From contig QIAP01000039.1 of NCBI GenBank assembly GCA_003225075.1, positions 1 through 64,000 on the forward strand: a stretch of 64,000 nt of DNA, given 5' to 3'. The position numbers and the translations under genes are program-made. The notes beneath the pieces were generated by a model. It was not told where the DNA came from. It searched no databases and was given only the letters and a program-made list of their open reading frames with translations. Positions 1 through 64,000 of the stretch are shown piece after piece (within the stretch, counting starts at the first letter, position 1; each line of letters opens with the position of its first letter). Origin of the DNA: Acidobacteriota bacterium (GTDB lineage Bacteria; Acidobacteriota; Terriglobia; Terriglobales; Acidobacteriaceae).

Positions 1-1
1 C

Positions 2-154
2 GCCCGACTGGTCTATCGCATGCTGAAGTACGGACAACGATACGTCGACAAAGGGACCGAGTACTACGAGCAGAGATACCGCAACCAACAAATCCAGTTG
101 CTCAGAAAGAACGCAACCAAGCTCGGATTCCAGATCACTGAGGCCCAGGCTTGA
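2..154 (+). CDS. IS110-family transposase, C-terminal fragment (5' end outside window)
   Basis: The frame is open from the window edge to TGA at 152-154 and encodes about 50 residues. The peptide begins ARLVYRMLKYGQRYVDKG and continues with a basic, Gln-rich tail (YYEQRYRNQQIQ, LLRKNATKLGFQI). This is the familiar C-terminal tail of IS110-type DEDD transposases, in which a Leu-Val-Tyr-Arg-Met-Leu helix precedes a charged coiled region. Only the tail is visible, so it cannot be said whether the element is intact. The adjacent toxin-like gene pair is consistent with an accessory patch at this edge. Confidence 0.7.
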   Translation, partial: ARLVYRMLKYGQRYVDKGTEYYEQRYRNQQIQLLRKNATKLGFQITEAQA

Positions 155-194
155 ACTCATTGCTCAGAGAGTTTCTGGAGAGTATTCTTAGTGT

Positions 195-326
195 ATGGCT
201 GTGAACTGGACGGAGCTAGCACAAAAGATAGCCCAGGCAGCCCGCGCCGGGGTTGCTGTTGAGAAAAAACGCCTGCAGGAAATTCTGGCTGAGCGCCAAA
301 AGAAGTCTGCTCCGTCATCGCGGTGA
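195..326 (+). CDS. Small 43-aa protein, candidate antitoxin of the zeta-like kinase
   Basis: An ATG ORF of 43 codons reads MAVNWTELAQKIAQAARAG and then a Lys/Glu/Arg-rich helix (VEKKRLQEILAERQKK). It ends in CGGTGA, so its TGA (324-326) overlaps the GTG start (323) of the downstream zeta-toxin-like gene. Size, predicted all-helical charged composition and the four-base overlap are what one expects of a small antitoxin translationally coupled to its toxin. No family is recognised, and the antitoxin role is inferred from position only. The Shine-Dalgarno-like GGAG is rather far upstream (about 14 nt). Confidence 0.5.
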   Translation: MAVNWTELAQKIAQAARAGVAVEKKRLQEILAERQKKSAPSSR

Positions 327-889
327 TCCGTTCCACACTGACCTTCATTGCCGGAGCAAACGGTTCCGGCAAGACCACATTGACCCGCTGGAACCCTGAA
401 CTCTTCAGAGAAGTTCCACTCCTCGATCCCGATGCTATCGCTAATACCCTCCCGGCCACAGTGTCCGCAATGTTTTCCATTGCAGCCGCTCGCCAAGTGC
501 TCAAGTCTGCCGCAGAGCACCTGAAGAACGCCGAAAGTTTCGCAGTGGAGACAACGCTGGCAGGAAAGAATTACCTGCAAATGATGCTGGACGCCAGGAA
601 CCGCGGATTCGAGATTGTCCTTGTCTATATCGGAACTGAAGATGTCGAGATTAATCTAGGTAGAATCAGGAATCGAGTTTTGGCGGGAGGCCACGACGTT
701 CCGGAGGAAGACGTCCGGCGACGCTACAAACGCAGCTATCAAAATCTTCCCATCGCTATAAAACGCGCAGATCACTCCATCCTATTCGACAACTCAACGG
801 AAGATGGGTATCGCTTGATAGTAATCCTGGGTCCAACGGGAAATCGTTGGTTCGAGCCAAAGCCGTCTTGGATCACTTTTGAGGTGTGA
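323..889 (+). CDS. Zeta-toxin-like P-loop kinase
   Basis: This is a 188-aa protein with a Walker A motif GANGSGKTT at residues 11-19, directly after a beta strand (LTFIAGANG). The Asp-Pro-Asp segment LLDPDAIAN and the VETTLAG strand follow, as in zeta toxin/UMP-CMP-kinase-like ATPases. A lid-like region with basic residues (RRRYKRSYQNL) lies near residues 130-145. Zeta toxins phosphorylate UDP-N-acetylglucosamine or related nucleotides and block wall synthesis; many chromosomal relatives are only annotated as AAA/zeta-like. The start is GTG, overlapping the stop of the 43-aa ORF. The gene sits beside an IS110 remnant. Toxin function is plausible but not shown by sequence alone. Confidence 0.7.
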   Translation: MIRSTLTFIAGANGSGKTTLTRWNPELFREVPLLDPDAIANTLPATVSAMFSIAAARQVLKSAAEHLKNAESFAVETTLAGKNYLQMMLDARNRGFEIVLVYIGTEDVEINLGRIRNRVLAGGHDVPEEDVRRRYKRSYQNLPIAIKRADHSILFDNSTEDGYRLIVILGPTGNRWFEPKPSWITFEV

Positions 890-916
890 GACGTCGTCTG
901 CAGCGGCATTAGTATG

Positions 917-936
917 GGAAACGGAGGCACGTTTCC
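917..936 (+). promoter_or_regulatory. Hairpin with SD-like GAGG in its loop, just before trmO start
   Basis: A perfect 7-bp inverted repeat, GGAAACG / CGTTTCC, encloses the loop GAGGCA and ends four bases before the ATG at 940. The loop contains the only purine-rich Shine-Dalgarno candidate for trmO. Folding would shorten the effective distance between GAGG and ATG. A role in translation control is inference. Confidence 0.35.
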
Positions 937-939
937 GCC

Positions 940-1452
940 ATGTTCACCTCGCGGCCGATTGGATTTGTGAGTAGTCCGTACAAGGACGCAAGCGAAGTTC
1001 CCAAGGGTCTTGGCGCTAAACACGAGGCCGATGGTGTGCTCAAGATCCTGCCCGAGTTTGAGCTGGGGCTCACCGACATCGAGGGCTTCTCGCATCTCAT
1101 CGTCATCTGGGAATTCGATCGCTCGCCGCAGTCCAGAAAACAAGGGTTCGGAAAACAAGGGTCCGGAACACATGGGGTCGAATTGCTCGGTACGCCGCCC
1201 TCCGACAATCGGCCGCATGGTGTGTTTGCGACCCGATCTCCGCGACGTCCGAACCCGATTGGCCTGACCACTGTCGAGCTGCGGCGCCGCGAAGGCATCG
1301 AACTGCATGTTCGCGGCGTCGATATGCTCGATGGGACACCTATTCTCGATATCAAACCCTACCTGTCCAGCATCCCGTCCGAAAAGCTACGTCGTGGGTG
1401 GCTGGCCGAAGCTGAAGCACGACAGAAGTGCAGCCCATCGGATCGAAGCTAG
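940..1452 (+). CDS. trmO: tRNA (adenine(37)-N6)-methyltransferase TrmO/TsaA family
   Basis: This 170-aa protein has the YaeB/TsaA beta-barrel hallmarks: PIGFVSSPY near the N-terminus, GLTDIEGFSHLIVIWEFD in the middle, and the signature FATRSPRRPNPIGLT around residues 97-110, followed by VRGVDMLDGTPILDIKPY. Known members use S-adenosylmethionine to methylate N6 of t6A37 in tRNAs reading ACY codons. The gene is convergent with tsaB, whose product helps make t6A, the substrate modification for TrmO, so the two neighbours are functionally linked. A short imperfect repeat (AAACAAGGGT twice) lies in the middle of the gene. Its stop TAG shares the palindrome CTAG with the opposing tsaB stop. Confidence 0.88.
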   Translation: MFTSRPIGFVSSPYKDASEVPKGLGAKHEADGVLKILPEFELGLTDIEGFSHLIVIWEFDRSPQSRKQGFGKQGSGTHGVELLGTPPSDNRPHGVFATRSPRRPNPIGLTTVELRRREGIELHVRGVDMLDGTPILDIKPYLSSIPSEKLRRGWLAEAEARQKCSPSDRS

Positions 1453-2156
1453 CGATGCTGCTTCGAGACAATCTCGCCATCGAAACGCCGGATGTAATTG
1501 GGGTCCAGATCTTCCGGCGAAACCGTCGTCCCAGCCAGAATCTTTTGCCGGCCAAGCCGCGCGATCGCATCACTGCGGGGACGCTCAACCTCACGCACCC
1601 CGAGCCCAGCCCTCCGGACTTGGTCCGCGACGTTCTGATCGGGCGTGACCACTGTGCAACCAGTGGCGGCCGCGACAAGTTCATCAATTGTCAGCAGCCG
1701 CTCGCTTAACATTTGCGTGTCGTCCTTGATTTCGTATTCGCCCGCGTACACCTGGGCTCTGCCAGCATCAAGCGCCGCCATTATTCTTCCTGATATGTGC
1801 TCCGCGCTCGCAACGGCTTCCAACAGAGACACCGCCGCAATCGGCTTCCCCATAACTTCAGCCAGCGCCTTGATCGCGGCCAGCCCCACACGCAAACCAG
1901 TAAAGGACCCTGGCCCCGATGCCACCGCAAACCCCGAAATATCTTCCTTCTTAAACCCGTGCTTGGAGAGAAGCGCCGCAATCTGCGGAACCAGCTGAGC
2001 AGAAAAAGTCCCTCCGGCTATGCTAACCATATCGATAGTATCAATTTGATTAGCACTCTTTGGGTCGGCTCGCGGGTGGTTCTCGGGAGGCGGCATCAAC
2101 CGCGCCAGCGCAATCGTGCCCTGTTTGCCCGACGTATCGGCGGCCAGAAGGAGCAT
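1449..2156 (-). CDS. tsaB: tRNA threonylcarbamoyladenosine biosynthesis protein TsaB
   Basis: This 235-aa protein has the ASKHA/TsaB N-terminus LLLAADTSGKQG and the diagnostic motif SGPGSFTGLRVGLA at residues about 80-93. An AALDAGRAQVYAGEY segment follows, as in YeaZ/TsaB. TsaB is the non-catalytic partner of TsaD in forming t6A37 on ANN-decoding tRNAs. The gene is the last of a minus-strand run behind the methylmalonyl-CoA genes (124-bp gap). It converges tail to tail on trmO with a shared CTAG. The length is normal for the family. Confidence 0.92.
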   Translation of the reverse strand: MLLLAADTSGKQGTIALARLMPPPENHPRADPKSANQIDTIDMVSIAGGTFSAQLVPQIAALLSKHGFKKEDISGFAVASGPGSFTGLRVGLAAIKALAEVMGKPIAAVSLLEAVASAEHISGRIMAALDAGRAQVYAGEYEIKDDTQMLSERLLTIDELVAAATGCTVVTPDQNVADQVRRAGLGVREVERPRSDAIARLGRQKILAGTTVSPEDLDPNYIRRFDGEIVSKQHR

Positions 2157-2280
2157 ATTTCGGGTCCAGTCTAACGCACCTTTCAGGAGTATAAGTGGCT
2201 TTCGTTCAGTATGTTACATGGATTATACATATTGCAATGTAATTACCTCGTCACAATCTTCCACGTGGACCACTCAACGC

Positions 2281-2676
2281 CTAGGACGCTTCCACCAGCT
2301 CCAACAACACGCCGCCAGCGCTCGATGGATGGATAAAAATATAGCGGTGCCCACCTGCGCCAACCTTGATGTCGTTCGACACCATACGCACCCCATCTTG
2401 TTTCAAACGCTCCACCGCAGCAGCCAGATCAGGCACGCGCAATGAGACGTGGTGCAGCCCTTCGCCATGCTTCGAAATAAATTTGGCGATCGGAGAATTC
2501 TCCGAGGTCGGCTCCAACAATTCCAGCCGGCTCTCGCCCACAGGGATCATCACCAGACGAACCTGCTCCGCTTCCACCGTCTCCTCGGGCGAAACGCTCA
2601 GGCCAAGCTTCTCGTAGATGCGCTTCGCAGCCGCCAGCGACTTCACTGCCACGCCAAGATGGTCAATGGTGAACAT
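2281..2676 (-). CDS. mce: Methylmalonyl-CoA epimerase
   Basis: This 131-aa vicinal-oxygen-chelate (glyoxalase fold) protein begins MFTIDHLGVAV. It has two beta-alpha-beta-beta-beta modules, with ligand candidates H6, the HHVSLRV histidine around residue 75 and the C-terminal ELVE glutamate. The motif EGLHHVSLRVPDL is typical of methylmalonyl-CoA epimerases, which interconvert the R and S isomers in propionate/branched-chain acid catabolism. Its ATG shares one base with the stop codon of meaB (TGATG), which implies translational coupling. The mutase itself is not in the window. Confidence 0.9.
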   Translation of the reverse strand: MFTIDHLGVAVKSLAAAKRIYEKLGLSVSPEETVEAEQVRLVMIPVGESRLELLEPTSENSPIAKFISKHGEGLHHVSLRVPDLAAAVERLKQDGVRMVSNDIKVGAGGHRYIFIHPSSAGGVLLELVEAS

Positions 2677-3629
2677 CAGTTTTTCTTAACTCGTCCGACA
2701 ATCTCTTCCACAACGGTGTACGGGTCACGCTTGTGCGCGGCGACCTCGCTGGCATAGTGGATCAACTGGCCATCGCTCAGATGCGCGCGGGCCTTGTCCA
2801 ATAAGGCATCGCGCAACATTTCCGTCAATCGTTCCTGCCAGTTCTGAATATCCCGTTTGAGAACCAGGTCTTCCCGCTTGAGATAAGCTTCGTATTGTGA
2901 AATCGCGTGTGCCAACTCCTTTACTCCAGACCCGTTGGTAGCAACCGTCTTCACAATGGGCGGCGTCCATTTGTCGTCGCGGGTGGCCAGGGATTGCATG
3001 GCGCGAATCTCTCGCTCGACGCGCTCGGCGCCTTCATGATCGCTCTTGTTGATGACGAATATGTCGGCGATTTCCATGATACCGGCTTTGATCGTCTGCA
3101 CATCATCGCCCATGCCAGGCACGAGAATCACAATCGTGATATTCGCCAGGCGTACGATATCAATTTCATCCTGACCTACGCCGACAGTTTCAATCAGGAT
3201 CATGTCACGGCCCGCGGCGTCGAGCACGGTGGCGACAGCGGCCGTGGTCCGCGCCAGCCCGCCCAGTGCGCCTCGCGTCGCCATGCTGCGGATGTAGATT
3301 CCCGGGTCAGAAAAGTGATCCTGCATGCGAATGCGGTCACCCAGAATCGCGCCACCGGTGTAAGGACTGGTGGGATCGACTGCAATAATCCCAACGGTGC
3401 GGTTTTCTTCGCGATAGTACTTGGCCAACTGGTCAACCAGTGTGCTCTTGCCTGAACCCGGCGCCCCAGTCAGTCCGATGATGCGCGCGTGCCCGCTATG
3501 CGGAAAGAGGGCCTTCAACAAATCAGAAGATTCAGGCGCACGATTTTCCACCGCGCTGATGACGCGCGATAAAGCTCGCGCATCACCTGCGCGCAAGCGG
3601 TCAATCCACTGCTGCATTTCGTGGTTCAA
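2676..3629 (-). CDS. meaB: Methylmalonyl-CoA mutase-associated GTPase MeaB (ArgK family)
   Basis: This 317-aa G3E P-loop GTPase has Walker A GAPGSGKS at residues 55-62, a switch region with DPTSPYTGGAILGDRIRM, the ETVGVGQDEIDI Walker-B-type segment and the base-recognition NKSD. MeaB protects and reloads adenosylcobalamin-dependent methylmalonyl-CoA mutase. It lies directly upstream of, and coupled to, the epimerase gene, so the pair forms the accessory part of the methylmalonyl-CoA pathway. Either Met1 or Met5 (MQQWIDRL) could be the start. Confidence 0.93.
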   Translation of the reverse strand: MNHEMQQWIDRLRAGDARALSRVISAVENRAPESSDLLKALFPHSGHARIIGLTGAPGSGKSTLVDQLAKYYREENRTVGIIAVDPTSPYTGGAILGDRIRMQDHFSDPGIYIRSMATRGALGGLARTTAAVATVLDAAGRDMILIETVGVGQDEIDIVRLANITIVILVPGMGDDVQTIKAGIMEIADIFVINKSDHEGAERVEREIRAMQSLATRDDKWTPPIVKTVATNGSGVKELAHAISQYEAYLKREDLVLKRDIQNWQERLTEMLRDALLDKARAHLSDGQLIHYASEVAAHKRDPYTVVEEIVGRVKKN

Positions 3630-3705
3630 ACTGATCAGTGTAAAGCAGACGTAGGGATGAGAGGAAACCGCCGAGAATTTTGCCTTTCGAGATCACGAAA
3701 CCAGG

Positions 3706-4848
3706 TCAGTCCTTCAACAACTGGCGTGCAATCACGAGCCGCTGTATCTCGCTGGTGCCCTCGCCGATGGTGCACAGTTTCACATCACGATAAAACTTTT
3801 CTGCGGGGTAATCCTTGATGAATCCGTAGCCGCCGTGAATCTGCACGCCTTCGTTGGCGCATCTGACGGCCACTTCACTCGCATACAGCTTTGCCATCGA
3901 CGATTCAAGCGTTGTTTTCATCCCTGCATCCTTCATGGATGCGGCGCGCATGGTGAGCAAGCGGGCGGCTTCGATCTCCGTGGCCATGTCTGCCAGCTTC
4001 CACTGGATGGCCTGGAAATCGCTGATGGCTTTGCCAAATTGTCTGCGCTGCTTGGAATATTTCAGGGCAGCTTCATAGGCTCCCTCCGCCATGCCTAACG
4101 ACAGCGCCGCTATCGAAATGCGGCCACCGTCGAGAACGCGCATGGCGTCGATGAAGCCGTCACCCTCTGGTCCCAGCAAATTTTCTGCGGGGATGAAACA
4201 GTCCTCAAAGATCAACTCCGCTGTGTCGCTGGCTCGAAGGCCCAGCTTGTTTTCTTTCTTGCCAGGGCGAAATCCTTTGGTTCCCTTTTCCACCAAGAAT
4301 GCGGAGAGCCCGTGGGTGTGCGCCGCTCGATCAGTGACGGCAATCACTACGAGAACGTCAGCATAATGACCATTGGTGCAGAAAGTCTTGGTGCCGTTCA
4401 GTAACCACCCATCTTTTTTGCGGACGGCGTTCATGCGCGCGCTGCCTGCATCCGAGCCAGACGAGGGCTCGGTCAGGCCCCAGGCGCCAATGTATTCGCC
4501 GGTGGCGAGCTTAGTGAGATATTTCTTTTTTTGTGCTTCGTTACCCGCGAGGAAAATGTGATTACTGCAAAGCGAGGTGTGGGCCGCCACAATGATGCCT
4601 ACGGAACCGTCCACCCGCGAAAGCTCTTCAATGGTGGTGACATACTCGACGTAGCCCATTCCGGCTCCGCCGAACTCAGGCGGAAAGACCACACCCAGGA
4701 AACCCAGCTTGCCGAGTTCCTTGATCGTGGCCATGGGGAACTCGCCGGCCTCGTCCCATTTCATGACATTGGGCGCGATTTCGCGCTCGGCAAACTCGCG
4801 CACACTCTTCTTGAGCTGAAGCTGTTCGTCGTCAAGTTGGAAATCCAA
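3706..4848 (-). CDS. Acyl-CoA dehydrogenase
   Basis: This 380-aa protein has the full acyl-CoA dehydrogenase fold. The N-terminal helical domain begins [20 protein letters not shown]. The first signature [15 protein letters not shown] lies around residues 127-141. The second signature [19 protein letters not shown] carries FAD/subunit contacts. The C-terminal [17 protein letters not shown] contains the expected catalytic Glu. It oxidises a short-chain acyl-CoA to the enoyl-CoA, passing electrons to ETF. Its position upstream of meaB/mce suggests branched-chain amino acid or propionate-yielding catabolism, but substrate specificity cannot be read from sequence. Confidence 0.92.
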
Positions 4849-5209
4849 AGTTCCTCCGCAGAACTTTTTATTAGAACATAGCGAATGAAACAGGAGAAAC
4901 GCGCCGAACCGACCGGTTGGGTTGGAGGGATCCTTGCTACTAGAAGCATCTCATAAATGGCTGGTGAAATCTGATTACATCAACTATCCATCCAGGTTGT
5001 TTATAAGAGCGGTTTCCGTCCGCGCAAGGCGGATTACTTCCGTTTGCCCGTCACTCGGGCACAATCACCAAGATGGCAGATCGGACCAATCCGCAGCCGA
5101 CTACACGGGCAGTAAAACCTAGCGGCCCTTTTCCAAACTCGTACGGCTGCGTATAAGATTTGGGTCGAACCATGCCATTGCAGCAGCCAATAACTCCGGT
5201 GAAAATGCA
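4849..5209. other. Intergenic region between divergent genes
   Basis: These 361 bases lie between the divergent acyl-CoA dehydrogenase and phosphatase genes, so both promoters should be here. A TATAAG-like hexamer near 5153 could serve the plus-strand gene. No ORF, RNA gene or strong hairpin was recognised. Confidence 0.4.
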
Positions 5210-7903
5210 ATGCTGACACTTACGACTATTCGTGAGCGCTCGTCCTCATTTCGAAAACCGTTCCTGGCAACGTTGGCGATCCTGTTGGGCGTGGTTGCGA
5301 TCGCTTACGGTTCCATCTGGATGTACGCGGCGCGTTCGGTCCCGCGGGTGGAGCTCGGTTTCAATAAAGCTCACAGCCCACCGTATGACGAGAAAATGCA
5401 CGCGCAATCAGTTCAAGATGTGGTGGAAGGAAGCCCTGCGGAGCGGGCCGGTTTGCGCGCCGGCGACCGCATTATCGGCGTGGATGGGCGAGCGCTGAAC
5501 GCGGACATTGGTTCGGACGAGGCCTATGTCAATGGTCGGCCAGGCGACCCGCTGGAAATTACCGTAGAGCGCCCCGGTGAGCCCAAGCCGCTTATTCTGC
5601 ATGGGGTCTTTCGGGCTGCCACGCCGTCCAGAATGTCCGAGGGCCTTGCCAGATCCTCCGCGCTGCAGGTCATGGGACTATTTCCAGTTCCCTTCCTTCT
5701 GGTGGCATTCGCCGTCCTGTTCTTGAGGCTGGAGGAACCAAATGCATGGCTTCTAGCATTGTTGTTCTGCGCTTTCATCGGTGCCCCAGGTCTTCTCAAT
5801 CCGTCAGCCATCTCTCCCCCGCTCCGCGCATTTGCGTTTGCTTTTCGCGCGGTGTTTTCGGGTATGCTGTGCCCGCTTTTCTATCTCTTCTTCGCCGTGT
5901 TCCCGCTGCATTCGCCGCTGGATCGTCGCTTCGCGTGGTTGAAGGGGGCGGCGCTTTTGTTCGGAGCCGTTGTCGTTTTTCCTGGGTTGCGGACTGGGGA
6001 TCCGCACTTTCCACAGGTGGTAGCCCACGTGGTGGGCAGTCGCAACTCTGAGCTTATCCGCTTTTCCCTGACATACGCCTTGCTTGCCCTGGGCGTGATT
6101 TCTCTGGCGCAGAATTCATTCATGGCCGCCGTTCCTTTAGAAGCGCGGCGCAAATCCCGAGTGATTTTGTTGGGAACCGTGGCTGGCGTCCTGCCGATCG
6201 TGCTCGAACGGGTGGCCGTGGATTTCACTGGATATCACCCCCCTTTCTGGCTCGATACCGTGCTTGTGCTGGTGGTGTTCCTGTATCCGCTCTCATTCGC
6301 TTATGCAGTGGTGAAGCATCGCGTGATGGAACTTCCGGTGCTGCTGCGACGCAGTGCGCGGTACGTCCTGGTGCAGAGGGGCTTTATCGTTTTCATGTTC
6401 ATGGTTGCGGCTTCGGCCATCGTGCTCTTCACCCACGTTTTCTCGCGATTCGTCCGCGAGGATACGAATCTCGGGATGGCTCTGAGCGCAGTGTTTGGGG
6501 TTGTACTGGTCTGGACATCGGCGCCGTTGGTCAGGCGAGGAACTGTGCGGATCGACCGAGCATTTTTCCGCAGCGCGTATGACGCACACGTGATCCTCCA
6601 GAGTCTGGCAGAAAAAACCCGCACCGTGACGAACCGCCACGAGCTCGCAAAGTTGCTGGAGATTCAGATAGCAGGGGCGCTGCATCCGAAGTCGCTTGCG
6701 TGTTACCTAGAAGCCGGAGATGGAAACCTGGTCGCCGAATCCGGACCAGTAGCCGGAGAGTCCGATACAAGTTCGGCCCCACTACCTCGGCCGAGGTTCC
6801 CTTTCCGCTTTGGCGCGGTCTTCGTTCCTCGAGACGCGGACACAATTCCAGCTACTCTGCCGCTGCTTTGGGAAATCGCGCAGCGTGGAAAAGCGTGGGG
6901 GGTCCCTGAGGGGCCTGAACCAGCCGGCGATCTGGGACCCCTCGCGCCGGAATGCCTGGTGCCGATCCTGGGCCGTGACAACAATCTCATTGGCATGCTC
7001 GTTCTTGGACAGAGACTCTCAGAGGAACCTTATTCCGGCGAGGACAAGGATTTGCTCGATGCGGTAGCAGCCCAAGCGGGCATCGCTCTGGAGAACGTAC
7101 ATCTCGCGGAAAAGATGGCGGAGCGAATAGAGGCAGATCGGCGCATCACTCAGGAAATGGAATTTGCGCGGCAGGTGCAGGCAAGGCTGTTTCCACAAAA
7201 ACTGCCAGTGATGAAAACTCTCGAATATACAGGTCGCTGCATCCAGGCCCGGAAGGTGGGTGGCGACTATTACGACTTTCTGGAACTTCACCCCGGCCGA
7301 TTGGCGCTAGTGCTCGCGGATGTTGCAGGCAAGGGCGTATCTGGGGCCCTGCTGATGGCCAATCTGCAAGCCAACCTGCGCAGTCAGTATGCGATGGCAG
7401 TCGACAACCTGCCGCAACTGCTCGCCTCGGTCAACCGCTTGTTCTATGAGAGCACCGACGACGCCAGTTACGCTACCGTTTTCTTTGCGGATTATGACGA
7501 CTCGACCCGCAAGCTTCGCTACGCGAATTGTGGACATCTTCCCCCGCTTCTGCTGCGCGCCTGTGGGAGCTTGCAGGGACACGTTTTAGAGGCGCCGAAG
7601 GTGGAGTGGCTGCGTTCTACCTCCACCGTGATGGGATTGTTTGAAACCTGGCATTGTGAGATTGCGGAAGTTCGGCTCGCTCCAGGTGACACGCTCGTAA
7701 TTTACACGGACGGAATCACCGAAGCCGAGAACGCGGATGGGGAAGAGTTTGGCGAGTCCCATTTGCTGGATACTCTTGGGAGCCATTCTCATCTTCCGGT
7801 GGAACCGCTTCTCCAAGCAATTGTTGGGGCGGTCCGGAAATTCAGCAGCGGTAGCGAACAGCAGGATGACATCACAGCGGTGATTGCGCGGTGCCTCGAA
7901 TAG
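5210..7903 (+). CDS. Membrane PDZ-GAF-PP2C (SpoIIE-type) serine phosphatase
   Basis: This 897-aa signalling protein has an N-terminal membrane segment at residues about 20-37. A PDZ domain at about 55-130 carries VVEGSPAERAGLRAGDRI. A multi-pass membrane region of roughly eight segments spans 150-420, followed by a GAF domain at about 455-640 and a C-terminal SpoIIE/RsbU PP2C domain from about 660. The PP2C domain shows its metal-binding motifs KVGGDYYDF, LADVAGKGVSGALLM, YTDGITEAEN and QQDDITAVI. Such phosphatases dephosphorylate anti-sigma-factor antagonists or other phosphoserine partners. The PDZ and GAF domains would be sensory inputs. No partner anti-sigma or antagonist gene lies alongside. 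Confidence 0.88.
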   Translation: MLTLTTIRERSSSFRKPFLATLAILLGVVAIAYGSIWMYAARSVPRVELGFNKAHSPPYDEKMHAQSVQDVVEGSPAERAGLRAGDRIIGVDGRALNADIGSDEAYVNGRPGDPLEITVERPGEPKPLILHGVFRAATPSRMSEGLARSSALQVMGLFPVPFLLVAFAVLFLRLEEPNAWLLALLFCAFIGAPGLLNPSAISPPLRAFAFAFRAVFSGMLCPLFYLFFAVFPLHSPLDRRFAWLKGAALLFGAVVVFPGLRTGDPHFPQVVAHVVGSRNSELIRFSLTYALLALGVISLAQNSFMAAVPLEARRKSRVILLGTVAGVLPIVLERVAVDFTGYHPPFWLDTVLVLVVFLYPLSFAYAVVKHRVMELPVLLRRSARYVLVQRGFIVFMFMVAASAIVLFTHVFSRFVREDTNLGMALSAVFGVVLVWTSAPLVRRGTVRIDRAFFRSAYDAHVILQSLAEKTRTVTNRHELAKLLEIQIAGALHPKSLACYLEAGDGNLVAESGPVAGESDTSSAPLPRPRFPFRFGAVFVPRDADTIPATLPLLWEIAQRGKAWGVPEGPEPAGDLGPLAPECLVPILGRDNNLIGMLVLGQRLSEEPYSGEDKDLLDAVAAQAGIALENVHLAEKMAERIEADRRITQEMEFARQVQARLFPQKLPVMKTLEYTGRCIQARKVGGDYYDFLELHPGRLALVLADVAGKGVSGALLMANLQANLRSQYAMAVDNLPQLLASVNRLFYESTDDASYATVFFADYDDSTRKLRYANCGHLPPLLLRACGSLQGHVLEAPKVEWLRSTSTVMGLFETWHCEIAEVRLAPGDTLVIYTDGITEAENADGEEFGESHLLDTLGSHSHLPVEPLLQAIVGAVRKFSSGSEQQDDITAVIARCLE

Positions 7904-7921
7904 TTGGATTGCCGGGTGCGC

Positions 7922-7940
7922 CCCTTCGCTTTTTGAAGGG
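7922..7940. repeat. REP-like palindrome 1
   Basis: CCCTTC and GAAGGG flank a seven-base loop, just after the phosphatase stop. Flanking GGGTGCGC and TGGGTTCC resemble the flanks of the second palindrome at 8032-8056. It could be an interspersed extragenic palindrome or a terminator for the phosphatase gene. Confidence 0.4.
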
Positions 7941-8031
7941 TGGGTTCCGCGATCGTCTCCTGCTTGGGATTTCTTGCTGAGTGCTGAAGTGAACCCTGTA
8001 CTTGTGGCGCGGTGATGATCCCATCGCCCAC

Positions 8032-8056
8032 CCTTTTCGCAACGTACGCGAAAAGG
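8032..8056. repeat. REP-like palindrome 2
   Basis: A perfect 9-bp stem (CCTTTTCGC / GCGAAAAGG) closes a seven-base loop. It is flanked by GCCCAC on the left and ATGGGGCACC on the right, which extend the pairing imperfectly. The GGGTGGG/GGATGGGGCACC style is shared with palindrome 1, about 100 bases upstream. The element sits in the interval where the next gene has lost its 5' end. Confidence 0.45.
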
Positions 8057-8135
8057 ATGGGGCACCCCCGCCGAGTCTGGATATACTCAGCGGTGAAACG
8101 GTGAGCCACCCGCCTACTAGAAATTCCAGGAGGTG

Positions 8136-8219
8136 ATGATTCGTAATCGCAAACCGAGTGCTCCGACGAAAATGGGCGCGACGCGTGTTTCCCAGCCACG
8201 GGAGCGCAAACCGGGATAG
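8136..8219 (+). pseudogene. Probable residual 5' end of the GH13 gene
   Basis: An ideal Shine-Dalgarno (AGGAGGTG) precedes ATG at 8136. The 27-codon ORF reads MIRNRKPSAPTKMGATRVSQ and then hits TAG at 8217, followed at once by TAA at 8220. It is in the same frame as the GH13 coding sequence downstream. The text TKMGATRV resembles the KMGA-V start of an N-terminal CBM48-type domain that normally precedes the GH13 barrel. It is therefore read as the surviving start of the gene, separated from the rest by a deletion. This is inference from pattern and frame. Confidence 0.45.
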
Positions 8220-8222
8220 TAA

Positions 8223-9641
8223 AAAAACTCATCGCTTCTGCCGCCCGCCGACAGCTTCTTGAAGCGCGAATGGGGCTACGACACGGCTCATTTTTTGGCA
8301 CCCGATCATGACCTCGGCTTTCCAGAGGGCAATCCCTCATCCACTGCAAACATGGATATCGCAGCCCTGGTGGTTGCCTGCCATCAGCGCGGCATTCGGT
8401 TCTTTGTGGATATGGTGATGGCGTTCGGCCGTGTCGAGCCCTATCAGACCATTGATTTCGACAACTTTTGCATTGAAGACGCGAAGGACCACCCCGACGA
8501 TCCCGACGCCTTGACCTCTGGCCGGAGCGCCGGTCATCAGGATATCCGAGATGGTTTCGGCAGCACTCTGTTCCGTTATACGCGTCAATTGCGCACGCCT
8601 GCGTATGGCCCCATTTCGGGCGAGAACATTCTAACGGTGCCGGCGCGACAGCATATGTTTTCGTATCTGACCCGCTGGATGCGGGACATCCGAATTGACG
8701 GTATACGGATTGACAGCGTCGAGAACGTCGCCAACTGGGACTTCCTCCGCGATTTCAAGAATCGTGCGCGCGAAATTTGGAAAGAGCGCTGGGCAGCTCA
8801 GGGACTGGGCGATGGTGTCGATGCGCGTTTTCTCGTCGTAGGGGAAGAACTGTCGGAACCGATGGCTTTGCTGACGCAGGCGCGGCTCGACGGATTATGG
8901 AACGACAAGTTCCGAGCACTAATCCGGGCAGCATTAATTGGTTTGACGGAGGACGGATTGAGCTTCGAGGAAACCGTGCGGAGGGCGATTGATTGTCGCG
9001 CACTTTCATTCAGCGATGGCAGTCAGGCGATCAATTACTTGACCTCGCATGACGTCGAGGGGTTCCGCAAGGAGCGGTTATTCAATTTCTTCAGCACTTC
9101 GGGCGTCAACGATATCGAACGGAGGGTGAAGCTGGCATTTGCATGCCTCCTGACTGCTGTCGGTATCCCCATGATTCTGGCAGGCGAAGAGTTCGCGGAC
9201 CAACATGACCGTTTCAACAGCCAAGGCGACGTTACACAGGATGGCGGCAAGCAGGTAGATCCCGTGGACTTCAGCCGCCTGCGGGATGACTGGAGACGGC
9301 GGATTTTTGAGTATGTGGCACGACTGGTGAAGGCCCGGACTGAGCTGCCGGCGTTGTCAGTGAACGATACCAACTTCATTCACACCGATTTCAATGATGG
9401 GAGGCGCGTGCTGGTTTGGCAGCGCGGCAACAATGTTCAGATGCCAGTGGTCGTGGTCGCGAATTTTTCTGATTTCGTAAGTGATGGCGGCCTTGCCGGC
9501 GAATACCGTGTACCGAACTGGCCGTCAACACCACCAGGACGACAGTGGCGCGAAGTCACGCAAGAACGAATCGTCACACCCGAAGTTGTGGGCCGCGAGC
9601 CGCTGTTCGCGTGGGAAGCTAAGGTGTACACCTTGGTCTGA
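8223..9641 (+). pseudogene. GH13 (alpha-amylase family) glycosidase, 5'-truncated
   Basis: The open frame (TTG start possible at 8259) encodes a GH13 barrel beginning only at its second strand: LLPPADSF then KREWGYDTAHFLAPDHDLG. Catalytic elements present are RIDGIRIDSVENV (nucleophile Asp), VVGEELSEP (acid/base Glu) and YLTSHDVEGFR (transition-state Asp). The C-terminal beta domain ends MPVVVVANFSDF...WEAKVYTLV. Missing are the N-terminal beta-sandwich and first barrel strand. Region I reads FVDMVMAFGR instead of the usual D-V-x-N-H, so a conserved His is absent. In-frame homology continues upstream of the TTG to a TAA at 8220, which supports truncation rather than a short natural protein. 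Confidence 0.7.
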
Positions 9642-9741
9642 GATGTAGAAAGAGTACTTCGATTCTAAACGGCCAGCGCAGGCGTACGATGTCGAATCGC
9701 TTTACCACGACCGAGGCTGGTAGTGGAGGGACGCGGACTCT

Positions 9742-11139
9742 TTAGTTCTGTTTTGGCGCGCCAATGAAAGCAGGATGGCGAGTGTGCCACCCTGTGGCCT
9801 GTTCGTAGGCATATGCCAGTTGCAAGACCAAATCTTCCCGCCAGTGTGGTCCGATGATTTGCAGTCCGATGGGCAGGCCCTTAGCAGTGAAGCCGCAGGG
9901 AATCGAAATCGCCGGCACACCCCATACGTTGACCGATCGGGTGTTGCGCAGCATGAGAATTTCGCACGGGCGGAGTAGATCAGGATTTTCCTTCAGGTCG
10001 GCAATGACGGGCGGCGGGGTTGGAATAGTTGGAGTGACGAGAAGATCGACGCTATCGAACACTGACATGATGGCCCGGCGCGCCTCATCCAGTTCCCGGC
10101 GCCGATGGATGTAATCAGCGGCGCTTACGTTGGCGCCGGCGCGTATGCGGCGCAGGGTCTCGGGCTGGTAGAGTTCCGGGGCTTGGGCAACGGACTTGGC
10201 GTGATAGGCGTAGGATTCAGCGGTTTGTACGGTGCGATCGGTGGCGACGGGGAAAGTTATTTCACGCACACCCGCCGAGAGTTTAGTAATCACCGCTAAC
10301 GCCTCGTCGATAGCCGCGGAGATTTCCTGGTCCAGGTCGTCAAAGAAAAATGAGCGAGGTATGCCCACCCGCAAAGCCCCTGGTGTTTCTTGGAGAGCCG
10401 CAACGTAGTCGCTGGTTGGCACTTCCGCACTGCTGATTTCGTTGCGATCGCAACCGGCGATTGCCTGTAACACGATCGCGGCATCGGCGACGGTTGTGGT
10501 GATGGGGCCAACGTGATCAAGCGACCACGACAGCGGGATTACCCCGCGCGTGCTGATGCGGCCGTAAGTCGGCTTGAGGCCCACTACTCCGCAGCAAGCG
10601 GCGGGCAGGCGAACGGAACCGGCGGTGTCAGTGCCGATGGCGCCGTAGCCAAGGCCGGCTGCGACGGCGGCCGCCGAGCCTCCTGAGGATCCCCCTGTGA
10701 TATGCGCCAGATTCCAGGGATTGTGCACCTCGCCAAAATCACTCACGATAGAGCTGCCACCGTAAGCGAATTCATGCAGGTTTTGTTTGCCGATCAGTAC
10801 TGCGCCAGCTTTCTTCAGGCGGAGGACAATTTCGGCATCTTCCGCCGGAACGCGGTCTTTAAACAGCGCGCTCGCCGCAGTAGTGCGTACACCGACGGTA
10901 TCAATTAAATCTTTCAATGCAATTGGGATTCCGTGCAGCGGGCCTCGCCATCCCCCCCGCTTGATTTCTTCCTCAGCGCGGCGGGCATCAGCGAGAGCTG
11001 ATTCCGTAGTGACCGTGATGAACGCGTTAAGTATTGGATTTAACTCTTCTACTCTCGCCAGGCACCCGCGGGTGAGTTCCACAGGAGAGATCGACCTTCG
11101 ACGGATCAAGTCGCTGAGTTCGAGAATCGTGCCGGGCAA
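9742..11139 (-). CDS. Amidase (amidase-signature/GatA-like family)
   Basis: This 465-aa amidase-signature enzyme contains the catalytic Lys in GIPIALKDLID (about residue 75). The Gly/Ser-rich signature GGSSGGSAAAVAAG holds the cis-Ser, and TDTAGSVRLPAACCGVVGLK holds the nucleophile Ser. The C-terminus ends NVWGVPAISIPCGF...GLPIGLQIIGPHWRED. Family members hydrolyse amides, or act as GatA when gatB and gatC are present; neither is adjacent, so a stand-alone amidase is more likely. The frame is open further upstream, but the TTG at 11139 is chosen because AGAGGA lies six bases before it and the protein then begins LPGTILELSDLIRR. It is divergent from the aldehyde dehydrogenase gene. Confidence 0.85.
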   Translation of the reverse strand: MPGTILELSDLIRRRSISPVELTRGCLARVEELNPILNAFITVTTESALADARRAEEEIKRGGWRGPLHGIPIALKDLIDTVGVRTTAASALFKDRVPAEDAEIVLRLKKAGAVLIGKQNLHEFAYGGSSIVSDFGEVHNPWNLAHITGGSSGGSAAAVAAGLGYGAIGTDTAGSVRLPAACCGVVGLKPTYGRISTRGVIPLSWSLDHVGPITTTVADAAIVLQAIAGCDRNEISSAEVPTSDYVAALQETPGALRVGIPRSFFFDDLDQEISAAIDEALAVITKLSAGVREITFPVATDRTVQTAESYAYHAKSVAQAPELYQPETLRRIRAGANVSAADYIHRRRELDEARRAIMSVFDSVDLLVTPTIPTPPPVIADLKENPDLLRPCEILMLRNTRSVNVWGVPAISIPCGFTAKGLPIGLQIIGPHWREDLVLQLAYAYEQATGWHTRHPAFIGAPKQN

Positions 11140-11185
11140 TTTTTGTCCTCTTTTTTTTATGCGAAGTATTATCACCGAACTGCAA

Positions 11186-11197
11186 GCAAGCGCTTGC
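11186..11197. promoter_or_regulatory. 12-bp palindromic operator candidate between divergent genes
   Basis: GCAAGCGCTTGC is a perfect palindrome in the 110-bp gap between the amidase and aldehyde dehydrogenase starts. It lies about ten bases upstream of a TATAAT (11207-11212) that faces the dehydrogenase. It could bind a dimeric regulator controlling both genes. No adjacent regulator gene is present. Confidence 0.4.
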
Positions 11198-11206
11198 CCC
11201 ACGGCC

Positions 11207-11212
11207 TATAAT
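11207..11212 (+). promoter_or_regulatory. Predicted -10 element of the aldehyde dehydrogenase gene
   Basis: TATAAT lies 38 bases upstream of the ATG at 11250. No good -35 hexamer is visible at the ideal distance, where the palindrome GCAAGCGCTTGC lies instead. That arrangement suggests regulated transcription. Confidence 0.4.
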
Positions 11213-11249
11213 TCTTTTGTAAACCTCTCGTAGTGGAGACGACAAGCAC

Positions 11250-12695
11250 ATGGCCGAGATGACAATGACGCCGGTGGCGACGCATGGTTTCCTTGTAGAT
11301 GGCCGTTGGCTTGAAGAGGGCGATCTCGTCGAAGTGCGGTCTCCGTACGATGGCGCTGTGGTCGGCCGGGTATTTCAGGGTACGAAGCGGCACGCGGAAT
11401 TGGCGATTGCGGCGGCGGTCAAAGCATTCGGAACCACCCGGCGCCTCCCGGCATTCGAGCGCCAGCGCGTATTACGGCGGGTTGTTGAAGGAATCGCAAA
11501 ACGAAAAGAAGAATTCGCACGCACTATGGCCCAGGAAGCCGGAAAGCCTATCAGGGCGGCGCGGACGGAGGTGGAACGCGCCATTTTTACGTTTACAGTG
11601 GCGGCCGAGGAGAGCACACGGATTTATGGCGAGTATTTGCCACTTGACTGGCAGGAGTATACGGCGGGGCGGTGGGGCATCGTGCGGCGATTCCCTCTGG
11701 GTCCGATTGCCGGCATCACCCCGTTCAATTTTCCTTTAAACCTGGTTGCACATAAAGTAGCGCCGGCGATCGCTGCTGGTTGCTCGATCGTGTTGAAGCC
11801 GGCGCCGCAGACGCCACTTTCTGCGTTACTTCTTGCTGAAACAATTCAGGAGGCGGGATGGCCCGACGGCGCGCTGAATGTGCTGCCGCTTTCGAATGAC
11901 GATGCGGGCTTGCTGGTGACCGATGACCGACTGAAAATGATTAGTTTTACCGGAAGCGCAGCGGTGGGCTGGGAAATCAAGAAGCGCGCCGGCAAGAAGA
12001 AAGTGATATTGGAACTGGGCGGAAATGCCGGCGTTATAGTGCACGGCGACACGGATCTCGGGTATGCCGCCGAGCGCTGTGTCGCTGGAGGATTCGCTTA
12101 TGCCGGACAGACATGCATCTCCGTGCAGCGGATTTTGGTGGAGCATTCGGTCTATGGCAAATTCACCGACCTCCTGCTGGCGGGCGTGAAGAAGTTGAAG
12201 ACGGGCGACCCGCTGGAGGATTCGACCGATTTAGGTCCGCTCATTCGTGAAAGCGACGCAGTCCGAGCCACTGACTGGATACAGGAAGCCGTGCGCGGGG
12301 GCGCCCGATTGTTGTGCGGCGGGCACCGCAAAGGTCCGGTGCTTGCGCCCACCGTACTGACAGGTACGAAACCGGAGATGAGGGTGAACTGCCAGGAAAT
12401 CTTTGCTCCGGTAGTAACCGTCGAGCCCTACGACGATTTTGAGCTGGCACTGCGCCAGCTCAATAATTCGCCGTATGGGTTGCAAGCTGGAATTTTCACT
12501 CGCGATGCCAAATTGTTGTTTCACTCTTACGAGGAGCTTGAGGTAGGTGCGGTTGTTGCCGGTGACGTGCCCTCGTTTCGAATCGATCATATGCCTTACG
12601 GCGGTATTAAAGATTCCGGAGTCGGCCGGGAAGGACTGCGCTACGCGATTGAAGAAATGACCGAGCCGAAGCTTCTCGTAATGAACCCGCGGTAG
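11250..12695 (+). CDS. NAD(P)-dependent aldehyde dehydrogenase
   Basis: This 481-aa ALDH-superfamily enzyme has the nucleotide-binding segment GPIAGITPFNFP (Asn160), the general-base Glu256 in LELGGNAG and the nucleophile Cys289 in AYAGQTCISVQR. It also has the FTGSAAVG loop and the C-terminal PYGGIKDSGVGREG. The order of motifs and the length are normal. It would oxidise an aldehyde to the acid. The divergent amidase and shared operator-like palindrome suggest a common degradative role, but the substrate is unknown. The subgroup with RRFPLGPIAGITPFNFPLN resembles non-phosphorylating glyceraldehyde-3-phosphate or lactaldehyde dehydrogenases. Confidence 0.92.
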   Translation: MAEMTMTPVATHGFLVDGRWLEEGDLVEVRSPYDGAVVGRVFQGTKRHAELAIAAAVKAFGTTRRLPAFERQRVLRRVVEGIAKRKEEFARTMAQEAGKPIRAARTEVERAIFTFTVAAEESTRIYGEYLPLDWQEYTAGRWGIVRRFPLGPIAGITPFNFPLNLVAHKVAPAIAAGCSIVLKPAPQTPLSALLLAETIQEAGWPDGALNVLPLSNDDAGLLVTDDRLKMISFTGSAAVGWEIKKRAGKKKVILELGGNAGVIVHGDTDLGYAAERCVAGGFAYAGQTCISVQRILVEHSVYGKFTDLLLAGVKKLKTGDPLEDSTDLGPLIRESDAVRATDWIQEAVRGGARLLCGGHRKGPVLAPTVLTGTKPEMRVNCQEIFAPVVTVEPYDDFELALRQLNNSPYGLQAGIFTRDAKLLFHSYEELEVGAVVAGDVPSFRIDHMPYGGIKDSGVGREGLRYAIEEMTEPKLLVMNPR

Positions 12696-13022
12696 GGACC
12701 GGATTCTGACTTCGCTCCCAGGCTTAACCCTCTCTGATTCTTTGTACAAAACATCTCATCGATTGCCCAGTTTGCCTGAATGCGTCATTTTCCAGCAGAA
12801 GTCCCTGGTTAATTGGAACTGAGTTCCGGAAAGCGTCAGAGGAATTTGTTTTCAAAAATAAATACTGTGTAAGGTCAATGGAGATGCGTCGGCCAGAGTT
12901 ATGAACTGTTATAATCCTTGGTTTCCGCGCACGTCGTCACCGCAATCTGTGACGCTTGGGCCCCAGCAACGCTGCATGAACCGGGATTGATTTAAGAAAT
13001 CAGCCCACTGCACTGGACGTCG
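12696..13022. other. Intergenic region upstream of the respiratory operon
   Basis: These 327 non-coding bases contain an AT-rich stretch (TTTTCAAAAATAAATACTG near 12850-12868) and the extended -10 promoter annotated separately. No ORF or structured RNA is recognised. The predicted leader of the operon is roughly 100 nt. Confidence 0.4.
12907..12915 (+). promoter_or_regulatory. Extended -10 promoter of the act-cox operon
   Basis: TGTTATAAT matches an extended -10 (TG-N-TATAAT), 108 bases upstream of the actA start. The -35 region is poor (CGTCGG at 12887-12892), as is common for extended -10 promoters. It is the only clear promoter-like sequence ahead of the twelve-gene operon. Confidence 0.45.
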
Positions 13023-13718
13023 ATGCAGATCTTTCATCGCAGTACGAACACAATCTCCCGGGCCACAATCTTTGGCGCCGTATTCGTTATAGCTGCATTG
13101 TTCTGGGCGATGGCTGAAATCCAGCGTTCCCCTTACGTCACCTACGAGGGTGTGGTGAAGCCCCAACCTGTGGCATTCAGCCATCAACACCACGTTACCG
13201 GCCTGGGAATTGATTGCCGCTACTGCCACACCTCGGTCGAGGACTCAAACTTCGCAGGCATCCCTCCTACCAAGACTTGCATGAACTGCCATGCCCAGAT
13301 CTGGACCAACGCGGCGTTGTTGGAACCGGTGCGCGAAAGCTATCGCACCGATAAATCATTGCAGTGGACCCGGGTGAACCAGCTCCCCGATTACGTATAT
13401 TTCGATCACAGTATTCATATCAACAAAGGCGTTGGATGCAATACCTGTCATGGGCAGGTGGATCGAATGCCCCTGATGTACCAGTATGCGTCGCTGCAAA
13501 TGGAGTGGTGCCTCAACTGTCACCGCGCGCCGGAAAAACATCTGCGGCCACGGGATCAGGTTTTCAACATGGAGTACCAGCAACCGGTGGCGGGTAACCC
13601 AGCGCTAGTAGATGGACAAAGCTTTACCGACCAGGATTCTCTCGGGCTTTTTCTGGTCAAAAAATACAAGCTGCGCACGGAGCGCGATATTACCAGTTGC
13701 TCAACTTGTCATCGGTAA
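13023..13718 (+). CDS. actA: Alternative complex III subunit ActA, pentahaem cytochrome c
   Basis: This 231-aa protein has an N-terminal membrane anchor (ATIFGAVFVIAALFWAMA, residues 14-31) and five CxxCH haem c sites: CRYCH, CMNCH, CNTCH, CLNCH and CSTCH. Additional His residues (FSHQHH, YFDHSIHINKG) serve as distal ligands, as in class III/c7-type cytochromes. This composition, directly ahead of an iron-sulfur/molybdopterin-like subunit and NrfD subunits, identifies ActA of alternative complex III. That complex oxidises menaquinol or ubiquinol on the periplasmic side. It is the first gene of the operon. Confidence 0.9.
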   Translation: MQIFHRSTNTISRATIFGAVFVIAALFWAMAEIQRSPYVTYEGVVKPQPVAFSHQHHVTGLGIDCRYCHTSVEDSNFAGIPPTKTCMNCHAQIWTNAALLEPVRESYRTDKSLQWTRVNQLPDYVYFDHSIHINKGVGCNTCHGQVDRMPLMYQYASLQMEWCLNCHRAPEKHLRPRDQVFNMEYQQPVAGNPALVDGQSFTDQDSLGLFLVKKYKLRTERDITSCSTCHR

Positions 13719-13784
13719 GCGGTTTTCACGCAACTGCGCTCGGCCGGGGAGAATAAGCAACATCGTAAATCTTGCGTAATTGAT

Positions 13785-16700
13785 ATGGACGAACAGAACC
13801 GAGAACGACGCGCCGAGGTCGTCTGTCCCAGCAAGCTGGGCTTGCGAGCCGTCAAGGCCGCTATCGAACAGACTCAGGGTCCGGAATATTGGCGGAGTCT
13901 CGAAGAACTGGCGGGTAGCCCGGATTTCCAGGAGATGATGCACCGCGAATTTCGAAGAGGTGCTTCGGAGTGGCTGGATTCCGTTTCCCGGCGCGGATTT
14001 CTAAAGTTGATGAGCGCGTCACTCGCGCTGGCGGGAATGAGCGGCTGCACCAAGATGCCGCTCGAGCCCATCGTTCCCTACGTGAAGCAACCGGAAGACG
14101 TGGTACCCGGGCGTCCGAAGTTTTACGCGACGGCATTTACGCTGAGCGGGTATGCCAGCCCAGTGCTGGTCGAAAGTCATTTGGGGCGGCCGACGAAGAT
14201 TGAAGGAAATCCGGAACACCCCGCCAGCCTGGGCGGCACCGATGTTTTCACACAGGCATCTCTACTCGGACTTTACGATCCGGATCGATCGCAAACTCTC
14301 ACTTATCTTGGGGACGTGCGTTCATGGAGCGCCCTCGTGGAAGCCATCCACGGACCCATGAACGTGCAGAAAACGCTGCAAGGGGCTGGACTACGAATCC
14401 TTACGCAGACCGTGTCCTCGCCCACACTTGCAGATCAGATTCGCGGGCTGCTGAAGATTTATCCGCAAGCCAAGTGGCATGTGTATGAGCCGGTGAACCG
14501 TGACAATGCGCTGGCTGGTGCACAGATGGCATTCGGCCAGCCAATAGAAACTCAGTACAAGCTGGAGAACGCGGACGTCATCGTTTCGCTGGACGCCGAC
14601 TTCCTATACGCGGGTTTTCCTGGTTTCACCAGGTACGCGCGTGAATATGCCAAGCACCGTAATCCCGACGGCAATATGAACCGGTTGTACGTCGTCGAAA
14701 GTACCCCTTCGTCAACAGGTGTGAAGGCGGACCATCGGTTGCCAATGCGGGCCATCGATATCGATGGATTCGCGCGAGCATTGGCTTCGGCAGTAGGAAC
14801 GAATGGCGTGAACGCGGGAAATTCAGTGGCGAGCGTTGAGCAAGGCAAGTTCATAACTGCAATCGCGCGGGATTTGCAAGGTCATCGGGGAGCCAGCGTC
14901 GTGATAGTCGGCGAACATCAGCCAGCCTCGGTGCACGCCCTGGCGCACGCGATGAACCAGGCGCTCGGCAACGTCGGACGTACAGTGCTGTACACCGATC
15001 AAGTCGATGCCAATCCGGTGAATCAGACGGATTCATTGCGTGAACTGGTGCAGGACATGAAGTCCGGTAAGGTGGACTTGCTGGTCATGCTGGGCGGCAA
15101 CCCTGCTTACGATACCAGCGCTGATTTCGGTTTCGCCGATGCCCTAAAAAACAACAACGTCCCTCTTCGTATCCATCTCGGTCTATATCAGAACGAGACG
15201 GCGGAACTCTGCCACTGGCACGTTAACCAGACGCATTATCTAGAAGCTTGGGGTGACACGCGGGCCTACGACGGCACCGTCAGCGTTGTTCAGCCGCTCA
15301 TCGAGCCATTCTACGGTGGCAAGAGCGCTTGCGAGATGGTCGCATTTCTGGCCGGGCAGTCCGAGGTCAGAGGGCATGATCTGGTGCAGGCATATTGGAA
15401 GAAGCAGTACCCGGGCGCGGACTTCGATCTCTTCTGGCGGCAATCACTTCATGACGGCTGGATCGCTGGCACGACGTACACGCCGAAGCAAGTCACACCA
15501 AAGGCGCCTAACTTGCCGCTCGCGAATAAGCCCGACGACAGCATCGAGATCAATTTCCGGCGTGATCCTTCCATTTATGACGGGCGGTTCTCCAACAACG
15601 GCTGGCTACAGGAACTTCCCAAGCCGCTTACCAAGATGACCTGGGACAACCCTGTGCTAATCGGTCCATCAATGGCAGACCGTCTTCATCTGAAATCGGA
15701 AGATGTCGTCAGGCTCGACCTTGATGGCAGAAAGATCGAAGCTCCAGTGTGGATCCAGGCAGGTCATCCGGACAATTCCGTGACCGTCTTTTTGGGCTAC
15801 GGGCGTAGGCGCGCAGGACGTGCGGGGACCGGCGCGGGATTCAATATGTACTCGCTGCGCACCAGTTCCATGCCGTGGTTTGCCACCGGAGTAAAGATCA
15901 CGCCGACGGGCGGAACTTACAAGCTTGCCACCACGCAAGGCGAGCAGACGATGGACACGCCGGTGGGATCGCGTCCACTAGTGCGTGAGGCCTCGCTGGA
16001 TGAATACAAGCAGCATCCTCATTTCGCCACCGAAGAGGAGCCAGTCGCGAAGTTAAGTTTGTTCCCTGGGTTTGATTACAAGAGCGAGCCATACGCGTGG
16101 GGCATGGCGATCGATTTGAATTCTTGCGTCGGATGCAACAACTGCATCGTCGCCTGCCAGTCCGAGAACAACATTCCAGTCGTCGGCAAGGAGCAGGTGA
16201 TGAGGGGCCGGCATATGCACTGGCTGCGCGTCGATGCCTACTACCAGGGCGATCGGGCGAATCCGCGAGCATTCTTTCAGCCGGTACCCTGCATGCAATG
16301 CGAGAACGCGCCGTGTGAGCTGGTTTGTCCGGTCGGTGCCACCGTGCACAGCACCGAGGGCTTGAACGACATGGTTTACAACCGCTGCGTGGGCACGCGG
16401 TACTGCTCGAATAACTGTCCTTACAAGGTGCGGCGCTTTAACTTCCTGCTCTTCCAGGATTGGGAAACGCCGCAATACAAGATGATGCGTAATCCCGACG
16501 TGACGGTGCGAAGCCGCGGCGTCATGGAGAAGTGTACTTATTGTATCCAGCGCATCAATCAGCGCCGCATAGACGCGGAACGGGCAGAGCAACAGATACG
16601 GGACGGCGAATTGCAAACCGCGTGCCAGCAGTCTTGCCCGGCCGAGGCGATTATCTTCGGCAATATCAATGATCCGAACAGCCGGGTCGCTAAGCAGAAG

Positions 16701-16817
16701 TCTCAAACGCTCAATTATTCGTTGCTCGACGATCTCAATACACGGCCGCGGACGACTTATCTGGCGGAAGTCCGCAATCCCAATGCCGAACTGAAGACTT
16801 CAGTGGAGCGCAGCTAG
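13785..16817 (+). CDS. actB: Alternative complex III subunit ActB, Tat-exported Fe-S/molybdopterin-like protein
   Basis: This 1010-aa protein has a twin-arginine motif SRRGFLKLM (Arg69-Arg70), placed unusually far inside after a cytoplasmic lead, followed by a hydrophobic stretch and Cys88. Residues about 100-720 are homologous to molybdopterin oxidoreductases, but ActB proteins carry no Mo cofactor. The last third is a four-cluster ferredoxin module: CVGCNNCIVAC, CMQCENAPCELVC, CVGTRYCSNNCP and CTYC with CQQSCPAEA. The B1 and B2 parts are fused, as is usual for ACIII. It conducts electrons from the quinol site to the haem subunits. It lies between actA and actC. Confidence 0.92.
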   Translation: MDEQNRERRAEVVCPSKLGLRAVKAAIEQTQGPEYWRSLEELAGSPDFQEMMHREFRRGASEWLDSVSRRGFLKLMSASLALAGMSGCTKMPLEPIVPYVKQPEDVVPGRPKFYATAFTLSGYASPVLVESHLGRPTKIEGNPEHPASLGGTDVFTQASLLGLYDPDRSQTLTYLGDVRSWSALVEAIHGPMNVQKTLQGAGLRILTQTVSSPTLADQIRGLLKIYPQAKWHVYEPVNRDNALAGAQMAFGQPIETQYKLENADVIVSLDADFLYAGFPGFTRYAREYAKHRNPDGNMNRLYVVESTPSSTGVKADHRLPMRAIDIDGFARALASAVGTNGVNAGNSVASVEQGKFITAIARDLQGHRGASVVIVGEHQPASVHALAHAMNQALGNVGRTVLYTDQVDANPVNQTDSLRELVQDMKSGKVDLLVMLGGNPAYDTSADFGFADALKNNNVPLRIHLGLYQNETAELCHWHVNQTHYLEAWGDTRAYDGTVSVVQPLIEPFYGGKSACEMVAFLAGQSEVRGHDLVQAYWKKQYPGADFDLFWRQSLHDGWIAGTTYTPKQVTPKAPNLPLANKPDDSIEINFRRDPSIYDGRFSNNGWLQELPKPLTKMTWDNPVLIGPSMADRLHLKSEDVVRLDLDGRKIEAPVWIQAGHPDNSVTVFLGYGRRRAGRAGTGAGFNMYSLRTSSMPWFATGVKITPTGGTYKLATTQGEQTMDTPVGSRPLVREASLDEYKQHPHFATEEEPVAKLSLFPGFDYKSEPYAWGMAIDLNSCVGCNNCIVACQSENNIPVVGKEQVMRGRHMHWLRVDAYYQGDRANPRAFFQPVPCMQCENAPCELVCPVGATVHSTEGLNDMVYNRCVGTRYCSNNCPYKVRRFNFLLFQDWETPQYKMMRNPDVTVRSRGVMEKCTYCIQRINQRRIDAERAEQQIRDGELQTACQQSCPAEAIIFGNINDPNSRVAKQKSQTLNYSLLDDLNTRPRTTYLAEVRNPNAELKTSVERS

Positions 16818-16820
16818 AGT

Positions 16821-18194
16821 ATGGACGATCGAACCGATGACGTGACCGTGGGCAGCGCCCCCGTGATTGAACCCGGGTATACCTTTGCCACGGTCACTGA
16901 CAAGATCAGCGCGATCGTGCTTACCCGTCCCACATCCGTGGCATGGCTCTTCGGTTTTGGCGTTGCATTCCTCCTCACGATGATGATGCTGTATGCCATC
17001 GGCTATTTATTCGTGCGGGGAGTGGGAATTTGGGGCGTGAATATTCCTGTTGGGTGGGGCTTCGCCATCGTCAACTTCGTCTGGTGGATTGGAATCGGTC
17101 ACGCCGGCACTCTGATTTCTGCAATTCTCTTGCTTCTGCGGCAATCGTGGCGTAACTCGATTAATCGCTTCGCAGAGGCGATGACATTGTTTGCCGTGGC
17201 CTGTGCCGGCCTGTTCCCGGTGCTTCATTTGGGCCGCCCGTGGCTCGGTTATTGGCTTTTTCCCTATCCCAACACCATGAAGTACTGGCCGCAATTCCGC
17301 AGTCCGCTGGTGTGGGACGTATTCGCGGTGTCCACCTACTTCACAATTTCCCTGATGTTCTGGTTTATCGGATTGATTCCAGATCTAGCCACGCTACGCG
17401 ATCGCTCTGGCAATCGCGCGGCGCAGATCATCTATGGAATTTTGGCCATGGGCTGGCGGGGATCGGCCCGTCATTGGGCTCGTTATGAGACCGCCTACTT
17501 GCTGCTCGCCGGCCTGGCTACGCCCCTGGTGCTGTCGGTACATACGGTAGTGAGTTTTGATTTTGCCATCAGCATGGTGCCGGGATGGCACACTACGATC
17601 TTCCCGCCATATTTCGTTGCTGGAGCGATTTACTCAGGCTTCGCCATGGTGTTGGTGCTGGCCATTCCGATTCGGAAGTTCTATGGGTTGGAAGACTTCA
17701 TCACCGAACGCCATTTGCAGAACTCAGCCAAGGTAATGCTCGCAACCGGACTGATTGTCGCTTACGGATATGGAATCGAAGCCTTCATGGGCTGGTACAG
17801 CGGTAATCGTTACGATACGTTTTTATTGTGGAACCGTCTGCACGGGCCGTACCACTTCTGGTACTGGATGCTGCTGGTTTGCAATATCGGCATTCCCCAG
17901 GTTCTGTGGATTCGCAACCTGCGAAGCAGCCCTGTATGGCTATTTCTAATCTCGTTAGACATTCTCGTTGGCATGTGGCTGGAGCGCTTCGTCATCGTGG
18001 TAGTAAGTCTGCACCGCGACTTCTTGAATTCTTCCTGGGGTATGTACTATCCGACACGCTGGGACTGGATGACTTACATCGGAACCATTGGAATGTTTCT
18101 TGCATTGATGTTCCTGTTCCTGCGCATCCTGCCCGCGATTTCAATTTTCGAAATGCGCACACTGCTGCCCCAGGCTGAGGTGAAGCCGGAATGA
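16821..18194 (+). CDS. actC: Alternative complex III subunit ActC, NrfD/PsrC-like quinol-binding membrane protein
   Basis: This 457-aa protein has about ten hydrophobic helices and NrfD/PsrC family motifs: WGVNIPVGWGFAIVNFVWWIGIGHAGTLIS, SVHTVVSFDFA and WHTTIFPPYFVAGAIYSG. ActC is the main quinol-oxidising membrane subunit of alternative complex III. It begins three bases after actB. Its TGA overlaps the ATG of actD by four bases (18191-18194), which indicates coupled translation. Confidence 0.92.
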   Translation: MDDRTDDVTVGSAPVIEPGYTFATVTDKISAIVLTRPTSVAWLFGFGVAFLLTMMMLYAIGYLFVRGVGIWGVNIPVGWGFAIVNFVWWIGIGHAGTLISAILLLLRQSWRNSINRFAEAMTLFAVACAGLFPVLHLGRPWLGYWLFPYPNTMKYWPQFRSPLVWDVFAVSTYFTISLMFWFIGLIPDLATLRDRSGNRAAQIIYGILAMGWRGSARHWARYETAYLLLAGLATPLVLSVHTVVSFDFAISMVPGWHTTIFPPYFVAGAIYSGFAMVLVLAIPIRKFYGLEDFITERHLQNSAKVMLATGLIVAYGYGIEAFMGWYSGNRYDTFLLWNRLHGPYHFWYWMLLVCNIGIPQVLWIRNLRSSPVWLFLISLDILVGMWLERFVIVVVSLHRDFLNSSWGMYYPTRWDWMTYIGTIGMFLALMFLFLRILPAISIFEMRTLLPQAEVKPE

Positions 18195-18727
18195 AACGGC
18201 TGGCGATCTACGGGATGATGGCCGAGTTCGATACGACGAGCGACCTGGTAGCGGCGGCGCGCCGTACCCACGAAGCTGGCTACCGGAAAATCGATGCCTA
18301 CAGCCCGTTCCCGGTGGAAGGTCTGGCGGATGAGATGGGATTTCACAAGAATGCCGTGCCACTGGTTGTGTTAGTTGGGGGCGTACTGGGTGCCATATCC
18401 GGTTATTTGCTGCAGTACTGGATTTCAGCGGTTACCTATCCCATCAATGTTGGAGGCAGACCGTACAATTCCTGGCCGGCATTCATCGTCGTGACGTTTG
18501 AGACGACGATTTTGTTTGCCGGTCTGGCGGCAGTCTTGGGCATGCTGGCACTCAATGGACTGCCCATGCCATACCATCCAGTGTTCAATGTGCCACGGTT
18601 TGCATTCGCGACCCGGGACCGCTTCTTCCTGATAATTTTTTCGTCGGATCCAAAGTATGAGACTGCTGGCACGCGGGTGTTCCTGGAGAGCCTGAAGCCG
18701 CGGTCCATTTCGGAGGTGCCCAGTTAG
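18191..18727 (+). CDS. actD: Alternative complex III subunit ActD (DUF3341)
   Basis: This 178-aa protein has an N-terminal ferredoxin-like cytoplasmic region (IYGMMAEFDTTSDLVAAARR). Two transmembrane helices lie at about residues 57-78 and 96-120, with the characteristic link TYPINVGGRPYNSWPAFI. The C-terminal tail is VPRFAFATRDRFFLIIFSSDP. This is the typical DUF3341/ActD structural subunit that packs against ActC in ACIII. Confidence 0.9.
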   Translation: MKRLAIYGMMAEFDTTSDLVAAARRTHEAGYRKIDAYSPFPVEGLADEMGFHKNAVPLVVLVGGVLGAISGYLLQYWISAVTYPINVGGRPYNSWPAFIVVTFETTILFAGLAAVLGMLALNGLPMPYHPVFNVPRFAFATRDRFFLIIFSSDPKYETAGTRVFLESLKPRSISEVPS

Positions 18728-18731
18728 CGCC

Positions 18732-19391
18732 ATGCTGAGCTTCCGAAGATTGACGGCTTTTGTGCTTATGGCGCTGCTGTGGCTGGGGGGCTGTCGTCTC
18801 GACATGCAAGTACAGCCGCGGTTGAATCCCCTGGCGAAAAGCGATTTTTATCCCGATCAGCGATCGGCCCGGTCGCCGGTCGAGGGAACGGTGGCGCGCG
18901 GTGATCTGCGAGAAGACACGTATTTTTACTCCGGAAAGATCGGAAATAATCCTGGCGATTACATGCCGTTTCCGGTGAACCAGGACGTGATGTTGCGAGG
19001 ACGTGAACGCTTCAATATCTACTGCGCCCCCTGCCATTCCCGGCTGGGCGATGGGAACGGAACGATCGCGCAACGGGGTTTCCGGCGGCCCCCGTCGTTT
19101 CACATCGAGCGTCTGCGCAAGGCCCCGCTGGGATATTTCTTTGATGTGATGACAAACGGATTTGGAGCTATGCCGGATTACGCCTCGCAGATTTCGGCCC
19201 GCGACCGCTGGTCCATTGTCGCGTACATCAGGGCGCTACAGTTAAGTCAGAACGCCAGCAGCGCGGAGATTCCCGCAGGACAAAAAATGCCATCCGCAAT
19301 GCCAGAGCAGCGGAGCGGGTTGGATTCGGGTGCGACACCGCCAGCGCGTGCGCCGTCTTCAAAAGATAAAAACACAGAGCAGCGGAAATGA
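18732..19391 (+). CDS. actE: Alternative complex III subunit ActE, monohaem cytochrome c lipoprotein
   Basis: This 219-aa protein has a lipoprotein signal peptide with lipobox LGGC (Cys21). A single haem c motif CAPCH sits in FNIYCAPCHSRLGDGNG near residue 97, with a Met ligand candidate in GFGAMPDYA. The fold is class I cytochrome c and it is periplasmic and membrane-tethered. It would relay electrons from ActA/B to the oxidase. The C-terminal tail is Ser/Ala/Pro-rich and low complexity. Its TGA overlaps the actF start. Confidence 0.9.
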   Translation: MLSFRRLTAFVLMALLWLGGCRLDMQVQPRLNPLAKSDFYPDQRSARSPVEGTVARGDLREDTYFYSGKIGNNPGDYMPFPVNQDVMLRGRERFNIYCAPCHSRLGDGNGTIAQRGFRRPPSFHIERLRKAPLGYFFDVMTNGFGAMPDYASQISARDRWSIVAYIRALQLSQNASSAEIPAGQKMPSAMPEQRSGLDSGATPPARAPSSKDKNTEQRK

Positions 19392-20584
19392 GCGGCCCAC
19401 GCGTAAACAACGCTGATCTGCTGGCGCCGCCCGTGGTGCAGACCATTCAGCAACGATCACTGGTGGTTGGCGTTGTTTTCGCCGTAATGTCCATCATCGG
19501 GCTCCTCATCCGGCCGGGCGAATTTTTCCCGGCATACCTTTTGGGCTTTATGGCGTGGCTTGGCGTAACCCTGGGCTGTCTCGCCATTTTGATGCTGCAG
19601 CACATGACCGGCGGAGCCTGGGGTCTGGTAATCCGCCGCATTCTGGAAGCCGGTACTCGCACCCTGCCGCTGATGGCGTTGCTGTTCATTCCGCTCCTGT
19701 TCGGAATGCCCAAGCTTTACGTGTGGGCGCGTGCCAGCGAAGTCGCGAGAGACCAACACTTGCAGGAACTCACCCGCGCATACCTCAATTTCAGCGGATT
19801 TCTGGGGCGCGCGATCGTTTATTTTGCGATCTGGGCTGTGCTGGCATACCTCCTCAATCGCTGGTCGGACGCGCAAGACAATGCCGCCCTCCCGGACAAT
19901 ACTCACCGTTTCCGTGCCCTGAGCGGGCCGGGCCTGGTTCTGTACGCCTTTTGCATGTCATTCGCGGCGATCGATTGGGCTATGTCTCTCAGCCCTCATT
20001 GGATTTCGACCATCTATCCACTGATATTTCTAGTTGGACAAGTTCTTTCTGCTCTGGGCTTCGTGGTCGCGATCGAAACCATACTTTCCCGCTACAAACC
20101 AATGTCAGAACTTTTAAAACCAGACCACGTGCATGATCACGGCAAGTTGATTCTCACCTTCGTGATGCTGTGGGCTTACTTCTCTTTCTCGCAGTGGCTG
20201 ATCATCTGGGCTGGGAATCTGCCTGAAGAAATTAGCTGGTTTGTGCGACGGCTCAACGGCGGCTGGGGCTTTGTCGGTCTCTTCCTAGCCGCGTTCCACT
20301 TTGCCGTCCCTTTCGTTTTTCTGCTTTCGCGACAGTTCAAACGAAATCTACCTACATTGATGTGGCTCGCAGTGTGGCTGATGTTCATGCGGGTTGTGGA
20401 TCTTTTCTGGATGATCGAGCCCACCTTTCATGAGCAGCTCCGTGTGACTGTCTGGGACATAGTGGTTCCGGTTGCGATCGGCGGATTCTGGCTGACATTC
20501 TTTTTCCGCAACTTAAAAGGGCGGCCATTGCTGCCGTTGTACGACCCGCATTCGCGGGAGATTTTGGAACCGGCGCATGAGTGA
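19388..20584 (+). CDS. actF: Alternative complex III subunit ActF, second NrfD-like membrane protein
   Basis: This 398-aa protein has about ten hydrophobic segments and the ActF-type motif FAAIDWAMSLSPHWISTIYP, followed by LLKPDHVHDHGKLILTF and YFSFSQWLIIWAGNLPEEI. It is a paralogue of ActC but lacks the same quinol-site signature; structural work on ACIII places ActF opposite ActC. Start ATG overlaps the actE stop by four bases and its end overlaps the next ORF by eight bases. Confidence 0.9.
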   Translation: MSGPRVNNADLLAPPVVQTIQQRSLVVGVVFAVMSIIGLLIRPGEFFPAYLLGFMAWLGVTLGCLAILMLQHMTGGAWGLVIRRILEAGTRTLPLMALLFIPLLFGMPKLYVWARASEVARDQHLQELTRAYLNFSGFLGRAIVYFAIWAVLAYLLNRWSDAQDNAALPDNTHRFRALSGPGLVLYAFCMSFAAIDWAMSLSPHWISTIYPLIFLVGQVLSALGFVVAIETILSRYKPMSELLKPDHVHDHGKLILTFVMLWAYFSFSQWLIIWAGNLPEEISWFVRRLNGGWGFVGLFLAAFHFAVPFVFLLSRQFKRNLPTLMWLAVWLMFMRVVDLFWMIEPTFHEQLRVTVWDIVVPVAIGGFWLTFFFRNLKGRPLLPLYDPHSREILEPAHE

Positions 20585-21083
20585 TCAAACAATCAGGAAT
20601 CCGGAGAATTCGGAGCATACGGAATACGAACGAAGCGATCTGAGTGCGAAGGGAATCTTCGGCTTTCTTTTCGGCTTGGCTGTTGCCGGCGTGATTATCC
20701 ACTTCGTGCTTATTGGGATGTACAGCGTGTTGAATAATTACCAAAAGAATCATCAGCCAGCGCAAAATCCGCTGGCCACTACCACGTACAGCGCAACCCG
20801 CGAGCTGAGCCCACGCGACGTACTGAAGTTTCCCGAGCCTCGCCTGGAAGCGAATGAACGTACGGAATTAAATGGCTTTCGCTCCGAAGAAGATCAGAAG
20901 TTAAACACCTATGGGTGGGTAGATCAGAAGGAAGGAGTGGTTCACATCCCCATCGAACAGGCCATGCAGATTGTGGCGCAGCGGGGATTGCCGGTACGTC
21001 CGCCCAGTGCTTCGCCAGAGCAGGTTTCTGGTGCTCAGCAGAAAAACAAGACAGCGTCAAAGCTTCCTGGGCGGCGCAAGTAA
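20577..21083 (+). CDS. Small membrane-anchored protein of the act-sco-cox operon
   Basis: This 168-aa protein has an acidic N-terminus (ENSEHTEYERSDLS) and one transmembrane helix at about residues 27-49 (IFGFLFGLAVAGVIIHFVL). A periplasmic tail includes LNTYGWVDQKEGVVHIPIEQAM, and the Lys/Pro-rich C-terminus is basic. The segment LNxYGWVDxxxGVVxIPI recurs, from memory, in proteins encoded just before SCO in quinol:cytochrome c/oxidase operons. It may be an ACIII accessory subunit or an assembly factor. No firm family assignment is made. The overlap with actF shows it belongs to the operon. Confidence 0.7.
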   Translation: MSDQTIRNPENSEHTEYERSDLSAKGIFGFLFGLAVAGVIIHFVLIGMYSVLNNYQKNHQPAQNPLATTTYSATRELSPRDVLKFPEPRLEANERTELNGFRSEEDQKLNTYGWVDQKEGVVHIPIEQAMQIVAQRGLPVRPPSASPEQVSGAQQKNKTASKLPGRRK

Positions 21084-21118
21084 GCTGTCAGGCGGACTAT
21101 ATCGCGAAAGGAAAAACG

Positions 21119-21985
21119 GTGTGGAGTAAAGCTAAATTGGCAAATCCTGTCTTCATTGGAAGCTTCGTTCTCGTGCTCGCGATTGCAAGTTGGGGGCAAG
21201 CGATGCGGGGCGGCGGAATTATGGCACCGCCCGCAAACCAGCGCCCCCCGGGCCTCGCCAATGTCGGAATCGAACAGCGCTTGAACCAACAAATTCCGCA
21301 GCATCTGACATTTCATGATGAGACGGGCAAAGCAGTACGCCTGGGCGATTACTTTGGCAAGCGGCCAGTGATCCTCAATCTCGTTTATTACAACTGCCAG
21401 ATGCTATGCGGCGAAGTACTCAGCGGATTGACGAGTACGCTGCGAGTGCTCAAGTTCGATGTGGGACGGGAATTCGATGTCATCACAGTGAGCTTCGATC
21501 CGAGAGAAACCCCCCAAATCGCCGCGGACAAGAAAAAGCAATATCTCGAACGTTATGGGCGCAAGGGTGCGGCACAGGGTTGGCATTTTCTTACTGGGCA
21601 GCAGGATGCGATTAGTGAACTCACCAAAGCTGCGGGCTTCCAGTACGAATATGACCCCAGAACCAACCAGTACGCGCACACTACCGCGATCATGGTGCTG
21701 ACACCCGAAGGCAAGATTGCGCAGTACTACTACGGAGTTGAGTACGCACCAAAAGATCTGCGTTTGGGTCTGATTGAAGCTTCGCAGAACAAGATTGGGA
21801 ACCTCCTGGATCAGGTGCTGCTCTATTGCTATCACTACAATCCGGCAACCGGAAAATACGGGGCGATCATCATGCGAGTGCTGAGACTGGCGGGCATGGC
21901 GACCATCGTTTTTTTAGGCGCTTTCATGATGCTCATGTTTCGTCGTGATCGGGTTCATGACGCCCAAAGGGAGCGATCTAGCTAA
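21119..21985 (+). CDS. SCO1/SenC family copper chaperone for cytochrome oxidase
   Basis: This 288-aa thioredoxin-fold protein has an N-terminal signal/anchor (residues about 10-28). The copper-binding CxxxC motif lies in LVYYNCQMLCGEVL, the third ligand His is in YAHTTAIMVLTP, and a C-terminal transmembrane helix (MATIVFLGAFMMLMF) is present. SCO proteins deliver copper to the CuA site of subunit II, the next gene. The frame is open back to 20915 inside the preceding gene. The GTG at 21119 is preferred because AAAGGA precedes it by about seven bases and the signal peptide starts there. Confidence 0.88.
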   Translation: MWSKAKLANPVFIGSFVLVLAIASWGQAMRGGGIMAPPANQRPPGLANVGIEQRLNQQIPQHLTFHDETGKAVRLGDYFGKRPVILNLVYYNCQMLCGEVLSGLTSTLRVLKFDVGREFDVITVSFDPRETPQIAADKKKQYLERYGRKGAAQGWHFLTGQQDAISELTKAAGFQYEYDPRTNQYAHTTAIMVLTPEGKIAQYYYGVEYAPKDLRLGLIEASQNKIGNLLDQVLLYCYHYNPATGKYGAIIMRVLRLAGMATIVFLGAFMMLMFRRDRVHDAQRERSS

Positions 21986-21987
21986 TC

Positions 21988-22989
21988 ATGTTCGCGAACC
22001 TTCCACTCTGGCCTGATCGCGCCTCCAACATGGCGGGCAATGTTGATGCGCTGTTCATTTTCTTGCTGATCTTATGCGGCCTGATGTGCGTGGCGATTTT
22101 CATCATGATTTTGGTATTCGCGGCGAAATACCGCCGCCGCAAAGGAGTGGAAGCTGAGCAAATAGAAGGCTCTACAGCTCTCGAACTCACCTGGAGCGGG
22201 GTGCCGCTCCTCATCTTTATGGGTATTTTCGCCTGGGGCGCGATTATCTATTTTCAGGAGCGAACTCCGCCTCAGGACTCCGCGGAAATTTACACGGTGG
22301 CCAAGCAATGGATGTGGAAGTTCCAGCACATGGAAGGTCAGCGGGAAATCAACGAACTGCACGTGCCGGTAGGCCGCGACGTGAAGATGATTATGACCTC
22401 GCAGGACGTAATTCACAGCTTTTATGTTCCGGCATTCCGCATCAAGCAGGACGTGTTGCCCGGCCGCTATACGGTGGCTTGGTTTCGCGCTACGAAAGCC
22501 GGCACATATCACCTGTTCTGCGCCGAGTACTGTGGGACATCACACTCCGGAATGATCGGCAGCGTTGTAGTTATGGAACCAGCCCTATATGAGCAATGGC
22601 TGAGTGGTGGCCCGGCGGCTCCGTTGCCCCAGGCGGGAAAGCAGTTGTTTATGTCGCTGGGCTGCAGCACGTGTCACCGCCTGGACACTCAGGGCCGCGG
22701 TCCTAATTTGGCGAACCTGTACAACCACCCGGTACTGCTCGAGGACGGGCGAACGATCATCGCGGACGACAACTACATTGGCGAATCGATTTTGAATCCG
22801 GCGGCGAAGCTCGTCTCCGGCTTCAAGCCAATCATGCCAACTTTTCAGGGAATCATCAGCGAGGAGCAACTGAATGCGCTGGTTGCGTATATCAAGTCAC
22901 TGAGTCAGCCAACCGAGGGTGAGGCCGGCAGCAGGAACACGCCCGCGGCGTCGCCCAGCGGTCAACCGCAGACTATGCAGGTGCAATAG
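21988..22989 (+). CDS. coxB: Cytochrome c oxidase subunit II with fused cytochrome c domain (caa3 type)
   Basis: This 333-aa protein has two N-terminal transmembrane helices (about residues 15-45 and 70-92). The cupredoxin domain holds CuA ligands HSFYVPAF and [14 protein letters not shown]-terminal cytochrome c domain carries [16 protein letters not shown] and a Met ligand candidate in KPIMPTF. The fused haem domain makes this a caa3-type oxidase that can accept electrons directly from the ACIII cytochromes. It follows sco by two bases. Confidence 0.94.
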
Positions 22990-22990
22990 C

Positions 22991-24619
22991 ATGGCAGCCA
23001 TACCACTTCCAGGCGCGGAACACGAGAACTATCTCAACAAGGAATATGGCATTCGCTCCTGGTTGCTCACCACGGATCACAAGCGGATCGCGCTGCTGTA
23101 TTTATTGTCGATCACGTTCTTCTTTTTTATTGGCGGATTCTTTGCCCTTCTCATCCGGCTGGAACTGCTGACGCCGGCAGGCGACCTGGTTCAGGCCGAC
23201 ACCTACAACAAGCTATTCACCATGCACGGCCAGGTGATGGTGTTTTTCTTCCTCATTCCCGCCGTACCCGCTGTGCTGGGAAATTTTCTAATTCCGATCA
23301 TGATCGGCGCGAAAGACCTGGCGTTTCCACGAATCAATCTGCTGAGCTGGTACATATTCATCATCGGGGGATGTTTCATGCTGTACACGATCCTCACCGG
23401 TGGTGCGGATACTGGATGGACCTTCTATACGCCGCTGAGCACCTCGTTTCTCGATACCCATGTGGTGGCTGCGGCGGTGGCTATTTTCATCGCAGGATTT
23501 TCCTCGATTCTCACCGGTTTGAACTTTATTGTCACCGTCCATCGGATGCGGGCACCGGGCATGACCTGGTCGCGCCTGCCCCTATTTGTATGGGCCAACT
23601 ATGCGACGAGCATTATTCAGGTGCTGGGCACTCCGGTGCTGGCGATCACTTTGGCGTTGGTCGCACTGGAACGGCTATTCCATTTCGGCATTTTCGATCC
23701 GCAGAAAGGCGGCGACCCGCTGCTGTTCCAGCATCTCTTCTGGTTCTACTCGCATCCGGCGGTATACATCATGATTTTGCCGGGCATGGGTGTGGTTAGC
23801 GAGATCGTGGCTTGCTTCTCGCGTAAACGCGTTTTCGGCTATAAATTCATGGCCCTCGCTGTAATTGCAATCGCGGTGTTCGGATTCCTTGTCTGGGCGC
23901 ACCACATGTTTGTGGCTGGAATATCTCTCTACGCCGCGCTGGTTTTCTCGTTGTTGAGCTATCTGGTTGCCGTGCCCTCGGCCATCAAGGTCTTCAATTG
24001 GACCGCGACCATGTATAAGGGCTCCATCTCCTACACGACCCCCATGCTGTACGCCTTCGGCTTCATCGGTCTGTTCACCATGGGCGGCCTGACCGGACTG
24101 TTTCTGGCTGCGCTGGGTCTGGACGTGCACGTCACGGATACCTATTTCGTAATCGCCCATTTCCACTACATCATGGTCGGTGGAATGGTGATGGCTTACA
24201 TCGGCGGCTTGCACTTTTGGTGGCCGAAAATTTCCGGCCGCATGTATCCCGAAAGCTGGGGACGACTTGCGGCGCTTACGATTTTTATTGGATTCAACCT
24301 GACGTTCTTCCCGCAATTCATCCTTGGTTATCTTGGGATGCCGCGTCGTTATTGGCAATACTCTCCCGAGTACCAGGTTCTGAATGTGCTTTCGACAGCG
24401 GGTTCGACGATTCTGGCTGTGGGCTACGTGCTCCCCATGGTCTATTTCCTTTGGTCAATGCGCTACGGCAAGGTTGCTGACGAAAATCCGTGGGGAGCTG
24501 CTGGATTGGAATGGATGACTGCATCTCCGCCGCCAACATTCAATTTTGATGAGACTCCCGAAGTGACCTGGGAAGCCTACAACTACGGCGAGGCCAAGGA
24601 GGTCCCTGTTGAGCGATAG
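22991..24619 (+). CDS. coxA: Cytochrome c oxidase subunit I (aa3/caa3 haem-copper oxidase)
   Basis: This 542-aa protein has twelve transmembrane helices. Haem a ligand His is in [13 protein letters not shown]. The CuB His and cross-linked Tyr are in [18 protein letters not shown], and the two further CuB His are in [11 protein letters not shown]. Haem a3 and haem a His are in [19 protein letters not shown]. The SHPAVY motif marks a type A oxidase with the D and K proton channels. The ATG at 22991 is one base after the coxB stop and is preferred over the upstream in-frame extension, which lies within coxB. Confidence 0.95.
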
Positions 24620-25280
24620 CGCGACCGTGGCCGACCACAACCCCGCTCTGCAACACCACTTTGCCGATATGGAGCAGCAGCAGCAAGCCGCCACCATGGG
24701 CATGTGGGTGTTCCTCATCACTGAGATCATGTTCTTTGGCGGAATGTTCCTCGCCTACATGGTCTACCGCTACATGTATTACGCCGCCTTCGTAGCGGGC
24801 AGCCAGGCGATGGACTTCTGGTACGGAACCATTAATACGATTGTGCTGATCTGCAGCAGTTTGACCATGGCGCTTGCGGTCCGGGCCTCGCAAGTGGGTC
24901 AGCGCAAAGCGCTGGTGGCGCTGTTGATCGTCACCATGCTATTTGGCTGCGCCTTCATGGGAATCAAGGCGATCGAATACACCGGTCACTGGAGGGATCA
25001 CCAGTTCCCGGGAGCTAGCTTTCATTTTGAGGGTCCAGACCCGCAGCACATCGAAATTTTCTTTTCACTCTACTGGGCGATGACCGGGTTCCACGCGCTT
25101 CACATGCTGATCGGAATCGTCGTTGTAGGATTTATTACTTTTTACGCCTGGCGGGGAAGGTATGGCCCCGATTATCACAATCCGGTCGAGAACGTTGGAC
25201 TGTATTGGCATTTCGTCGATATTGTGTGGATCTATTTGTACCCGCTACTTTATCTGATCAGCCACAAACATACGGGGTGA
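24609..25280 (+). CDS. coxC: Cytochrome c oxidase subunit III
   Basis: This 223-aa protein has five hydrophobic helices and subunit III motifs: [46 protein letters not shown] and [23 protein letters not shown]. It stabilises subunit I and the entrance of the proton channel. The TTG start at 24609 overlaps the end of coxA by eleven bases and is preceded by a strong AAGGAGG seven bases upstream. Confidence 0.93.
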
Positions 25281-25286
25281 GGAATC

Positions 25287-25574
25287 ATGTCAGCACATGT
25301 CGTTCCTAAGAAGACCTATATTACAGTCTGGGGCATTCTGATGATCCTGACCGTGGTCACCGCCCTTGTATCAAGGATAGACCTTGGACACCTCAGTGCC
25401 ATCGTCGCGCTCGCTATCGCGACCGGCAAAGCCTTGCTGGTCGTGCTCTTCTTCATGGGGGTGAAATACATTAACCAAAAAATGACGATCGTAGTGATCG
25501 TTGCGGGCATTTTCTGGCTGGCGATCTTAATGGTTCTCAGCATGGCCGATTACGGCACCCGGCTCTGGTCGTGA
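25287..25574 (+). CDS. coxD: Cytochrome c oxidase subunit IV family protein
   Basis: This 95-aa protein has three short hydrophobic helices (KTYITVWGILMILTVVTALV, LSAIVALAIATGKALLVVLFFMG and a C-terminal IVAGIFWLAILMVLSMADY). The GKALLVVLFFMGVKY motif and the MADYGTR end are typical of the bacterial CoxD/CtaF-type subunit IV. It is the last gene of the act-cox operon, six bases after coxC. Confidence 0.88.
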   Translation: MSAHVVPKKTYITVWGILMILTVVTALVSRIDLGHLSAIVALAIATGKALLVVLFFMGVKYINQKMTIVVIVAGIFWLAILMVLSMADYGTRLWS

Positions 25575-25653
25575 ACCGCGAACGGACGCCATATCCCAAC
25601 ATGCGATATACTCCGCCGTCGGCTGCAAATATTGCTTGGCGGTGAGGTGACCT

Positions 25654-26286
25654 ATGGCATTTTGCAATTCTTGTGGCGCGCCCCTAGAACCAGCAGCGAG
25701 ATTCTGTCCGAAATGTGGTAAAGGAGCACCCGTATCCGCGGCACCGTCAACTCCTGCTTCTGCGGCCGCCGTAAAGCCGGCACAGGCTAGCAGCGCCGTC
25801 AAAATCGTATTGATCGTAGTGGCCGTCATCATTGGATTGGGCATTCTGGGCATGGTGACCTCCGCGTTTTTTGCCTGGAGAATTGCAAAACATACCCATA
25901 TTTCGAGCCGAGGAGACAAGGTGAGGGTTGAGACTCCATTCGGCACGGTGGAGAGTACGCAAAATTCAGATGAAGCGGCCCGTAACATCGGCGTGGATGT
26001 ATACTCTGGGGCGCGTGCGTTAAAAAGCAGCGCGGGCGCTGTAACGTTTGGCGGAATGAAGACAGCCGGAGCTGAATTTGAGACTAGCGACCCGCCAGAA
26101 AAGGTTGCGGAATTTTACAAGCAAAAGTTTCCCGGCGCGATGGTGAGCACGCAAGGCGATGACCAGTACAGTATTGTGTCCAATGAGAAGAATCGTGTGG
26201 TAACAATCAATATCGAATCCCAAGATGGAAAGACACGCATAAACATCGCTAATGTCACCGGCAAACCGTCTGATCAAAGCCAATAG
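25654..26286 (+). CDS. Zinc-ribbon, single-pass membrane protein
   Basis: This 210-aa protein starts with a four-cysteine zinc ribbon (CNSCG, CPKCG; residues 4-22). An Ala/Pro linker and one transmembrane helix at about residues 51-74 follow. The extracytoplasmic C-terminal domain contains VYSGARALKSS and DPPEKVAEFYKQKFPGA. The C-terminal part resembles a small alpha/beta domain found behind zinc ribbons in acidobacterial hypothetical proteins. Function is unknown. GAGGTGA immediately upstream supports the ATG. Confidence 0.75.
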   Translation: MAFCNSCGAPLEPAARFCPKCGKGAPVSAAPSTPASAAAVKPAQASSAVKIVLIVVAVIIGLGILGMVTSAFFAWRIAKHTHISSRGDKVRVETPFGTVESTQNSDEAARNIGVDVYSGARALKSSAGAVTFGGMKTAGAEFETSDPPEKVAEFYKQKFPGAMVSTQGDDQYSIVSNEKNRVVTINIESQDGKTRINIANVTGKPSDQSQ

Positions 26287-26298
26287 TCGCCTCCCCAC

Positions 26299-29238
26299 AT
26301 GCAGGACAGGTTTGCAGACCTCGCTCGAGCCGCCAAGTCGGTCAGCGTCAATTCCGAAGAGCTGGCCGTTGCTCTGCGCCGGAGTGTTAGCGGCGAAGTG
26401 CGATTCGATGACGGTAGCCGCGCTCTCTACGCCACGGATGGTTCCAACTATCGCCAAGTCCCAATTGGCGTCGTACTTCCACGCAATGCCGATGATGTAA
26501 TCGCAGCGGGCGCCTTATGCCGGCAATTTGGCGCGCCTCTTCTGTGCCGCGGTGGCGGAACCTCCCTAGCTGGGCAATGTTGCAACGTCGCGGTCATCCT
26601 GGATTTTTCCAAATACATGGCCGGAATCTTGGAGGTGGATCCTGTCCGCCGCATTGCACGCGTGCAGCCGGGTGTGATTCTCGATCATCTTCGCGCCGCG
26701 GCCGAGAAGCACCAACTCACCTTTGCGCCCGATCCGGCGACTCACAACCGCTGCACCCTGGGTGGAATGATTGGCAACAATTCCTGCGGCGTTCACTCCG
26801 TGATGGCGGGCAAGACCGACGACAACATCGATGAACTGGAGATCCTGACCTACGACGGCCTGCGCATGAAGGTCGGCCAGACTAGCAGCGATGAGCTGGA
26901 AAGAAACATTGCTGAAGGTGGCCGTCGTGGCGAGATCTATGCCAAGCTGGGAGCCATTGCTTCCACCTACGGCGATCTGGTCAGGCAGCGCTATCCCAAC
27001 ATTCCTCGACGAGTCTCCGGGTACAACCTGAATTACCTACTACCCGAGCATGGCTTTCATGTGGCGCGATCCCTGGTTGGCTCGGAGGGCACTTGCGTGA
27101 CGGTACTGGAAGCAACCTGCCGTTTGGTGGAGAGCCCGCCGCAACGCGTTCTGCTGGTCGTTGCTTATCCCGACATTTATCAGTGCGCCGACCGTGTGCC
27201 CGACATCATGGCGCACAAGCCGATTGGTCTGGAAGGAGTGGACGATCTGTTGGTTGAATATACGCGCCGCAAGGGCATTAACTCCGAGGGACTGGGCCTG
27301 TTGCCGCAAGGCGGAGGTTGGCTGTTTGTGGAGTTCGGCGCTAATACTCTGCCCGAGGCCGAGGCCCAAGCCCGCGGGTTGATGCAGGCTCTTGGACGAG
27401 GCCCCACCCCGCCCAACATGCGTTTGTTCAACGATAGGCAGCAGGCAAGAAAGGTGTGGGACGTCCGCGAGTCCAGTCTCGGCGTGATTTCACACGTGCC
27501 CGGAGAACCGCTGAGCTGGGAGGGATGGGAAGATTCCGCAGTCGCGCCCGAAAGACTTGGCAAGTATTTGCGGGATCTGCGAAAGCTGATGGATGGCTAT
27601 GGATATCGCGGCGTGCTTTACGGGCATTTCGGGCATGCCTGTGTCCATACCCGCATCAACTTCGATTTGGAGACGGGGGAAGGAATCCGTAAGTACCGGC
27701 AATTTGTAGAGGAAGCAGCAGATCTTGTAGTCAGCTACGGGGGATCGCTCTCTGGAGAACACGGTGACGGTCAATCTCGAGCGGAACTATTGCCGAAAAT
27801 GTTTGGGACAGAACTCGTACAAGCATTTCGCGAGTTCAAAGCAATCTGGGATCCGCAGTGGAAGATGAACCCCGGCAAAGTTGTCGAACCTTACCGGCTC
27901 GACGAGAATCTGCGCCTCGGATCTGATTACCGTCCCTGGCAGCCAGAGACCCATTTTCGTTTTCCTGAAGACCATGGAAGCCTGGCGCGAGCAACTCTGC
28001 GTTGCGTGGGCGTGGGTAAGTGCCGGCAATATGACGGTGGAGTGATGTGCCCCAGCTTCCGCGTGACTCGCGAGGAGGAGCATTCAACTCGCGGACGGGC
28101 TCACTTGCTTTGGGAGATGACCAAAGGAGAAATCATTAGAGACCGATGGTGCGACGAGCGCATCAAGCAGTCGCTCGATCTTTGTCTCTCCTGCAAAGGT
28201 TGCAAGAGCGATTGTCCCGTTGGCGTAGACGTCGCCACCTACAAAGCGGAATTCCTCTCCCATTACTATGACGGTCGGGTGCGTCCCCGAAGCGCCTACG
28301 CGTTCGGCAACATCGACATCTGGGCGCGGCTGGCTTCGAATGCGCCCGGCCTGATGAACCTCACTACGCAATTGCCGGTCCTGCGCGATATTGCGAAGCT
28401 CGTTTCGGGGATGCCACGCGGGCGTAGTATCCCGGCTTTTGCTTCGCAGACGTTTAAACAATGGTTCAGACGCCGCTCTCCTCGCGATATTGACAATCCG
28501 CCCGTCGTCCTGTGGCCGGATACCTTCACTAATTACTTTCTGCCGGATACTGCAAAGGCCGCAGTGGATGTTTTAGAAGCGGCTGGCTTCCGCGTAGTGG
28601 TGCCGGAGAGCAGTCTGTGCTGCGGGCGTCCTCTTTACGATTTCGGCATGCTTAATCGAGCCAAGGCTTTGCTGACCAAACTTCTGGATACCCTCGCGCC
28701 GGAGATTAACGCGGGCATTCCGATTGTTGGACTGGAGCCAAGCTGTGTCGCGGTGTTCCGCGATGAATTGATCAATCTTTTCCCCAACCATGAACGCGCT
28801 CGCCGGCTGTCGCAGCAAACATTCCTGCTAAGCGAATTCCTCGAGAAGCATGCCAAGAACTTTGAGCTGCCTCGATTCGACCGCAGGGCCCTGCTGCACG
28901 GTCATTGTCATCACAAGTCCATCATGAAGATGACGGACGAAGAGGCTGTCCTGCGCCGCATGGGCGTTGACTTCCAAACGCCCGCCCCTGGTTGTTGCGG
29001 CATGGCAGGATCGTTCGGGTTCGAGAAAGACAACTATGATGTGTCTTTGGCAATCGGTGAACTAGAACTTCTGCCTGCTGTCCGGAGTGCGCCACCAGAG
29101 TGGCTTATCATCGCGGATGGTTTTAGTTGCCGTGAACAGATTGCGCAGGGTACCGGCCGTCGTGCAGTCCATCTCGCCGACATCATTCGGATGGCATTGC
29201 GAGGATCCCCTGAAGCGCGGACTAACCCCATAAAATGA
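26299..29238 (+). CDS. FAD-linked oxidase fused to Fe-S and CCG domains (D-2-hydroxyacid dehydrogenase-like)
   Basis: This 979-aa protein combines three parts. The first is a PCMH-type FAD domain (residues about 50-260; CRGGGTSLAGQC, ATHNRCTLGGMIGNNSCG). The second is an FAD-oxidase C-terminal domain (about 280-550; HFGHACVHTRINFD, GEHGDGQSRAELLP). The third is a GlpC-like electron-transfer part with Fe-S cysteines (CVGVGKCR with CPS; CLSCKGCKSDCPVGVD around 627-642) and two CCG motifs (SSLCCGRPLYD, CCGMAGSFG). Such YdiJ/Dld-II type enzymes oxidise D-lactate, D-2-hydroxyglutarate or similar acids and pass electrons to the quinone pool. It lies 12 bases after the zinc-ribbon gene. Confidence 0.88.
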   Translation: MQDRFADLARAAKSVSVNSEELAVALRRSVSGEVRFDDGSRALYATDGSNYRQVPIGVVLPRNADDVIAAGALCRQFGAPLLCRGGGTSLAGQCCNVAVILDFSKYMAGILEVDPVRRIARVQPGVILDHLRAAAEKHQLTFAPDPATHNRCTLGGMIGNNSCGVHSVMAGKTDDNIDELEILTYDGLRMKVGQTSSDELERNIAEGGRRGEIYAKLGAIASTYGDLVRQRYPNIPRRVSGYNLNYLLPEHGFHVARSLVGSEGTCVTVLEATCRLVESPPQRVLLVVAYPDIYQCADRVPDIMAHKPIGLEGVDDLLVEYTRRKGINSEGLGLLPQGGGWLFVEFGANTLPEAEAQARGLMQALGRGPTPPNMRLFNDRQQARKVWDVRESSLGVISHVPGEPLSWEGWEDSAVAPERLGKYLRDLRKLMDGYGYRGVLYGHFGHACVHTRINFDLETGEGIRKYRQFVEEAADLVVSYGGSLSGEHGDGQSRAELLPKMFGTELVQAFREFKAIWDPQWKMNPGKVVEPYRLDENLRLGSDYRPWQPETHFRFPEDHGSLARATLRCVGVGKCRQYDGGVMCPSFRVTREEEHSTRGRAHLLWEMTKGEIIRDRWCDERIKQSLDLCLSCKGCKSDCPVGVDVATYKAEFLSHYYDGRVRPRSAYAFGNIDIWARLASNAPGLMNLTTQLPVLRDIAKLVSGMPRGRSIPAFASQTFKQWFRRRSPRDIDNPPVVLWPDTFTNYFLPDTAKAAVDVLEAAGFRVVVPESSLCCGRPLYDFGMLNRAKALLTKLLDTLAPEINAGIPIVGLEPSCVAVFRDELINLFPNHERARRLSQQTFLLSEFLEKHAKNFELPRFDRRALLHGHCHHKSIMKMTDEEAVLRRMGVDFQTPAPGCCGMAGSFGFEKDNYDVSLAIGELELLPAVRSAPPEWLIIADGFSCREQIAQGTGRRAVHLADIIRMALRGSPEARTNPIK

Positions 29239-29470
29239 AGGCTGCACGGTACTTCATGCCTTGGCTTTTGCGTCAGCGCCGGCATTGCGTGCTTTAAGGA
29301 ACACACCTTGGAAGCTATTGAAAACAAGTGCTTTAGCTTGTTTACTCTAACTGCTCGCCATCATCGTCTGCTTTCTGTGACAATATAAGCGGTTCTCCAG
29401 CACCGAAGCGACTACCTAACACTCAGCTGGCGTCTTCACCCCGGCCATTTTGAAGAAATCGGGTTACGCC

Positions 29471-30649
29471 ATGGAACGCGAAACTAGTCCCGCCATCTTG
29501 AAGGAATCGGTACAGCAGCCAAGCACGGGTCTGGCGCCTGGCCCGCTTAGAGTCGCCACGACATCGGATGCCGCGTTGCAAGGTTCGATCCTGGTTCTTA
29601 TCCAATTTGATGTTTGCGAGGAAATCCGACTCGACGAACTTCGTAAAATCTTCGGTGCGCGTACAGCGGAGGCGAGTTTTAAACATCCCGCGCCGGGATA
29701 CGTGCGCTATCAACGGGCCCCAGTAGTCGAGCCCATCGAACCACTGGTGCTGGAAAGTGGCGAACGGCTGGATGGACAGATCAAGTATTACGACTATGGC
29801 GTACTGAGTGTCGTATTCGAACTGCCGTTTTCCGGTGATTGGGAAACCCTGGTCCGCCTGGCGGGCCGCTGGGTGTGGGACACCGAATTTGCCAGTCTAG
29901 CCACCAAAATTGCTAAACAGAAACTGGAGCGCGCCGCTCCCGCTCTCGTGAAGCCGTATACCGAATGGCTGAACGAAGACTACTTCATTTTCCATGTGCG
30001 CGAAATTGCGGGTGCTCCATCGGCTGCCGATGTGCTGTCTGCAAATGGAGACCAGATTGCGCAAATCGTTCGCGGAGAAACGTCAAGACTCTCCGATGGC
30101 GAGCGTCAGGAGATTCTACAATCACGCATTTCTTACTATCCTAATGATTTGACAGTGATCGGCTGGAATGGAGCATTTCTTTATGACAGCGCCACTGGCG
30201 CGGAGACCGCCATTCAGCTCCTGGAGTATGCCAATTCGCAGCTTCTTGAATTCCGCCATTATGACGAGCTACTCAGCCGTCAACTCGAGGGTGTGTACGA
30301 TTTTCTGGAGCATGGCGGAACCGGAATGTTCGCACGATGGAAAACCGCTCGCGCGGCTTCAAAGCTGCATACCGTTCTGCTGGATGTAACGGAGCTGACG
30401 GAGCGTGTTGATAATGCCATCAAGTTTCTGAGCGATATGTTTTCGGCCCGTCTCTACAAGGTTGCCGCGTCCAAGATCGGCGTGCCGGACTACAAAGACC
30501 TGGTAAACCAGAAATTGCGGACCGCGGAGGAGCTCTACCGCTTCATGGTGGACCAGTTCCATCAGAGCCGGGCATTCTTTCTTGAATTGCTGGTGGTGAT
30601 TATTTTGATCATTGACCTGATTTTCCTCTTTCGTGGCAAGGGCGCCTAA
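29471..30649 (+). CDS. RMD1/DUF155-like protein with C-terminal membrane helix
   Basis: This protein of about 392 aa is alpha/beta in its first 190 residues (QGSILVLIQFDVCEEIRLDEL, LSVVFELPFSG). The second half is helical: LEFRHYDELLSRQLEGVYDFL, then LHTVLLDVTELTERVDNAIKFLSDMFSARLY. One hydrophobic helix sits at the very C-terminus (FFLELLVVIILIIDLIFLF). The layout, helical hairpin and terminal membrane anchor resemble DUF155/RMD1 proteins, but the match is by architecture only. ATG at 29471 is chosen over an in-frame TTG at 29450. It stands alone between two operons. Confidence 0.6.
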   Translation: MERETSPAILKESVQQPSTGLAPGPLRVATTSDAALQGSILVLIQFDVCEEIRLDELRKIFGARTAEASFKHPAPGYVRYQRAPVVEPIEPLVLESGERLDGQIKYYDYGVLSVVFELPFSGDWETLVRLAGRWVWDTEFASLATKIAKQKLERAAPALVKPYTEWLNEDYFIFHVREIAGAPSAADVLSANGDQIAQIVRGETSRLSDGERQEILQSRISYYPNDLTVIGWNGAFLYDSATGAETAIQLLEYANSQLLEFRHYDELLSRQLEGVYDFLEHGGTGMFARWKTARAASKLHTVLLDVTELTERVDNAIKFLSDMFSARLYKVAASKIGVPDYKDLVNQKLRTAEELYRFMVDQFHQSRAFFLELLVVIILIIDLIFLFRGKGA

Positions 30650-30751
30650 AGAATTACCGGACTAAGGCAGCCTGGCCAAGCCAGCACCGCGTTCGCTCCC
30701 ACCGCCAAGCTGGGCCTGCTAGAATCTCCAGTCCAATCGTCAGGAGGGGTA

Positions 30752-31504
30752 ATGCGCGGTCTGACTGGCAAGCGTGTCCTCATCACTGGAGGTGCGAGCG
30801 GGATCGGCGCCGCTACCGCCGCGCGTTTTCTGGAAGAGGGCTCAGCTGTGTGTGTGCTCGACCGGGACGCCAAAGGGCGACAGCAGATCCAGCGCCAGTT
30901 GCCGGACCTCGCCGGCACCGTCGATGCCGACGTTTCTAACCGGAAGCAGGTACAAGCTGCGTTTACTGATGCAGTCAGGATCATGGGTGGGGTCGACGTC
31001 GTTATTAACAACGCGGGGATCAGCATTCGCCACAACTTCCTCGACATCACTTCTGAAGAATGGGACACGGTAATCGCCGTCAATCTGACTGGCGTGTTCT
31101 ATGTCGCGCAGACTGCGGCACGCCACATGTGGGAGCGAGGCGTCGGAGTGATCCTGCAAACAGCTTCCACCAACGGCATCATGGGTTATCCGTATTACGC
31201 CGACTATAACGCCACCAAGGCCGGCGTGATCGAGTTGACGCGATCGATGGCGCTGGAACTTGCACCCAAGATCAGAGTCTGCGCCGTCGCGCCGGGCTAC
31301 GTGCTCACACCCATGCAACGCGCCGAGTACAGTGACGAAATGCTCGACGAAGTAAATCGTAAAATCCCGCTGCGCCGGCACGCTAAGCCGGAGGAGATCG
31401 CGGCGTTGTTTGCATTTTTAGCTTCCGACGATGCGGCGTACATGACTGGCCAGGTGTACACCATTGATGGAGCTGAAACCGCGGGAAGCCTGGCCAGCCG
31501 GTAA
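30752..31504 (+). CDS. Short-chain dehydrogenase/reductase (SDR) 1
   Basis: This 250-aa classical SDR has cofactor motif TGGASGIG (residues 11-18), an acidic residue in VCVLDRD at the end of beta2 suggesting NAD, and NNAGIS. Catalytic Ser is in LQTASTNG and catalytic Tyr/Lys in YNATKAG. The C-terminus MTGQVYTIDGAETAG is typical. It is the first of three SDRs in one operon; AGGAGGGG precedes the ATG. The likely substrate is a hydroxy acid, sugar or sugar acid. Confidence 0.9.
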   Translation: MRGLTGKRVLITGGASGIGAATAARFLEEGSAVCVLDRDAKGRQQIQRQLPDLAGTVDADVSNRKQVQAAFTDAVRIMGGVDVVINNAGISIRHNFLDITSEEWDTVIAVNLTGVFYVAQTAARHMWERGVGVILQTASTNGIMGYPYYADYNATKAGVIELTRSMALELAPKIRVCAVAPGYVLTPMQRAEYSDEMLDEVNRKIPLRRHAKPEEIAALFAFLASDDAAYMTGQVYTIDGAETAGSLASR

Positions 31505-31516
31505 GAACCTGACAAA

Positions 31517-32308
31517 ATGGGGAGTGCGCCGAACAGCTCGGGCTTATTGAAGGGCAAGGTTATCCTCATCACAGGCGGTGCTTCAGGCATTGGGCGCGCT
31601 ACAGCCTTATTGTTTGCACGAGAGGGCGCGGCGGTAATGATCGCTGACGTTATTGAGGAAGCTGGACAGGCTGTCGCTCAGGAGATTGTCGGCAACGGGG
31701 GCAGGGCGCTCTTCGAAAGCGCCGATGTCACGCGCGCTGCGGATTGTGAGCGGATGCTAAATCGGGTATCGCGAGAATTCGGTCCTATCCATGTGCTCTT
31801 TAACAATGCCGGAATCATAAGACGTGCTTCAATACTTGAACTTAGCGAAGAAGATTGGGACCGCGTGATGACGGTGAATGTTAAGTCCATTTTTATTCTT
31901 TCGCGGCAGGTCATCCCGCTCATGGCGCACGCCGGCGGAGGCTCAATCATCAACATGGCTTCAGGTTGGGGATTGGCCGGTGGGCCGCGCGCAGCTGTGT
32001 ACTGCGCCTCAAAAGGGGCGGTCGTACTGCTGACCAAGGCGATGGCCATTGACCATGGTCCGCAAAATATTCGCGTAAACTGCATCTGCCCTGGCGATAC
32101 CGACACTAACATGCTACGAAATGAGGCGCAGCAACTCGGTGAATCGAGCGATAATTTCCTGGCCGAAGCCGCGAGGCGCCCGTTGGGGCGCGTCGGGAAA
32201 CCCGAGGAGATCGCCCAGGCAGCGCTTTATCTGGCGAGCGATGCATCTTCGTTCGTGACCGGAACTGCGCTGGTAGTGGACGGCGGGGGGCTAGCTGGCT
32301 CTATCTGA
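31517..32308 (+). CDS. Short-chain dehydrogenase/reductase (SDR) 2
   Basis: This 263-aa classical SDR has TGGASGIG (about residues 19-26), Asp at the end of beta2 (MIADVIE), NNAGI, catalytic Ser in NMASGWG and YCASKGA with catalytic Tyr/Lys. The C-terminal end reads VTGTALVVDGGG. It is closer to SDR 3 than to SDR 1 (both share SGWG, YCASKG and INCICPGD-like segments), which suggests a tandem duplication. It begins 12 bases after SDR 1. Confidence 0.9.
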   Translation: MGSAPNSSGLLKGKVILITGGASGIGRATALLFAREGAAVMIADVIEEAGQAVAQEIVGNGGRALFESADVTRAADCERMLNRVSREFGPIHVLFNNAGIIRRASILELSEEDWDRVMTVNVKSIFILSRQVIPLMAHAGGGSIINMASGWGLAGGPRAAVYCASKGAVVLLTKAMAIDHGPQNIRVNCICPGDTDTNMLRNEAQQLGESSDNFLAEAARRPLGRVGKPEEIAQAALYLASDASSFVTGTALVVDGGGLAGSI

Positions 32309-32336
32309 TTGTCCACTGATTCGCGCCATCGAAACT

Positions 32337-33098
32337 ATGCGCCTAGTCAATAAAGTCGCACTTATCACCGGCGGAACCTCAGGAATAGGCGAGGTCACGG
32401 CTCTTTTATTTGCCAAAGAGGGCGCGAAGGTCGCCATTACTGGACGGAATGAAGAACGAGGAAAGACGGTTGCCGAACGGATCCTGAACGATGGCGGAAA
32501 GGCGATCTTCATTCGTACAGATGTTCGGAAAGCTGAGGACTGCCGTCGTGCCGTCGAACAAACCCTGAGTACCTTCGGACATTTAGACATCCTTTTCAAC
32601 AACGCTGGCGTTTTCTATGCGCATACAGCGCTTGACTGTTCCGAAGAAGAGTGGGACTTGCAGGTTGACATCAATCTGAAAGGCACGTTTTTGATGTCGA
32701 AATTTGCATTGCCTGGCATGATCGCACAAGGCAGCGGCGTGATTATTAACAACAGTTCGGGCTGGGGAATCGTTGGTGGCGATTCCGCCGTAGCATACTG
32801 TGCCTCGAAAGGTGGCGTCGTGCTGCTCACCAAGGCTATGGCTATTGATCATGGCCGTCAGGGAATTCGCGTCAACTGCATTTGTCCGGGGGACGTGGAC
32901 ACTCCAATGCTGCCGGAAGATGCGCGCCTGCGAGGATTGGACTGGAATTCGTATCTCGCCGGGTGCGCCAACCGGCCTCTGGGTAGGATTGGTACGGCGG
33001 ATGAAATTGCGAAAGCCACGCTGTTCCTCGCTTCCGACGATTCGTCATTCATGACAGGCACTGCTTTGGTGGTAGATGGTGGCGGGACGGCAGATTGA
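32337..33098 (+). CDS. Short-chain dehydrogenase/reductase (SDR) 3
   Basis: This 253-aa classical SDR has TGGTSGIG (about residues 11-18) and AITGRNEERG at beta2, where Gly/Arg replaces the usual Asp and suggests NADP preference. NNAGV, NNSSGWG and YCASKGG carry the catalytic Ser/Tyr/Lys. The end FMTGTALVVDGGG matches SDR 2. The differing beta2 motifs imply that the paralogues may use different cofactors. Confidence 0.9.
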   Translation: MRLVNKVALITGGTSGIGEVTALLFAKEGAKVAITGRNEERGKTVAERILNDGGKAIFIRTDVRKAEDCRRAVEQTLSTFGHLDILFNNAGVFYAHTALDCSEEEWDLQVDINLKGTFLMSKFALPGMIAQGSGVIINNSSGWGIVGGDSAVAYCASKGGVVLLTKAMAIDHGRQGIRVNCICPGDVDTPMLPEDARLRGLDWNSYLAGCANRPLGRIGTADEIAKATLFLASDDSSFMTGTALVVDGGGTAD

Positions 33099-33119
33099 AA
33101 ACACTGCTGTTTAAAATTG

Positions 33120-34460
33120 ATGACACAAGCGCTCAAGACTCGAAATCGCACTCGCTCGCAACAATGGTTCGAGCGGGCGCAGCAATCGCTGGTTGAAGGC
33201 GTAAATTCGCCTTCGCGCGGGGCAGCAGTCTACAAGTCCGACCCCATAGTGCTGGAACGTGGACGCGGTTCGCGCGTCTGGGATGCCGACGACAACCAGT
33301 ACATCGACTTCATGATGTCCTTCGGCGCGCTCATTCAGGGCCACGCGCATCCCAAGCTGGTTGAAGCAGTCTCGCAGGCTATGGCCGAGGGCTCGCATTT
33401 TGCGGCGGTTACTTCTGCCGAGGTCGAAGCGGCGGAACGTTTCCGCAGGATGGTGCCGTCTGCGGAGGTAGTCCGATTCACCAATACCGGCAGCGAAGCC
33501 ACCATGCTGGCGTTGCGGCTGGCGCGAGCCCATACGCGGCGTACCAAATTCCTTAAGTTCGAGGGTCACTATCACGGGTGGTACGATCCTTATCTTTTGA
33601 ATAGTCACAGCCATTCGCCGGCGGAAATTGGCGCACCAGAAAACCCTACCAGGATTCCGGACTCGCAAGGAATTCCTTCCAGCACGTTTGATGAAGTTGT
33701 TCTCGCCCCATGGAACGATATAGCCGCACTGGAACGCCTTATGCGTGAACACGGAAGTGATTTGGCCGCGGTCATCACGGAGCCGATCATGGCCAACATG
33801 GGGTGCATACTGCCGCGCGAGCGCTATCTCGATCGTCTGCGCGAACTCACGCAAGACTACGGCGTGTTGTTAATTCTCGATGAAGTTGTTACCGGCTTCC
33901 GCTATGCGCCGGGCGGATGCCAGGAGTATTACAGCATTCATCCCGACATCAGCACTTTCGGCAAGGCGCTAGGCGCAGGATTCCCGATCGGAGCAGTGGC
34001 CGGGCCACGTGCCATCCTGGATCGCATGCGTTGGAGCGACAACATGGTTCTGCACTACGGCACCTTCAATGGTCACAGGCTCACCATGAAGGTAGTTGCC
34101 GCCAATCTTGACCTGCTTTCCGCGGAGGGAACTTATCGCAAGCTACACGCTATTGGCGATGCCGCCATTGCGGGATTACGTGAGGTGTTTCGCCGGCGCA
34201 AACTGAAAGCCATCGTGCAGGGCTTTGGCCCCATGTTTCAGATCTATTTCACTGAGCGCGACGCTATCCATGACTATCGCGAGTATTGCAAACATGTAGA
34301 TACTGGCCGCTATGCTCGTTTTGTCCAACTGCTGCTCGAACACGGCATCTATATGACACCTTCTAACGGCCTGCATTGGATCATCTCCACCGCCCATACC
34401 GAGAGTGATGTCGCCACACTCGTGCAAGTGGCCGAGCAGGCCTGCGCCGAACTCTCGTGA
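33120..34460 (+). CDS. Class III aminotransferase, glutamate-1-semialdehyde aminomutase-like
   Basis: This 446-aa PLP enzyme has the N-terminus NSPSRGAAVYKSDPIVLERG typical of GSA-aminomutase-like proteins. FTNTGSEATMLALRLAR binds phosphate, ILDEVVTGFR carries the cofactor Asp and TFGKALGAGFPIGAVAG holds the Schiff-base Lys near residue 282. The context of three SDRs and a ProC-like reductase argues for a catabolic or specialised amine/amino-alcohol role rather than haem synthesis. The ATG at 33120 follows an in-frame TTG. Confidence 0.85.
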   Translation: MTQALKTRNRTRSQQWFERAQQSLVEGVNSPSRGAAVYKSDPIVLERGRGSRVWDADDNQYIDFMMSFGALIQGHAHPKLVEAVSQAMAEGSHFAAVTSAEVEAAERFRRMVPSAEVVRFTNTGSEATMLALRLARAHTRRTKFLKFEGHYHGWYDPYLLNSHSHSPAEIGAPENPTRIPDSQGIPSSTFDEVVLAPWNDIAALERLMREHGSDLAAVITEPIMANMGCILPRERYLDRLRELTQDYGVLLILDEVVTGFRYAPGGCQEYYSIHPDISTFGKALGAGFPIGAVAGPRAILDRMRWSDNMVLHYGTFNGHRLTMKVVAANLDLLSAEGTYRKLHAIGDAAIAGLREVFRRRKLKAIVQGFGPMFQIYFTERDAIHDYREYCKHVDTGRYARFVQLLLEHGIYMTPSNGLHWIISTAHTESDVATLVQVAEQACAELS

Positions 34461-35245
34461 AGGCTACAGTCTTCATCGGTGGCGGCCGCATCACAGGAGC
34501 GCTGCTGGCCGGGTTGCGGCTTACCGGATATAAGATTCCGATAATTGTTCATGACCGCCATGCCAGTAAGCTGCGGCAGCTTCGCAAGAGGTATGACGTG
34601 ATCAGCGAACCCGACCTTCATCGCGCTGTTGCCCAGGCGCATATGTTGATCATAGCCGTTCGGCCTGACGGGGTTGATGATCTGTTGAAAAAGATCGGGA
34701 AAGTTCACTGTGACGCGATTGCAGTCAGCCTCGCAGCCGGTATCCCGCTCTCAAACTTGCGATCGCGGCTTGGCTCGCGGACGCGCTGGGCGAGAGTAAT
34801 GCCCAGCCCCGTATGCCGCAGCGGACGAGGGTTGGCGGCCGTAACGTTCGAGCGAAACATGTCCAAAGCAGCACGACGGGAAATCATAAGCTTCTTCAGT
34901 CACGTAGGAAAAGTTCTAGAGATTCCGGAAGACAAGTTCGACGCCTTCACCGTTACTTACTCTTCCAGTCATGGATATCATGCGCTGGCTGCACTTGCTG
35001 GAGCAGCTCAAAAGTTGGGGCTGGACCAAAAGACAGCGCTCACAGCAGCGGCGCATGCTCTGGCGGATGGAATTGTCTCGTGGCGAGAAGGCAACATCTC
35101 ATTGGATTACTTGCTGCGCGAAGCGGCCACTCCTGGCGGAATCGCAGCGACGGTGATGGCGATCATGGAGGAACGCGGCTACCCCGGTATTGTTGAACTT
35201 GGTTTGCGTGCCGGCATAAAACGCGCAGGGGCAAACGCGAAATAG
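34457..35245 (+). CDS. proC: Pyrroline-5-carboxylate reductase-like protein
   Basis: This 262-aa protein has a Rossmann start VFIGGGRITGALLAGLRL and IIAVRPDGVDDLLKKI. The ProC-type C-terminal helical domain contains TVTYSSSHGYHALAALAGAAQKLGL and LREAATPGGIAATVMAIM. ProC reduces pyrroline-5-carboxylate to proline with NAD(P)H. GTG start overlaps the aminotransferase stop by four bases (GTGA). It may act on a cyclic imine formed after the aminotransferase, which would make the operon a coherent amine pathway; that is inference. Confidence 0.85.
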   Translation: MKATVFIGGGRITGALLAGLRLTGYKIPIIVHDRHASKLRQLRKRYDVISEPDLHRAVAQAHMLIIAVRPDGVDDLLKKIGKVHCDAIAVSLAAGIPLSNLRSRLGSRTRWARVMPSPVCRSGRGLAAVTFERNMSKAARREIISFFSHVGKVLEIPEDKFDAFTVTYSSSHGYHALAALAGAAQKLGLDQKTALTAAAHALADGIVSWREGNISLDYLLREAATPGGIAATVMAIMEERGYPGIVELGLRAGIKRAGANAK

Positions 35246-35251
35246 AGCTAG

Positions 35252-36449
35252 CTAGAATCCCGCGCCAACCGTTCTTCCGATCAGGCGAATCAGGCGCACG
35301 ACACGATACAGGGGAAAAACTGCTGCCGGTAGCCGAACTGTCTCCCATTCTCCCGTGCTGGGGGTAACGGCTAGCCGCAAACCAAAGCGAGTTTTGTCAC
35401 GACGGCGTTCTCGAAGACGCATCATCAAACGAAAATAATCCACTGACTCAGTGTTGTACTCCGAACTCTGAACTAATAAGTGACGAATTTCCCGAGCCAA
35501 AGGCTCCATTTGCGGATCATTGGCAACATCGGCCGGAAGGAGACGCGGTGCCACCCTCCACAAGTTCTGTGTCAGCCAGAAACTAATTGCAAGAATCGGA
35601 CGCCTAATGCCCGAGCCTCATCCCACACCAACTCGTAGTCGATTGCCTGCGTTCGTATGGTTTCAGCGATGTCTCGAAGCCAGGACAGTCGCCCCCAACG
35701 ATGTTTTGCCACATGAACACAAAGCACAAGCAAGAGGTCTTCAGATGAGAGGGAACGAATCTTCTTCCCGCCTAACTCGAGGCTGGAAGCTCGTTCGAAA
35801 AGCTTATCCATTTGAAAATCGATGGCATAAAAACGAGGCAGAATGCGCCATTTTAGTTCGAGCAGGTTCCTACCCGCGGGTCCGTCAAAGGCCAGTTCAT
35901 ATCCCGATCCAAGATAAGTGCCCTCCTGCGCTCTAGTCAGTGCCATGACCGGGGAATAACCCAGCTCGCGAACCGCCGTCCTGGCACGGACCAGATCAGC
36001 TGCATCGATGAGAACATCCAGATCAGAAAATTGCCGGAGTGCGACATCCTGGTACAGGGATTCCGCCAGTACCGGGCCTTTGTATGGGATGGCGGCGATT
36101 CCGTGCGACTCCAGACATTCCAAAACCCTGATCAGGTCGTGTGTAAGGCGCAGGTTTTTCTGCGTATTTCGTCGATAGAACTCGGATAATCGCTCAAGTA
36201 CTCCGCGCGGAACGTTTCCAGGAAAAGGGCACAAGCCGCGATAAAGCGCGGGCATGACATCGTGATGCTCTGCCAGGCGAGTGACTTCGCCCCAGTCCAG
36301 CGACTGCTGTAGCGCAGCGTGGATATGCTCGGAGCGATCAGCGTCTCCAGCACAACAGGCCAGCAGCAAGTAAATTCATCACTGGAGACAATACCCTGAC
36401 TGGAAGGTTTCTCGATTGGACGCACTAGTGCCGACGACAGTTGGGCCAT
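35252..36449 (-). pseudogene. Nucleotidyltransferase (PF14907-like), interrupted by two frameshifts
   Basis: Three reading frames join into one protein of about 400 aa. Segment 1 from ATG 36449 is MAQLSSALVR...IVSSDEF; segment 2 is [20 protein letters not shown] through FLQLVSG; segment 3 is [22 protein letters not shown] onward to 35252. Breaks lie near 36369-36374 and near 35580-35590. Segment 2 carries the nucleotidyltransferase core [28 protein letters not shown] (Lys-Gly-Pro and Asp-Leu-Asp). Family members occur beside lasso-peptide and other RiPP genes. It faces away from the ABC exporter/PqqD/radical SAM genes. Either real decay or sequence errors. Confidence 0.75.
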
Positions 36450-36471
36450 GGCAGTAACATCTTTACTTCTT

Positions 36472-36515
36472 GTGCGCTGTCCCCAAATCTAAGAGGGGAG
36501 ACTCGGGCAGCGCAC
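36472..36515. promoter_or_regulatory. Inverted repeat just upstream of the exporter promoter
   Basis: GTGCGCTG (36472-36479) and CAGCGCAC (36508-36515) are perfect inverted repeats, with an inner CCCC/GGGG pair. The right arm ends two bases before a consensus TATAAT. It could be an operator between the divergent nucleotidyltransferase and exporter genes. Confidence 0.4.
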
Positions 36516-36517
36516 AC

Positions 36518-36523
36518 TATAAT
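36518..36523 (+). promoter_or_regulatory. Predicted -10 element for the ABC/PqqD/radical SAM genes
   Basis: A consensus TATAAT lies 74 bases upstream of the favoured ATPase start. The position overlaps the end of the inverted repeat 36472-36515. No convincing -35 is seen. Confidence 0.4.
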
Positions 36524-36596
36524 AGAGACACTTTCGCAACATCCTGGGATGAATGCATTACTTGGTGCGAGCCAGTCCTCGCGCAGATTCGAAAGC

Positions 36597-37403
36597 ATGC
36601 AAAGCATCGTATTCGATTCCGTGAGCAAGGCATTTCGCCATCGTCCCGCCCTGTTTAATTGGATGGGCAGGGAGCGGAAGGGAGAGACACAGGCGCTAGA
36701 TGATCTGTCGCTCAGCATCCCTCCTCGAAAAATTCTGGTCCTGCTGGGACCGAATGGGAGCGGGAAGACTACTACGCTTAAGCTCATTTCGACCATGCTG
36801 CTGCCCGATTCTGGACGAGTCCTGGTCGAAGGCTCCGACACGCGCCGGGAAGGGGACCGTGTCCGCCGACATGTAGGGTTCGCGGTATCTACCGAGAGAT
36901 CGTTTTTCCCCCGCCTTTCCGCTCGAGAGAACCTCGACTTCTTTGCAACTTTGGATGATGTTCCACGGCGCGAGCGGACGGACAAGATTGACCAGGTAAT
37001 TGGGCTTACTGGGCTGGTCGAATCCGCCGACACCCTGGTCATGAAATTTTCCACCGGGATGTATCAGAGGCTCGGCATGGCGCGCGCCCTGATCAAGAAG
37101 CCCTCTGTGGTTTTGTTGGACGAACCAACTCGCAGTCTCGATCCTGGTTCCGCGGTACATTTCTGGGAAACGGTCCGGGAGTTGCCGGATCTGGGTTCGA
37201 CCGTGATTCTGGCCACCCATAGCTTTTCAGAAGCTGCGGCGGTGGGCGACTTAGTAGCCGTGCTCTATCGAGGAACGTTGGCCGGCTCTCTCCTGCTTTC
37301 AACCAATACCGGCATTGACGATTTGCGGGAGTTCTATTTTCGAACTACTGGTGAGTTGGAGCAAGTCCCGGAAACGGAAACGGCAGTAGGAGGGCGGTGT
37401 TGA
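36597..37403 (+). CDS. ABC-2 type exporter, ATP-binding protein
   Basis: This 268-aa ABC ATPase has Walker A LLGPNGSGKTTT, the Q-loop region, an unusual signature FSTGMYQRLGMARAL (STGMY in place of LSGGQ), Walker B VVLLDEPTRSLDPGS and the His switch LATHSFSEA. It is of the CcmA/drug-exporter type. The favoured start is the ATG at 36597 (MQSIVFDSVSKAF); an upstream ATG at 36549 is possible. Its gene overlaps the permease gene. In context it probably exports the product of the PqqD/radical SAM pathway. Confidence 0.85.
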   Translation: MQSIVFDSVSKAFRHRPALFNWMGRERKGETQALDDLSLSIPPRKILVLLGPNGSGKTTTLKLISTMLLPDSGRVLVEGSDTRREGDRVRRHVGFAVSTERSFFPRLSARENLDFFATLDDVPRRERTDKIDQVIGLTGLVESADTLVMKFSTGMYQRLGMARALIKKPSVVLLDEPTRSLDPGSAVHFWETVRELPDLGSTVILATHSFSEAAAVGDLVAVLYRGTLAGSLLLSTNTGIDDLREFYFRTTGELEQVPETETAVGGRC

Positions 37404-38206
37404 ACTGGGCCTCATTGCTGGACAAGCTGCTTGCCATTGTTCGGCGGGACTTGCTCACCTCAATTCGCTATCGCACCGGTTTTATCCTCACCGCCGCCGG
37501 CGCGCTGGCGGAACTAGCCGCTTTTTACTATTTGTCGCGTGCGATTGGTCCCGGCTTTCGTCCTGAAGGAGTGGACTACTTCCCCTTTCTTCTTGTAGGT
37601 ACAGGTTTCTATACATTCCTGGTGATGGGAGTGCACGCATTTCTCGCTACCGTCCAGGAAGCTCAGCAAAACGGCACCCTGGAAGTCCTGATGACGACCG
37701 CGACTCCTTCTCAAATATTGGTGTTTCTGAGTGCGATTTCAGCTTTTGCGGGCAATACCGTCAGCTTGTTTTTTTATCTGCTCGCCGGATTGCTGCTGTT
37801 TGGAGCACCACTACATCCCAATATCACCGGCTGCGTGGTGATCTTCGTACTTTCCCTGACGATCGCCATCGCCTTGGGTATTTTTGCCGCCGCTTTACAG
37901 TTGGCCATCCAGAAAGGTTCAGCCGTCGTATGGGCGCTGGGCTCAGGAGTGTGGTTTCTGACGGGAACCATGTTTCCGGTCACAACCTTGCCGGCAGGGC
38001 TGCGGTTTATCTCCGGGTTCATTCCGATCACTCACTCTCTCGAAGGCATGCGCTCGGCGTTGCTGCGAGGCGCACCGTTCTCCGTGCTGGCTCACGAAAT
38101 TGTGGTGCTCACATTATTTTCTCTGGTGCTTTTGCCATTGAGTCTCGCAATCTTCTCGTACACGCTGCGTCGTTCCCGCTTGGAGGGAACTCTTTCCTTT
38201 TACTGA
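37397..38206 (+). CDS. ABC-2 type exporter, permease
   Basis: This 269-aa integral membrane protein has six hydrophobic helices in ABC-2 arrangement, with VQEAQQNGTLEVLMTTATPSQIL as the conserved cytoplasmic loop and VWFLTGTMFPVTTLPAGLRF near the C-terminal end. It pairs with the preceding ATPase, with a seven-base overlap. GGAGG sits just upstream; the GTG at 37397 or the TTG at 37400 could initiate. Confidence 0.85.
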   Translation: MLNWASLLDKLLAIVRRDLLTSIRYRTGFILTAAGALAELAAFYYLSRAIGPGFRPEGVDYFPFLLVGTGFYTFLVMGVHAFLATVQEAQQNGTLEVLMTTATPSQILVFLSAISAFAGNTVSLFFYLLAGLLLFGAPLHPNITGCVVIFVLSLTIAIALGIFAAALQLAIQKGSAVVWALGSGVWFLTGTMFPVTTLPAGLRFISGFIPITHSLEGMRSALLRGAPFSVLAHEIVVLTLFSLVLLPLSLAIFSYTLRRSRLEGTLSFY

Positions 38207-38215
38207 TGTCCTGGC

Positions 38216-38374
38216 GTGTTGGTGAGACGCCTGTTGCGCAACATTTTGTCCTTCGCTAATGATTCGGAACTAGTGAAACTGATATTTCGGTCTGCTTTCG
38301 ATTTTGTCACCGACGTCGCGGTGCGCCGGCTGACGTTCTTTCCGGATGAGCGTGTTTGGGATCTGATCGAGTAG
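38216..38374 (+). CDS. 52-aa ORF between exporter and PqqD gene
   Basis: The GTG ORF begins MLVRRLLRNILSFANDSELV and ends FFPDERVWDLIE at TAG 38372-38374. It is in the same frame as the permease but lies after its stop. The peptide is amphipathic (basic N-terminus, acidic C-terminus) and lacks Cys, so it does not look like a classic core peptide. Its place beside a PqqD-like recognition protein makes a precursor or small accessory role worth considering. No Shine-Dalgarno is obvious, so expression is uncertain. Confidence 0.35.
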   Translation: MLVRRLLRNILSFANDSELVKLIFRSAFDFVTDVAVRRLTFFPDERVWDLIE

Positions 38375-38400
38375 AAGAGGGGAATCCCGCGAAAAATTCA

Positions 38401-38718
38401 ATGGCTGACAAGTACATTGCCAGAAGCTCGGAGATCGCGGCCCGCATGATGGGCGGCGAAATGATGATCATGTCAGCGGCGGATTCCACCTTTTTTACCT
38501 TGAATGAAGTCGCCTCCTTAATATGGCAGGCGGCCGATGGCTGTACTTCACTTTTCGAGATCGTCGATGAAAAGATCTGCCCCGAGTTTGACGTGGATCC
38601 CGACTCAGCGCGTCGCGACGCGGAACAATTCGTAGATGAGCTGTCGAAACATGGTATTTTGCTGATCTCGGACAAGCCGATAGCCGTTCCGTCTTTCCCC
38701 ACCTCGGAGGCGCAATGA
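38401..38718 (+). CDS. PqqD-like peptide-recognition (RRE) protein
   Basis: This 105-aa protein has the PqqD fold: N-terminal beta strands with ARMMGGEMMIMSAADSTFFTLNEVASLIW, then a winged-helix part DGCTSLFEIVDEKIC and DAEQFVDELSKHGILLIS. PqqD-type domains bind the leader of a ribosomal precursor peptide and present it to a radical SAM enzyme, which is the next gene (four-base overlap at 38715-38718). The start ATG at 38401 has only a weak upstream SD; the frame is open to 38356. Confidence 0.85.
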   Translation: MADKYIARSSEIAARMMGGEMMIMSAADSTFFTLNEVASLIWQAADGCTSLFEIVDEKICPEFDVDPDSARRDAEQFVDELSKHGILLISDKPIAVPSFPTSEAQ

Positions 38719-39810
38719 GTTTGATGGCGGAGATAGCCACTAAGGCCTTGGATCTAAATATCCCCATCGATGTGCATATTGACGTCACCTACCGCTGTAA
38801 CGAGCGCTGCGTCCACTGCTATCTCGATCACGACGACCATGGCGAATTGAATACTATAGAAATCAAGGACATCCTCGACCAACTCGCCGACGCCGGCGTC
38901 TTCTTTCTGACTTTCAGTGGCGGCGAAGTTTTCATGCGTCGCGATTTTCTCGAACTGGTGGCTTACGCTCGCCAGCTTCAGTTCAATGTCAAGGTGAAGA
39001 CCAACGCGGTTATGATTCGCGAGTATGAAGCTCAATGGTTGAAAGCCCTTGGAGTTGAGCAGATCCAAATCAGCGTGTACTCGCATCGTCCCGAAATCCA
39101 CGACGCTATTACGAAGCTGCCCGGTTCGCTTAAGCGAACCATTAAAGCGATTCGGTTTCTGAAACTTCAAGGACTTAAGGTCACGATGGCGAATGTGTTG
39201 ATGACAGCCAACATGTTTGATCATGCTGGAGTTCAGGCGCTCGCAAAAGAACTGGACGTCATTTTACGCTCTCGACCCGACAATTACCCCGAAGATGGAC
39301 GGGGACATGTCAATTCTGAACCTGCGTATTCCGGGCAGCGAACTTCGCCAGGTTTTCCGCAATGAGTCCTTGATAGGCAATGTGCAGGAATTCTGCGCTC
39401 CGCCCCAACCAGCGAGCGAGGACGAGCTGGAGAGTTTTCCTTGCAGCGTCGGACACACGGCTTGCTATATTTCTCCCTACGGTGATGTCTTTCCGTGCGT
39501 GCAATTTCCTCTGCCCAGCGGCAATGTACGACGGCAGAAATTCCTCGATATCTGGAGATACTCGCCGCAGTTAGCTGATGTGAGCTCGATTCGCGCCAAG
39601 AATCTGCCGGTTTGTTCAACTTGCTCGCACGTAGGCAGTTGTACACGATGCCCGGGGCTGGCTTACATGGAGGGCAACATGCACGGTCCTTCCACTGCTG
39701 ACTGCGAAAAATCGTTTCAGCGCACCGGAATCCCCTCCGCCAACATGCTTCGTAAGAGTAAGCTGGCTTCAACCGCCCAACTTGTGCAGATACAGCCGTT
39801 AATGATGTAG
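38715..39810 (+). pseudogene. Radical SAM/SPASM peptide-modifying enzyme with one frameshift
   Basis: The first frame (38715-39365) holds the radical SAM core: DVTYRCNERCVHCYLDHD (CxxxCxxC), LTFSGGEVFMRRDFLEL, VKTNAVMI and QISVYSHRPEIHDAITKLPG. The second frame, usable from about 39275 to 39810, continues FYALDPTITPKMDGD and then the Cys-rich SPASM region (FPCSVGHTACYISPYGDVFPC, CSTCSHVGSCTRCPG, ADCEKSF). Removing one base from CATTTTACG near 39270-39278 joins them as AKELDVFYALDPTITPK. Enzymes of this type, with PqqD, install C-C or thioether links or splice peptides. Real inactivation and sequencing error are both possible. Confidence 0.82.
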
Positions 39811-39940
39811 TCTCTGGGTTGAATCTCCTCTCGATCTCAACCGCAAGTGCTGGCGTACTGTTACTTTAGTGGTGCGTAATCCAGCGTCGATCGCGTCATC
39901 GCCCCTAGTTACAGCGTAAAATTTGAACAAGACGTGTTTT

Positions 39941-40393
39941 ATGACGAGTTCTGCCGACAACGCTGAAACACCCCGGCGCATGACCCGCGTTCGATGGGAA
40001 ATTCCCATCAGGGTCACCAGTCTCAATGCTGGCCACCCATTCGCAGAGCGAGGCCAGACGCTGGTGGTCAATCCACAAGGGTGCGGAGTTCGTCTTTCGT
40101 GTGCACCAGAAGTCGGCACCGCCGTTCAATTGGACGGTCTGCCCGGCGTGGGGAGCGTGACCGCTCGCGTGGCCAATTGCCTGGCTCTTGGAACGGATGG
40201 CAAGTTTTGGCTGGTTGGGCTGGCATTGAATGAGCCGGGAAATGTCTGGGGTGTGCAGTCTCCGCCCGCGGACTGGGGAACTGCGTCTGCGAGAATCTTG
40301 CCTTCAGCGGCTACTCCCGATCCCAAGAAGAAACAAAACTGGCCTTATTCCCAATTTTCCCGCAAGGGAGAATTCCATCCGGGCAGAAAATAA
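39941..40393 (+). CDS. PilZ-domain protein
   Basis: This 150-aa protein has the c-di-GMP-binding RxxxR motif RRMTR in RRMTRVRWEIPIRVTS, then a beta barrel with VVNPQGCGVRLSCAPEVG standing in for the D/N-x-S-x-x-G motif (N-P-Q-G-C-G). The C-terminal tail is basic. The degenerate second motif leaves c-di-GMP binding uncertain. ATG at 39941 is preferred over a TTG at 39923. It is convergent with the peptide-transporter operon. Confidence 0.65.
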   Translation: MTSSADNAETPRRMTRVRWEIPIRVTSLNAGHPFAERGQTLVVNPQGCGVRLSCAPEVGTAVQLDGLPGVGSVTARVANCLALGTDGKFWLVGLALNEPGNVWGVQSPPADWGTASARILPSAATPDPKKKQNWPYSQFSRKGEFHPGRK

Positions 40394-40431
40394 TCTCAAC
40401 CGGCAAGCAATGGGGTTTTGGCTGCGATTCT

Positions 40432-41247
40432 TTAGCCGCGACCAGCGGCATGCGCGGCAAACTGCGGCACTACGGGTAAGGCGCGAATTAATTCCTGGGT
40501 GTAGCGGTGCTCAGGACTCCGGAAAATGCCTGCTGCGTCGCGGCACTCCACAATCTGACCTTGCTGCATAACTGCGACACGGTTGCTGATGGTGGCCACC
40601 GAAAGCAGATCGTGGGAGATGTAAAGAATACTTATGCCGAGCCGCTGACTGAGGTTTGCGAACAACCTCAGAATTTCCGACTGCGTGATAATGTCTAACG
40701 CGCTGGTTGGTTCATCGGCGATCAACAACGATGGACGATGTAGAACGGCCATCGCGATCAGCACCCGCTGCGCCTGTCCCACGCTGACCTGGGCTGGATA
40801 TCTTTTCAGGAAGTCTTCCTCGACCGGCAAGCTGACAAGGTCTAACGCGTGCAGCAAAGCCTCTCGGCACTCATCTCGACTCCCGCTTTTATGTATTTTC
40901 CAGGCTTCGCGCAGTTGGGTCCCGATCCGAAGCGCCGGATTCAATGCTGACATCGGACTCTGCAATACCAGGCCCATCTCTTTACCCCGTAGCCTACGCA
41001 TCTCGAATTCTGCGAGCGACATAAGATCACGGCCGCCAAAATGTATAAAACCTTCAGCTTTGCCGCGCTTCAAATGGAGCAATCTAAGAATTGCCAGAGC
41101 CAAAGTACTTTTCCCGCAGCCGCTCTCGCCCACTAATCCAAGGATCTCCCCTTGATTGAGCTCCAGCGATAGGTCACGCAGCACGGAGGCTCTGCCCGGG
41201 TAGTCTGCAGAGAGATGGAGCGACAGGACTGGCTGATTCGGTGTCAA
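40432..41247 (-). CDS. Dipeptide/oligopeptide-type ABC importer, ATP-binding protein
   Basis: This 271-aa ATPase has Walker A GLVGESGCGKST, the DppD/OppD-like MGLVLQSPMSALNPALRIG, the signature QVSVGQAQRVLIAMA (VSVGQ instead of LSGGQ), Walker B SLLIADEPTSALD and the His switch ILYISHDL. It is the last gene of a minus-strand operon. Its start overlaps the solute-binding-protein stop by four bases. Only one ATPase gene is present, so it may work as a homodimer. Confidence 0.9.
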   Translation of the reverse strand: MTPNQPVLSLHLSADYPGRASVLRDLSLELNQGEILGLVGESGCGKSTLALAILRLLHLKRGKAEGFIHFGGRDLMSLAEFEMRRLRGKEMGLVLQSPMSALNPALRIGTQLREAWKIHKSGSRDECREALLHALDLVSLPVEEDFLKRYPAQVSVGQAQRVLIAMAVLHRPSLLIADEPTSALDIITQSEILRLFANLSQRLGISILYISHDLLSVATISNRVAVMQQGQIVECRDAAGIFRSPEHRYTQELIRALPVVPQFAAHAAGRG

Positions 41248-42875
41248 TGCTTCCTCGCGACCTCGTTGCCCAACACCAGTTGATCGATGTTCCAGTACAC
41301 CTGGGGTCGCAGGACGACAGGGTGCGCATTGTGCACCGAAGGTGAAACTGCCGACAGCGCATTACGGTTGACGAGATAAATAAACGGTTCCTGTTCCCAG
41401 GCGATTTCCTGCACCTGGTCAAAATAGGTTTTGCGCTTTCGCGAATCAAGCGTGGAGGCTTGTGCGCGCATCAATTTGTCAATTTCCGCTTCCCAATTGG
41501 TTGCGGGACTTTTCTGGTTCGGATTCCACTGGTGATTTTCGGCCGAACTCAGCCATATATTCATTTGCGAATCGGGATCGAGATCGTTATTTACCAGCCC
41601 CAAAAGACAGGCTTCATAGTTAAAGCTGCGGGTAATGCGTTCAATGAGCGAAGGAAAATCAAGCGTGACAATGTTCAATTTGATCCCGATTCCGGCCAGG
41701 TCCTGCTGGATCATGGTGGCCATGCGCTCCCGGTACTTGTTGCCGGAGTTAGTAATTAGTGAAAATTCGACGCCGTGGCCTTGACGATCGCGCAAAACAC
41801 CATCTCTTAGCTGGAAACCATCCTGACTCAATCGCTGGAGCGCAGAGGTGGGATCGAAGGGATGAGGTTGCAGCTTGGAGTTAAACCAGAATTTGTTTGC
41901 GATAGAAACCGGTCCGACGGCTGGCCGCGCGTGTCCATGAAAAACTATGCGAGCGAGGTCGTCACGGTTGATGGCTTCAGAAATCGCACGTCGAAAATTC
42001 GTGGAACGAAACCATTCTTTTTTGTAATCCGGTAAAGGAGAGCTTGCGACCTGATTGAACCACATCTGCTCAGAGTCGAGTGACACGCCTGCATCATGTG
42101 CCATTGAAGAATCCTGGGATAGGATCTTGTCGAAGTATTCGGCATCCAGGGAATTGATGAAATCAAGTTCTCCACGAAGCAGGCGCAGAATCTCGGTGTC
42201 CCGGTTTTGCTGAATATCCAACTTGATCGACTCGATATACGGCAATTGTTTGCCGCTGCCGTCGTGCTTCCAATAATTCGGGTTTCGCTGGAGCAGCACA
42301 TAGGAGCCGGCTTTGTATTCGGCGACGTGATATGGCCCCAATACTGCCATTTCTTTTTGGGGAGACTTGGCCGACATGATTCCGACTTGGTCGAATAGTT
42401 TGTCCAAACCAGCGATGGGCGCGGGAAAGGTGATGGCAACCCGATTGCGCGATAAGACCTGAATCTCAACCGCGCCTTCGCCCGAGCGGAAGGAATCCGC
42501 GGTGGGCGAGTGCAGCGCTGGATCCATGAGCTGCCGAACGGTGTAACCAACATCTTCAGCGGAGAACGGAGTGGTGTCCGAGAAGCGAACGCCGTCGCGT
42601 AATTTGAAAATAATCGTCCTGCCCCCATTGCTGATTTTCCAAGCCGTGGCCAGTTCCGGTATAGCGTTCTGCGTGAGACGGTCCACACGGATGAGCACCC
42701 CGCCAGTGAGATAACGGATGGTCTCGGATGAATCATCTTCCGCCAGCAGCGGATTGAAAGTCTTGGGCTCGGAATGCAGGCAGAAGCGAAGCTCGCTGCC
42801 CGATTGTGCAAATGCAGTTATGGCACCTAGAAGGCTGATGACCACCAGAATGATGCGAAAGCGATGTTGTTTCAT
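41244..42875 (-). CDS. Extracellular solute-binding protein, family 5 (peptide type)
   Basis: This 543-aa protein has a signal peptide (MKQHRFRIILVVISLLGAITAFAQ), then SBP_bac_5 features: SEPKTFNPLLAEDDSSETI, LATAWKISNGGRTIIFKLRDGVRFSD, and FSAEDVGYTVRQLMDPAL. DppA/OppA-like proteins capture peptides or nickel/opine-type ligands in the periplasm. The ATG at 42875 gives the signal peptide and overlaps the upstream permease stop by four bases; the longer open frame does not look like a signal sequence. Confidence 0.9.
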   Translation of the reverse strand: MKQHRFRIILVVISLLGAITAFAQSGSELRFCLHSEPKTFNPLLAEDDSSETIRYLTGGVLIRVDRLTQNAIPELATAWKISNGGRTIIFKLRDGVRFSDTTPFSAEDVGYTVRQLMDPALHSPTADSFRSGEGAVEIQVLSRNRVAITFPAPIAGLDKLFDQVGIMSAKSPQKEMAVLGPYHVAEYKAGSYVLLQRNPNYWKHDGSGKQLPYIESIKLDIQQNRDTEILRLLRGELDFINSLDAEYFDKILSQDSSMAHDAGVSLDSEQMWFNQVASSPLPDYKKEWFRSTNFRRAISEAINRDDLARIVFHGHARPAVGPVSIANKFWFNSKLQPHPFDPTSALQRLSQDGFQLRDGVLRDRQGHGVEFSLITNSGNKYRERMATMIQQDLAGIGIKLNIVTLDFPSLIERITRSFNYEACLLGLVNNDLDPDSQMNIWLSSAENHQWNPNQKSPATNWEAEIDKLMRAQASTLDSRKRKTYFDQVQEIAWEQEPFIYLVNRNALSAVSPSVHNAHPVVLRPQVYWNIDQLVLGNEVARKH

Positions 42876-43678
42876 GCCGGCAACTCCTCTTGAACCATGA
42901 CAAGCTGGAAGCAACTTACGAGCACAATGAACAACAACAACGGAATGAACCGCCAGGGATTGCCCGCTAACGATGGATAACTCTGCATCTCCCGCAGCAG
43001 ACTGCCCCATGAGGGCAGCGGCTCGGCAACTCCGAGACCCAACATGCCAAGATTGGCTTCAGTCAGGATGAAGGCTGGAACCGATATCCAGAACTGTGCA
43101 AGCAGGACTGGAAGAAGGTTTGGGACCATGTGTCGCCATAACAAGCGAAGCCCGGAACTGCCGGACGCACGCGCCAACAATATGAAATCAGAATTGCGCA
43201 AAGAGCGCGCATCGGCGCAGACCACTCGAGCGGCTGCGGCCCATCCCAGGCACCCGAGTAGAAGAAACGTTATGGCGGCTGAAACGATCGGCGACACGTT
43301 CAGCGGCATCAGGGCTCGTACTGTAATCAGCAGGAAGAGCCAGGGTAAGGATAGGAAAAGGTCGGTCCCTGACATGACAATTTTCTCAACCCTGCCTCCC
43401 CTGAAGCCCGCGGTTCCACCAATGAGAGCTGCGAGCAGGCTCGACAGCAGTGCCGCTGCGGGCGCCAATAGCAACGACACCCGCGTGCCATAGAGCAGGC
43501 GCGAGAAGCGGTCGCGCCCCAGGTCGTCTGTCCCCAGAAGATGCTGCCGCGAAGGAGCAGCATCAGGCTCAGCGCGGAATTGGTGGGTATAGGAAGCAGG
43601 AGCGATGACATCTGCAAGCACGCACGCCGCCGCGGTCAGTGCAAGAAGTGACACCGCCAGAGTGGGTGCCCATTTCAT
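42872..43678 (-). CDS. Peptide ABC importer permease, DppC/OppC type
   Basis: This 268-aa protein has about six hydrophobic helices and the DppC hallmark HLLGTDDLGRDRFSRLLYGTRVSLLL near residue 47. The EAA-like loop with ARASGSSGLRLLWRHMVPNLLPVLL follows, then MLGLGVAEPLPSWGSLL. It forms the inner-membrane channel with the preceding DppB-type permease. It has four-base overlaps at both ends. Confidence 0.9.
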   Translation of the reverse strand: MKWAPTLAVSLLALTAAACVLADVIAPASYTHQFRAEPDAAPSRQHLLGTDDLGRDRFSRLLYGTRVSLLLAPAAALLSSLLAALIGGTAGFRGGRVEKIVMSGTDLFLSLPWLFLLITVRALMPLNVSPIVSAAITFLLLGCLGWAAAARVVCADARSLRNSDFILLARASGSSGLRLLWRHMVPNLLPVLLAQFWISVPAFILTEANLGMLGLGVAEPLPSWGSLLREMQSYPSLAGNPWRFIPLLLFIVLVSCFQLVMVQEELPA

Positions 43679-44544
43679 GCCGCACTCGGTCGGAAAGCCT
43701 CACCCAAAAGGTTCGAGGCCGAGTTGGCCAGCAGTGTGATCACTGTGACCACCATGGTTAGGTTCACCAGCAGGTAAAGGTCACGGCCGAGGGCGGCTTT
43801 CCAGGCCAGTTGCCCAATTCCAGGCAAGTCGCAAAGAGCCTCCACCGGGATCGCTGCTGTGAGCGCAAGGCTGACGGAAACTCCACCCAGGGCCAGCAAT
43901 TGCGGAGCTGCCGGCCAGAGGATATGCCAGAGCATAATCCGAAAGTTGCCAAGGCCCTTGGCTTGCGCCATCAGAACGTGGGGCTGGGACGCGCTCCGCA
44001 GCAGCAGGTTGCGCACGTATCGATACACATTTGGAAAAACAATCAGCGCCAGCACAAGTCGCGCGGGAGCGCGGGACATGACAAATAAGACCGACAGCAC
44101 GGCTGCCGGCAGGCACAGTAGGAATCCACTAATGACGCTGCCGAAGAGGTCGACGCTCCAAGATCGTGACATCAAAGCAAGGATGACCAGCGCAAAGCTC
44201 AATGCCCATCCCAGCGCAAGGCTTAAAGTGACAGACTTCGCGGTTTCCGGTAAGCGTTCCCTGAGAAGCTCGGACACAGGCCGGCGTAGGGTCCGGGAGA
44301 TACCCAGGTCACCATGAAGCATCCGGCCCAGGTAACGAAAATAGAAAGTAATGACATTTGTGTCAGTTTGCTGCTCCTGCCGGAGAGCGCGAATGCTTTG
44401 GTCATTCAAGCGGCTGTCTAGTTCCTCTTCGTCTACGCCAAAGCCGGGTGCCACGCGCAGCAGCGTGGCTCCCAGGATACCGCCCAGAAGCACGGTAAGC
44501 AGAATTCTGGCTACGTGTTTTCCCAATCTGAACAAAGTCCGCAA
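43675..44544 (-). CDS. Peptide ABC importer permease, DppB/OppB type
   Basis: This 289-aa protein has about six hydrophobic helices and DppB traits: GDLGISRTLRRPVSELLRERLPETAKS, the EAA-like VLMAQAKGLGNFRIMLWHILWPAAPQLL, and the C-terminal DLPGIGQLAWKAALGRDLYLL. It lies 32 bases downstream of the HD-GYP/GGDEF gene on the same strand and heads the dppBC-SBP-ATPase series, so all five genes are probably co-transcribed. Confidence 0.9.
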   Translation of the reverse strand: MRTLFRLGKHVARILLTVLLGGILGATLLRVAPGFGVDEEELDSRLNDQSIRALRQEQQTDTNVITFYFRYLGRMLHGDLGISRTLRRPVSELLRERLPETAKSVTLSLALGWALSFALVILALMSRSWSVDLFGSVISGFLLCLPAAVLSVLFVMSRAPARLVLALIVFPNVYRYVRNLLLRSASQPHVLMAQAKGLGNFRIMLWHILWPAAPQLLALGGVSVSLALTAAIPVEALCDLPGIGQLAWKAALGRDLYLLVNLTMVVTVITLLANSASNLLGEAFRPSAA

Positions 44545-44576
44545 CTGCTCCTGCGCTAAGTCCGCTAATCAAGGAT

Positions 44577-47336
44577 TTACTGTTTAAGCATTTTCGAAAG
44601 GTAATAGTTGTCGTAAACCTTCGTGGTGCGGTCGACGAACTCCAGGATCTGTTGCAAGTTTGCGCGATCATCGCGGCTGCCCTCGGGGAATTTCATCGCA
44701 ATTCCGCAGCCCGGATCGGTGCGCAGCACTCTGGCTTCGGCCTGCATTTTGCCATCGTCCATGGAGAAGATCAGTTTGAGCTTTGAATCTGGTGGCAGGA
44801 GAGCGCTGGTTTCAACATAGCAGCCTCCCAGACTGATATTGGTCAGATTGCCGAGAATGGGAACCTTCTCGTTTTCGGGATGCAGTTCAATCGTGAGACG
44901 CCCCTTCAACCGCGGATAGAGTCTGCGGTTCTTCCGGCTTGGCTGGTTCTGCTTCTCGACGTACATTCGGCGATCCGCCTCAGCCAGGAGCTCCTCCGCA
45001 TCAAGACCATCGTCCGGATACACGGAGCGGCCTACGCTTAGAGACAAAATATCTTCATTGCAAACTTCTTTCCCGACCTGCTTCACCAATTCACGAAGGC
45101 TCTCGGCCTTCTTCAGGGCTGCGTCCGGAGTAAGTCCCGGCGCAATGACCACGAATTCATCGCCGCCCATTCGCGCCACGTAGTCGTATTCGCGGCAGGT
45201 TTCCTTAAGAGCATGAGAAAACAATCGCAGAACACGGTTTCCTTCGAGGTGTCCAAAGCGATCATTGATCTGCTTGAATCCGTCCATGTCCGAAACCATT
45301 ACCGTGAGGGACGAATTATCACGCTTACAGCGTGCCAACTCGCGATCCAGTTGCAGGAACAAGGAGCGCGCATTTGGCAGACCTGTGAGGTAGTCGGTGG
45401 TGGCAGAACTTTCGGCTTGCTGGTATTTGAGGGCATTCTCAATCGCCAATGCCATTTTGGAACTAATGGCTAACAACATGCGGAGATGGTCGGAGGTGAA
45501 CGCATCCTTCTCCCCGTGATACAGGGTTAGTACTGCTACTACCCCATCCACTCCTTCGAGTGGAATAGCCATCGCCGAACGCAAAGTGCTGAACTTTGTA
45601 GGATCGTTCAAATAACCGGGTTCAACCGAAGGATTGCCGTTGATGATAGGTTTCTTGTTTTGCGCGACCCACCCGGAAAGTCCTTGTCCCAGGGGTATGC
45701 GCAGTGAGGCAAACAGGCGGAAGTTATCGCCGCTGACGTGTTCTGGCAGAAGCTCGTTGTTGCGCCGCACGTAGATGGCAATGGCGTCGTAGGGGACCAA
45801 CCGTTTTAATTTGACGGAAAATACCGAGAGAGTTTCCCCCAAACTGAGTGATGCGCCCAGATCCTGGCTAAGTTCAAATAACGTCTGAGCCTCCTGCCGT
45901 GCTGCGGCAATGGAGGAGAGGAAGTTTGTCTCGTGCGGCTCCTTTGCGCCGATCTCTTCAAATCCTGCGGCGGGCGCAACATCACGGTCCACCTTTACCT
46001 CGGTAGTCAACTTCGACCAGGCAATCTGACCGGAGCTCTTCTCCACCAACTTCTCAAGATCCAGATAACTCCTCTTGAGCACAGTGACCACTTTGGGGTC
46101 AAACGACTTGCCGGATTCCTCTTCCAGGCGTTTCATCACCTCCTGCAATGGCAAAGCCCGCCGGTATTGACGGTCTGAAGCCATTGCATCCAGGAAATCA
46201 ACTGCTGAAAGAATGCGAGCCCCCATTGGGATTTCTTCATACTTGAGACCAAGAGGATATCCGCTGCCGTTCCACTTTTCGTGGTGGGCGCGGACGATTG
46301 GCACAACTGGATAGGGGAAACGAACGCGCTCGAGAATCTCCGCTCCTACCAGCGGGTGAATCTTCATCTTCTCGAATTCTTCCGGGGTAAGCCGTCCGGG
46401 CTTGGAGATTATGTGTTCGGGAACAGCCAGCTTGCCGATATCGTGCAGTAACGCTGCTGCATTCAACGCTTCCATCTCTTCGTGACTGACTTTCAGTGCT
46501 TTAGCCACTTCAATCGCGTACACCCGCACCCGTTGCAAATGATCGTGGGTAGTATGGTCTTTGGCTTCGATGGCCAGCGCCAGCGCTTCGATCGTGCGCA
46601 GGTGCAGGTTCGCCATGTCTTCAACGTGCCGCTTCTCATCCTCCAGTTTGCCAAGATAAAGCCGATAAGAGCGGTAAATCAGAAATACGACAGGGAGCAC
46701 TAGCAGCGAAGTCTGCCAATCGATGATGCTGTTTAGCCAGCTCATCAGGCCGGCAATTCCAGCACCCACAAGGTAATAGGGGAAAGACCAGAAGTAGCAT
46801 TCTGACCATATCTTGTTCAGTGACTTGTGCTCAGTGAGGGCGATGACAGTCGCCACCGGCACTGTGTTCGAAACAAAATACATCGAGGCGGTGAGCACCA
46901 GGAGGAACGATGGATTACTGACCTGACCGTGGAAAATGGCCAGGTGATAGACCGAGTACGCACAGGCAATCGCGAAAGCGGTCGCGCAAATATTGAAGAT
47001 GACTTGTACAGGCCGCGGTCGGTCGCGGTACAAACACTGCACCAGAATGGCTGCGCATCCCAGGGCCAAAGTCTCTCTGAAACTGAGTTGCAATACGCCG
47101 AGAAGAATGAAGAGAAAGTTGACTGACATCGTGCCCGTTATTCCGGGCAGGTTTACCTTGAGTCGTGACGCAACCACTGCCACCAGCGTGTAACAGATGA
47201 ACTTCAGAGGATCGCCGCTGGAATGATCTAGTGCGATCGCGTAAGCGAGAACACAAGAACCTGTAAGCACGATAGCGCCGATGAAAAGGTGCGCTGCCAG
47301 CGTCATCTGTTTCCAGGATTGTGACTGACCGGCCAT
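44577..47336 (-). CDS. Membrane HD-GYP / GAF / GGDEF / PilZ cyclic-di-GMP protein
   Basis: This 919-aa protein has six to seven N-terminal membrane helices (residues about 12-220). The HD-GYP domain at about 240-410 has HDIGKLAVPEHI and HHEKWNGSGYP, both metal/GYP motifs intact. A GAF domain lies at about 470-625. The GGDEF domain at about 640-795 has DYLTGLPN and ARMGGDEFVVI with GGDEF intact. A C-terminal PilZ domain has RRLYPRL and NISLGGCYVET. It therefore looks able to make, degrade and sense c-di-GMP. ATG at 47336 is chosen; in-frame TTG codons extend to 47372. Confidence 0.9.
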   Translation of the reverse strand: MAGQSQSWKQMTLAAHLFIGAIVLTGSCVLAYAIALDHSSGDPLKFICYTLVAVVASRLKVNLPGITGTMSVNFLFILLGVLQLSFRETLALGCAAILVQCLYRDRPRPVQVIFNICATAFAIACAYSVYHLAIFHGQVSNPSFLLVLTASMYFVSNTVPVATVIALTEHKSLNKIWSECYFWSFPYYLVGAGIAGLMSWLNSIIDWQTSLLVLPVVFLIYRSYRLYLGKLEDEKRHVEDMANLHLRTIEALALAIEAKDHTTHDHLQRVRVYAIEVAKALKVSHEEMEALNAAALLHDIGKLAVPEHIISKPGRLTPEEFEKMKIHPLVGAEILERVRFPYPVVPIVRAHHEKWNGSGYPLGLKYEEIPMGARILSAVDFLDAMASDRQYRRALPLQEVMKRLEEESGKSFDPKVVTVLKRSYLDLEKLVEKSSGQIAWSKLTTEVKVDRDVAPAAGFEEIGAKEPHETNFLSSIAAARQEAQTLFELSQDLGASLSLGETLSVFSVKLKRLVPYDAIAIYVRRNNELLPEHVSGDNFRLFASLRIPLGQGLSGWVAQNKKPIINGNPSVEPGYLNDPTKFSTLRSAMAIPLEGVDGVVAVLTLYHGEKDAFTSDHLRMLLAISSKMALAIENALKYQQAESSATTDYLTGLPNARSLFLQLDRELARCKRDNSSLTVMVSDMDGFKQINDRFGHLEGNRVLRLFSHALKETCREYDYVARMGGDEFVVIAPGLTPDAALKKAESLRELVKQVGKEVCNEDILSLSVGRSVYPDDGLDAEELLAEADRRMYVEKQNQPSRKNRRLYPRLKGRLTIELHPENEKVPILGNLTNISLGGCYVETSALLPPDSKLKLIFSMDDGKMQAEARVLRTDPGCGIAMKFPEGSRDDRANLQQILEFVDRTTKVYDNYYLSKMLKQ

Positions 47337-47746
47337 CCTCGCCAGCAACTCCTTTCCCGTCCGTCGACACAACGGCGGACTCCTAGCTCTAATAATTGAT
47401 ACCAGCTAAGTGACACATAGCAAAGGATTACCTCTTGGAACCCGAAACTTTCGTAACTTACAATTGGAGCCCTTCGGAAGATCAACCGCGGACAGCGGCG
47501 GACATAGTGTCCGCGGCTTCGACTGGGTCGTCCATCCTCTTGAAATCGAGCCATTTATACGCGGATCGGGGCAAGGATGAGCGCGATGGGGATACGGCTC
47601 ACTTGGCCACATTGTCCGTCGTCAACGAGTACCACATTGTTTTCAAAGCTATGATAATAAATGGTTTATTTATTTGTCCAACTTAGGCGAGCCGAATGCA
47701 CTGCTACTAGTGGAGCAACGGAGCCGAATTGCTTCGGAGAAGTGGA
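47337..47746. other. Divergent intergenic region with palindromes
   Basis: These 410 bases separate the HD-GYP operon from the subtilase gene. They hold CCGCGGACA/TGTCCGCGG (47486-47516, with a tighter GCGGACA-tag-TGTCCGC stem inside) and an AT-rich palindrome AATAAA-tgg-TTTATT at 47656-47670. Either could be an operator or a promoter element for the divergent units. No ORF is supported here. Confidence 0.4.
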
Positions 47747-49570
47747 ATGGGCCTGAAACCAAAACCCGAGAAAAGTGCTTTGAGTGCTCAGGTATCCACG
47801 GCCAAGTGGCACGTCACCCTGAAACTGATAGTCCTGGTCCTCGCCATTACGGTCTGGCATCCGCCAATGGGGGCGCAAAGCCATTGCAGGGCGAGGACCG
47901 CAACTCTCGTGGTACAGCCAAACTCTCTCCTGAACTTACGACATTGATATTAAAAGCGCAGCGTACCGGTTCCTCGAACGCACGGGTCCAGGTAATCGTT
48001 CAATTCCGTAAGAGCCCCACAATTGCTCACATTAAGAAAGCCACACGGTTAGGAGGAGTTCATGCCCAAACTCTGCGGCTGGTTCGCGCTGGAGTATTCA
48101 ATCTCTCGCTGAGCGCAATTCAGGCATTGGCAAAGGATCCTGAAGTCACTTACATCTCGCCCAACCGTACAGTTGGGGTTTCAAACGATTATTACGAACA
48201 AACGGTGGGCGGTGATATCGCCCACTCTTACGGCTGGGATGGCACTGGTATCGGCGTGGCGGTCATCGATAGCGGCGTCAGTGATCATCCCGATCTGTAC
48301 GACACCCGGCAGGTAAATTCACGCGTTGTTTACAGCCAAAGTTTTGTTCCCGGTAGTAGTGTTAGCGATGGCTACGGCCACGGTACGCACGTTGCGGGAA
48401 TCATCTCCGGTAACGGTTGGAGTTCTTACGGCACCATCTTCGGCGTCGCCCCCCAATGTCAACATCATCAACCTGAAGGTTTTGGACGGGAATGGAGCAG
48501 GTTCTGATTCGGGCGTGATCGCTGCCATCCAGCGCGCTATTGCTCTCAAAAGTACTTACAATATTCGCGTAATCAATCTTTCCCTGGGACGTCGCGTTTA
48601 TGAGAGTTATACGCAAGACCCGCTTTGCCAGGCGGTAGAGGTCGCATGGAAGTCGGGTTTAGTTGTAGTGGTCGCCGCCGGTAATTTTGGACGCGACAAC
48701 AGCACACATACCAATGGCTACGGAACTATCGCCGCCCCGGGCAATGATCCATACGTAATAACCGTTGGCGCAATGCGCACGATGAACACACCTCAGGAGT
48801 CCGATGACAGGATCGCGACTTACAGCTCCAAAGGGCCGAGCCTGGTTGACCACATTGCGAAGCCGGATCTGGTAGCACCCGGGAACAAAATTGCCTCACT
48901 CCTTTCCCAGGGCAGTACTTTAGAGCAAAAGTACCCTGGGGATGTACTCAATCCGATCACATACGGCGACTATAGCGGACAAGACAGCTACATCAAGTTG
49001 AGCGGCACAAGCATGGCTACTCCCGTCGTGAGTGGCGCTGCGGTGCTGATGCTGCAAAAAAGTTCCGGTCTCAATCCAGACGCGGTCAAGGCGCGACTGA
49101 TGAAGACCGCAGACAAGATGTTTCCGACACAATCCTCGACCTATGACCAATTCAGTGGCGTCACATATAGCGCACAATACGACATCTTTACCGTGGGTGC
49201 AGGCTACTTAAACATCCCTGCGGCGCTTTCGAACAATGACACCGTATCGGGCACAGCGATGTCGCCCGTCGCTGTGCGGAATCTCACGGGAACGGTTTCT
49301 CTGCAAGCCGACTCCTCATCGGTCTGGAGCAACTCGGTGGTGTGGGGCAACTCGCTGATCTGGGGCACTTCAGTCGTTTGGGGGAACAGCGTATTGCTCA
49401 ACGGCACTTCAGTGATCTGGGGCAGCTCCGTCGTGTGGGGCAACAGCGCGTTGGACGGGTGTAGCGTGATTTGGGGAAGTTCGGTGGTGTGGGGTGCCAC
49501 CCTGGGTGCAACCGATGCCGGCAGTGCGGCGGAGTCGATTGATGGAAGTGGTGACGACGACGGAGAGTAA
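47747..49570 (+). pseudogene. Secreted S8 (subtilisin-like) peptidase with WG-repeat tail; two apparent frameshifts
   Basis: The N-terminus from ATG 47747 (GGAGA six bases upstream) is a signal peptide (LKLIVLVLAITVWHPPMGAQ). The frame shifts near 47870-47885 (ATGGGGGCG) to the inhibitor-I9-like and catalytic frame: VQVIVQFRKSP, GIGVAVIDSGVSDHPD (Asp) and GHGTHVAGIISG (His). It shifts back near 48450 in a run of six C to PNVNIINLKVLDGNGAG through GTSMATPVVSGAAVL (Ser). About ten six-residue units of the type S-V-V-W-G-N follow, then an acidic end DGSGDDDGE. All catalytic residues are present once the frames are joined, so sequence error is a serious alternative to decay. Confidence 0.8.
49322..49497 (+). 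repeat. WG hexapeptide repeat array in the subtilase C-terminus
   Basis: About ten consecutive six-residue units follow the pattern Ser-hydrophobic-hydrophobic-Trp-Gly-(Asn/Thr/Ser), such as SVVWGN, SLIWGT and SVIWGS. Two units lack Trp (SVLLNG, SALDGC). At DNA level GTGTGGGGCAAC-type 18-mers recur with variation. The regular period suggests a beta-solenoid or surface-attachment tail. Confidence 0.75.
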
Positions 49571-49690
49571 GTCCGGAGAATCTGTGTAGTTCCGGCGTAT
49601 CGAATCGCCGCAACAGTACAGACATCGTGCCGTAATTAGGGTGATTTGAATACAACGAATACAACTTTAGAGAAAAGTGAGAGGGCAGAT

Positions 49691-49792
49691 ATGAAATCGA
49701 CAAAGAAAGCTGCGATAGTTGCATTCCTGATCACCGCCGCGGTGGTCGCGTTCAGCATCTTGTCAGCCGCTTCAGCCGTATGGGGCAGCTAG
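49691..49792 (+). CDS. 33-aa signal-peptide-like protein ending in VWGS
   Basis: The ORF has GAGAGGG eight bases before the ATG. It encodes a basic n-region (MKSTKK), a 20-residue hydrophobic core (AIVAFLITAAVVAFSILSA) and an AxA-type cleavage site (ASA). The last four residues are VWGS, followed by TAG. VWGS is the same motif that is repeated at the C-terminus of the subtilase encoded 120 bases upstream. Signal peptidase cleavage after ASA would free the tetrapeptide. Whether this is a peptide signal, a small membrane protein or a relic of a duplicated repeat is open. Confidence 0.55.
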   Translation: MKSTKKAAIVAFLITAAVVAFSILSAASAVWGS

Positions 49793-49982
49793 GCCGGGAG
49801 AGGTCAAGGATGCGCGTCTTAGTTCATAATTTCGTCAATCAAGCAACGGGGTCCTTCCGCCGGTGTGCCTTTAACCACCCATATCCTTAGCACCTTGTAG
49901 CGGTCTCGCAGCTTCTTTCCTGCCTGATTTCGTTGGTTTAAACTTCCGTAACCTACCTTGCTTTCCGCCAAAATGTTAAAGA

Positions 49983-51002
49983 TTGCCCGGGGACTTCCGC
50001 GTCCACTCAATTGAAACCTTCGCGGATAGTCGCCCACTGATCTTTCTTTGCATGAAGCCAGCTACCCAAATGCAATTGGCCGACGGGACCATAGCCGTAG
50101 TTCGCAGCGAAATCATGCGCAAGCTCATGGCTATGGTGGAAAGAGTAGCCCGAGAGGAGGCTGCGGTTCTCATCATTGGTGAAACCGGCAGCGGCAAGGA
50201 ATTAGTTGCGCAAGCTATTCATCAGCATTCACTACGCTGTGGCAAGCCATTTGTTGACGTTAATTGCGCTGCCCTGCCGGAACACCTCGTCGAAAGCGAA
50301 CTCTTTGGCTATGAAAAGGGCGCATTCAGCGGCGCCGAAGCGACCAAGCCTGGTCTTTTTGAACTCGCGGACCATGGCACCCTGTTTCTCGACGAAATTG
50401 GCGAACTGGACGCGAAAGTACAGGCTAAGCTGCTGCGTGTGCTGGATGGAGTCGCTTATTATCGTCTTGGTGGCAGCCGAAAAGTAGCCGTGAATGTGCG
50501 GGTCCTTGCGGCAACGAATCGCGACTTGGAAACAGAGGTCCAGGCCGGAAAGTTCCGTCGAGACCTTTACCATCGACTCAGCCAATTCCAGTTACAGGTC
50601 CCGGCTTTGCGGGAACGTCCGGATGATATCGTGGCCATTGCTGAATACTTCCTCGTCCAGCAACTGCCTGAAGGCAAGTTTACAGTGGAAGCTTTGGAAG
50701 TGCTGCAACGCTATTCGTGGCCGGGCAACGTACGCGAGTTGAAGAATGTAATTTTTCACGCCGCGATGCACGTCAAGACCGGGATTAAGGAGATTCGTGC
50801 TTCCGACCTTCCGCCGGTGATATGCGGTTTTTCCGAACCTGGTACACCCGCGACACCTAGCGGAAACCTGGAAGAAGTGGAAAAACAAATGATTCTCCAG
50901 GCTCTCGCCCAGAGCGGTGGCAACCAACTGAAAGCCGCGCAGCAACTGGGGCAGACGTACTCAGTACCCTGCGGACCGAACAGCAGCGTTATTTCCGGGT
51001 GA
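49983..51002 (+). CDS. Sigma-54 enhancer-binding-protein-like AAA+ regulator
   Basis: The protein has 339 aa (316 if starting at ATG 50052). The AAA+ domain has Walker A GETGSGKE, the L1 loop [17 protein letters not shown] (GAFSGA in place of GAFTGA), Walker [12 protein letters not shown], the sensor region [12 protein letters not shown] and the [14 protein letters not shown] segment. No receiver domain precedes it. The Fis-type helix-turn-helix starts ([12 protein letters not shown]) but is then lost in [11 protein letters not shown] before TGA. The frame that continues into the next gene reads [11 protein letters not shown], so a one-base loss near 50948-50951 may have split an AAA+/HTH/PilZ fusion. 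Confidence 0.8.
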
Positions 51003-51316
51003 CGACCGAATTGCCCGTGATTATTAATCTAGACGGCGAACATATTGAGGCGAATACCGTAAACATCAGCTCTGGAGGGCTCGCCATACGTTGTCCAGTC
51101 ACTCTCACTCACGGCGCAACTATGGAAGTCTCATTCAAGCTGCCGGGAAGCGACTCTAACATCGAAGCCAACGCCAAACTGGCCTGGACCAGCCCCGGCG
51201 GATTTGCCGGACTAAGCTTTGACCAACTGCACCCCTCGTCGCAGCGCCACCTGCAACAATGGCTGTTTGCCGCAGCTCAGACCGACGGCCACACCGAAGC
51301 CGAACCCGTGCGCTGA
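50999..51316 (+). CDS. PilZ-domain protein or C-terminal part of the AAA+ regulator
   Basis: This is a 105-aa PilZ-like beta barrel with NISSGGLAIRC (the D/N-x-S-x-x-G motif) and a C-terminal helix. Its GTG overlaps the preceding stop by four bases. Reading the same frame upstream gives QQRYFRV, the usual PilZ entry (R-x-x-x-R with the first Arg replaced by Gln). The true domain therefore seems to begin inside the previous gene. Either translational coupling or a frameshifted fusion explains the layout. Confidence 0.65.
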   Translation: MTTELPVIINLDGEHIEANTVNISSGGLAIRCPVTLTHGATMEVSFKLPGSDSNIEANAKLAWTSPGGFAGLSFDQLHPSSQRHLQQWLFAAAQTDGHTEAEPVR

Positions 51317-51350
51317 GCATAGGTCCCCAATCCACACGTCAAAATAAAAA

Positions 51351-51391
51351 TGCATGGAACACGCAGGCTGACTGCCGGCGCGTTCCATGCA
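51351..51391 (-). terminator. Rho-independent terminator
   Basis: TGCATGGAAC and GTTCCATGCA form a perfect 10-bp stem. On the minus strand it is followed by TTTTTATTTT, fitting termination of the Ser/Pro-rich protein gene. It may also stop plus-strand transcription from the PilZ gene, although the T-run is weaker that way. Confidence 0.75.
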
Positions 51392-51412
51392 CATTTAAAG
51401 CCCTGGCTTCAG

Positions 51413-52093
51413 TTACTGCTGCTTGTCAGGTGAAGTTCCCTTGGTCTGGTCATTGCTGCTGGTCTTAGCATGCTTTCCGCCCAGCTTGCAGGTTTCCGAG
51501 ACCATATCCACCTTCGTCACCGCAATCTCTTTGTTTCCGCCGGCAGCCGACGAGGACATCGAAGAGTTGCTGGTGTCTGATTTGCTCATATCCGACTTGT
51601 TCATGCTCGACCCGTTGCCGCTGACCGTGCCATGGATGACGACTTCGTGACCAACATGAGCAGACAGATCTTCGGTGGTGTTCAACGAATACATCCGTCC
51701 GTGCGCGTCTTCCAGCAAGAACTTGCCGCCTTCGGAGCGGATGCAGCCCTTTACTTTGTGCCCATGGCCTTCATGTTTCTCTTCTGCCTGTTCTTGGGCT
51801 TTGGTTTCCTTTCCGGCGGCCGGGGCCTGTCCCATGCTGCTGGAATCCTGCTGCCCGGCGGTAGAGCCCGGCGCAGCCGAAGGACTCGTCGAGCTCTGTG
51901 AACTCGAGGGGCTGGTAGAGCTCGGTGAACTGGAAGGACTGGTGGAGCTCGGCGCACTCGAGGGACTTGTCGTGTCCTGAGAAGTCGACGGGGTGGACGA
52001 ACTCTGGTCGTTAGGGGAGGGTGTCTGGGCCATCGCGGTGAGCGCGAACGCCAAGACAAGAGCCAACAACATTGACATTTTCTTCATTTTCAT
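51413..52093 (-). CDS. Secreted Ser/Pro/Thr-rich protein with small beta domain
   Basis: This protein of about 226 aa has a signal peptide (MSMLLALVLAFALTAMAQ). A low-complexity linker follows with repeated TSPSS/SSTSPSS units (residues about 30-85). A His/Lys segment (KHEGHGHKVKG) leads into a compact domain CIRSEGGKFLLEDAHGRMYSLN...HVGHEVVIHGTV, resembling an OB-like acidobacterial domain. A Ser/Asp/Met-rich stretch and a C-terminal Cys (SETCKLGG) end it. Function is unknown. ATG 52093 or 52087 are both possible after AGGAG. Confidence 0.7.
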   Translation of the reverse strand: MKMKKMSMLLALVLAFALTAMAQTPSPNDQSSSTPSTSQDTTSPSSAPSSTSPSSSPSSTSPSSSQSSTSPSAAPGSTAGQQDSSSMGQAPAAGKETKAQEQAEEKHEGHGHKVKGCIRSEGGKFLLEDAHGRMYSLNTTEDLSAHVGHEVVIHGTVSGNGSSMNKSDMSKSDTSNSSMSSSAAGGNKEIAVTKVDMVSETCKLGGKHAKTSSNDQTKGTSPDKQQ

Positions 52094-52120
52094 GAACTCC
52101 TGATTGAATTGAAATTGCAA

Positions 52121-52436
52121 TGCCTGTACTTATGGAACTCTTTAGGTGCGGACCCTGATGTTCGAGTTGCTGCTTGCCAAAGCAGCGCAGTCTCTTTTCT
52201 TTTTGGATCCGCCCTTTCGATTGCGAAGTACCGGGTCAGTTCCCGATTTATGGAATGCCACTACTTCAAAATAGCGGCTGGGAGGGTCGCCACACACATT
52301 CCCGTTTCCGCGGCGCCTTATAAACATAAGCGTGATACCCGAGAGAGACAAGGGGGACAAACCCGTATATAGGCAGGGAATGTCCTGTAGACGGCCTAAG
52401 GCTTCTGAAGCCCGGGTGGGTTACGGCCTTAGACAC
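52121..52436. other. Intergenic region with inverted repeats
   Basis: About 316 bases lie between two minus-strand genes. CTAAGGC (about 52397) and GCCTTAG (about 52430) are inverted and enclose GGCTTC-t-GAAGCC, which may terminate the metallophosphoesterase gene although no T-run follows. Nothing else was recognised. Confidence 0.35.
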
Positions 52437-53069
52437 CTAAGCGCCTGAAAACTCGAAGTGTTCGCTGAAGCTCGGACAGAGCCCGTGAACCACCAGGTCG
52501 GCGCCATGGCGGTCAACCACTTCGGCCAACCGGGATGTGCCCAGAAATGGAAATATTTCTGGCGCCTCTCCCATCACCGTGGAGGCGATCGGGGAATAGT
52601 GCAGCACGACAATTCGTTTCTTCGTTCTCAATTGTGACATGGCACGTTCCAGCTTGACGGCCTCGTCAATCGCGGCCTGGACGAAAGCCTTCACTTCGCG
52701 TTCGCCGAATGCAGTCAGAACCCCACGTCCGAATCCACCAACGAAACCCTTGGTCCCCGCGAAGCCCACACCGTCACGTTCGTACCCCGTGCCATCCAGG
52801 ACTTTGATGCCAGCAGCCGCCATCATCCGCTGTAGTTCAGACTCTTGACCACTTTCGTAGTCGTGATTACCTAAAACCGCAACCGTGGGTAGCCGCAGGC
52901 GGACGAGGGCGTTAAGCAGCATTTCCATTTCCGGGGGCTGCCCATAATTAGTCAGGTCCCCGGCAATTAACAGCAGGTCCGCCTCATCGCGGACTTTCAC
53001 GAACTGGTCCTGGATAGTGCTGTAGCTTTGGGCGGAAAAGTGCAAATCGGCGGTGGCTGCAATCCTCAT
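52437..53069 (-). CDS. Metallophosphoesterase, C-terminally truncated
   Basis: This 210-aa protein has calcineurin-type motifs ATADLHFS, IAGDLTNYG, LGNHDYESG and VVLHYSP. It then reads DLVVHGLCPSFSEHF and stops, where family members read VVHGHAHHG and continue for some tens of residues. The last metal-binding G-H-x-H is therefore missing. The gene ends next to an inverted-repeat region. Phosphoesterase activity may be impaired. It lies 18 bases downstream of the nucleotidyltransferase gene and is likely co-transcribed. Confidence 0.78.
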   Translation of the reverse strand: MRIAATADLHFSAQSYSTIQDQFVKVRDEADLLLIAGDLTNYGQPPEMEMLLNALVRLRLPTVAVLGNHDYESGQESELQRMMAAAGIKVLDGTGYERDGVGFAGTKGFVGGFGRGVLTAFGEREVKAFVQAAIDEAVKLERAMSQLRTKKRIVVLHYSPIASTVMGEAPEIFPFLGTSRLAEVVDRHGADLVVHGLCPSFSEHFEFSGA

Positions 53070-53087
53070 TAAGTGTAATCAGTCAGC

Positions 53088-53930
53088 TCATGCGGTCTTC
53101 GATTCGGGAGTGATCATGGAGGAAGGATCGAATGCTCGTGGCGTTCGCCGCGCTCGGTACTCCGCCAAAACATCCTCCAACCCCCACTCCTTTACGTCTA
53201 TGGCAAACATGTTTTCGTCGATCAGGCTGCCGCGGAACGGGGCCTTGGGATCAGGCTTCGAAACCAGAGTCATATAACGAGTCAGAAGGTCCTCCCAAAG
53301 CGAAAACGGCACGTAGTCACTGTGAGCCGGATATACGTAGCGAAATAGAACTAAGGACCACAATAATATTTCCCAGTTCTCTCCAACTATTGCCAACACT
53401 CGCTCCCACTCCAATTTTCCGCGCGTGGCGTAAATGATATGCGCGACGTCAGCACCATCGAATCGCTCCCGCCGGGTCACGAAAAGTTTGGAACACAACA
53501 GCTCTTCAGCAGCCAGTATGCGGGTTGGAACATCGATTATCACGGCGGGCTGCGCGCGTTCTATCCAGGTGTCATCCACTGAAATCACACCATTGCTCAT
53601 GCCAGTGATGAGATCTACGTAGAAGTCATCGCGATGGGCCTTGGAAAGCCATACCGGATCGCAGACTTCGCAAGCATAGTTGTGTTCGCCCAATAAGCGC
53701 AGGGCCGGTTGCACATGCTCTTGAGTGAGAAATACATCGAGGTCCTTGGTGTAGCGACAAATTCCGGTGTGCTGTTGCAGAGCGAAAGCTCCGGAGACCG
53801 CGTAAGGCACTCCCTGTTTATTTAAAACTTCCAGCACCTCGCGGAAGAGCGCCCTCTGATCTTCGGGAAAATCAAAAGGCACAGAAGACGTAACCGGGAC
53901 CGGGACCGGAATTTCATTTCCTTGTGGCAC
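53088..53930 (-). CDS. Nucleotidyltransferase-fold protein
   Basis: This 280-aa protein contains the nucleotidyltransferase signature VSGAFALQQHTGICRYTKDLDVFL (Gly-Ala then Asp-Leu-Asp) at residues about 43-66. FYVDLITGM and the third acidic strand AVIIDVPTRILAAEEL follow. It resembles proteins with an AbiEii/COG-type NTase fold used as toxins or in RNA modification, but substrate is unknown. It is paired with the truncated metallophosphoesterase. Confidence 0.7.
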   Translation of the reverse strand: MPQGNEIPVPVPVTSSVPFDFPEDQRALFREVLEVLNKQGVPYAVSGAFALQQHTGICRYTKDLDVFLTQEHVQPALRLLGEHNYACEVCDPVWLSKAHRDDFYVDLITGMSNGVISVDDTWIERAQPAVIIDVPTRILAAEELLCSKLFVTRRERFDGADVAHIIYATRGKLEWERVLAIVGENWEILLWSLVLFRYVYPAHSDYVPFSLWEDLLTRYMTLVSKPDPKAPFRGSLIDENMFAIDVKEWGLEDVLAEYRARRTPRAFDPSSMITPESKTA

Positions 53931-54093
53931 AACGCCTTGGATGGCATATGGCTATCCCACGGTTGTAGAGAGCTCATGTAATGACCAACGTGCGAACGGT
54001 TGGCGTCGTTTGGGCGCATTTCGGGCTCGGAAGCCAGACGAACCAACCAATGACGGGGGAGCGTACTTGTAATGCAGGTACGCGTTGTTTCTC

Positions 54094-56280
54094 TTATTCA
54101 GCTCTGGTTTGCTGGGTGTTGACTGCAATGTTCCCTTGATTTTCCAGAACGTGCACACGCACACCCTCGTTGTGCCGTTCAAGAAAAAGGTCTACGCGGG
54201 AGCCCACGACGTCCAGCCCTTTTAGCCATAACTGATTGACATTTTCCGGCAGCTGAGGATTTTCAAAGACAATTTGCTTTCTACGGCCATCGATGGAAAT
54301 TCCCAAACACGACTCCAGCACCATGAATACGGCGCCCGCTGCCCAGGCTTGGGGCGAACAGGCTACAGGATACAGGGTGGGCCCTTCGCTGGCCCGACGG
54401 TGGAGGCCGCAAAACAATTCCGGCAGGCGGTGAAGATCAACCACCACGCTGAGATCAAGCAATCCAGAGAGAATGCGAGCAGCCAGATCTTTAAATCCGT
54501 ATTTGGACAAGCCGCTTGCGATCAGCGCGTTATCGTGTGGCCAGACGGAACCGTTGTGGTAGGAGATCGGATTATACCGGGACTCATTGCAGTTCACGGT
54601 GCGCACACCCCAACCGGAGAATTGATCGGCCCCCAGCAAACCCTGCGCCACCAGCCGTGCCTTCTGAGGACTTGCAATTCGCGTGTAAAGGCAATGGCCG
54701 GCGTTCGAGGTGCGCACCTGGCATTGTCGTTTATGTCCGTCCAATGCCAATGAATATGTCGCAATCTCGTCGCACCAAAAAGCTTCTTCGAATCTGGCCT
54801 GCAAAGATTTCGCCTGGTATTCCAGTTCAACACTGCGATCGGTATTGCCCATCGCGGCAGCCAACGTTGTCGCCGCTCGCTTCGCCGCAAAGACGTATCC
54901 CTGTACCTCGCAGAGTGCGATAGGAGCTTCAGCGATTCGTCCGTCCGCGTGAAAAACGGAATCGTTAGAATCTTTCCAGCCTTGTTGCACCAATCCACCG
55001 GAGCTGTGGCGGGCATATTCCACAAAACCGTCCCCGTCAGGATCGCCATATTTATCAATCCAGTCGAGAGCCGCCTCAATATGAGGCCACAAGCTACGAA
55101 TAAACTCCAGGTCGCCGGTACGTTCGTAATAGGCAGCACTCAACATCACAAACAAGGGAGTTGAATCTACACTGCCGTAGTACAGACCGAAAGGGACTTC
55201 CCGCAGGGCCGCCATCTCTCCCCTGCGCATTTCGTGCAAGATTTTGCCGGGCTCGGCATCGGAAGTTTCATCGATTTCCGTAGCCTGATGCTCGGCCAGG
55301 AACTGGAGGACGCCCTTCGCCATGGACGGCGCCAGCCACAAACACTCAAGAGCGGTGATGATGCCATCTCTTCCGAACACGGTGCTGAACCAGGGCACTC
55401 CGGCGTAGGGATAACCCGTCTCGGGGTTGCCATGAATCATCATCTGGAGATCGGCCAGCGACCTACCTATCCAATCGTTAAATTGTTCATTGGAACTTTG
55501 GATCCGCCATGCACCCGGCGTGTCGGACTTAAGTTCCTCCTTCGCCGTCACGAATGCGGTTTCCCAATCGATGGGAGGGTCAGGCGTCGCGGGGTCGCAG
55601 GAAACGATCACATGAAATGTCAGTTCCTGCTTGGGCCGCAGAGTTGCGCCGAAGACCACCTCGGAAGCGGAGAGTCTCGTAGGCGGAGGGTTGCAGTGAA
55701 CGCAACTTTGCCTTAAGATCCCGTCCAAACCCCGATAGGCGAGCACCACCGAATCTGATTTTGGCGAGGCAACCAGGCGTTCGCCCCTCTTGTCACGTTT
55801 CGTACCCCGGACTTCGAAGATGTCGGCAAAATCGGCATTAAATGTGAGCCGGAGAGGAACATTGACGGCAGACAGACCGTAATTAGACACTCTGAATTTC
55901 TCGTAACAGATTCCTTTCCACAAAAACTTGGAACGAGCTACGTGCACGGTCCCGCGAGGGATCGCCAGCTCATCGTCGTCATTCAGGATGTCTACATTAG
56001 TGAGGTCCGCGGTAAAAAGAAAGTTATCCCTACTGATATTCGAGCTTAGGAAGAGCGGCCGGGACCTGCCCAGGTAAAGCACCGATTCGGAGAGGAAACG
56101 AGTCCCATCATAAAAAAGGCCTTCTTCTCCCAGACCAAATGGCTCGATGTCTCCGTAGCGGTCAAATAAGGCGAACAGAGTGCCGTATTTAAGAACCCGG
56201 GGCCGGTCCTCAGCTCGTGCCGCTTTAGTTGTTATGTAGAACTGTTGTGCGACGCTTACTTCATCCAACTGGAACTCCAT
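54094..56280 (-). CDS. Amylo-alpha-1,6-glucosidase / glycogen-debranching-like glycosidase
   Basis: This 728-aa protein has an N-terminal beta domain typical of GDE_N_bis (FDRYGDIEPFGLGEEGLFYDGTRFLS). The (alpha/alpha)6 barrel includes GVPWFSTVFGRDGIITALE, SVDSTPLFVMLSAAYYERTGD, GLVQQGWKDSNDSVFHADG and NPISYHNGSVWPHDNALIASGL. Such enzymes hydrolyse alpha-1,6 branches or related glucosides. It overlaps the upstream glycosyltransferase gene by 20 bases, so the two act in one operon, possibly in glycogen/trehalose-like glucan metabolism. Confidence 0.88.
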   Translation of the reverse strand: MEFQLDEVSVAQQFYITTKAARAEDRPRVLKYGTLFALFDRYGDIEPFGLGEEGLFYDGTRFLSESVLYLGRSRPLFLSSNISRDNFLFTADLTNVDILNDDDELAIPRGTVHVARSKFLWKGICYEKFRVSNYGLSAVNVPLRLTFNADFADIFEVRGTKRDKRGERLVASPKSDSVVLAYRGLDGILRQSCVHCNPPPTRLSASEVVFGATLRPKQELTFHVIVSCDPATPDPPIDWETAFVTAKEELKSDTPGAWRIQSSNEQFNDWIGRSLADLQMMIHGNPETGYPYAGVPWFSTVFGRDGIITALECLWLAPSMAKGVLQFLAEHQATEIDETSDAEPGKILHEMRRGEMAALREVPFGLYYGSVDSTPLFVMLSAAYYERTGDLEFIRSLWPHIEAALDWIDKYGDPDGDGFVEYARHSSGGLVQQGWKDSNDSVFHADGRIAEAPIALCEVQGYVFAAKRAATTLAAAMGNTDRSVELEYQAKSLQARFEEAFWCDEIATYSLALDGHKRQCQVRTSNAGHCLYTRIASPQKARLVAQGLLGADQFSGWGVRTVNCNESRYNPISYHNGSVWPHDNALIASGLSKYGFKDLAARILSGLLDLSVVVDLHRLPELFCGLHRRASEGPTLYPVACSPQAWAAGAVFMVLESCLGISIDGRRKQIVFENPQLPENVNQLWLKGLDVVGSRVDLFLERHNEGVRVHVLENQGNIAVNTQQTRAE

Positions 56281-57337
56281 CCGTTACCGCTATGGCTTCC
56301 GACTGCCCGTTCACGAGGCGCTGGTAAAGAGCCAAATAGCCCTCGCTCATACGTCTTGCGGTGAAGCGTCTTTCAAACTGCTGTCTGCACTTTCTGCGGT
56401 CTATGGCTGAGATACGTCGTATCGCTCTGGCGGCTTCCTCAGCATTGTTAACTAAAAAACCAGTCACGCCGTCGTCGATGATCTCGGGAACCGAACCATG
56501 GGGAAAAGCGATCACCGGTGTTCCGCATGCCATAGCCTCGATCATGACCAATCCAAACGGCTCCGGCCAGTTGATCGGGAAAAGTAGAGCCAGGGCATCC
56601 CCGAGGAACGCGTTTTTCTCAGGATATCCAATTTCGCCTACAAACTGTATGAGACGATCATTTAGCAGAGATTTGATGTGAGTTTCAAAATATTCATCGT
56701 CAGCCCGATCTATTTTGGCCGCGATGCGAAGTGGCATGCCCACCAGTTTCGCAATCCTTATGGCTTGGTCCAAACCCTTTTCTGGCGAGATCCGTCCCAG
56801 AAATGCCAGATATTCCCCCCTGCCATCTCGAATACGCAACTGATCCTCCGGCAGTCCATGATGCACAGTGCCCTGCCAATTTGCCCACGGGAGTGGATCG
56901 CGTTGCGCGTCAGAAATGGAAACAACCGGCATATCACGAAATACCTGGTAGAGCGGTGCGAGATCGGGGATATCCAATCGTCCGTGCAGAGTTGTAATGT
57001 TGACAAGTTGCTCCCGCCGGCTCAGCGGGAAGTGCAGGTAATCGATATGGAAGTGCACAATATCGAAATTTTCCCTTTCGCTGAAAACATATTCCAACAT
57101 TAAAACATGGTGGGCTAGTTGATCAATGCACTTGGTGTCGAGCCGCAATGATTCGGGGCAAATGGGAACAAGCTTTGCCTGGGTGGTTGAGTCGCCGCTC
57201 GCAAAAAGAGTGACGTCGTGCCCCTGCCGTACCAATTCTTCAGTAAGGTAGGAAACAACAAGCTCGGTGCCTCCATAAAGCTTGGGAGGAACACTCTCAT
57301 AAAGCGGCGCCACCTGGGCTATTCTCATTGCGTTCAT
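56261..57337 (-). CDS. Glycosyltransferase family 4-like
   Basis: This 358-aa GT-B glycosyltransferase has an N-terminal donor/acceptor start MRIAQVAPLYESVPPKLYGG and TELVVSYLTEELVRQGHDVTLFASG. The C-terminal nucleotide-sugar site includes YLAFLGRISPEKGLDQAI and EPFGLVMIEAMACGTPVIAF. ATG at 57337 is the clear start. It lies upstream of, and overlaps, the debranching-like gene. Confidence 0.9.
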   Translation of the reverse strand: MNAMRIAQVAPLYESVPPKLYGGTELVVSYLTEELVRQGHDVTLFASGDSTTQAKLVPICPESLRLDTKCIDQLAHHVLMLEYVFSERENFDIVHFHIDYLHFPLSRREQLVNITTLHGRLDIPDLAPLYQVFRDMPVVSISDAQRDPLPWANWQGTVHHGLPEDQLRIRDGRGEYLAFLGRISPEKGLDQAIRIAKLVGMPLRIAAKIDRADDEYFETHIKSLLNDRLIQFVGEIGYPEKNAFLGDALALLFPINWPEPFGLVMIEAMACGTPVIAFPHGSVPEIIDDGVTGFLVNNAEEAARAIRRISAIDRRKCRQQFERRFTARRMSEGYLALYQRLVNGQSEAIAVTDGVPVG

Positions 57338-57661
57338 TTTAACGACTGCGCCTCTGGATTGAAAAGCGCGGCGGGGCCTTTCGCAGGCGCTGTGCTTATA
57401 TCCGCATCCGAACCGGAACAGGGCGCAGGTTAGTTTCAGTGGGCCCGACTACGAAAGACAACTTTAAGGCGACATCCAGGGAACACAGTATCCGGTCCAT
57501 AGTGTAGTTCACACTTTGAGCTTCCTATACTCAGAACTTGAAACGTGAGTCTTTAAATAATCGGGAATGAATTTCCCACAGTCGGCGCGCTGGGCGAGGC
57601 AGAAAAATGAGGGGCGCAGGAACCGACCTGCGCCGTTCAACACTTCAATGACGAACTCTAC
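57338..57661. other. Intergenic region upstream of the glycosyltransferase operon
   Basis: About 324 bases lie between two minus-strand genes. It should contain the promoter of the glycosyltransferase/debranching operon. No ORF, RNA or distinct repeat was recognised. Confidence 0.35.
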
Positions 57662-58456
57662 TCACGCCGCGACTTCTATTCCGACATCTCTCGAGGCTGC
57701 GAGTGCGCCAACAAATACGGTTTTCTCGGGACGTGCTTTCCTGGGCCGCTTGGAGGCGTTCCACGATGCCCGTGCCACAATTGAAGCCGCCGATTTATGC
57801 AACGACGATTTATGCAATACTGGGCGTGGTCTGGCAGTTATAGTCCTGAAATCCGATTTGCCGTCCATTGTTAATTCGGGGCGATAACAAAGTATCTCGC
57901 GCATACGAACGCGTGCCTTGTGGAGTTGAGACTTCGAATTCCCCACAGAACACTTCAGCAGACGCGCGATTTCCCGGTGCTCATAGCCATCCACTTCGTG
58001 GAGCAAGAAGATGGTTCTGTAGCCGTCGGGCAATTCCCTGATAGCCCGGGCAAGTGCGAGCCGGTCAATCGAAGTGACCAGGCGCTGGTCATCGCTTCCG
58101 TATTCCCGCTTCTTGGTCTTGACTGGGTCGCTGGATGGCTCGTCGAGGGAGACTTGAGGCCGTCCTCGTTTCCGAAAATACATGAGTACGGTGTTGACGG
58201 CCACGCGATACATCCACGTGGATAAAGCGGAATCACCTCGAAAGGTTGGCAGCTTCCGGAAAACCTGGAGAAATGACTCTTGAGTCAAATCTTCCGCTTC
58301 CGCGATGTTGCCGGTCATGCGGAGACACAGCGAATAGATGCGTGGTTTATGTGCATAAAAGATGTTTGCAAAGGCTGTGGCGTCACCGCGTTGGGCCCGT
58401 TTTATCAAACTAACCTCGGTCTCAACGCGAGCTACAGGATGAGTGGCTGTCCCCAC
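57662..58456 (-). CDS. ECF-type RNA polymerase sigma factor
   Basis: This protein of about 264 aa has sigma region 2 (AFANIFYAHKPRIYSLCLRMTGN, AEDLTQESFLQVFRKL, STWMYRVAVN). Sigma region 4 (RAIRELPDGYRTIFLLHEVDGYEHREIARLL then SQLHKARVRMRE) is followed by a basic C-terminal extension of about 70 residues. No anti-sigma gene is adjacent. AAAGGAG is directly before an ATG at 58462 and six bases before the GTG at 58456, so the GTG start is preferred. Confidence 0.88.
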   Translation of the reverse strand: MGTATHPVARVETEVSLIKRAQRGDATAFANIFYAHKPRIYSLCLRMTGNIAEAEDLTQESFLQVFRKLPTFRGDSALSTWMYRVAVNTVLMYFRKRGRPQVSLDEPSSDPVKTKKREYGSDDQRLVTSIDRLALARAIRELPDGYRTIFLLHEVDGYEHREIARLLKCSVGNSKSQLHKARVRMREILCYRPELTMDGKSDFRTITARPRPVLHKSSLHKSAASIVARASWNASKRPRKARPEKTVFVGALAASRDVGIEVAA

Positions 58457-58462
58457 GGACAT

Positions 58463-58877
58463 CTCCTTTCAGAACCTGGTCTTTAACCATCACGTTAAAA
58501 CTCTACGGTTCTGTGTGTGGAGCGTCCATCAGGTGCAGTCCGTAATTCCAGCGCCGAGTTGCTGTACAAGTTGCCCCGCTTCTGCCTTTTGGCGAGGCGC
58601 GGTCCAGATTTTCGCGTACCAAGTTTTGCGAAAGGCGCTTACTTATCGTTACAGTAAAGTCCCATAACCGAATACAGCATCGACGGGATTGTCGGGCACT
58701 CGCATCCGTCCTAATCTTTTCGAAGGCTTTTTGAAAACTCTCCGAGAACCCGCCAATCAGGCAGGCGCCAGGATGTGCAGTCCCTGGCACCTGCTCCTCG
58801 CCTCCTCGAGGTGGCGTGGGAAATCTTAAGTAGCGTCGTCATTCTTATCAAACTCGCTGTCATTTCGGACTCAACCA
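58463..58877. other. Divergent intergenic region
   Basis: About 415 bases lie between the sigma factor gene and the UdgX gene. It must hold both promoters. No ORF, RNA gene or strong palindrome was recognised. Confidence 0.35.
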
Positions 58878-59621
58878 TTGAAGCGCTTGAGATCAATCTC
58901 GGTTCGTCGCGGTCCATCCCACAATGTGGTGTCGATCTCCTCACGAGAGCAGAAGGGTGGACGTACCGCGGCCAGTCTAGTGCCGCCAAATCCCTCGTTG
59001 GAGAAATTGCGCGCGGTGGCCGCTCGCTGTAGAGCGTGCGATCTATGGAAGACCGGCACTCAGACCGTATTCGGTGAAGGACAAGCGTCGGCGCGAGTGA
59101 TGTTTGTTGGTGAGCAACCCGGAGACCGAGAAGATCTTGCTGGCCGGCCGTTCGTAGGTCCCGCGGGTATGCTTCTCGATCGCGCGCTCGTCCAGGCAGG
59201 CATCGATCGGGACCAGGTTTATGTTACGAATGTCGTCAAGCATTTTAAGTGGGTAGCAGATGAACGGGGTAAACGCCGCATCCACAAAAAGCCCAGCGCG
59301 TCGGAAATAAACGCATGTAGGCCATGGCTGGACGCCGAGCTCGCAGTTGTGAAGCCGGAAGTTCTAGTTTGCCTGGGAGCTACCGCAGCGCAGTCGCTTC
59401 TCGGTAGAAAATTCAGCGTCAGCCGTCAGCGTGGCGAACTGGTGCACTCTGAATTGGCGCGATATGTCCTTGCCACGGTGCATCCTTCTTCTCTGCTCCG
59501 TATGCCGGATGAGAAAGATCGCCACGCAGAATTTGAACGCTTTGTTGACGACTTGAGAAAGGTGGCAGGGCTAATTTCCAGCCGTGGACCAAGCAGCACG
59601 GTGACGAAGCTCGCAAGCTAG
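58878..59621 (+). CDS. UdgX-type uracil-DNA glycosylase
   Basis: This 247-aa (or shorter) protein has family 4/UdgX features: RCRACDLWKTGTQTVFGEG with Fe-S cysteines, the uracil-site motif GEQPGDREDLAGRPFVGPAG, and TNVVKHFKW. It also has the UdgX-specific loop RGKRRIHKKPSASEI, the site where UdgX uses a His to form a covalent link with the excised-uracil site. The catalytic VHPSSLLR motif is C-terminal. The TTG at 58878 is uncertain; a GTG near 58926 could be the real start because the N-terminal 20 residues are not conserved-looking. Confidence 0.85.
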   Translation: MKRLRSISVRRGPSHNVVSISSREQKGGRTAASLVPPNPSLEKLRAVAARCRACDLWKTGTQTVFGEGQASARVMFVGEQPGDREDLAGRPFVGPAGMLLDRALVQAGIDRDQVYVTNVVKHFKWVADERGKRRIHKKPSASEINACRPWLDAELAVVKPEVLVCLGATAAQSLLGRKFSVSRQRGELVHSELARYVLATVHPSSLLRMPDEKDRHAEFERFVDDLRKVAGLISSRGPSSTVTKLAS

Positions 59622-59649
59622 AGCACAATCTTTTCGGATGAGATTTCGT

Positions 59650-60039
59650 TTACGCGGTCTGGATGGTTTGGATTCGTGAGGTGACGATGGGCGCCCGATA
59701 ATCAGGATGCCGGAATTCCAGGCACATCCCACGACCGATATAACGCAACTTCATCATGGAACCGCCCCACGTCGAGCCCTCGATCTTCACCAAAATCGGT
59801 TGTGGACAGTATTGCGGGTGTCCAGAAATTAGAACCCGTCCGTTGCCGATGACGCTTACCGTGTAGCAACTGTGCTCAGTGTGGATCACCAGCTTGGTTT
59901 CTGGCACCAGATCATTGAGCGCCACCCCGCCCTCGATCTCCGACTGAACGATGTTGTGATTCACCACATCGCTCAGATTAGGATGCGGCTTGAAGACCTG
60001 CGTGACCTGGGTCAGCAGTCTAGACACTGATTCACGCAT
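59650..60039 (-). CDS. Conserved-looking hypothetical protein, 129 aa
   Basis: This is a compact alpha/beta protein with an N-terminal helix (MRESVSRLLTQVTQVF), beta strands LVIHTEHSCYTVSVIGNGRVLISGHP, and a Gly/Met-rich end STWGGSMMKLRYIGRGMCLEF. No signal peptide or transmembrane segment is seen. It is convergent with UdgX (28-base gap). No function can be assigned. Confidence 0.6.
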   Translation of the reverse strand: MRESVSRLLTQVTQVFKPHPNLSDVVNHNIVQSEIEGGVALNDLVPETKLVIHTEHSCYTVSVIGNGRVLISGHPQYCPQPILVKIEGSTWGGSMMKLRYIGRGMCLEFRHPDYRAPIVTSRIQTIQTA

Positions 60040-60363
60040 TTGCCGAGTATACCTGAGGTTGCTCAGGTAGCCGGCAAGGGCAGCATAATCTTCTACAGGG
60101 ATTCCGCAATCGAAATACAGGATTTCCCCTATTCTGATACATCATTTTCGGTAAGAGGATTTGTTCATCTTGAGACAGGAGGATGGCCAATCTTGGCTCA
60201 ACGTACCAGGGATTTGCATGGCGGGAAACCGACAGAATCGGCCACTCGGTCTCGGAGTGTCCGAGGGCTTGAAGATGGCGCGAGTGTCGCGCCAGGCCGA
60301 TAGCTTACTACGATAGAAAGCAGGATGTTCTTTGAAAAACATCACCTTGTTAGGCAATGCCGA

Positions 60364-60768
60364 ATGACCGCTACCGTCCGCATTCTCCTGGTGGACGATC
60401 ACCCGGTTGTCAGACATGGGTTGCGAGCTCTGCTGGGTGTGCAGCCGGATTGGGAGATTATCGATGAGGCTGAGGATGGAGCGGAAGCTGTGGACAAAGC
60501 GCAACGTCTAAACCCGGATGTCGTGCTGCTCGATATCAGTATGCCCAAGATGGGTGGGCTGGAAGCCTGTCGTTTGATCCACCAGACCGTGCCCACGACC
60601 GAGGTTTTGATTCTCACCCAGCACGATTCTCCGCAGATGTTGCGGGAAGCGCTCGATGCCGGGGCGAGAGGATATGTGGTGAAGTCTCATGCCGCGCGCG
60701 ATCTGCTGGAAGCAGTGGAAGCGGTGAGTCAGCACAAGACATTCACTGCTCTCGGATCAGAGTATTAA
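60364..60768 (+). CDS. Stand-alone response-regulator receiver (CheY-like)
   Basis: This 134-aa receiver has LLVDDHPVVRHGLRALL, the phospho-acceptor Asp in VVLLDISMPKMGG, Thr in LILTQHD and the conserved Lys in GYVVKSHAARD. It is of NarL type by sequence but stops right after the last helix, with no helix-turn-helix. ATG at 60364 gives the normal receiver start; the frame is open to 60325. Confidence 0.85.
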   Translation: MTATVRILLVDDHPVVRHGLRALLGVQPDWEIIDEAEDGAEAVDKAQRLNPDVVLLDISMPKMGGLEACRLIHQTVPTTEVLILTQHDSPQMLREALDAGARGYVVKSHAARDLLEAVEAVSQHKTFTALGSEY

Positions 60769-60897
60769 GCCGGTTGGATTGGACTGGATGAGCACAACCG
60801 GCGCGGAACGGAGGTTTCGACAGTGCTGCAGGACTGGGGCAATGTCAGGTAACGGACAACAACGTGTGCGCAATTGAGGTAAAGTAGCTAGGGGCAG

Positions 60898-61593
60898 ATG
60901 GGGGCATTAATGGCAAAGCTTCGCATTTTGGTAGCTGACGATCACGAAATAGTGCGACACGGGGTGCGCAACTTATTGCAGGAACACGCCGGGTGGGAGG
61001 TATGCGCCGAGGCCGTGGACGGTCGTGACGCGGCAGAGAAGGCGGTCCAGTTGCGGCCTGACATTGTCATCCTCGACATTGGAATGCCGAATTTGAACGG
61101 CTTGGAAGCCACCCGCCAGATCCTTCACCATCGGCCCGAAGCCAAAGTGTTGATCCTGACTATTCACGAATCCGAACAGGTTGTCCGTGAAGTTCTGGAA
61201 GCGGGGGCCAGAGGATATTTGCTGAAATCAGATACGGGTCGAGACCTCGTTTCCGCAATCGAAGCCCTGCAGAAGAACCAGACATTCTTCACTTCCAACG
61301 TAGCTGAGATGGTGCTGGAAAATTATCTCCGGAGTAAGCCGGAGTTTTCTCCGAGCGCCAAGAATGACTTAACTCCTCGCGAACGCGAGATTGTGCAGCT
61401 CCTGGCGGAAGGAAAAAGCACCAAGGAGGTCGCCGTCGCCTTGGGACTAAGTGTTAAGACGGCTGAGACTCATCGCGCCAATATTATGCGCAAGCTGAAT
61501 CTTCATTCAGTCAGTGAGTTGGTGCTGTACGCGGTGCGCAACAATATTGTGCAAGTTGTCCAGCCCGGGCTGGGGCCACAGCAGCAAGGTTGA
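60898..61593 (+). CDS. NarL/FixJ-family response regulator
   Basis: This 231-aa protein has a receiver (ILVADDHEIVRHGVRNLL, phospho-Asp in IVILDIGMPNLNG, Lys in GYLLKSDTGRD). A LuxR-type HTH (LTPREREIVQLLAEGKSTKEVAVALGL then SVKTAETHRANIMRKLNL) follows. It lies 130 bases after the stand-alone receiver, to which its receiver is similar, suggesting duplication. No histidine kinase is adjacent. Start at 60898 or at 60910 (MAKLRIL). Confidence 0.9.
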   Translation: MGALMAKLRILVADDHEIVRHGVRNLLQEHAGWEVCAEAVDGRDAAEKAVQLRPDIVILDIGMPNLNGLEATRQILHHRPEAKVLILTIHESEQVVREVLEAGARGYLLKSDTGRDLVSAIEALQKNQTFFTSNVAEMVLENYLRSKPEFSPSAKNDLTPREREIVQLLAEGKSTKEVAVALGLSVKTAETHRANIMRKLNLHSVSELVLYAVRNNIVQVVQPGLGPQQQG

Positions 61594-61773
61594 TTTCCCG
61601 AGGAATTATTCCCGGCGCACAATTTCCTGATGAACGCTGCGGCGCACGCTGAATTGAAAACCCCCAACTGTAACTTGCGCTCCACTCTTGCATGCGAACC
61701 CGCTCTGTGACACTTCGCGGGCAACGCGCGCTCTTGGAATCGAATCCGAAAATGCGATTCTTATATTCGGATT

Positions 61774-62706
61774 ATGGCTGAGTCTCAGCTAACCACGAAA
61801 GAGCAACTGCGCTCCATATGGCAATTGGGCGGTCTCACTGTCCGCCAGCTTGCGAAAAGACTGTGGACCGGGATTACTGAGGACAACGTTCTCGGCCGTT
61901 CCTCAGAGCTGGCCTACAATTATTTGCTCGCAATCTTTCCGTTCCTGGTCTTCCTGCTGACGTTATTTGGCATATTTGTCTCGCGCAGCACCCAGCTCCA
62001 AAGCAATCTTTTTTTCTACTTTGCCCAGATTCTCCCCCCAGCCGCTTTCCAACTCGTCACCAAAACCATCGACGAGGTCATAAAGAGCAGCACTCGCGGA
62101 AAGCTGACGTTCGGAATTGTGTTCGCGTTGTGGGCCGCTTCGGGTGGCATGACCACCATGATCTCAGTCCTGAATGGCGCCTATCGCGTGCGCGAATCCC
62201 GCTCCTGGCTCAGGGCTCACGCCATTGCCCTGGGACTGACCATCGCCATTTCACTGCTCCTGGTGTCCGCCCTTGTCATGGTGCTTCTTGGTGGACAGGT
62301 CGCAGAATTTGCCGGAGCCAAACTCCATTTGGGATCCTTCGCGGTCATGGCCTGGAAGGTGCTGCAATGGCCGGCAGCGCTGTTTCTTCTGGTGTTTGCT
62401 TTTTCTTTGATCTACTACTTTGGCCCCGACGTGAAAGAACAGCACTGGTACTGGATCACTCCCGGCTCCGTCTTCGGCGTGGCTCTGTGGCTGGCCGCGT
62501 CTTTTGGCTTGCGCGCTTACATTCATTTCTTCAACACCTATAGCAAGACCTACGGGTCCCTGGGTGCGGTCATTATCCTTCTACTGTGGTTTTACGTGAC
62601 CGGCCTCGCTTTCCTGATAGGAGCGGAGATCAACTCTGAAATTGAGCAGGCTGCCGCGCGTCGCGGCCATCCCGAAGCGAAATTGCCAGGTCAGAAAGCC
62701 GCCTGA
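61774..62706 (+). CDS. YihY/BrkB family inner-membrane protein
   Basis: This 310-aa membrane protein has about six hydrophobic helices and the YihY/virulence-factor-BrkB traits: SSELAYNYLLAIFPFLVFLLTLFG, LWAASGGMTTMISVLNGAYRVRESRSW, and YGSLGAVIILLLWFYVTGLAFLIGAEINSEIE. The family is widespread; function is not settled. ATG at 61774 is supported by the following basic cytoplasmic region. Confidence 0.88.
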   Translation: MAESQLTTKEQLRSIWQLGGLTVRQLAKRLWTGITEDNVLGRSSELAYNYLLAIFPFLVFLLTLFGIFVSRSTQLQSNLFFYFAQILPPAAFQLVTKTIDEVIKSSTRGKLTFGIVFALWAASGGMTTMISVLNGAYRVRESRSWLRAHAIALGLTIAISLLLVSALVMVLLGGQVAEFAGAKLHLGSFAVMAWKVLQWPAALFLLVFAFSLIYYFGPDVKEQHWYWITPGSVFGVALWLAASFGLRAYIHFFNTYSKTYGSLGAVIILLLWFYVTGLAFLIGAEINSEIEQAAARRGHPEAKLPGQKAA

Positions 62707-62794
62707 TCGAGCCGAGTGGGATTTTTTCTGGGCTAGATTTCTTCTAAGTTGGATTTCTTCCTGCGCAGCGACCGCTTTCGCAATAGTGACCGAC

Positions 62795-62849
62795 CACTGA
62801 TCACTGGCAACGTGGCAACGGCCACTGGCAACTGCCACTCGCAACTGAC
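62795..62849. repeat. Degenerate direct repeats (CACTGGCAAC type)
   Basis: Four to five imperfect copies of CACTGGCAAC occur in about 55 bases just ahead of the tRNA gene (GATCACTGGCAAC, GTGGCAAC, GCCACTGGCAACTG, CCACTCGCAACTG). The sequence is non-coding. Confidence 0.4.
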
Positions 62850-62870
62850 TCTATGTTAGATTGGGCCCAC

Positions 62871-62943
<73 letters not shown>

Positions 62944-63028
62944 CTATCCCTAAGTAGATTTGGAATAAGCCCACGATCTCGTTACCTTGCCAGTCATGGC
63001 TTTCTTCGACGTAGACTCCGAGCGCGCC

Positions 63029-64000
63029 TTAGGGGTTTACCGTCTGTGTAAACACTTTCCCAATGAAAGTATTGAAGTTTGTGTCTCCGGAGTGGATCGG
63101 CTTAATTTTATGCGTCCCGGCTTTGAAAGACACCGTCAGGTTTGCTTTTCCGTTGTTCAGGCCGCCGTGCCCAATACCGTCGTCCCCTCTTGGAACATCA
63201 CAGTGCCGGTCGGAGTTCCAGAGCCTCTAACGGATGCGCTCACAGTCGCTGTAAGCGTGACGGGTTGGTTGGCAGTGGACGGGTTCGGAGAACTAGTCAT
63301 CGCAGTCGAAATCCCCCGTCTGTTGAGCACTAGTACGAGATCGCTATACGGAGCAGGACGGGAAACGACTAGGTCCACTGCACCATCGTTGTTCACGTCC
63401 CCATTTGCAAGGTGGGAGCCAGGGGCCCCGACTATGTAAGTAACTCGCGGTTCAAAGCTTCCATCTCCCTTGCCAGCGAACACGCTCACATTACCACCAT
63501 TGTTCATTGCCGCAACATCCAATTTCCCGTCTCCGTTGAAATCCTTGAGAACCATTTCGCTATAGGTGGTGCCCTGCCCAAAAGTTTTAGGTGGCTGGAA
63601 AGTGCCATCTCCGTTCCCAAGGAGAACCTGAAAACTCTGACCGCTCAAGATCAGCAAATCTAATTTCCCATCGTTGTTCAGATCCGCTGCTCGCAGTGCT
63701 ATGCCAGGCCCTCCGATGCTTTTAGGACTCTGAAATGTACCGTTCCCGTTACCGGCAAGCAGGTAAGTGTTGCTGCTGCCCGTGGCGATCAGATCGACCC
63801 TACCATCCATGTTGAAATCACCCGACTCGACATATGTGGCAGAAGTTCCCAGACCCGTATTCATAGGCGATTGGAAACTCCCATCCCCGTTGCCTAGCAG
63901 AATATTAACTAACCCCCCGGTAGGGACTGCCATATCGAGCTTCTGATCCTTATTGAAGTCTGCGAGAATGACTTCCGACCCACCCCCCGGCAAAAAAAGT
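63029..64000 (-). pseudogene. FG-GAP/VCBS-repeat and Ig-like secreted protein, partial and frameshifted
   Basis: The minus-strand frame (open at the window end) contains five FG-GAP-type Ca-binding units, such as DFNKDQKLDM, DLNNDGKLDLL, DFNGDGKLDVA and DVNNDGAVDLV, with GNGDGSFQ-type turns. An Ig-like (Big_3_5) domain then starts at GTPTGTVMFQEGTTVLGTAA and stops at 63157. A one-base shift there (GCGGCC) restores the domain as GLNNGKANLTVSFKAGTHKI and runs to TAA at 63029-63031. The protein is probably a secreted adhesin-like product. Its 5' part lies beyond the window. Confidence 0.75.

Follow-up and report, generated by a model that had tools for sequence, protein, structure and literature searches.

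Genes of S8 subtilases that end in a string of W-G hexads are coupled in Acidobacteriota to genes of MASE9 proteins, either free-standing or fused to HD-GYP/GGDEF domains, and in some lineages also to the gene of a micro-protein. We describe the C-terminal tail of the protease as an array of a short linear motif that is conserved and predicted to be disordered, and the linkage of these proteases to MASE9 points to a membrane partner. The combination of protease, MASE9 protein and, sometimes, micro-protein suggests an undescribed signalling cassette. Searches that covered open-access papers showed no description of the WG-tail/MASE9 assembly and no study of MASE9, and those on hexad repeat strings, on S8 proteins with WG tails in Acidobacteria, on peptide signalling in Acidobacteria and on sensor folds showed no description either.

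The subtilase gene and its hexad tail

The window, that is, the whole stretch of DNA analysed, comprises 64,000 nucleotides from an Acidobacteriota bacterium, and the region around the protease gene contains the following features (numbers preceded by L are our locus labels).

44577–47372, minus strand: MASE9-HD-GYP-GAF-GGDEF-PilZ protein, divergent from the subtilase (Pfam; MASE9 24.9 bits, above cut-off in the genome search)
47674–48507, plus strand: N-terminal part of the S8 subtilase with pro-region, Asp and His motifs (PF00082, E 7.6e-12)
48455–49570, plus strand: C-terminal catalytic part of the S8 subtilase (Asn and Ser motifs) and tail (PF00082, E 1.9e-36; tblastn with the L122 S8 protein)
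49316–49498, plus strand: WG tail of ten hexad units, seven of them with W-G, ending the S8 subtilase (translation, shuffle test, relatives)
49691–49792, plus strand: micro-ORF of 33 codons, a hydrophobic segment followed by C-terminal ASAVWGS (blind pattern test; dN below dS in related pairs)
49983–51002, plus strand: sigma-54 activator with AAA+ and HTH_8 domains (Pfam; tblastn with the L122 protein)
50999–51316, plus strand: PilZ part of the sigma-54 regulator in another frame (Pfam PilZ, E 6.9e-15)

The subtilase of the window is split over two frames and is not one intact ORF. The second-frame ORF, in which the Asn motif, the Ser motif and the tail are found, extends from 48326 to 49570, the frameshift lies near 48455 and the break falls at a run of six C near 48450–48455; it may be a sequencing error or a mutation. 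In relatives, the gene is a single frame of about 550–660 codons. The IDSG, HGTH and GTSM motifs could be read from the translations of the window copy; the N-terminus of the WG-tail proteases is signal-peptide-like as judged by hydropathy. The protein shares with S8 subtilases (PF00082) a catalytic domain that bears the Asp, His, Asn and Ser motifs; it differs from them in the W-G hexad tail, which corresponds to no listed domain, and in the MASE9/c-di-GMP neighbourhood. A second frame break was seen at about 50950, in the sigma-54 activator/PilZ gene; in the relative L122, subtilase and regulator are each a single ORF. Because both the subtilase and the sigma-54/PilZ gene are split, the window copy may be damaged or may carry sequencing errors.

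Translation of the tail gave the units SSVWSN, SVVWGN, SLIWGT, SVVWGN, SVLLNGT, SVIWGS, SVVWGN, SALDGC, SVIWGS and SVVWGA. The first-pass annotation of the window had described about ten WG units at the end of the subtilase, two of them without Trp, in a strict six-residue period. The ten units and the two Trp-less ones were borne out (one further unit has W-S instead of W-G), but the period is less strict than claimed, as nine units are of six residues and one, SVLLNGT, is of seven. The lag-6 identity of the tail amounted to 25 matches, a value that was reached by none of 100000 shuffles, the best of which gave 20. The Ser codons come from the TCN as well as the AGY set, and all four codons are used for Val and for Gly, therefore the repeat reflects a conserved protein sequence and not fresh DNA slippage.

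The same annotation regarded the tail as no standard protease-associated domain and as a possible solenoid or ligand-binding surface that might anchor the protease or act as its substrate-like tail; for a surface or an anchor, the MASE9 linkage would suggest a partner in the membrane. The first view was upheld by searches with the relatives L095 and L165, in which only PF00082 exceeded the Pfam cut-off, with no hexapeptide-repeat match, and NCBIfam returned S8 models only, all below their cut-offs; a known WG or hexapeptide domain found no support, as no Pfam or NCBIfam model matched the tail of these two. The solenoid did not gain support from the AlphaFold2 model of L095 (69 sequences), where the protease was predicted confidently, while the tail was foldless (pLDDT about 33–43) and was not docked on the protease. 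This is one monomer prediction of a repeat, with which folding on binding is compatible. A tail both disordered and unconserved had been named as one of the outcomes that would speak against the proposal; disorder is indeed predicted, but the conservation is strong. Left-handed beta-helix hexapeptide repeats (PF00132) likewise repeat every six residues and carry a Gly behind the key hydrophobic residue; the WG tail differs in that Trp stands where they have a small aliphatic residue, and it gave neither a Pfam match nor a predicted fold.

WG tails in the phylum and their MASE9 neighbours

WG tails occur in 55 of 396 Acidobacteriota genomes (a phylum-wide sample) and in 11 of 61 relatives, with the window's genome counted in. 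The window's genome has five of them: four of its five PF00082 genes are WG-tailed and one further tail lies on a contig-end fragment. The best 80 loci by score from a scan of named genomes, taken from a longer list in which other phyla are possible, were nearly all titled Acidobacteria or member taxa. One locus, L173, is from the culturable Granulicella aggregans and has a WG-tail S8 gene. Locus L143 is titled Nevskia soli, a gammaproteobacterium by its name, and carries a WG-tail S8 gene and a MASE9-HD gene among Acidobacteriota-like sequences; the genome is possibly mislabelled. When 30 phylum-wide loci were read, all three S8 motif patterns were present in 19 and at least one in 28, the other two being short fragments.

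The consensus of the tail unit is S/N/G/A - V/A/I - V/L/I/M - W - G - T/S/D/N. Among 789 W-G units over 109 tails (counts slightly inflated by likely duplicate loci across two collections, L042/L130 and L047/L123), where W and G were fixed by the counting rule, position 1 was S in 534 units, position 2 was V in 396 and A in 292, position 3 was V in 465, L in 175 and I in 89, and position 6 was T in 270, S in 227, D in 108 and N in 93. The W-W spacings were multiples of six in 578 of 680 cases, and each gene tends to repeat its own version of the unit. Very long uniform arrays with at least 17 W-G units per frame were seen in distant Acidobacteriota families (L068, L071, L074, L078, L090 and L091), with units such as TLVWGD, RIIWGD, QALWGD and TATWGD. 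In four S8 genes that adjoin MASE9 (L203, L204, L206 and L209), the hexads contain W-S-D or W-A-D instead of W-G (ALLWSD, AALWSD, TLLWSD, GIAWSD), and these arrays of the wider phylum rule out an invariant W-G. Tandem pairs of WG-tail subtilase genes were noticed at L051, L058, L110, L132, L140, L162 and L202, with a micro-ORF between the two genes in the last case.

The divergent neighbour of the window subtilase contains the stretch HHEKWNGSGYP, as in HD-GYP domains, and a GGDEF motif, both read from its translation. Its MASE9 match stayed below the cut-off in a search of the window only (E 2.3e-4, 21.6 bits), and the curated cut-off of PF20972 was passed by three of the four genes of the window's genome. 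All four of these MASE9 genes adjoin WG-tail S8 genes. Over the 396 genomes, a WG tail is found no more than 5 kb away from 26 of 131 MASE9 genes, versus 0.35 expected at random placement, and MASE9 is present in 39 of 55 genomes with WG tails against 37 of 341 without them, a comparison uncorrected for kinship; the profile search for MASE9 gave no match in the remaining 16 of the 55. The free-standing MASE9 protein of L095 has no Pfam match, yet it aligns with the MASE9 family.

The neighbours were compared with S8, MASE9, HD-GGDEF, sigma-54 and PilZ queries. By tblastn, 34 of the 103 WG S8 genes that could be tested were followed 3′ on their own strand, at no more than 400 nt, by a free-standing MASE9 gene. 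A MASE9-HD gene was present at a distance of up to 5 kb for 43 of 109; of these, 25 were divergent upstream and 15 lay 3′ on the same strand. By these criteria, 72 of the 109 WG S8 genes have one or the other MASE9 type nearby and 37 have neither. In the 39 genomes with both WG tails and MASE9, 22 of 64 WG S8 genes are near MASE9 versus 8 of 86 other S8 genes, among the matches listed. When these eight were read, W-(G/S/A) repeats, regular or loose, were found in seven and none in one. Free-standing MASE9 genes were absent from all loci with A-type tails, but a link between the type of hexad and such genes was set aside, as it could not be separated from kinship (2 to 0 pairs, p 0.5).

The model of a free-standing MASE9 protein (pLDDT 88.8) was compared with known structures, and the first 22 VIA-align rows were ECF S components or CbiM/NikM, with Z from 13.5 to 9.4 over 152–189 aligned residues; values lower than about 13 may be frequent for helical bundles in general. 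The next row was Lnt with Z 8.0, below which the rows were left out, and the Foldseek E-values were weak (best 0.033). MASE9 is thus predicted to have an ECF S-component fold with a six-helix core. Charge counts in 25 MASE9 sequences suggest that the conserved hairpin, like the N- and C-terminus, faces the cytosol, which would be the reverse of the side of the extracellular S-component loop; a periplasmic ligand pocket is thus no more than a possibility. Partipilo and Slotboom treat the S-component fold as a ligand-binding receptor fold and describe it in 5TMR receptors, GGDEF fusions among them (PMC11109136). MASE9 resembles 5TMR-LYT receptors and ECF S components in the predicted six-helix fold and in the GGDEF fusions, and it differs in being a separate family (PF20972) with an apparently cytosolic hairpin, often free-standing beside a protease.

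The micro-ORF

In total, 15 micro-ORFs of 33–43 codons were found that end in ASAVWG(S/N/G), one with an extra Cys; export of their products was judged from hydropathy alone. When 1.24 Mb from 103 loci were scanned in six frames, 13 short ORFs were obtained that combine a hydrophobic segment with a W-G close to their end. Nine of them, from 8 of the 103 loci, have the ASAVWG(S/N/G) end, and all nine adjoin an S8 gene on its strand; the other four lack this end. In the flanks of 114 S8 genes, 12 signal-like micro-ORFs of any kind were counted, 9 of which were of the ASAVWG type. When the pattern was searched in 399 genomes of the class blindly to S8, 15 matches were obtained, of which 7 were ends of signal-like ORFs. 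All seven, the window's one included, adjoin S8, versus none of the eight other matches. The six further loci obtained in this way have W-hexad tails, and five of them show the order micro-ORF, S8, MASE9.

The shared end of the micro-ORFs is encoded by synonymously different codons, and the stops differ, too. In all five pairs with defined dS, dN was below dS (dN/dS 0.044/0.346, 0.181/0.368, 0.299/0.924, 0.320/2.75 and 0.361/1.32), and for one more pair dS was undefined. The distribution of the micro-ORF on the S8 tree requires at least four changes, and the window protease clusters with L122 and L128, both bearing a micro-ORF, and with L107. The constant ASAVWGS of the micro-protein contrasts with the variable local tails (SIIWGN, SVVWGQ), thus there is no close covariation. 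In the longer, upstream type of micro-ORF the ASA site lies well past the hydrophobic segment, because of which a membrane-held display of one unit by the micro-protein appears as likely as its release.

A protein search with the micro-ORF returned only the window itself below E 0.5, and library searches gave no family name; such a search is too insensitive for a short hydrophobic peptide, therefore DNA patterns were used instead. AVWG(N/S) matches at L059, L062, L063 and L064 were rejected as chance, having no hydrophobic segment; the one at L063 (G006:C35:7488-7505) may belong to a 16-residue ORF ending in VAVWGN, which is probably fortuitous as well. A W-G pattern (e.g., SAAWGKR) was also seen within the first 110 residues of 25 of the 109 S8 proteins (L007, L047, L115 and L172 included), mostly just before the hydrophobic signal segment and, in both L058 proteins, after it. 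None of the seven micro-ORF loci from the named scan or the window is among these 25.

Possible roles of the hexads

The motif is common to the protease and the micro-protein (by pattern also to the N-termini of 25/109 proteases), and this sharing and the MASE9 linkage agree with a cassette of motif and receptor that would feed c-di-GMP. We tentatively prefer the view that the hexads form a motif array which a MASE9-based c-di-GMP sensor would recognise or for which they would be released, with considerable doubt, since the 37/109 WG S8 genes lacking a nearby MASE9, the 16/55 WG genomes without a MASE9 match, the rarity of the micro-ORFs, the apparently cytosolic hairpin, the lack of close covariation and the kinship behind the hexad-type association count against it. 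If the tail were instead an anchor or a structural element, its hexads would fold on contact with the envelope, into stacked strands or a beta solenoid, and keep the protease attached to it, and the MASE9 link would mean shared regulation only. The six-residue spacing of the tryptophans, the long uniform arrays of distant families and the likeness of x-[VA]-x-W-G-x to the left-handed beta-helix pattern agree with such a role, which we nevertheless consider rather unlikely given the foldless AlphaFold2 tail, the unmatched hexapeptide-repeat families and a single-unit micro-protein that it leaves unexplained.

The hexads could also fill the active site or the pro-region of their own protease until they are cut off, with the micro-protein as a small inhibitor or substrate. 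Protease, tail and micro-protein lie side by side with a common motif, and the N-terminal W-G of the 25 S8 proteins would suit such autoregulation; but in most of them it precedes the signal segment and would thus be on the cytosolic side, the AlphaFold2 tail was not docked and the MASE9 linkage finds no explanation, which make this improbable in our view. Cross-beta stacking of tail and micro-protein hexads with mutual seeding, as in amyloid-like signalling motifs, would accord with beta-branched, uniform, six-residue units and with the unit on the micro-protein, but the constant Gly and the frequent Asp and Asn are not amyloid-specific, and we consider it very unlikely.

Peptide signalling outside the Gram-positive pheromone families is a further, unlikely reading. 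In it, the tail would store many copies of a pheromone, the micro-ORF would encode a pre-pheromone with one copy that releases VWG(S/N), and MASE9, free-standing or fused to HD-GYP/GGDEF, would be the receptor converting the peptide into c-di-GMP. The Phr propeptides of the Bacillus Rap systems (RRNPPA) include tandem pheromone propeptides (PMC11343458). The likeness consists in a small pre-protein whose N-terminal segment is hydrophobic and whose C-terminus is short and conserved, in multi-copy precursors and in the involvement of exported proteases (PMC11343458); the differences are that the repeats here are on the protease itself, that the host is Acidobacteriota, that the candidate receptor is a membrane protein and that a mature peptide is hypothetical here. 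The novelty lies in the gene setting of S8 WG tail, MASE9 and micro-ORF, while protease-linked peptide or motif signalling itself is of a known kind.

Acidobacteriota are abundant in soil, and little is known about their signalling. In the preferred MASE9-sensor reading, the MASE9 protein would recognise the hexads, either on the intact protease or as cut-off peptides, the micro-protein would supply one hexad unit, and recognition would alter c-di-GMP turnover, a change that the sigma-54/PilZ regulator might carry to transcription. If this is true, a single motif, four to six residues long, links a protease, a micro-protein and a membrane sensor, MASE9 gains a testable ligand and c-di-GMP comes under the control of a motif accessible by peptide synthesis.

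The homology of the window's sigma-54 activator to that of L122 starts at 50052, and its frame is broken near 50950. Activator and PilZ form one ORF in L043, L107, L122 and others, and the activator recurs near WG-tail S8 genes, PilZ-fused in several cases. Downstream of the regulator, on the opposite strand, the minus-strand segment 51416–52120 encodes a 235-residue DUF5818 protein with a hydrophobic N-terminus and a Ser/Pro/Thr-rich stretch.

What the first reader, a model, noticed from the sequence alone, without database searches (positions are those of the whole stretch)
49691..49792. Signal-peptide-only ORF that would release a VWGS tetrapeptide matching the neighbouring protease's repeats
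The 33-aa ORF has a good SD, a basic start, a hydrophobic core and an ASA cleavage site followed only by VWGS and stop. VWGS is the repeat unit of the subtilase C-terminus encoded 120 bases upstream. Signal-peptide-derived peptides are known signals in other bacteria (enterococcal pheromones). A secreted tetrapeptide, or a membrane mini-protein that binds or is bound by the WG array, would be new. The coincidence of motif, position and SD is seen in the sequence; function is inference.
Basis: partly seen in the sequence, partly recalled or inferred. Interest (0 to 1): 0.75.

Follow-up and report, generated by a model that had tools for sequence, protein, structure and literature searches.

The report
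Microprotein paired with WG-repeat subtilases
A 33-residue membrane mini-protein that ends in a single copy of a neighbouring protease's repeat motif is a real, conserved gene found only beside such proteases in one family of acidobacteria, and it most likely works with that protease rather than releasing a four-residue signal.

Summary
The ORF is real: 49691-49792 (+), MKSTKKAAIVAFLITAAVVAFSILSAASAVWGS*, 120 bases after the WG-repeat subtilase. It is a conserved gene. I found 23 homologues in 19 genomes of 7 genera of the same bacterial family, all ending ASAVWG[S/N/G/A] and all beside a WG-repeat subtilase, downstream or upstream. Where testable, dN/dS is low. None was found outside the family, and no Pfam or NCBIfam model matches.

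Two classes exist: 33-36 aa, with ASA just after the hydrophobic core, and 41-45 aa, with ASA 13-15 residues after it. Three class I members have a lipobox. The invariant unit is therefore a membrane-tethered ASAVWG tail, not just a signal-peptidase site, which weakens the free-VWGS pheromone idea.

WG-subtilases without the mini-gene often carry S-A-x-W-G inside their own signal peptide (19/39); those with it never do (0/20). The two states alternate on the subtilase tree.

Best explanation (inferred): a membrane-anchored one-repeat partner of the subtilase's WG array. How it acts is unproven, and the topology of the cis motif does not fit simply. The neighbouring oligopeptide ABC transporter belongs to the subtilase locus, not specifically to the mini-gene.

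The parts
49691..49792 (+). 33-aa WG-tail microprotein (class I): basic start, hydrophobic core, C-terminal ASAVWGS
   Evidence: 64/59/59/55/42% identical homologues, all 33 aa, ending ASAVWG[SNG]; dN/dS
49679..49685 (+). Shine-Dalgarno-like sequence (GAGAGGG) before the ATG
   Evidence: GAGG with 6-nt spacing; stronger AAGGAGG in g49 and G014 homologues
47747..49570 (+). S8 subtilase with C-terminal hexad (S-x-[VI]-W-G-x) array; reading frame changes between the signal peptide and the propeptide and at about 48455 (C6 run)
   Evidence: PF00082 in two frames; comparison with the intact relative L009
49314..49505 (+). WG array of the subtilase (VWSN, VWGN, IWGT, VWGN, IWGS, VWGN, IWGS, VWGA)
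   Evidence: alignment A3
50052..51316 (+). sigma-54 activator (AAA+ and HTH_8) plus PilZ; one 432-aa protein in relatives, frame-broken here
   Evidence: PF00158, PF02954, PF07238; synteny
44577..47372 (-). MASE9 / HD-GYP / GGDEF / PilZ c-di-GMP protein, divergent neighbour conserved in the locus
   Evidence: 71-78% identical at sORF+ loci of g49, g68 and g59
43675..44568 (-). DppB/OppB-type permease
   Evidence: PF00528; conserved at g49, g68, g59 and g50 loci
42872..43699 (-). DppC/OppC-type permease
   Evidence: PF00528
41244..43058 (-). family-5 (oligopeptide/nickel-type) solute-binding protein
   Evidence: PF00496, E 5.6e-70
40432..41361 (-). Opp/Nik-type ABC ATPase
   Evidence: PF00005, best NCBIfam NikD-like below cut-off

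Best explanation
The ORF is a real gene for a membrane-tethered microprotein dedicated to WG-repeat subtilases. Its N-terminal helix (or a lipid, in members with a lipobox) holds one copy of the repeat unit, (A)S-A-V-W-G-S, at the outer face of the inner membrane. There it most likely engages the subtilase's own WG array in trans (docking, capping or anchoring) and so controls folding, retention or activity of the exported protease. Shown: gene, conservation, purifying selection, exclusive association with WG-subtilases, fixed tail in two length classes, and mutual exclusion with an S-A-x-W-G motif in the subtilase's signal peptide. Inferred: membrane tethering, contact with the array, and the regulatory outcome.
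For: 23 homologues in 19 genomes and 7 genera all end ASAVWG[SNGA] (one with an extra C) and all lie beside a WG-subtilase, downstream in g1, g49, g68 and g59 and upstream in g23, g50 and g54. Within-genus dN/dS is 0.06/1.07, 0.11/0.73, 0.05/0.34 and 0.04/0.35. The conserved serine is coded by both TCN and AGC, so protein, not DNA, is conserved. The tail equals one array hexad; the second subtilase of L121 has ...SAVWGNSAVWGN.... Lipobox in g68b and g59, and the longer class II, keep the tail attached to the membrane part. Subtilases with the sORF never carry the cis S-A-x-W-G motif (0/20) while 19/39 without it do; on the tree the two states need at least 4 changes.
Against: No direct evidence of binding or even of translation. 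The cis motif lies in the n-region of the subtilase signal peptide, expected to face the cytoplasm, whereas the microprotein tail is expected outside, so the two are not simply interchangeable. Many WG-subtilases have neither motif. AlphaFold models of the subtilase and of its array were uninformative (pLDDT 40 and 37). The exclusivity statistic is not corrected for phylogeny.
Confidence: 0.45

Rival explanations
1. Signal-peptide-only precursor: Sec export and signal peptidase I cleavage after ASA release VWGS (or a lipopeptide fragment), which the adjacent Opp-type importer takes up as a pheromone, as with enterococcal iCF10/cCF10.
For: Class I fits a Sec signal peptide with an AxA site 1-5 residues after the core. 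An oligopeptide-type ABC importer (SBP, two permeases, ATPase) and c-di-GMP proteins sit in the same locus in the window and in the g49, g68, g59 and g50 loci.
Against: Class II tail is 13-15 residues past the core; lipobox members would stay on the membrane; residues beyond the AxA rule are equally fixed. The same SBP and ATPase flank WG-subtilases that lack the sORF (L144, L152, L155, L158, L175, L180, L181), so the importer tracks the subtilase. No cognate receptor was identified.
Confidence: 0.15
2. S-A-x-W-G next to a hydrophobic segment is an address or processing tag read by a dedicated membrane factor (for example the MASE9-type membrane protein beside the subtilase). The microprotein is a free-standing tag or decoy that competes with, or supplies, the tag of the protease.
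For: The motif occurs next to a hydrophobic segment in both settings and is exclusive between them. Among 27 sampled S/T-A-A-W-G DNA matches in eight genomes, apart from one transporter-like chance match, only subtilases have it just before a signal-peptide core. MASE9-like proteins are frequent neighbours.
Against: The motif is on opposite sides of the hydrophobic segment in the two settings; no reader protein was identified; the C-terminal arrays are not explained.
Confidence: 0.18
3. Leader peptide or translational-coupling ORF that sets expression of the neighbouring gene, with the peptide itself irrelevant.
For: Short ORF with SD; in g23, g50 and g54 it directly precedes the subtilase.
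Against: In four genera it follows the subtilase; amino acids, not codons, are conserved (serine TCN/AGC); the tail is invariant while nucleotides drift.
Confidence: 0.05
4. Chance ORF or fragment of a decayed subtilase.
For: The window's subtilase and sigma-54 regulator both contain frame breaks, so the locus may be decaying or badly assembled.
Against: 23 homologues, fixed position and tail, purifying selection.
Confidence: 0.02

Closest known systems
Enterococcal pheromone/inhibitor precursors (cCF10, iCF10/PrgQ)
   Same: Very short secreted or membrane ORF, or signal peptide; active part at its C-terminal end; Opp-type importer relevant (PMC7117660)
   Different: Here the tail is a copy of a neighbouring protease's repeat, stays tethered in class II and lipobox members, lies in a Gram-negative acidobacterium, and no receptor or plasmid system is present
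Small bacterial membrane microproteins that bind larger membrane or exported partners (general knowledge, e.g. AcrZ, MgtS)
   Same: Single hydrophobic segment, under 50 aa, encoded near or acting on a larger partner
   Different: No sequence relation; partner here would be an exported subtilase, and the tail copies the partner's repeat unit
S8 subtilases (Pfam PF00082) with C-terminal repeats
   Same: The neighbour is a typical secreted subtilase; nearest solved relative by sequence 3afg
   Different: The S-x-[VI]-W-G-x array matches no Pfam or NCBIfam model and no solved structure convincingly (best E 0.065)
Extended signal-peptide motifs (YSIRK, ESPR; general knowledge)
   Same: The cis S-A-x-W-G motif lies in the signal peptide n-region just before the hydrophobic core
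   Different: Different sequence, found only in WG-subtilases here, and exchangeable in distribution with a separate gene

Membership tests
Signal-peptide-derived peptide pheromone (cCF10/iCF10 type) | Short precursor or signal peptide whose C-terminal few residues are cleaved off and released | tested here: inconclusive
   AxA site plausible in class I; not in class II (13-15 aa from core) nor in lipobox members; no peptidomics
Signal-peptide-derived peptide pheromone (cCF10/iCF10 type) | Dedicated importer linked to the precursor gene | tested here: not met
   Opp-type ABC genes present but equally beside subtilases lacking the sORF, and absent near the g54 sORFs
Signal-peptide-derived peptide pheromone (cCF10/iCF10 type) | Cognate intracellular receptor/regulator | tested here: inconclusive
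   No RNPP-like gene seen among the large ORFs of window 40-53 kb; sensing elsewhere in the genome not excluded
Sec signal peptidase I substrate | Basic n-region, hydrophobic core, small residues at -3/-1 within about 7 residues of the core | tested here: met
   Class I, including the window ORF; class II does not meet the spacing
Bacterial lipoprotein | Lipobox with conserved Cys | tested here: not met
   Window ORF has none; only the g68b and g59 members do
Leader/attenuator peptide | Lies upstream of the regulated gene; peptide sequence dispensable | tested here: not met
   Downstream of the subtilase in g1, g49, g68 and g59; purifying selection on protein
S8 subtilase (neighbour) | PF00082 with D/H/S motifs | tested here: met
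   in two frames in the window; single frame in L015

The most novel reading that the evidence does not exclude
A one-repeat WG tag that evolution moves between the protease's own signal peptide and a separate membrane- or lipid-anchored microprotein. The tethered unit nucleates or caps the protease's WG array by like-with-like pairing, deciding whether the protease is retained at the membrane or released, in a locus wired to c-di-GMP.
Probability: 0.2. Interest if true: 0.8.

Novelty: new variant of a known kind. Interest (0 to 1): 0.6.

Why it matters
It adds an unannotated microprotein family whose only conserved sequence is a copy of its neighbour's repeat unit, which makes a testable case of a protease controlled by a tethered single repeat. 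It also shows that a short ORF first read as 'signal peptide only' can be tested by comparison across genomes, and gives a compact module (sORF, WG-subtilase, peptide importer, c-di-GMP proteins) for work on acidobacterial protease control.

Tried and rejected
HMM search of 396 phylum-wide genomes gave only signal-peptide look-alikes outside the family; a pattern search of 389 class-wide genomes gave two outside hits that are random ORFs. The idea that the Opp importer is specific to the sORF was tested and rejected. No sigma-54 promoter was found before the subtilase/sORF pair (the first scan had an index error and is void). No sigma-70-like promoter or forward terminator near the sORF. AlphaFold models of the whole subtilase and of the WG array were too poor to use, so no fold search was run. 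Literature searches found nothing on these arrays or on such an ORF. Search for a diverged short ORF beside sORF-lacking subtilases found none with a WG tail.

Full report
OBSERVATION. The ORF at 49691-49792 (+) reads MKSTKKAAIVAFLITAAVVAFSILSAASAVWGS* and starts 120 nt after the stop of the WG-repeat subtilase at 49570. A GAGG lies 6 nt before the ATG. The array of this subtilase has units VWSN, VWGN, IWGT, VWGN, IWGS, VWGN, IWGS, VWGA, so the match is to the hexad S-x-[VI]-W-G-x rather than to the exact string VWGS. The subtilase is in two frames compared with an intact relative (47908-48462 and 48452-49558), and the downstream sigma-54/PilZ regulator, one 432-aa protein in relatives, is also broken. 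These may be assembly indels or decay. The small ORF itself is intact.

CONSERVATION. A protein search of 200 same-family genomes found six homologues at once; aligned with tandem copies they share L13 and A-S-A-V-W-G as invariant columns. A DNA pattern for AxAVWGx-stop in 398 same-family genomes gave 31 hits: 22 are short ORFs with a hydrophobic N-terminus and every one is next to a WG-subtilase on the same strand; 9 are random ORFs. One more member (G152) ends ASAVWGSC. In total there are 23 ORFs in 19 genomes and 7 genera. They lie downstream of the subtilase in g1, g49, g68 (two in tandem) and g59 (between two subtilases), and upstream in g23, g50 and g54. None was convincing outside the family. 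About 70 WG-subtilases were examined and most lack the small gene, so it is an accessory, not an obligate part.

CODING SELECTION. Within-genus pairs give dN/dS of 0.057/1.069 (g49), 0.112/0.728 and 0.048/0.336 (g68), 0.044/0.346 (g50), with differences concentrated at third codon positions; more distant g54 and g50 pairs give higher ratios (for example 0.27/0.85 and 0.18/0.37). The invariant serine is coded TCN in most members and AGC in g23, so selection acts on protein sequence.

ANATOMY. Class I (33-36 aa): ASA follows the hydrophobic core by 1-5 residues and fits a signal peptidase I site. Three of them (both g68b copies and g59) have LAIAC or LALAC lipoboxes and would mature to lipid-C-[NS]-ASAVWGS. 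Class II (41-45 aa; g50, g54): ASAVWGS lies 13-15 residues after the core, so ordinary signal-peptidase cleavage there is not expected (established -3/-1 and spacing rules; not tested). What is conserved across all is the tail, including positions -2 and +1 that the signal peptidase does not need. This argues that the tail is recognised as a unit and is usually membrane-tethered.

CIS AND TRANS MOTIF. Many WG-subtilases without the small gene carry S-A-[A/V/M/T]-W-G in their own signal peptide just before the hydrophobic core, e.g. ERHSAAWGKRLSVLLLVL (L155), LWSAAWGRVLGLLTL (L138), RSAMWGRKTLVV (L019), and two paralogues in the window's own genome (L131, L135). Of 59 subtilases in the tree, 20 with the small gene have none of these and 19 of 39 without it do (Fisher p 8e-5, not corrected for descent; some of the 39 have truncated N-termini, and a further clade lacking both states, would weaken it). 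The labels need at least four changes on the tree. In G014 the subtilase's nearest kin have WSAAWG, while G014 has the small gene and reads RSAISDM at that place, in a frame that breaks just after it. Caution: the cis motif should face the cytoplasm and the microprotein tail the periplasm, so the exchange cannot be a simple swap of one binding site.

LOCUS. In the window and in g49, g68, g59 and g50 the surroundings include a MASE9/HD-GYP/GGDEF protein, two Opp-type permeases, a family-5 binding protein and an ABC ATPase; the sigma-54/PilZ regulator is also present in most. The same transporter genes flank sORF-less WG-subtilases and are missing near g54 sORFs, so they mark the subtilase locus. 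A protease-plus-peptide-uptake function is the plain reading of the locus.

MECHANISM. I favour a membrane-tethered single WG unit acting on the subtilase's array (0.45). The pheromone reading is possible for class I only (0.15). A tag read by a third factor is a serious rival (0.18). The structure models were too poor to help. The sORF matches no Pfam or NCBIfam model, and the array matches no model or convincing solved structure. No paper in the searched library describes it. The nearest precedent for a very short secreted precursor with an active C-terminal end is the enterococcal pheromone system (PMC7117660).

Noticed in passing
window 47747-49570 and 50052-51316: The subtilase and the sigma-54/HTH/PilZ regulator both contain frame breaks compared with intact relatives; MAG indels or real decay.
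   Followed up: partly
window 35252-39365: Cassette with a nucleotidyltransferase-like ORF, ABC ATPase and permease, PqqD (38350-38718) and radical SAM (38640-39365), resembling a RiPP-type cluster.
   Followed up: no
L131, L135, L138, L140, L152, L155, L168, L019: A previously unnamed S-A-x-W-G motif in the n-region of WG-subtilase signal peptides, just before the hydrophobic core.
   Followed up: yes
L121 (G059:C229) about 5.9-9.8 kb: The microprotein sits between two different WG-subtilases; the second has the array ...SAVWGNSAVWGN..., matching the microprotein tail most closely.
   Followed up: partly
L111-L114, L116, L118-L120: A roughly 250-aa MASE9-like membrane protein without a catalytic domain follows most class II-linked subtilases (and appears near many others); the match to Pfam MASE9 is weak.
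   Followed up: partly
L190/L146 (G152): Microprotein ends ASAVWGSC with an extra C-terminal cysteine.
   Followed up: no
L150, L172, L174, L178: A separate set of subtilases with NALWGSS-type arrays has neither the microprotein nor the signal-peptide motif.
   Followed up: no
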